DNA of 19,823 nucleotides from positions 43,565-63,387 of the forward strand of contig NVWJ01000013.1 of the NCBI GenBank assembly GCA_002746235.1, in the 5' to 3' direction. The translations under genes and the position numbers were made by a program. Position 1 is the first letter of the stretch; each line of letters starts with the position of its first letter. Positions 1-19,823 of the stretch are shown here, one piece after another. This DNA comes from Planctomycetota bacterium. GTDB taxonomy: Bacteria > Planctomycetota > UBA1135. A model generated the notes under the pieces. That model was not told the origin of the DNA, did not search any database, and was given only the letters and a program-made list of their open reading frames with translations.

Positions 1-210
1 CCGTATCCGCACTTCTTTGCCTGGATGACGCGTTCGACCCGCCCGGTCAGTACGCTTGCAAAATTCGTAGTGGTGTTTGGTCTGTTGTTCTTGGAACCAG
101 AATTTGCACTGCTCGCCATGTCATTCATCTACGTGTTCATTCCGTTGCTGCGCGATTTGCCTGCCATCGCGCGTTCGATTCCAAAGCTCCTGCAAAAGAA
201 AAAGAGATGA
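1..210 (+). CDS. pssA: C-terminal end of probable CDP-diacylglycerol-serine O-phosphatidyltransferase (partial)
   Basis: The reading frame is open from the first base and ends at TGA 208-210, so the 5' part of the gene lies outside the window. The visible 69 residues begin PYPHFFAW and contain two hydrophobic stretches (about residues 25-37 and 40-56) and a basic tail ending QKKKR. A YP motif just before the last membrane helices, with a Lys-rich end, is what I expect at the C terminus of PssA-type CDP-alcohol phosphatidyltransferases, which make phosphatidylserine in the inner membrane. The catalytic CDP-alcohol motif is off the window, so the family call is inference. Its stop overlaps the folK start by ATGA, which suggests translational coupling. 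It could be another polytopic membrane protein. Confidence 0.5.
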   Translation, partial: PYPHFFAWMTRSTRPVSTLAKFVVVFGLLFLEPEFALLAMSFIYVFIPLLRDLPAIARSIPKLLQKKKR

Positions 211-662
211 GTGTGGTCTTCGTTGGGCTTGGCTCTAATCTTGGAGATCGTGCCGGACATTTGCGCACGGCAATCGTTGCGATGGGGCAACATCCGTCCA
301 TATCGCGTTTGACCTGCTCCGACTTTCGCCGCACCGATCCTATCGGTGGGCCCGAGCAACCCGATTACGTCAACGCGGCAGTGCGTTTTGAAACCAACTT
401 ATCGCCCAGCGTTCTTTTGCAGTGGTTGTTGGACTTAGAGGCCTCACAGGGACGACGTCGGGAAGTCCTGCACGGGCCACGTACTCTAGATTTAGACCTT
501 CTTTTGTATGGCTCGGTTTGTCTATCTTCGAGTATTTTGGAACTTCCGCACCCGCGGATCACCCAGCGACGTTTTGTTTTAGAGCCTTTAGTGCAGTTGG
601 CGCCACGCCTCCTATTAGGCGATGGCCGCACTGCCGTGGAATGTTTGCGTGAGTTGCGTTGA
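207..662 (+). CDS. folK: 2-amino-4-hydroxy-6-hydroxymethyldihydropteridine pyrophosphokinase (HPPK)
   Basis: HPPK transfers pyrophosphate from ATP to 6-hydroxymethyl-dihydropterin in cytoplasmic folate synthesis. The 151-residue product is of normal single-domain length. It shows the N-terminal GLGSNLGD (residues 7-14), the pterin-side segment TDPIGGPEQPDYVNA (43-57), the signature HGPRTLDLDLLLYG (89-102) with the two Mg-binding Asp residues at 95 and 97, and LPHPRITQRRFVLEPL (113-128). The ATG at 207 overlaps the stop of the upstream membrane protein by four bases and panC follows after three bases, so it sits inside an operon. No folB or folP is seen next to it. The identification is firm. 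Confidence 0.96.
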   Translation: MSVVFVGLGSNLGDRAGHLRTAIVAMGQHPSISRLTCSDFRRTDPIGGPEQPDYVNAAVRFETNLSPSVLLQWLLDLEASQGRRREVLHGPRTLDLDLLLYGSVCLSSSILELPHPRITQRRFVLEPLVQLAPRLLLGDGRTAVECLRELR

Positions 663-665
663 GTC

Positions 666-1520
666 ATGAAAATTTTAGATAGCATTGTGGAGTTGCGCGC
701 TTGGCGCAGTGGACTTGGCGCATCGGGCATCGTAGCTTTTGTCCCCACCATGGGCGCTCTGCACCGGGGACACCGGAGCTTGTTGGAGTTTGCCGCCAAG
801 CAAGGACCCAACCTTTTAGTTTCGATTTTCGTGAACCCTTTGCAGTTCGAACGCAAAGACGATTTAGAGGCTTACCCAGAAACCATGGAAGCTGATTTGG
901 CCATGCTGGAAGAAGTGGGGGCTACCGCGGTTTATCGCCCGCAAGTGGTAGACATGTATCCCGAAGGATTCCTAACCACGGTTTCCGCTGGTTCAGCGTC
1001 TACCCGCTTCGAGGGTGCAGCGCGCCCGGGTCATTTCGATGGCATGCTGACCGTAGTGCATAAACTTTTTCAGCAGTGTCAGCCGCGGATCGCGGTGTTC
1101 GGTCAAAAAGATGCGCAACAACTGTATTTAGTTCGCCGCATGGTCAAGGATTTGGACATGCATGTTCTAGTGAAGGGTGCAGCGACTTGGCGTGAGGAGG
1201 ACGGGCTTGCTTTCTCTAGCCGCAATGTGCACTTGAACCCAGTTGCACGGAAGCAAGCTTTGGTTTTGCACCAGGCTTTGACCGCCGCTCAAGCGGCATT
1301 TCATTCCGGATGTCAAGATGCGCAAGCCTTGCAGCAGATTATGCGCGATCACTTCGCCACATCGCCTGCCGAGCTCGCCTACGCCGAGATCATTTCAGAC
1401 CATGATTTCGAATCGGTGAAGCCAGGTTTCTTTTGTGTTTGGCGCGCAGTCATCGGCGCGCGCTTGGATGGCGTCCATCTTTTGGATAATCTGGAACTTG
1501 GCCCGGCGCCGACCTCCTAG
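666..1520 (+). CDS. panC: Pantothenate synthetase
   Basis: PanC joins pantoate and beta-alanine with ATP to give pantothenate, the precursor of coenzyme A. The 284-residue product has the usual length and all family hallmarks: PTMGALHRGH (27-36, the HIGH-type nucleotide-binding motif), FVNPLQF (55-61), FEGAARPGHFDGM (115-127), FGQKDAQQL (145-153) and REEDGLAFSSRN (176-187, the KMSKS-like region). The start ATG lies three bases after the folK stop. The stop TAG directly abuts the ispE ATG at 1521. No panB or panD is visible in the window. The DUF2520 gene two positions downstream is a recurring neighbour of panC in other bacteria, as I recall. Confidence 0.97.
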   Translation: MKILDSIVELRAWRSGLGASGIVAFVPTMGALHRGHRSLLEFAAKQGPNLLVSIFVNPLQFERKDDLEAYPETMEADLAMLEEVGATAVYRPQVVDMYPEGFLTTVSAGSASTRFEGAARPGHFDGMLTVVHKLFQQCQPRIAVFGQKDAQQLYLVRRMVKDLDMHVLVKGAATWREEDGLAFSSRNVHLNPVARKQALVLHQALTAAQAAFHSGCQDAQALQQIMRDHFATSPAELAYAEIISDHDFESVKPGFFCVWRAVIGARLDGVHLLDNLELGPAPTS

Positions 1521-2384
1521 ATGCAAATCCAAAGCCCCGCAAAACTCAACTGGACGCTCGAAATCCTCGGACGTCGCGCCGATGGATTTCATGAGCTGCG
1601 TTCTTGGTTTGTGGCGGTGGGTTTGTTGGACACTCTTTCGGTCGAACCTCAACAACAGACCTCCACCCTCACCCTCGATGGCCCGATGTCGGTGGGCATT
1701 CCATCCGACCGCCGCAACCTCATCCTAAAAGCCGATGCCCTGTGGCGCGCTTCCGGTGGCGAAGCACCTTTCTGCGCCTGGCATTTAGACAAACAAATCC
1801 CGGCCGCAGGTGGATTAGGTGGGGGCAGTGGCAACGCGGCCGCAGCACTCTTGTTGCTGCAAAAGATGTCGACCACGCAGCCCAAGCTTTCCTTGGAAGT
1901 CCTCGCCCTCACTCTCGGCAGCGATGTCCCGTTTTTCCTGCAACAACAATCCGCTTGCCTGCAGGGTGGCCAGGGTGAGCAAGTTCTTGCTTCGGCAGAA
2001 GCGCCGGACCGGAACATCGTCTTAGCGATTCCATTCATTCCAGTGCCCACCGCTGCGGTGTTTCGCAATCTAGATGCCCCCGAGTTTGATTCCAGTGCAA
2101 AAATAAAAAGTCAGGTCGACCTAAGCTTTCCCGAGCAACCGGGCGTCAATGACTTGTTATCGGCAGCGTGCATCGCGGCTCCCAAACTCGCGCTATTCCA
2201 TTCCGAAATATCTAAGTTTGCCCGCTTCCACCTCAGTGGGAGCGGAGGCACTTTTTTTTGCGTAGCGGAAGATCCACAATCGGCGTCGGATATCGCTGCA
2301 GAGGTTGAGCACTTATGTCAACATGTCTGTGTGGTCCCACTATTACGGGGCCCAGTGATTGCCAACATCAAACCCGAGGAATAA
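1521..2384 (+). CDS. ispE: 4-diphosphocytidyl-2-C-methyl-D-erythritol kinase
   Basis: IspE phosphorylates CDP-methylerythritol in the MEP route to isoprenoid precursors. It is a 287-residue GHMP-family kinase. Visible motifs are PAKLNWTLEILGRRADGFHE (6-25), with the substrate-side Lys8 and the DGFHE motif; the glycine-rich GHMP phosphate loop PAAGGLGGGSGNA (94-106); GSDVPFFL (133-140), with the catalytic Asp135; and LSGSGGTFF (238-246), the third GHMP motif. The ATG abuts the panC stop with no gap, so translation is probably coupled. The gene ends at TAA 2382-2384, two bases before the next start. Confidence 0.95.
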   Translation: MQIQSPAKLNWTLEILGRRADGFHELRSWFVAVGLLDTLSVEPQQQTSTLTLDGPMSVGIPSDRRNLILKADALWRASGGEAPFCAWHLDKQIPAAGGLGGGSGNAAAALLLLQKMSTTQPKLSLEVLALTLGSDVPFFLQQQSACLQGGQGEQVLASAEAPDRNIVLAIPFIPVPTAAVFRNLDAPEFDSSAKIKSQVDLSFPEQPGVNDLLSAACIAAPKLALFHSEISKFARFHLSGSGGTFFCVAEDPQSASDIAAEVEHLCQHVCVVPLLRGPVIANIKPEE

Positions 2385-2386
2385 AC

Positions 2387-3241
2387 ATGAAAACCACTTT
2401 ACTGATTGGTCCAGGACGCGTGGGGCGAAGCCTCGCATTGGCACATAAGAAGGCCGGCGAAGAGGTCTATTTGTTGGGTACCGATACCGGCGCATGGATG
2501 GATTGGGCAGCGGATAACGGCATTCATACGCTGGTCGATCCAGCTGGCGCGCCCAAGCAGGCCGACGTTATCCTATTCTGCGTTCCAGATGCATCGATTC
2601 TTCCAGTCGCGCAAAAATTTGCCGCTCACTTTCACTGCAACTCGAAGCTGTTCATCCACACCAGCGGCTTGCATGACATCGAAGTGCTGAAGCCGATTAG
2701 TTTGGAAGGCGGATTTGTAGCGGCCATGCACCCGGTCATGCAGTTTGTCGATCCAGAGCGCGATATCGAAACTTTGCGCTTAGCTTTGGTGACTGAAACC
2801 GCCGACCCGAATGCGCGCGAAGGCGTTTTGGAAGTCGCGGAGGTCTGGGGAGCACAGCCAGTGCGCTTGAAGGCGGGCATCGATCGACGGCGCTACCACC
2901 TAGGTTTGGCCTTGGCGTCGAATCACATCACTGCACTATGCGCCTGGTCAGCCGAGTTGTTGGAGCCGGTGTTCCGCGAACAAACTTGGGATGTGGTGGA
3001 GCGTATGGCGAGCCAGGCTATGCATTCGGCGCACCAAGATGGAGCTTCCAACGCACTGACTGGCGCGGTGGTTCGCGGGGACATTTCTACTGTGGAAGGA
3101 CATCTGCAGAGTTTGAGTGAACGAGAAAAACATCGTTATGCCGGCTTGCTGGATTTAGTGGTGGACCTGGCGGAACAAAGTCAGCGTTTGCCTCATGAAA
3201 CGGCGGACCGCATGCGTGCGATTGCCAAAGACGCCCGTTAA
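2387..3241 (+). CDS. Rossmann-fold oxidoreductase-like protein with DUF2520 domain
   Basis: The product has 284 residues. I chose ATG 2387 because GAGGA lies six bases upstream (2376-2380), the start follows the ispE stop by two bases, and the protein then opens with the nucleotide-binding strand MKTTLLIGPGRVGRSLA (GxGxxG at 8-13). A longer frame exists but would run deep into ispE. An FCVPDASI segment follows, then a conserved HTSGLHD...MHP region typical of the ProC/6-phosphogluconate-like family with a C-terminal DUF2520 helical domain. NAD(P) binding is strongly implied; the substrate is unknown. In Mycobacterium tuberculosis, as I recall, a DUF2520 gene also sits between panC and folK, so a role in pantothenate or folate metabolism is a reasonable inference, not a demonstration. 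Confidence 0.88.
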   Translation: MKTTLLIGPGRVGRSLALAHKKAGEEVYLLGTDTGAWMDWAADNGIHTLVDPAGAPKQADVILFCVPDASILPVAQKFAAHFHCNSKLFIHTSGLHDIEVLKPISLEGGFVAAMHPVMQFVDPERDIETLRLALVTETADPNAREGVLEVAEVWGAQPVRLKAGIDRRRYHLGLALASNHITALCAWSAELLEPVFREQTWDVVERMASQAMHSAHQDGASNALTGAVVRGDISTVEGHLQSLSEREKHRYAGLLDLVVDLAEQSQRLPHETADRMRAIAKDAR

Positions 3242-3257
3242 TCGCGGTTTCTGGTCA

Positions 3258-5204
3258 GTGAAGGCGTCGTCGCGGATTCTGGTTTCCTTGCTTGCAGGAG
3301 AAGAATCGCGTTTGCGCGCGCGCTTGGATTGGCTGCATGGTCGCGTCGGCAAAGTGGAGTTGCGCTTGGACTCTTTGGCGGACGATGTCGACCTCACCCG
3401 TTTGCGCGCGGACTATCCGCAGTTGGAATGGTATGCCGCATGTCGCAGGGTGCCTGAAAACGAATCGCGCACCAACCGATTAATGCGCGCGGCCGCTGCC
3501 GGTTTTGATGGCGTCGATTTTCCGGTGGAAGATGGCGTGGCGCCGAAAGTGCCGGAAGGTGTTGTTCGGATTCATAGCTGGCATCAAGAGTCTGCGGACG
3601 GCACCGACCTTCATGCCGTGTTGCAAGATTTACAGGCACGGGTTTCTGGCAATGACTTGATGAAGATCGTTGCATGGGCAGACTTTGCGGAACAGGCTTG
3701 GCCAGTTTTGGATTTGTACTCCCACGTGCCTGAAAAACCTTCCTTGCTGGCCTTTGCACAAGGCATGGGTGGAGGAGCATCGCGCCTTTTGGCACTCCGC
3801 TGTGGAGCGCCGTGGATTTATTCCAGTTGGCCCGGTGAAGCCACTGCACCCGGACAGTGGAATGTGGTGGAGCTATTGCGCATGTTGCCTAGTGCCCTCG
3901 ATTCAAAAACTCCCGCATTAGGAGTGCTTGGGCATCCGGTATTGCACAGCTTGAGTCCTTTGCTGTGGCAATCGGCCATGGCGGAGGGAAGCGGCCATCC
4001 TTCAGGCTTGTACACGCCGTATCCAGTGAAGGATTTGCCTACCTTTCTAAACGGCGCCGTGCGTCACGGAGTCACCAGTTTTTCAGTCACCGCACCGCAT
4101 AAGCAAGCAGCCTTTCAACTCGCCACACCACTCGATGGCGCACTCGGCGAAGCGGCATCGGCATGTGAAGCAGCGAACCTATTGGTGCAGAAAAACGGCG
4201 CGTGGTTTTGCGGCAATAGCGACGGCGTCGGCGCGATGGATGCCTTGGGTGTGGAAGACGCAACCCCAGAGGATTCCAAACACTTACTCATTCTTGGCTC
4301 CGGCGGAGCATCGAGTGCCGTGCAAGTCGAAGCCCGACGACGCGGATGGCAAGTGACCGCCACCCAGCGCAAGGATCTAGGCAGCATCCAGCCTTCCGAG
4401 TTTGATGCCGTCATCCAGGCCACTCCAGTTGGCAGTGTCGCGCATCCAGGAAAACTCACTGCCGGACGTCCACCAAGTCCCGGCACGCCCAGCCTCGACA
4501 TGGTGTATCACCCACTGCAAACCGAGTGGTTGCGCCAAGCCGAAACCGCTGGCGCGCGTGCCATCCAGGGAACCCAAATGTTGCTGCATCAAATGATCGC
4601 GCAATATGCCGAGGTCTTCCCAGACGCCTTGCCAGCCAACTCGATCGTGCTGCAACAAGTTCTGCAGCAACATCTCCACGACCGTGCAGCCATAGTGCTC
4701 CTCGGTGCACGTGCCAGCGGAAAATCGACCCTCGGCCGCGCCCTTGCCGAGGCGCTGCAGTGGAATTTCCAAGATGCTGACTTAGTCCTCGAACAACAAT
4801 CCGCACGCAGCATTGCCGATTGGATTGCCGTCGACCCCGAAGGATTCCGTGATTTCGAAGCCGAAATCCTCAGTCAGCTTTTGAGCGAACCCTTCACGGT
4901 GATTGCAACTGGCGGGGGAGTGGTGGAACGCACATCCTCCGTTGCTCAACTGGAAGCTCATTCTCGCGTTGTATGGTTGCAATGCAGTGCCGACGAACTT
5001 TTGCGTCGCCAAACAGCGGAGCCGCGCCCGGCCTTGACTGCTCTCGACTTAGCCGAGGAAATCAAAACGCTTTTAACCCGGCGCGATCCGGCTTATGAGA
5101 AGGCATCGTCCTTAGTGGTTTCTACCAACGAAACCGTCGCATCCGCCGTAATGAAAGTACTTTTGCATTTTGAATTGAAAGGATTCGTGCAAGGATTCCG
5201 ATAA
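3258..5204 (+). CDS. aroDEK: Trifunctional 3-dehydroquinate dehydratase / shikimate dehydrogenase / shikimate kinase fusion
   Basis: One frame encodes three consecutive shikimate-pathway domains (648 residues from GTG 3258). Residues 1-195 are a type I dehydroquinate dehydratase, with SWHQE (His109), LMKIV (Schiff-base Lys136) and ASRLL (Arg176). Residues 219-455 are AroE, with GVLGHPVLHSLSP (222-234), SVTAPHK (Lys282), GNSDGVG (Asp322), the NADP loop LGSGGAS (346-352), DMVYHP and GTQMLLHQ. Residues 475-640 are shikimate kinase, with P-loop GARASGKST (483-491), DAD (506-508), FRDFE (530-534), GGG (552-554) and RP (590-591). GTG 3258 begins just before the first beta strand and clears the upstream gene by 16 bases. 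ATG 3195 is an alternative but adds 21 non-family residues and overlaps DUF2520 by 47 bases. It would convert dehydroquinate to shikimate 3-phosphate in one polypeptide. Confidence 0.95.
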   Translation: MKASSRILVSLLAGEESRLRARLDWLHGRVGKVELRLDSLADDVDLTRLRADYPQLEWYAACRRVPENESRTNRLMRAAAAGFDGVDFPVEDGVAPKVPEGVVRIHSWHQESADGTDLHAVLQDLQARVSGNDLMKIVAWADFAEQAWPVLDLYSHVPEKPSLLAFAQGMGGGASRLLALRCGAPWIYSSWPGEATAPGQWNVVELLRMLPSALDSKTPALGVLGHPVLHSLSPLLWQSAMAEGSGHPSGLYTPYPVKDLPTFLNGAVRHGVTSFSVTAPHKQAAFQLATPLDGALGEAASACEAANLLVQKNGAWFCGNSDGVGAMDALGVEDATPEDSKHLLILGSGGASSAVQVEARRRGWQVTATQRKDLGSIQPSEFDAVIQATPVGSVAHPGKLTAGRPPSPGTPSLDMVYHPLQTEWLRQAETAGARAIQGTQMLLHQMIAQYAEVFPDALPANSIVLQQVLQQHLHDRAAIVLLGARASGKSTLGRALAEALQWNFQDADLVLEQQSARSIADWIAVDPEGFRDFEAEILSQLLSEPFTVIATGGGVVERTSSVAQLEAHSRVVWLQCSADELLRRQTAEPRPALTALDLAEEIKTLLTRRDPAYEKASSLVVSTNETVASAVMKVLLHFELKGFVQGFR

Positions 5205-5235
5205 ATAAGGAACCATTCTTCGTTAGACTAAAACC

Positions 5236-7545
5236 GTGTTCGCCCTGCTGCTTTGTGTACCACTTCTCGCCTTCCAGGGGGGAGGACCAGAGTTGCCCGA
5301 GGCGTTAAATGCGAACCCAGCGGTCACCGAGGCTTGGTCCTCCCTGCAAGACCCGGCGACCGAAGCGAGTCTGCGCAATATCGCAAGTGCTGTGGTACTA
5401 GAAAGTTTGGCCACGTTGCCGCCATCCGAGCAGTGGTCCTTTTTGATTGCCGCCGACGGACATGGCTTGTTCAGTGTCAGTTTGCGCGCGCAGTATCGGC
5501 AAATCGCAAAAGATTGGCCAGCTCTCGAAGCCCGCGTCCTAGAAACTTTGGCGCTACCCAGTGGCCAGAACGATGCCCTGCTTCTCGGCGCAATCCATGC
5601 TGCAGGTAACTTGGCGACCACCAATGCTCCTTTGATTGAGCAGCTCGCAACTTTATTGGAGAACCCAAACTTTTCCAGCAATGCGCGACTCGCTTTAGAA
5701 GACATCACCGGGGAAGAGTTCGGGACTCAAAAGGATTTTTTGCTGTGGTGGGAATCTTCCAAAGACTTGGGCCGCGAAATTTGGTTAGAGACTGCCCATG
5801 AAAAGGAGAAGCAACGCGAGTTAGCCGATTGGCGTCGACGTCTTCAAGGTGCTGCAGCAGTCACCGAAGTTTTGTATGGAGTGCGTCATCCGCGGCAACC
5901 GATTCGCGTGATGGCTTACGAAGCTCTGCGCCGCCTAGATTTTCAATCTTTAGATGCCGCCACCAACCTACAAGTGGCCGATGCTCTGCGCAATGCACTC
6001 GACCAAGAAAGCGATGCCGCGTTGCGTACCTCGCTTTTGGCCTTAGTGCCACAGGTGCTGAAAAACCGCGAGGCGTTGAATCCTCTGCTGCGCGCTCTGG
6101 AGTTTGGCGTGGACGAAGAGCGTTTAGCGGCGGCTCGTTATCTGCAGTTGGTGGAGCCAGTGGAAATCGCCTGGGAAGGATTATTACGCGGCTTAGATGG
6201 GGCCTATCCCAAGGAGATTGAAGGACCTTCGGGGCAAATCGCCGTACGCCAAGCCTTGTGGTCTGGCCTTGGAAGTTTGGCTGACCGAGTCACCAATCAA
6301 GATTCCGTACGCCTCGATGCACAATTCCAGGTCGCCTTGGCGGTGGAGACCGCGCGTCCGGTAAGAGCTTCCATCCTTTCCGCCATCCGACGCCTTGGCG
6401 GACCCAACTACTTGGAAGTCTTGCGCCCACTCGCTGTCGACTCGGAAGCCTCGGAGGTCGAGCGCAGTGAAGTTTTGGTGGCTATGACTGGAGTGGCCGA
6501 GCGTCATCCAGAAATCACCATCCTCCAGGAAATCCTGCCTGCGCTGCTCGCCGATCCGCAACCGCAAGTCAGGCGGCAAGCCATCGCCAGTATGCGTAAG
6601 TTGAAAGTTTCGCAAGCACCGTTGCTTATGGTGCAACGATTGGCCTCCGAAACGGAAGTGGTCTTGCAAAAGGATTTACTTGCAGCCTTAGGGGAAGCCA
6701 AAGTTGCCGATGTCCTCGAAGTGTTGGTGAACTTTACTCCGAGTCAAACTTTGCGTGAAGCGTACGGAAAAGCTTTGGTGGTGCAGATTGGTGGAGACTT
6801 TGCGCAGCTTGAAATGGTGCGCGCCGCCTTGGTCAAACGCTTTGATCGCGAGTTCGCATTTTTGGTCGTGCGTACCTTCCCGTTGGAGGGGCTGTCGCCG
6901 GAGGATCGTTTGGTCTTAGACCGCAAGCATGCCACTGTGGTTTGGGAGTGGCTTATGTTGAAAGGATCCGGCAATGGCAATGCCAGTTATGCCGCCGATG
7001 CTGTGACTCGTTTACGCGACTTGATGGCTTTGGAGCCCGACTCGCTCGAGTGGCCGATTTACTTAATCGAAATCGAACTGCAGCGTGGGCAAGTAGCTGC
7101 CATCGTTCCGCTTTTAATTCAGCTACTACCCAACCCTGCCGTGGATTTGCAGAAGAAGTGGGAGCTCGGATGCGCCGCTTTGCTTGCCGCCGACAATGTG
7201 GATACGCCTGAGTTGCGGGTGCAAGGACGCACTTTGCTCGAAGCCATGTTGGCACTCGGTGAGCCCGATGCCGATTGCAAGTTCCTCTTTGACCAGCTGC
7301 AAGAGAAGTTCCCTGGTGAGGAGCCGGAGGCGGTCTTGCCACCGCCAGATCCACAGCCGGAAGAGGCGGGGACTTCTGAAGAGGGTGCGGCTGCTGATGC
7401 CTCCGAAGGCCCTAAATCCGAAGAGGGTCAGCCAACCGAAGGGAGCGAAAATCCTGCAGCTGGAGGGGCCGAAGAGCCCGGTGCCTCACCTCCGCAAAAC
7501 CCTGGTGGAGAGGAATTTCCGCAGGCAGTTTCGAATCCGCTTTAG
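5236..7545 (+). CDS. Secreted HEAT-like repeat protein with acidic, Pro-rich tail
   Basis: This 769-residue protein starts at GTG 5236, 31 bases after the aro fusion. No convincing Shine-Dalgarno precedes it; an AAGGAA lies too far upstream. The first 14 residues (MFALLLCVPLLAFQ) form a short hydrophobic signal-like segment. The body is almost entirely alpha-helical with repeated paired helices of HEAT style, for example around QPQVRRQAIASMRKLK and SDAALRTSLLALVPQVL. The last 75 residues or so are a low-complexity Glu/Pro/Ala/Gly tail. HEAT-like solenoids usually act as protein-binding scaffolds, and no catalytic motif is seen. An extracytoplasmic scaffold role is inferred from the leader alone. 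It may be co-transcribed with the biosynthetic genes but shares no function with them that I can see. Confidence 0.85.
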   Translation: MFALLLCVPLLAFQGGGPELPEALNANPAVTEAWSSLQDPATEASLRNIASAVVLESLATLPPSEQWSFLIAADGHGLFSVSLRAQYRQIAKDWPALEARVLETLALPSGQNDALLLGAIHAAGNLATTNAPLIEQLATLLENPNFSSNARLALEDITGEEFGTQKDFLLWWESSKDLGREIWLETAHEKEKQRELADWRRRLQGAAAVTEVLYGVRHPRQPIRVMAYEALRRLDFQSLDAATNLQVADALRNALDQESDAALRTSLLALVPQVLKNREALNPLLRALEFGVDEERLAAARYLQLVEPVEIAWEGLLRGLDGAYPKEIEGPSGQIAVRQALWSGLGSLADRVTNQDSVRLDAQFQVALAVETARPVRASILSAIRRLGGPNYLEVLRPLAVDSEASEVERSEVLVAMTGVAERHPEITILQEILPALLADPQPQVRRQAIASMRKLKVSQAPLLMVQRLASETEVVLQKDLLAALGEAKVADVLEVLVNFTPSQTLREAYGKALVVQIGGDFAQLEMVRAALVKRFDREFAFLVVRTFPLEGLSPEDRLVLDRKHATVVWEWLMLKGSGNGNASYAADAVTRLRDLMALEPDSLEWPIYLIEIELQRGQVAAIVPLLIQLLPNPAVDLQKKWELGCAALLAADNVDTPELRVQGRTLLEAMLALGEPDADCKFLFDQLQEKFPGEEPEAVLPPPDPQPEEAGTSEEGAAADASEGPKSEEGQPTEGSENPAAGGAEEPGASPPQNPGGEEFPQAVSNPL

Positions 7546-7592
7546 ACGCTGGCAAACTTTCAAATTGCTTGGCTAAAAGCCGGGTTAGTTTG

Positions 7593-7620
7593 TTGACGGA
7601 GCCTCTGGAGGGGGTAGAAT
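7593..7620 (+). promoter_or_regulatory. Sigma-70-type promoter of the initiator tRNA gene
   Basis: A -35 element TTGACG (7593-7598) and a -10 element TAGAAT (7615-7620) are separated by 16 bases. The expected start point is about seven bases before the mature tRNA 5' end at 7634. The position and near-consensus hexamers support a dedicated promoter for the tRNA, independent of the upstream protein gene. Confidence 0.7.
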
Positions 7621-7633
7621 CTCCGGCCTGAAT

Positions 7634-7709
7634 CGCGGGGTGGAGCAGCTGGCAGCTCGTCGGGCTCATAACCCGGAGGTCGCAGGTTCGAATCCTGCCC
7701 CCGCTACCA
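7634..7709 (+). tRNA. Initiator tRNA-Met (CAU anticodon, CCA encoded)
   Basis: The 76 bases fold into a full cloverleaf with 7 bp acceptor, GAGC/GCTC D stem, TCGGG/CCCGG anticodon stem with loop CTCATAA, and GCAGG/CCTGC T stem with loop TTCGAAT. Three consecutive G-C pairs next to the anticodon loop and an unpaired first acceptor position mark it as the initiator rather than the elongator. The mismatch is C1 against U72; E. coli has C1 against A72. The 3' CCA is encoded (7707-7709). It has its own promoter upstream and an intrinsic terminator 10 bases downstream. Its 3' end is duplicated further downstream. Confidence 0.97.
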
Positions 7710-7719
7710 AAAAAAGCTA

Positions 7720-7760
7720 ACAGACCCTTTCGCGCAAGCGCGAGGGTCTGTTTTCTTTTT
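7720..7760 (+). terminator. Intrinsic terminator of the initiator tRNA
   Basis: A hairpin with outer stem ACAGACCCT (7720-7728) pairing to AGGGTCTGT (7743-7751), a TT bulge, an inner stem CGCGC/GCGCG and an AA loop is followed directly by a T-rich run (7751-7760). This is a textbook Rho-independent terminator. Confidence 0.93.
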
Positions 7761-7854
7761 TCGGCAGCGAGCCAGTCTTCTTTGGCGGCAGGTTGCTGCG
7801 CTTCGCTCCGCGCGCTTTGCGTCGAATCCTGCCCCCGCTACCAAACACAGAAAA

Positions 7855-7886
7855 GTCGGTTTCGCGCAAGCGCGACCGGCTTTTTT
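7855..7886 (+). terminator. Second terminator hairpin, in repeat unit 2
   Basis: GTCGGT (7855-7860) pairs with ACCGGC (7875-7880) around a TT bulge and the same CGCGC-AA-GCGCG core, followed by six T (7881-7886). It would back up the first tRNA terminator. Confidence 0.85.
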
Positions 7887-7977
7887 GCGTTTGCCAGCGG
7901 CCCAGCCTTCTTTGGCTACGGTTGCTTCGTTCGGCTGCGCCTCTCTCCGCTCGCTTCGCGTCGAAGTCCGGCCCCGC

Positions 7978-8006
7978 TACCACAAAAGAAACCGGTCCTT
8001 TCGCGC
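7978..8006 (+). repeat. Left copy of a 29-bp direct repeat bracketing the accessory segment (attachment-site-like)
   Basis: These 29 bases, starting TACCACAAAAG and ending in the left half of the terminator hairpin, recur identically at 14185-14213. The repeat begins within the tRNA acceptor/CCA end, the usual location of tyrosine-integrase attachment cores. No integrase gene lies between the copies, so the attachment-site reading is inference. Confidence 0.6.
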
Positions 8007-8030
8007 TTGCGCGAGGGTCTGCTTTCTTTT
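7994..8030 (+). terminator. Third, imperfect terminator hairpin, in repeat unit 3
   Basis: The core CGCGC-TT-GCGCG (8002-8013) is intact, but the outer stem GGTCCT/AGGGTC needs two G-U pairs. A T-rich run follows (8023-8030). The left arm resembles unit 2 and the right arm resembles unit 1, so the unit looks like a recombinant of the other two. Confidence 0.65.
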
Positions 8031-8159
8031 GTCCCAACGGAATAGAGGAAGGGTTCACCTTGCTGGCGGCAACGCATCAGGGGATTTGGCAAGGTCAATA
8101 TTCAAATGGTGTATCATGTTTAGGGTTGGCAATACTTGATATTTTCAACCTCCAAAATT

Positions 8160-9170
8160 ATGAGTGCACTTCAATTAATTCTTAGCGTTGTTCTAGTAGC
8201 GACAGGCTCCTTGCCGCTTGCCGCACAAGACGTCGGCTACTACGACATGGCGACGGGTCAGGGAAATGCCACCCAAGTGCCCTCTATCGTTGCCGCTGGT
8301 GGCACCCCGGTTTTGATTTTCGATTTGAGCCCGGCGGAATTAGCAGGCATTGACGTCCTTTATGTGCAGAATCCAAGTAATACATCCTTCGGCTCAGAAT
8401 ATTTGGCGAACCTTCCAAATATCGATGCGGCAGTCACTGTCGGATTGGTGCTCCTCGTTCACGATCGCTACGTGACCAATGCAAGCAGTATTCTTCCTGG
8501 CGGAATAGGGATTACTGCCGTAAGGAATACCTCCGATGATATTGACTTCCAAGACACCTCAACATTGGTATCCAATGGCCCCGGAGGCATCCTAAATGAC
8601 ACGGATCTTGATGGCGGTGGGTCGTCCTGCCATGGTTATCTTGATTCAGCCTCACTTCCCGGTGGAGCCGTCAACATCATTGAACGAGCACTTGCCCCAA
8701 CTCAAATCGTTCTAACGTCTTATTTCCATGGTTCCGGTTCGGTGGTTTACTCCACGATTCCCTTGGACTATTTCCTGGCGGGGCTGAACGACCCCAACAT
8801 GTCGGACATTTACGCTCCCAACGTGGTGGCCTATGCAATGGAGCTCTTTCTTGGACGCGATCCTATTTTGGAAGTTACCCAGGTGATTCCGGGGCAGTTC
8901 ATTACTTTGAATGCGACGAGGCTAGGGCAGGGGAGTCGAGTTGCCTTCGTGGTCTCCTCCTTGGGGCCAGGCCCCACACCCACCCCGTTTGGCGTTTTGG
9001 AAGTGAGCAGTCCGTTTCGGGTGACTCCACTTTTCCCTGCCGACGTGAATGGTGAGTTCAACTTCACCTCCACCCTGCCAATGGTGCCTACTCTGTTTAT
9101 GCAATCCGTTGTTTTCCTAGAGGACGGGAGTACGCAGTTGACCAACCCTTTACAGGTTGTGATTCCTTAG
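8160..9170 (+). CDS. Secreted protein of unknown function
   Basis: The product has 336 residues from ATG 8160. I preferred this start over an upstream TTG at 8136 because it places a clean signal peptide at the N terminus (MSALQLILSVVLVATG..LPLAA, probable cleavage near residue 22-23). The first two thirds alternate short strands and helices and include a Gly/Asp-rich loop (NDTDLDGGGSS) and CHGYLD. The last hundred residues (from about LEVTQVIPG) look like a small beta-sandwich, of the kind that ends many secreted planctomycete proteins. I do not recognise a catalytic motif. It is the first gene inside the direct-repeat-bracketed segment and has no close neighbour on the same transcript. Confidence 0.8.
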   Translation: MSALQLILSVVLVATGSLPLAAQDVGYYDMATGQGNATQVPSIVAAGGTPVLIFDLSPAELAGIDVLYVQNPSNTSFGSEYLANLPNIDAAVTVGLVLLVHDRYVTNASSILPGGIGITAVRNTSDDIDFQDTSTLVSNGPGGILNDTDLDGGGSSCHGYLDSASLPGGAVNIIERALAPTQIVLTSYFHGSGSVVYSTIPLDYFLAGLNDPNMSDIYAPNVVAYAMELFLGRDPILEVTQVIPGQFITLNATRLGQGSRVAFVVSSLGPGPTPTPFGVLEVSSPFRVTPLFPADVNGEFNFTSTLPMVPTLFMQSVVFLEDGSTQLTNPLQVVIP

Positions 9171-9612
9171 GGTATTTGAGCGATCTGGGGCGTTGGTGCA
9201 TGAATCAGGCACTCCTGCTTCTTCTGACTGGGATTCGATAGGTGCAGGGTCGGACACACCCTCTTTACCACCTCATGGCGGCAGCCACTGGCCCAAGCGG
9301 TGGAGGCAAGGCTTGGCCGACCGGATTCCATTAAGACTGGTTCGTGAAATCGCAGGAGTAGGGGAACTCGGTCTATTCTAAATTTATGCACCAACGCCGT
9401 TTGGTGTAAAAACTCAGCCGAACTCTAACTCCTGTCCCAGAAAGAGCTTCTGGTGGGGCAGGTCACCTCAGCATCCATTGGGGCGCAAGCACTTAATCCA
9501 CGGATTACTGGGCTACGGTCCGCGATTCGGGCTTTGAACGTGGAGATTCCCATGCTTAATTTCGTTCGCCGGAGTAAGGTGAAACTTGTTCAAACTCGTT
9601 AATCATTGACCT
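9171..9612. other. 442-base spacer without a recognisable gene
   Basis: Only short ORFs occur, with no ribosome-binding site and no family resemblance. Two small inverted repeats are present: CACCAA/TTGGTG near 9390-9407 and CCAGAA/TTCTGG near 9437-9453. Neither is followed by a T-run. I see no tRNA, IS end or clear promoter. A decayed gene cannot be excluded. Confidence 0.5.
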
Positions 9613-11310
9613 ATGACTATCCTCGGTACAATTCTCTTTCTGCTTGCCACTCCGGCTTCCGCGCAAACCGTCGGCGGCGGTTTCGAGCAGCTCCATCAAT
9701 TGGCCGACGGTTCTGCTCATAGCCACTCCGCCCTCTCCGTCTCAGGTGCAGGAGATGTGAACGGTGATGGTTTTGCCGATCTGATTGTAGGAGCAAACCT
9801 AGACGACCCCGGAGGTCTGCATGATGCCGGCTCGGCCTATGTCTATTCGGGCGCGGACGGTTCGCTGCTCCATCAATTGGATGGCGGGGCTGCTGAGGAC
9901 TTCTTCGGCTGGACCGTCTCGGGTGCAGGAGATGTGAATGGTGATGGTTTTGCCGATGTGATTGTGGGGGCAAGAGCAGCCGCCCCCGGAGGTCTGCATA
10001 GAGCCGGCTCGGCCTATGTCTATTCCGGCGCGGACGGCTCGCTGCTCCATCAATGGGACGGCGGGGCTGCTATTGACTTATTCGGTTCCTCCGTCTCGGG
10101 TGCAGGAGATGTCAATAGTGATGGCTTCGCCGATGTGATTGTGGGCGCGTTCGCAGCCGACCCTGGAAGTCTGTCGCAGGCAGGCTCGGCCTATGTCTAT
10201 TCCGGCGTCAATGGCTCGCTGCTCTATCAATGGGATGGCGGGGCTTCTGGTGACCGCTTTGGCGACTCCGTCTCGGACGCAGGAGATGTGAATGGTGATG
10301 GTTTTGCCGATGTGATTGTGGGCGCGGGCTCTGCCGCCCCCGGAGGTCTGGTGGAAGCCGGCTCGGCCTATGTCTATTCCGGCGCGGATGGCTCGCTGCT
10401 CCATCAATGGGACGGCGGGACTCCTGGAGATCGCCTCGGTTCCTCCGTCTCGGGCGCAGGAGATGTCAACGGTGATGGTTCTGTCGATGTGATTGTGGGG
10501 GCGGACTTGGCCAGCCCCGGAGGTCTGGGGGCAGCCGGCTCGGCCTATGTCTATTCCGGCGCGGACGGCTCGCTGCTCCGACAATGGGACGGCGGGACTA
10601 CTGGGGATCGCTTCGGTTCCTCCGTCTCGGGTGCAGGAGATGTCAATGGTGATGGTTTTGCCGATCTGATTGTAGGAGCAAGCCTAGCCGACCCCGGAGG
10701 TCTGTTGAGTGCCGGCTCGGCCTACGTCTATTCCGGCGCGGACGGCTCGCTGCTCCAACAATGGGACGGCGAGGCTCTTTGGGACGCCTTCGGTTCCTCC
10801 GTCTCGGGTGCAGGAGATGTGAATGGTGATGGTTTTGCCGATGTGATTGTGGGGGTGCCCTATGTCGACGCCGGAGGTCGTGAGCATTCCGGCTCGGCCT
10901 ACGTCTACAGCTTCCATCCTTTCCTCCAGGCAAACACTCCGACCATCTCGGCATCCACCGGTGGCGTACTCGACCTGACCCTCGACTTCCCCGACAGCGC
11001 CGCCTTCCATGAATACATCACCCTGATGTCCATTCAGGGAACCGGCCCCATCGACTACGGCGTCGACATCCCGCTCACCCTCGACGGCTACCTGCTCGAC
11101 AGTGTTGCAGGGATTTACCCCTTCACGATTACGTCCGATCTGCACGGAACTCTCGATGCCTCGGGCAACGCAACTGCGGATATCACCTTCCCTGCCGGGG
11201 TATTCAACTTTGCGATTGGCCGCACCTTCTGGCTGGCGGCAGTCTCATTTCCGACCGGCCAACTTCCAGCGCACAGTTCCGTGGCAGTGGCGATTGAGAT
11301 TGTGCTCTGA
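9613..11310 (+). CDS. Secreted FG-GAP repeat beta-propeller protein
   Basis: The product has 565 residues. A signal peptide covers residues 1-17 (MTILGTILFLLATPASA, cleavage ASA|Q). Seven FG-GAP repeats of 59 residues follow (about 30-437), each with the Ca-binding-like loop GDVNGDGFAD, the strand VIVGA, a PGGL turn and SAYVYSGADGSLL. Seven repeats suit an integrin-alpha-like seven-blade propeller. The final 128 residues or so (438-565) are a separate beta-rich domain. FG-GAP propellers usually bind ligands or surfaces outside the cell, and the actual partner is unknown. One repeat carries NSDG instead of NGDG, and another has GSVD in place of GFAD. The gene lies in the accessory segment, 106 bases before the putative selenoprotein. 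Confidence 0.93.
   Translation: MTILGTILFLLATPASAQTVGGGFEQLHQLADGSAHSHSALSVSGAGDVNGDGFADLIVGANLDDPGGLHDAGSAYVYSGADGSLLHQLDGGAAEDFFGWTVSGAGDVNGDGFADVIVGARAAAPGGLHRAGSAYVYSGADGSLLHQWDGGAAIDLFGSSVSGAGDVNSDGFADVIVGAFAADPGSLSQAGSAYVYSGVNGSLLYQWDGGASGDRFGDSVSDAGDVNGDGFADVIVGAGSAAPGGLVEAGSAYVYSGADGSLLHQWDGGTPGDRLGSSVSGAGDVNGDGSVDVIVGADLASPGGLGAAGSAYVYSGADGSLLRQWDGGTTGDRFGSSVSGAGDVNGDGFADLIVGASLADPGGLLSAGSAYVYSGADGSLLQQWDGEALWDAFGSSVSGAGDVNGDGFADVIVGVPYVDAGGREHSGSAYVYSFHPFLQANTPTISASTGGVLDLTLDFPDSAAFHEYITLMSIQGTGPIDYGVDIPLTLDGYLLDSVAGIYPFTITSDLHGTLDASGNATADITFPAGVFNFAIGRTFWLAAVSFPTGQLPAHSSVAVAIEIVL
9703..10917 (+). repeat. Seven tandem 177-bp coding repeats
   Basis: The FG-GAP units recur in the DNA with a period of exactly 177 bases (for example the GATGTGAA.GGTGATGG motif near 9754 and 9931). 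The copies are near-identical in their core and variable only at the blade edges. That points to recent amplification or gene conversion and a likely capacity for copy-number change. The repeats also generate long antisense ORFs that are not genes. Confidence 0.9.
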
Positions 11311-11416
11311 GGCTGAACCCTTTTCCTTGGCGGAAGACGAAACCCAATGGATGTACGAGGGTTCAAATCCATTCATCGTGCGCCTGATGTGACACGTCCA
11401 CCGAAACCAGAACCGA

Positions 11417-12490
11417 ATGAGATCTTCCTTGAACCTGCGAAGCCCCATCTCGATGATCATCCTAGGCTTGAGCTGCGTAGCCAACTGCGTGGCCCAGGAG
11501 CTTCCGAGGCAGCCTGATCGGCGGTCTGGCCCACCACACCCCGAGGTCACTGTTGACTGGTCCAAGATTCAGCAGCGCATCGCCTGGTTCGGGACGATGT
11601 CATCAGCCAAGGCCGCAGCTAAGGAGACCGGTCGCCCAATCCTCTTGGTCTCTGGGCAACCTTCCTGTCAGGCAGTTCCAGGAGTTTGGTGACCTGGAAA
11701 GCAATTGATGGACAGGAGTTACCTGTCCGCCTCTGAAGTCATCGAAGCCTCGAGGAGTTTCGTTTGTGTACGCCTGGTTACTTTCGAAGATGTGGAGGAG
11801 ATGAAGTTTATGAACTCCATCTATGACTTCCGAACCCCAACCAAGAACTCTCTATTCGCAATCCTGGATCCTTCCGCTAAGGAACATTTGGTCAAGCCCG
11901 GCCGATCCATGGAGTTCACCTTCGATGACGCGGCACAAATGGCGGCCAAGATGGAGGAGATTGCCAAGAGCTACCCCGGACCGGACGACGTGGATCCCGC
12001 CAAGCTCGGCATGCCCTACCTAAAGGATGTCCGATTGGCTCTAAATGTTGCTGCTTGCGACACTCAAAGCCTGATCATCCTCTACGCACCCAAAGTGAAG
12101 GACCATCGCAAACTCGAATCCCTTCTGTTGCCACTTGCTTGGCATAAGGACTTGATGGGTGAGTTTCTTTTCGTAGCTACCGACAAGCTCGCCGACCTAG
12201 CCAAGATTTCGGAGACCGGCATTGCGCCGGGCCTTTTGGTGGTCACGCCGGGAACCTATGGCCTTGAAGGACGTCAGGTCGCATTCGTTCCACTGAGTGC
12301 GAAGGCCAGCGATGCACATGCAATCCTAGTTGCTGCAGCCGAAGCCAACCGCCTCGGATCGAAGGATTCAAAACGCCACATCGGTCGCGGCCGACGGGAA
12401 GGCGTGAAGTGGGAGCCCGTGCTCGAAGACCCGGGCCCCGTCCGGAATCGTCGCTCGCGACAAGAGAGCTACGGCAGTGACACCGACTGA
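11417..12490 (+). CDS. Putative secreted thioredoxin-fold selenoprotein (in-frame UGA at codon 92)
   Basis: A single frame runs from ATG 11417 to TGA 12490 (357 residues) and is broken only by TGA 11690-11692. Both halves are in the same phase, so no frameshift is involved. Residues 1-27 are a signal peptide (hydrophobic ISMIILGLSCVANCVA, cleavage CVA|Q). A thioredoxin-like first half follows: KAAAKETGRPILLVSGQPSC ends at Cys84, then QAVPGVW and the UGA at 92, then PGKQLMDRSYLSASEVIEAS and SFVCVRLVTFEDVEE, the usual post-active-site helix and strand. A second alpha/beta part (about 200-300) and a basic tail complete it. A hairpin matching the bacterial SECIS description follows the UGA. Cys84 and Sec92 would form the redox pair. 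The alternative is a pseudogene split by a nonsense mutation. Reinitiation at TTG 11705 or ATG 11708 seems less likely because it would discard the signal peptide and the active site. Confidence 0.7.
11690..11728 (+). promoter_or_regulatory. UGA codon with candidate bacterial SECIS hairpin
   Basis: UGA lies at 11690-11692. A perfect 7-bp stem, GGACAGG (11710-11716) with CCTGTCC (11722-11728), closes a 5-base loop AGTTA (11717-11721). The loop begins 24 bases after the UGA and has G as its second base. As I recall the bacterial SECIS model, it asks for a 16-37 base gap, a stem of at least 4 bp and a G within the first two loop bases. All three are met. Confidence 0.62.
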
Positions 12491-12531
12491 AGCCGTTCCG
12501 TCTCCGCAGACTCAGTGGGTGCGCCTGGCGG

Positions 12532-13173
12532 TCAGTTATTTCGCTTCAGAACTAAATATCCGACAAGGTTCCGGCTTAGCTCGCGCACAAAATCTTCATC
12601 GTTCAACTCGAGTAGTCGCGCCGGAGTTGTGGTGGAAAAAAGTGCGCGCTCATTAATGCTGGTAATCATGATCAGGCAGAACATCTTGATTTGCGTTTCG
12701 CCGGGTTGTTCATGCCCTTGCTGGCCGAGTGCTTCGAAGATAGGGGCCAGGATCATTCGGTAGGCGGCTTTGCGCCCGCTGGCAGATCCACCCAGGTCAA
12801 TATCGGAGTGCAAACGCAGATAGAGATACAGCGTGCGCAAGATGGGTTGGTTGTCCCGATAGAAGTTGACGTGCTCTTGCACCACATGAGTGACACGCTC
12901 CTGAACCGTTGTGTGTCGCCGTTGCTGATCCTCATCCCAGAGTGCCTTACCCCATAGGTTCAGCTGTTGGTCGTATCGCTCATAGAGTGCCGGCAGCAGG
13001 GCATTCTTATCCTTGAATCGCCGGTACAGCGTGGCGGGAGCTACTTCCGCCTCCTTAGCCAGCTGACGGGTGGTGATATGCTCGAAGAAATACTTCTCCA
13101 GCAGGCGTTCCAGCGCAGCGAGGATCCTGTTTTGGGTGTCCAGGGAGCGTTGTTGTTGGGGTTGGTGAGCCAA
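12532..13173 (-). CDS. TetR/AcrR-family transcriptional regulator
   Basis: The product has 213 residues from TTG 13173. The frame extends to a TTG at 13215, but that start would include a good -10-like AGTGTA/TACACT (13206-13211) and the edge of an operator-like site, so I prefer 13173; there is no ATG in frame. The N-terminal HTH is clear: RILAALERLLEKYFFEHITT, then RQLAKEAEVAPATLYRRFKDKNALL (second helix, turn, recognition helix, YRRF signature). The C-terminal helical part would bind a small hydrophobic ligand. It is divergent from the CPBP protease gene and shares a 78-base spacer with two operator-like palindromes, so it probably represses itself and that gene. Its style resembles proteobacterial TetR proteins, which suggests transfer. 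Confidence 0.92.
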   Translation of the reverse strand: MAHQPQQQRSLDTQNRILAALERLLEKYFFEHITTRQLAKEAEVAPATLYRRFKDKNALLPALYERYDQQLNLWGKALWDEDQQRRHTTVQERVTHVVQEHVNFYRDNQPILRTLYLYLRLHSDIDLGGSASGRKAAYRMILAPIFEALGQQGHEQPGETQIKMFCLIMITSINERALFSTTTPARLLELNDEDFVRELSRNLVGYLVLKRNN

Positions 13174-13205
13174 GGTTGAGCCATTTGAGGTCTCTGACAG
13201 AGGCC

Positions 13206-13236
13206 AGTGTAGCAAAATGTGAGCGGGTGTTTACAA
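13206..13236 (-). promoter_or_regulatory. Possible tetR promoter
   Basis: On the minus strand TTGTAA (13231-13236) and TACACT (13206-13211) are 19 bases apart, a longer than ideal spacer. Operator-like site 1 falls across it, as expected for autorepression. Confidence 0.4.
13219..13234. promoter_or_regulatory. Operator-like site 1 for the TetR regulator
   Basis: GTGAGCGGGTGTTTAC is an imperfect palindrome and closely matches the second site 40 bases away. It overlaps the -35 TTTACA (13230-13235) of the CPBP promoter and lies across the predicted tetR promoter spacer on the other strand. Confidence 0.65.
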
Positions 13237-13258
13237 ATCACCCGGCGGCCCCTATGAT
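13230..13258 (+). promoter_or_regulatory. Sigma-70-type promoter of the CPBP protease gene
   Basis: TTTACA (13230-13235) and TATGAT (13253-13258) are separated by 17 bases. Transcription would start inside operator-like site 2. A strong Shine-Dalgarno AAGGAG (13283-13288) precedes the ATG at 13294. Confidence 0.7.
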
Positions 13259-13274
13259 GTGAGCGTGCGTTTAC
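13259..13274. promoter_or_regulatory. Operator-like site 2 for the TetR regulator
   Basis: GTGAGCGTGCGTTTAC reads as GTRARCGYRCGYTYAC on both strands, so it is a palindrome at the purine/pyrimidine level. It abuts the -10 element of the CPBP promoter and covers its start point, so binding there should block transcription. Confidence 0.68.
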
Positions 13275-13293
13275 ATTTCTCGAAGGAGCCATC

Positions 13294-14073
13294 ATGAACC
13301 AACGAATTCTCTGGAGACTTAGCGGTCTTGCTTTTCTTGCCCTCGTGTTGTGGGGGCCGGTGTTCGCGACAGTGTTTGAATTAGTCAATCCGAATCCGGA
13401 CCAACTAACCGTCTACCTTTTAAACAAGGGACTATTTGCCGTCGCTCTTCTATGCGTGCTCGCGAAATGGAATGGCCTGCGCGGCTACGGATTCAAGCGC
13501 GGACGGAGTTGGTGGTTCCTGCTCCCGGGTGCGCCAATCCTGCTTCTGACGGCACTGGTAGGCATGAGCCCGGAATCGCAGTACGGACTAAGCATGGCGG
13601 CTGCCCTGGGCTGGATTCTAGTCTCAATCTTTGTCGCCATCGGTGAGGAAGGTTTGTTCCGCGGCTTGCTGTGGCGTGCGCTGGAGAAGCGGGGCATGTT
13701 GACTACCAGTTTGCTGACCTCGGTGCTGTTCGGTGCCGCGCATCTGCTGGGCCTGTTCACCTCGATCCCATGGGAGATCGTCGCCAGCCAGGCCGTCTTC
13801 GCCACGGGCGGAGCCATGATGTTCGCCGCGGTCAGGCTGGTTTCCGGTTCACTGCTTGGACCGATTTGTTTGCATGCGCTGTTCGATTCCGCAGCCATCC
13901 TTGCAGCCGGCGGAGTCCAGGAAATGTTCGAGGACACCATGACCGTCGGACGCCTCCTCATTCCAGGCGTTGTTTTCTTTATCTGGGGGCTGGTCTGCGT
14001 CCTGGTGATTCGACGACGGCGTCGGACCACTAAGGCCAGGTCGTCTGCCACCGAAGTGGCGCAACACGCGTGA
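13294..14073 (+). CDS. CPBP-family intramembrane glutamic endopeptidase
   Basis: This 259-residue polytopic membrane protein has about seven or eight hydrophobic segments and an Arg-rich C-terminal tail. The family motifs are present: GEEGLFRGLLW (EExxxR, about residues 116-126), FGAAHLLGLF (second motif with His) and LHALFDS (third motif with His and Asp). CPBP proteases relate to the eukaryotic CAAX protease Rce1 and, in bacteria, often process peptides or confer bacteriocin immunity. The substrate here cannot be told. A good ribosome-binding site precedes the ATG. Transcription starts from a promoter covered by two TetR-type operators, so expression is probably inducible. It is the last gene before the right-hand direct repeat. 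Confidence 0.93.
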   Translation: MNQRILWRLSGLAFLALVLWGPVFATVFELVNPNPDQLTVYLLNKGLFAVALLCVLAKWNGLRGYGFKRGRSWWFLLPGAPILLLTALVGMSPESQYGLSMAAALGWILVSIFVAIGEEGLFRGLLWRALEKRGMLTTSLLTSVLFGAAHLLGLFTSIPWEIVASQAVFATGGAMMFAAVRLVSGSLLGPICLHALFDSAAILAAGGVQEMFEDTMTVGRLLIPGVVFFIWGLVCVLVIRRRRRTTKARSSATEVAQHA

Positions 14074-14184
14074 CCTTTGTCGTGGAATCGGCATGGCCGA
14101 ACAAACTTTGGCAGATGCGACATGGGTGACAGCAGAATGACACATGTTAGAGCTCATCTCCTTTTCAGCGAATGATGCCCTCGT

Positions 14185-14213
14185 TACCACAAAAGAAACC
14201 GGTCCTTTCGCGC
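14185..14213 (+). repeat. Right copy of the 29-bp direct repeat (attachment-site-like)
   Basis: It is identical to 7978-8006 over 29 bases, with scattered matches to the tRNA acceptor strand just upstream (14179-14183). It stops halfway through the terminator hairpin and lacks the right arm. It lies between two convergent genes, in the 14074-14259 spacer, where I see nothing else. Confidence 0.6.
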
Positions 14214-14259
14214 GTGTCTCATCTAGTCGATGGGCCACGCGCAATCTTTCTGGGAATCC

Positions 14260-14823
14260 TTAATCTTCCTCTTGATGTTCACCAAGAGTTTTCGGGTGGT
14301 CGAGCAAACCTTCGGTTGCGGCAAGGATCACTCGGTCTTCGACCGAAACTAGGCGCAAGAACAACAAAATGCCTTCCCCTCGGTCAGTATCTTCCATCGC
14401 AAAATTGCCGGTAAGGATTGCGGTGGCCCCCAACTCCTTTGCAGCCTCAAAACGGTCTAAGGTTTTCCTGATACCGGATTCTTGAATGCGCACGACAGGT
14501 CCCATGGCGGGTTCGATAACCGGCACCTGCGGAACCAGAGCGCCCATGATGGCATGCCGCAATCGTATGGCCTCTAACTGATGCTGAGTGGCCATGTCTA
14601 CGTCGACCACAGGAAGGTAGCTGCCGTCTTCAAAGCGCTCGCATGGCAGAAACTCCTCTACTAAGATTTTTACGTTTCGTAATTCAGCGCGCTGCTCTAG
14701 TTGTGCCACTAATTCATCGGCGAGACCAATCGTGGAGGTTAGGTGATCTACTGGCGGCGAGGCGCAGGCTCCGAAAGTCAAGCTCATTAGAAAAGCGGTA
14801 AGTCCAAGAGTTAATGTTTTCAT
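14260..14823 (-). CDS. FlgO-like lipoprotein
   Basis: The product has 187 residues. A lipoprotein signal ends FGAC (Cys20, with Phe at -3). The mature part shows the pattern of FlgO/CsgG-like proteins: a strand VKILVEEF, a region that picks out a terminal helix (ATQHQLEAIRLRHAIMGAL), a DRFEAAKELGATAILTGNF segment and a final strand set LLFLRLVSVEDRVILAATEG. FlgO-type proteins are outer-membrane lipoproteins first named in Vibrio flagellar assembly, but the domain is widespread and not flagellum-specific. An excellent GAGGAG ribosome-binding site lies nine bases before ATG 14823, inside the end of the upstream gene. It is the last gene of the ExbB/ExbD operon. Confidence 0.8.
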   Translation of the reverse strand: MKTLTLGLTAFLMSLTFGACASPPVDHLTSTIGLADELVAQLEQRAELRNVKILVEEFLPCERFEDGSYLPVVDVDMATQHQLEAIRLRHAIMGALVPQVPVIEPAMGPVVRIQESGIRKTLDRFEAAKELGATAILTGNFAMEDTDRGEGILLFLRLVSVEDRVILAATEGLLDHPKTLGEHQEED

Positions 14824-14824
14824 T

Positions 14825-15412
14825 TTAGTTCTCCTCGCCTAAGCTTGGCGGGTTATTCAAGTAACGGCCTAAATCATGGACATAGGTCACAAGTTCTGCT
14901 GGTTCGCCATTCCAGTTGGCGACAAAACGTTGGTAATGGTTACGGGCCCGGCCGGTTTGGCCGAGGTCAATCGCGGTTTGTGCAGCAATCAAGTCGGTCC
15001 ATAGACTAGGACCTCCGGAGTCAAGAAGGTCTTGCGCGACTAGTTCAAGCTCCTGCACCAAAGCAGCATCGGGATGTTCCTCATGCGCTCGAAGTTGGAA
15101 TAAAGAATAAAGCAGAGCCTCACGCATGGCACTGGCCTGACTGTATTGATCAACCGAAAATCGCAAGACAACCGAAGCGCCTTCAAAGTCTCCAGATTCG
15201 TAGCGCTCTCGAGCCTCGGCGAAGAAACGCGGATAAAGGCTTTCACGCCACTTGGCATCGTTCGCTACGGCCTCAAATTTGTTTTCTGCTTGGCTTAGAA
15301 GGCCAGCGTCTAGGTCGGCAATGATTTGATCCCCCAAGGCCACTGGGTTGCTAGGGGCGCTGGCGCAAGAAGCGAACAGAGCGACGAGTAGAATTAAACT
15401 TTGCTTCATCAT
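14825..15412 (-). CDS. Lipoprotein with TPR-like helical repeats
   Basis: The product has 195 residues from ATG 15412; a second Met codon follows directly. The signal ends FASC (Cys16), again with Phe at -3 like its neighbour, which suggests both are handled by the same lipoprotein pathway. The rest is helical, with TPR-like pairs such as FFAEARERYESGDFEGASVVLRFS and a second one around LGQTGRARNHYQRF. In TonB2- and Tol-type clusters a TPR-like periplasmic protein often follows the transducer gene (compare CpoB), which matches its place here, one gene after the TonB-like protein. Its partner is unknown. Its stop is one base from the next start. Confidence 0.8.
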   Translation of the reverse strand: MMKQSLILLVALFASCASAPSNPVALGDQIIADLDAGLLSQAENKFEAVANDAKWRESLYPRFFAEARERYESGDFEGASVVLRFSVDQYSQASAMREALLYSLFQLRAHEEHPDAALVQELELVAQDLLDSGGPSLWTDLIAAQTAIDLGQTGRARNHYQRFVANWNGEPAELVTYVHDLGRYLNNPPSLGEEN

Positions 15413-15427
15413 GAAAGAGGATGGTGG

Positions 15428-16366
15428 TTATGGGTGCCTTGGGGAAGGTTGGTAAGTGGTGCCATCGGAAAACTGAATCGATGTGATTTCAAAGTCATAC
15501 CCACCCTGCGGCGTGGTGATGTAGCGCAATACAAATTGTTGCACCGAAGAAATCTCTCTTCCAGAAGCCTGCAAGGCTCGACTGCGGCGGTCGATGGCCA
15601 AGGCCCACTCTGGAGAAGGAATGAGGACTCCAAAAAGGAAAACCTCATTGCGTGCCAAAACCGAACGGCGTAGTTCACGAAGAATGTCCGGTAGGTCGTT
15701 GTATGGATATCCAAACAGATCGCGGTATTGGCGGAATTGCTCGAGAGGTGGTTTTCCCGCTACTCGCACTACTTTCGGATTTTCTCGGCGAAAGGAAACT
15801 TCAAAATAATAAGGGCGGGAGTTGTTCGGGTCCAAGGCAGATTTCGGAACCATGACCATGCGCTCACCAAAATATTGACCGATGCTGATTTGTTCTTCAG
15901 CACTGGCAAGGAAAACCGAGTGAAAGCCTTTGCGTACTTCCCCGGATAGTTCTTGTTCAGCCGCAGCCAGCAGACTCGAATCTTGCATGACGGTTTCGGC
16001 GGAAAAATCAGGCTGGTCTTTTGCCTCCACTGATTCACCGTCTTCTTCTCCTTCTGGCGCGCCGGCCTCAGGGGGAGGCGGTGTGGCAGCAGCAAGGCTC
16101 TCTTCAGGAGTGAGCGATGCTTCGGCAGGGGAGGTCGTCTTTTCCACCGGATGGTTGGCCGAGGTTTCTGTCGGTGAAGCCTGTTCCGTAATTTCCCCAA
16201 CATCTTCCCCAACATCTTCCACTACGTTAGGCAGCAAAGCCATAAGGAAAGGCTCGGGCTTAGGTTCCAGCGCTGCATTGGGTTCCTGTGGCTGGTAAAG
16301 AAACACCCACCATGACAAGATTGCTGAGAAGCTGAGCAGCAAGGATTGACGGAAGAAGGATTTCAT
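15428..16366 (-). CDS. TonB/TolA-like single-pass inner-membrane protein
   Basis: The product has 312 residues. One N-terminal membrane anchor (about 8-26) is followed by a long acidic Pro/Glu/Ser/Thr-rich linker (about 30-125) able to span the periplasm, then a folded C-terminal domain (about 140-312). This is the layout of TonB or TolA, and the gene directly follows exbD with a 4-base overlap (ATGA). The C-terminal domain does not show the usual TonB ending and I cannot assign it; Arg and aromatic residues are frequent (FRQYRDLFGYPYNDL). The short N-terminal tail lacks an obvious SHLS-type TonB motif. The role as energy transducer is inferred from position and layout. Confidence 0.8.
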   Translation of the reverse strand: MKSFFRQSLLLSFSAILSWWVFLYQPQEPNAALEPKPEPFLMALLPNVVEDVGEDVGEITEQASPTETSANHPVEKTTSPAEASLTPEESLAAATPPPPEAGAPEGEEDGESVEAKDQPDFSAETVMQDSSLLAAAEQELSGEVRKGFHSVFLASAEEQISIGQYFGERMVMVPKSALDPNNSRPYYFEVSFRRENPKVVRVAGKPPLEQFRQYRDLFGYPYNDLPDILRELRRSVLARNEVFLFGVLIPSPEWALAIDRRSRALQASGREISSVQQFVLRYITTPQGGYDFEITSIQFSDGTTYQPSPRHP

Positions 16367-16833
16367 TCTTGGCCCTCTAGAAAACCGTTAGGGTTTCCGC
16401 CGGAGACTAAAAACATGACATTTTGAAAGCCGCGAAGGCGCAAGTGCTGCAAGAGGCCAATAGTCACGCCATGCCTAGCAGATTGGTCTCCTTGGATTTC
16501 GATGGCGATGTTTTCTGGCAAAGTATCGCCAAGCGCAGAGGCTAAAAGGGAATCGAACTCTTCAAGCGTGCTCACAATACCTTCCATATTCTGCACTCGA
16601 ATGCGGGAATCTTTATCCAAAGAGATCACTAGTTTTTCTAAATCCACCACGGAAGGGTTGGAGTCCGCTTCCACTTGAGGTAACTGCACTCGGAAAAGTT
16701 CCTCGGAAGGTGTCGATTTCGATTCGCTGAGCGCGAGAAGAGCGAACAGGAGAATGAACAGAACGTCCAGTAGCGGAGTAATCCCTTTTAAGGAAGGAGA
16801 ACTTGGCGCAAGGGCTTGCAGGGATCTACCCAT
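16363..16833 (-). CDS. ExbD/TolR-family biopolymer transport protein
   Basis: The product has 156 residues from ATG 16833. The frame extends 15 codons further but MGRSLQ at 16833 overlaps the exbB stop by only 8 bases and gives a normal N terminus. A single membrane helix near the start, SLKGITPLLDVLFILLFALLAL (quoted up to 20: GITPLLDVLFILLFALLAL), holds the conserved Asp23 that carries protons in ExbD/TolR. A periplasmic domain follows, ending in the TolR-like fold with NIAIEIQGDQSARHGVTIGL and NVMFLVSG. With the ExbB-like neighbour it forms the proton channel/motor. Confidence 0.9.
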   Translation of the reverse strand: MGRSLQALAPSSPSLKGITPLLDVLFILLFALLALSESKSTPSEELFRVQLPQVEADSNPSVVDLEKLVISLDKDSRIRVQNMEGIVSTLEEFDSLLASALGDTLPENIAIEIQGDQSARHGVTIGLLQHLRLRGFQNVMFLVSGGNPNGFLEGQE

Positions 16834-17335
16834 GGCTTTGCAGGCGCTTTTGCTCCACTTGGTCGACCACGGCTTCAAGACGTCGGGTTCTCGCCCCGAG
16901 CCATTCGTGATAAGCCAAGAGGAAGGCTTGGCCGAAAAGGAAAATGACCAGGCCTCCGACGGTGGTAAACAGTGCCGTAGCGAGTCCAGAGGCCAATACT
17001 TCTGCGGCAGCTATTCCGAGTTCTTCACTCCGAGTGAAAAAGGACATAGAAAGCCCAAGCACGGTACCAAACAAACCAAGGCTGGTTGCAAATTGGGCGA
17101 GGGCATCGATTCTATGCACTCCTTGCAGGGCATGATTCCGATCTTGTTCGACGCGTGCGGAAAGCTTTTCCAGTTTGGTAGAAGAAGCGCTTTCACGCAA
17201 AGACTTCGCCAAGCGATGGGTGGGGTTAAACAGTCCAAATAACACACGATCGAGAACTGAGGATAGAACCAATACCCAAACCCCGAGTAGGGCGTACATC
17301 ACCGGCCCGCCTTGCACGAAATACTTTGCCAACAT
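16826..17335 (-). CDS. ExbB/TolQ/MotA-family proton channel protein
   Basis: The product has 169 residues, short for the family but complete. There are three membrane helices: about 9-33 (GGPVMYALLGVWVLVLSSVL), about 78-100, with the signature GLFGTVLGLSMSF, and about 113-141, with GLATALFTTVGGLVIFLFG. The last two line the channel and contain the Thr/Gly residues typical of ExbB and TolQ. It overlaps exbD by eight bases and follows the coiled-coil gene by six, so the stoichiometric partners are translationally coupled. The cytoplasmic loop between helices 1 and 2 is reduced to about 40 residues. Confidence 0.92.
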   Translation of the reverse strand: MLAKYFVQGGPVMYALLGVWVLVLSSVLDRVLFGLFNPTHRLAKSLRESASSTKLEKLSARVEQDRNHALQGVHRIDALAQFATSLGLFGTVLGLSMSFFTRSEELGIAAAEVLASGLATALFTTVGGLVIFLFGQAFLLAYHEWLGARTRRLEAVVDQVEQKRLQSHG

Positions 17336-17341
17336 AGGCGC

Positions 17342-18079
17342 TTATCTCCGGCCAGGTAGATCGGGGAGCGGGAAGGTGAGGGCATGCGACAGAACATCTG
17401 CCGGTGGGGTCAAGGGCCAACGCTTCCAGTATTCCACGGGGTCGGCATCGAACAATAATTGACGGCCACGGACCGGGAACTTCCGCAAAAAGTCCTCCCG
17501 CAATTCAGGGTCTTCCATGAGCGGGTTGACTGGCTTGGCAGCTTCGGGTGCGAGACCAATCGCTCCAGAGGAAAAGGAAACATACTCCGGTTCCAAACCT
17601 TGAGCATCCATCTCTGCGGCCAAACTTTCTCGTTCTCTGCGGCGTCCGTCAATGCGAGTTTGTTCGGCGATTAGGGATTTGCGCCGTCGTTGCAAGAGAT
17701 TGTTTTCTTGTTCCAAAGCTTGAATCTCGGCTTTAAACCCAGCTGCATCAGACAAGGCAGCAGTCTGTGCTTCGGGGGCGGCGGCTACTCCGGCTCGGTT
17801 GAGGCTCAGATCATAAGAAGTTCGTTTTTGCACTAAGTCGCCTTGAATGTAATCCATTCTTGTGTCCAACTTATCGACCTTCTCTTGCAGGAATCGAATG
17901 GCTTGTTTTTCGCTGTTGCGAACACTTTCACCGCCGATCAAAATTGTTTGACGCATGCCATGAATCTGTTCGCGCAATTCTTCCGCGCTTGGTGAGCCTT
18001 CGTGGCCATGCGATTCCGGTGGCGTGGGTTCCTGGGCAAAGGGTAGCGCCAAGGTGAAAACAAGAAGCGGTGTGATCAT
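17342..18079 (-). CDS. Secreted coiled-coil protein
   Basis: The product has 245 residues. A signal peptide (MITPLLVFTLALPFAQ) is followed by a Pro/His-rich stretch and a long helical coiled coil (about 30-165) rich in Gln, Arg and Glu. The C-terminal 70 residues contain Pro and aromatics (FPVRGRQLLFDADPVEYWKRW) and look globular. No family is recognised. It lies between another coiled-coil gene and exbB with gaps of 14 and 6 bases, so a periplasmic accessory role for the ExbB/ExbD machine is the best inference. No clear ribosome-binding site is seen, which suggests coupling to the upstream gene. Confidence 0.82.
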   Translation of the reverse strand: MITPLLVFTLALPFAQEPTPPESHGHEGSPSAEELREQIHGMRQTILIGGESVRNSEKQAIRFLQEKVDKLDTRMDYIQGDLVQKRTSYDLSLNRAGVAAAPEAQTAALSDAAGFKAEIQALEQENNLLQRRRKSLIAEQTRIDGRRRERESLAAEMDAQGLEPEYVSFSSGAIGLAPEAAKPVNPLMEDPELREDFLRKFPVRGRQLLFDADPVEYWKRWPLTPPADVLSHALTFPLPDLPGRR

Positions 18080-18093
18080 GGTTAAAGGTGGGG

Positions 18094-19131
18094 TTATTGC
18101 GAGGAACCGGCAGAGCCATAGGCTTCACGCAGTAGGTCATTCGTACTATCTAAAGACAGGCCTGGAGCGTCTAAACCCTCCGCCGCAAAAGTAATCTTGC
18201 GCAAACTAGATTCTTGTAGCCAATCTAGAATGCCTGCCAACTCGGGGCTAGGTCCTTCCATGTCGCCTTGCAATTGAACCAGATTGGAGAAGGCAATAAG
18301 GATTTCTTGGGTGCGAGAACTCTTGGCGTAGCTGGTCATTAAATTTTCCAGGTTCATAAGGTCGACGCTCATTTGCAACCGAATCTGTCCAAGCGCTCCG
18401 AACATTTGCCCCATCAATAGATCGGTATCGACTTCGGGAGTTTGAGGTCCGCCTTCCATCCTGCGGGTACTCTGATTCACCAACTGGAGTCGCTTTTTGG
18501 CTAGAGAAAGCGCATCTCGTTCTTGTTGATAACGGTAGAGCAAACGATTCAAGCCCTTTTTCTTTTCTGCGGGCATGCCTGGCATCGGGCGGAAAGTGGA
18601 GCGGTCGAACTGCCCATCTTCCAAGACATCGACGAAAGCGCGAATCTCGTCCTGCACCTTACTTAGGGACCGAGTACGCGTTGCAATCGATGCCAAATTT
18701 TGCTCCTGAGTGCCAAAAAGCATGGCCAGTTCTTGCGGGCGCACTGCCGATGCCATTTGCCCAGCGTAGTAGCTAATGCGGTAGCGTTGGGATTCCAAGT
18801 AATCCACTAATCCAACTTGTTTGGCAACCACTTGGTTGAGGTAACCTGCGATGGCTTCAAGAATGGCGGCCTCATTGAAGTCGTTTTTCGGCGACGCAGT
18901 GGCACGTAAGTCCTCCAGAATTTGCCCAATCTCTTGCGCGACCTGCCGGCTTTCGCTGATTTCCTTCTGGTAAGTTTGCAGCTCTACGCGGAACTCTTGA
19001 AACTCTTTGATGGCATCGTCCAGCTCAAGCTCCTTGATGGTTACTGGGATATCGCGCTCTTGAGCAAAGATTGGGGTGCTTAACACAACGCAGACAAGCG
19101 CGGTTAATAGCCAAGGATGGAATTTTGTCAC
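18094..19131 (-). CDS. Secreted coiled-coil protein, first gene of the ExbB/ExbD operon
   Basis: The product has 345 residues from GTG 19131. I chose this start because it is preceded by GCAGGTG and opens directly with a signal peptide (MTKFHPWLLTALVCVVL..IFA|Q). The frame runs on to 19263, but that adds 44 residues without a signal. The mature protein is almost fully helical with heptad-like stretches (for example DAIKEFQEFRVELQTYQKEI) and a helix-breaking MPGMPAEKKKG linker near the middle. Its position matches that of the DUF3450 coiled-coil gene of TonB2-type clusters, but I do not see DUF3450 sequence features. An extracytoplasmic scaffold for the motor is inferred. A TATACT-like -10 (19271-19276, minus strand) lies upstream without a good -35. 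Confidence 0.82.
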   Translation of the reverse strand: MTKFHPWLLTALVCVVLSTPIFAQERDIPVTIKELELDDAIKEFQEFRVELQTYQKEISESRQVAQEIGQILEDLRATASPKNDFNEAAILEAIAGYLNQVVAKQVGLVDYLESQRYRISYYAGQMASAVRPQELAMLFGTQEQNLASIATRTRSLSKVQDEIRAFVDVLEDGQFDRSTFRPMPGMPAEKKKGLNRLLYRYQQERDALSLAKKRLQLVNQSTRRMEGGPQTPEVDTDLLMGQMFGALGQIRLQMSVDLMNLENLMTSYAKSSRTQEILIAFSNLVQLQGDMEGPSPELAGILDWLQESSLRKITFAAEGLDAPGLSLDSTNDLLREAYGSAGSSQ

Positions 19132-19263
19132 ACTTGCACCTGCTTTTTCATGAACATCAATGGGTGGATGGAATCTTGTGGAAAATCGGAATGCAACAAC
19201 TCCACGGTGGAAATGCTGCATGAATGCATGCTCAGAGATAGGTGAAATCCAATCCGCGAGCAC

Positions 19264-19629
19264 AGAAACCAGTATAGACCTCTAAGTTAGAATCTGGTGC
19301 GAATCTAGAGGGTAGCTGTAAAGGATTCATGATTAGTTGAGGAGGGGAACTCATATCGCTCACATTGCATAAGAGCATGCATCCAAGATGCCGCTGCCTA
19401 GCTTGACCCGGTTGTTAAGGAGTCGGGTCGGTTTCTTTTCCTTTGTCTTTAGAGGTAAGCCACAAGCATCTCCCTCGTGGGCTCAATTAGGTAAATAAAT
19501 GGCCTTTAGCCAGGGCCTACCACGTTTTCCTGAATCTCCGATAAACAAAGCGATTTCCTAAAACGAATCTATTTTATAGGGTAATATTCTTGCTCAGGCG
19601 CTGAATCGTCCCGAACCCCTAACATCCCC
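19264..19629. other. 366-base intergenic region between divergent genes
   Basis: No convincing gene is present. The region should hold the promoters of the minus-strand operon and of the plus-strand gene at 19630. A terminator-like hairpin lies at 19405-19443 on the plus strand, and a small repeat TGCAT/ATGCA near 19360-19380. The AT-rich tract at about 19565-19595 could belong to the promoter of the downstream gene. Confidence 0.5.
19405..19443 (+). terminator. Terminator-like hairpin with no upstream gene
   Basis: GACCCG (19405-19410) pairs with CGGGTC (19424-19429) across a 13-base loop, and a pyrimidine/T-rich tail (19431-19443) follows. On the plus strand no gene precedes it for more than 5 kb, so it either ends a short non-coding transcript or is incidental. 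Confidence 0.5.
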
Positions 19630-19823
19630 ATGAAATACCTAATCACCTCTCTCTTCCTGCTCTGCCTGATGGGCAGCAGCGCTTTAGCCAACATATCCTC
19701 CGGTGCAGAGGGCGAAGCCTCTCTATCCAAGGCCGAGCTAGATGCTCAGCAGCACCAGACCGACCGTAGGCACGGCGGTGGTGGATCCGGTGGCTTTGGC
19801 GGCCGTCATGGCGGCAGTGGATC
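19630..19823 (+). CDS. Secreted Gly/His-rich protein (partial, runs off the window)
   Basis: An open frame begins at ATG 19630 and is still open at the last base (64 codons visible). The first 21 residues form a signal peptide (MKYLITSLFLLCLMGSSALA, cleavage after ALA). The mature start is ordinary, then turns into a low-complexity tract of Gly, His, Arg and Ser (RRHGGGGSGGFGGRHGGSG). Such tails may bind metals or act as disordered surface material; no function can be assigned. It is divergent from the ExbB/ExbD operon. The rest of the gene lies outside the window. Confidence 0.7.
   Translation, partial: MKYLITSLFLLCLMGSSALANISSGAEGEASLSKAELDAQQHQTDRRHGGGGSGGFGGRHGGSG

Follow-up and report, generated by a model that had tools for sequence, protein, structure and literature searches.

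A planctomycete gene, located on the forward strand at positions 11417-12490 of a 19,823-nucleotide stretch of DNA (hereafter, the window), would encode an exported selenoprotein of 357 residues with two thioredoxin folds in tandem, and its in-frame UGA codon (11690-11692) is very probably decoded as selenocysteine (Sec) at residue 92. The original prediction, which saw here a candidate selenoprotein with UGA at its redox site, is borne out by the conservation of a UGA or Cys codon at that site, by the presence of the Sec machinery in the same genome and by a covarying hairpin downstream of the codon.

The in-frame UGA and its conservation

On translation, the frame 11417-12490 is open save for one internal TGA, preceded by 91 codons and followed by 265, and it terminates at the TGA 12488-12490. 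The two halves had been predicted to lie in the same phase around residue 92, and indeed the translation yields 357 residues with a single internal TGA; likewise, the high coding quality claimed for the downstream part holds for the 265 codons after the UGA, which are conserved in homologues. The codon was assigned to Sec92 by translation and comparison of loci, and its context in the planctomycete gene reads SCQAVPGVW-U-PGKQLMDRS, Cys84 standing eight residues ahead of residue 92.

A protein search with the UGA read through retrieved 94 database homologues. As many as 88 of them start downstream of the UGA according to a motif rule, as does P0035 when judged by eye; the other five are P0022, P0023, P0025 and P0026, which are full-length Cys forms with WCPGK, and P0075, a gene call ending in VPGVW. 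The latter and P0003, each listing a longest contig of 43,387 bases, may be two halves of one gene.

At the nucleotide level, 112 of the 123 fetched loci have TGA at the site, six have TGT and five TGC, with no other codon. These loci comprise 63 fetched with record titles and 60 from two genome searches (101 related genomes and 392 genomes of the phylum). Of the pair of search patterns used to fetch the titled loci, one spells Cys at the site and therefore favours Cys forms, and cannot have produced the Sec majority. Once repeats were removed, 85 distinct loci were retained, 74 with Sec and 11 with Cys; the residue that the original prediction proposed to look for at position 92 of homologues (Cys, in W-C-P-G) is thus present, as WCPGK. 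Furthermore, a protein search of the 101 related genomes gave 36 match rows, 33 of them with TGA and all 33 at the residue-92 codon, the remaining three being a match that falls short of the site (G012), a remote thioredoxin-like protein that lacks the motif (G081) and a degraded relative with TGG (G073). In a profile search of the 392 genomes of the phylum, 120 gave a match at E up to 0.001, in many cases a weak one; among the listed rows above 250 bits (n = 55), 53 hold TGA and two (G151 and G406) start downstream of the site.

Around the codon, Gly89, Gly94 and Cys117 are identical in all 85 distinct loci, while Cys84 and Trp91 are each the same in 84. Residue 95 is Lys, Tyr or Phe in the 74 Sec loci and Lys in the 11 Cys loci, and no UxxC, that is, no Cys three residues after Sec, occurs in the 74 Sec loci. 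On these comparisons, homologues and site conservation together, a chance open frame is ruled out. Moreover, the UGA is kept across many separate assemblies, which argues against the sequencing error that the original prediction had named as grounds for refutation.

A second copy of the family is encoded in the window's genome (G000:C20:7527-8540; L146:2028-3047). It shares 35% identity with the window protein and likewise has a TGA in frame at this site, followed downstream by a hairpin of -9.3 kcal/mol. Two further relatives show broken frames, due to either decay or assembly error: L148 (G073:C14) has TGG at the Sec codon and its frame breaks soon after, and L150 (G001:C74) keeps the UGA, the frame breaking downstream of the site.

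Selenocysteine machinery and the downstream hairpin

The original prediction had pointed to selA, selB, selC and selD as genes to be sought in the same genome. We found there selA (474.9 bits), selB (over the cut-off), selD, which carries its own in-frame TGA near the N-terminus (SG-U-AAK), and a tRNA-Sec with anticodon UCA (72.9 bits). Among the 101 related genomes, selB, selA and selD are over the cut-off in 93, 94 and 95, respectively. In a chosen set of 20 genomes, made up of all 11 of the Cys form and of 9 of the 52 Sec-form contig loci, selA exceeds the cut-off (267.9 bits) in every one of the nine Sec-form genomes and in none of the 11 with a Cys form, of which two give weak selA matches, at 99.9 and 104.1 bits.

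Other in-frame TGAs occur in the window's genome. A VPGUxxT-type selenoprotein gene (L143; G000:C21:113714-114517), at 340.3 bits and over the cut-off, has two of them, the second in a UFW context that we take to be MsrA-like. Another frame (L145; G000:C19:42611-42838) has TGA in GUFWGVE and resembles a Sec-containing methionine sulfoxide reductase A.

Downstream of the UGA 11690-11692, on the same strand, lies a bSECIS-like hairpin (11710-11728; GGACAGG-AGTTA-CCTGTCC), recognised by covariation and synonymous recoding. Its 7-bp stem follows the UGA after 17 nt, and its loop, AGUUA, begins 24 nt past the UGA with G in second place. In loop G, distance and stem, it fits the bSECIS model as given in the available part of the 2026 selenoprotein catalogue, namely G in the first two loop positions, 16-37 nt from the UGA, and a stable stem (PMC13188914).

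In an alignment of 74 Sec sequences (73 distinct, 511 cells), the hairpin positions pair in 94.1% of the cells, compared with 33.1-54.8% in a control with partners slid by 1-3 columns; 45 cells are changed on both sides, versus 8.6 in shuffles, and compensatory double changes are seen in five of the seven pairs (shuffled mean 3.0). In several stem columns, 4-8 of the 73 cells per pair fail to pair, which indicates a weaker stem in some relatives. Since the hairpin lies within coding sequence, each gene was also recoded with synonymous codons as a control. The Sec genes (n = 74) form 6.58 of 7 pairs against 4.12 expected, with a mean energy Z of -2.23, and the Cys genes (n = 11) 3.91 pairs against 3.31, with a Z of -0.57; a fold energy of -7.5 kcal/mol or lower is reached by 72 of 74 Sec genes versus none of the 11 Cys genes. 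By this control, pairing in the Sec genes is in excess of what synonymous codon choice alone would give. Folded alone, the window's own 54 nt do not stand out from dinucleotide shuffles (z -0.22), 76 of 200 of which are as good; it is comparison between sequences that supports the hairpin. As far as the sequences can tell, selenium itself would almost certainly be incorporated at residue 92.

Protein architecture and the redox site

Residues 1-27 (11417-11497) read by eye as a probable signal peptide, and hydrophobic N-termini ending in AQ recur among the homologues; there is good reason to expect that the protein is exported. Its predicted model (pLDDT 87.4, pTM 0.82) consists of two thioredoxin folds. 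The first, with the Sec site (residues 53-190; 11573-11986), also gives a match to Thioredoxin_7 (PF13899) over residues 57-125, at 19.6 bits and below the gathering cut-off of 27; the same domain is precomputed for the Cys homologues P0025 and P0026, and the domain scan of the window protein gave no match to PF00085. Two other homologues, P0036 and P0052, bear C-terminal EF-hand domains (PF13405, PF13202, PF00036, precomputed).

In the model, strand 75-80 leads into a loop with Cys84 (11666-11668), Sec92 stands just ahead of the active-site helix (93-103), and Cys117 (11765-11767) lies on strand 116-121. This agrees with the earlier description of a strand leading to Cys84 upstream of the codon and the rest of a thioredoxin-like fold downstream. 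In a weak alignment with TXNDC12 (E about 0.07), Sec92 falls on the first of the two active-site Cys residues, and Lys95 on the other. The second fold (residues 197-310; 12005-12346), delimited from the model and the sequence, lacks CxxC and would probably be a binding or structural domain, by analogy with the a-b pairs of protein disulfide isomerases.

From these elements a mechanism can be proposed, in which SelA, SelB, SelD and tRNA-Sec of the bacterium's own genome would decode the UGA, directed by the hairpin, to give a single exported protein with its two folds in a row. Lying just ahead of the active-site helix in the first fold, Sec92 would stand in for the nucleophilic N-terminal Cys that thioredoxins have there and would attack a disulfide or a peroxide outside the cytoplasm; it would then be resolved either by an outside thiol or by Cys84, with which it would form a C-x7-U selenenylsulfide. 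These two routes are suggested by the replacement of the CxxC resolving Cys by Lys (Tyr in many relatives). With that Cys missing and Cys84 nearly invariant, Cys84 would be the likeliest partner, with an even chance of being the right one, and Cys117 the alternative. The place of Sec92, together with the export signal, points to an exported enzyme of thiol-disulfide or peroxide chemistry, which we regard as probable, and most likely to an exported thiol-disulfide oxidoreductase.

Alternative readings

The product could be a selenoprotein but act as a peroxidase or a small-molecule reductase, a possible though clearly less likely option. The CxxC resolving Cys is absent, and Sec without CxxC is usual in peroxidases; on the other side, the first fold aligns best, in structural terms, with the C-terminal domain of DsbD, with DsbH and with PDI-like proteins, even if the fold leaves the reaction unsettled. 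As a reference, the motif given for GPX in the available part of the catalogue is UxxT (PMC13188914). A thiol-disulfide oxidoreductase is the reading that we prefer.

It is improbable that the gene is a diverged member of a named family, either Trx7/PDZ (NF041199) or VPGUxxT (NF041383 and NF041382). When the 72 aligned members, which include fragments without the first fold, were scanned singly against NCBIfam, the only matches had E values of 0.0001-0.01 and 3.9e-5 (Trx7/PDZ, VPGUxxT types 1 and 2, TsoB and two unrelated families), and the ten of these with bit scores fell far below the cut-offs. At E up to 0.01, the first fold matches NF041199 in 14 members, NF041383 in five and NF041382 in two. 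Nevertheless, the scores seen are 10.8-18.3 bits against a cut-off of 300 for NF041199, 15.9 against 275 for NF041383 (for whose best member, at E 3.9e-5, the bits are not among the scores compared) and 17.1 against 350 for NF041382. Furthermore, Sec lies two residues past VPG instead of adjacent to it, the Gly three residues before the site in all 85 distinct loci leaves no CxxU, the domain scan found no PDZ in the window protein, and the same genome has the separate VPGUxxT gene mentioned above. A family apart from these is therefore favoured.

As for the codon itself, its reading as Trp or another residue, through a changed code or general readthrough, is very improbable: a Trp adjoins the site and the degraded relative has TGG, but the window genes 3-662, 9613-11310 and 13294-14073 all end in TGA, TGA alternates with Cys codons in relatives, and the Sec machinery and the hairpin are present. 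It is scarcely conceivable that a Cys-type gene acquired this TGA by nonsense mutation or through a wrong base call; the genome is indeed a draft (26 contigs, 87.64% complete) with ambiguous bases in its other contigs, and one relative (G073) and one G001 copy do look broken, but the TGA stands at the same codon in 74 of the 85 distinct loci, with Cys in the other 11, the 265 downstream codons are conserved and the hairpin covaries. Equally far-fetched would be two genes, one ending at the UGA and the next starting at ATG 11708 (MDRSYLS...), where database gene calls begin in most of the 94 homologues: that codon is ATG in just 30 of the 74 distinct Sec loci and in none of the 11 Cys loci, the Cys forms are single open frames, and the split would sever the thioredoxin fold of the predicted model at its active site. 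Site conservation, single-frame Cys forms, TGA stops and the hairpin led us to reject these three readings of the codon and to retain selenocysteine.

Distribution, evolution and genomic context

According to record titles, Sec forms occur in Planctomycetota, Verrucomicrobiota and Melainabacteria/Cyanobacteriota, and Cys forms in Planctomycetota and Armatimonadota. The gene is also present in the record titled Planctomycetes bacterium Pla163 (L108), a cultured member of the group. In a quick tree the Sec/Cys label changes once: the 11 Cys rows cluster, with support, with one Sec row (L030), and these 12 are surrounded by Sec rows; the branch parting Cys from Sec has a support of 57 and the root is a midpoint one, so that a single Sec-to-Cys change is suggested, not shown. 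The family could be an uncatalogued one of exported tandem-thioredoxin selenoproteins, with a C-x7-U couple across a loop insertion in place of CxxC, in which Sec would be ancestral and the Cys form would have arisen once inside the Sec radiation, in lineages now without Sec machinery; taken as a whole, we hold this scenario to be evenly poised. The second fold, the missing CxxC resolving Cys, the lack of a full-scoring selA in the Cys-form genomes examined and the hairpin did not figure in the original prediction.

The genomic neighbourhood was explored by clustering ORFs of at least 100 residues from 63 loci and part of the window, considering families present in at least six loci and setting aside the gene itself and opposite-strand overlaps. 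Only one neighbour family recurs (10 loci, on either strand), from which no partner or substrate can be inferred. In the window, an FG-GAP repeat protein is encoded just upstream of the selenoprotein gene (9613-11310, forward strand), and a 669-residue fusion of type I 3-dehydroquinase, the substrate-binding domain of shikimate dehydrogenase and shikimate kinase lies at 3195-5204, also on the forward strand.

Beyond this particular gene, it is worth stressing that gene callers cut members of the family in two at the active site. The family lends itself well to the question of what Sec can achieve and Cys cannot, and, with the resolving Cys of CxxC missing, the proposed C-x7-U couple can be put to a direct test.

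Relationship to known systems

Neither the window protein nor four homologues scanned alongside qualified for any NCBIfam model. A profile search with the family alignment gave nothing at E up to 0.1 among solved structures, nor was anything found among phage protein families, and no close full-length structure stands among the matches listed. No fitting entry was found in the accessible portion of the 119-family catalogue of 2026 (PMC13188914), nor was the family found described within the portions of the literature compared (PMC13188914, PMC12013277, PMC4807772, PMC9312934, PMC2398784); an earlier mention is possible in Table S9 of PMC4807772, a source available in part, which gives the selenoprotein candidates of two planctomycetes. 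The hypothetical selenoprotein GOS_A, as it appears in the accessible part of its description, counts 2 Sec and 155 Cys sequences (PMC2398784), a balance opposite to that of the Sec-rich family described here.

Among the named selenoprotein families, Trx7/PDZ (NF041199) shares with the window protein a Thioredoxin_7-like first domain and the use of Sec, and there is a weak profile match over residues 56-127. It differs in that the window protein reaches 16.5 bits against the cut-off of 300, has C-x7-U and lacks PDZ, the motif of NF041199 being given as CxxU in the part of the catalogue at hand (PMC13188914). The VPGUxxT families have in common with it a thioredoxin-like first fold and a VPG element before Sec. 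Unlike them, the window protein places Sec as VPG-x-W-U, with a longer loop before the helix; the second half of the VPGUxxT gene of the same genome (L143) is different, and the window protein has no match to NF041383 or NF041382 at E up to 1.

In structural terms, the C-terminal domain of DsbD and DsbH are 15-16% identical to the window protein over the fold, from which the latter is distinguished by the absence of CxxC, by Sec in place of the first Cys and by an extra thioredoxin fold. Tandem-thioredoxin PDIs, ERp44 and a QSOX fragment resemble it in their pair of consecutive thioredoxin folds (Foldseek E from 6e-5), but identities are of about 8-17%, the domains are not co-superposed (rmsd about 14-22 angstrom), and the window protein is bacterial and carries Sec. 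Proteins of the TXNDC12/AGR2 type differ in having CxxC or related sites in a single domain and in being eukaryotic. By these tests the family would be new, yet what it represents is a thioredoxin-fold bacterial selenoprotein, with an unusual redox site.
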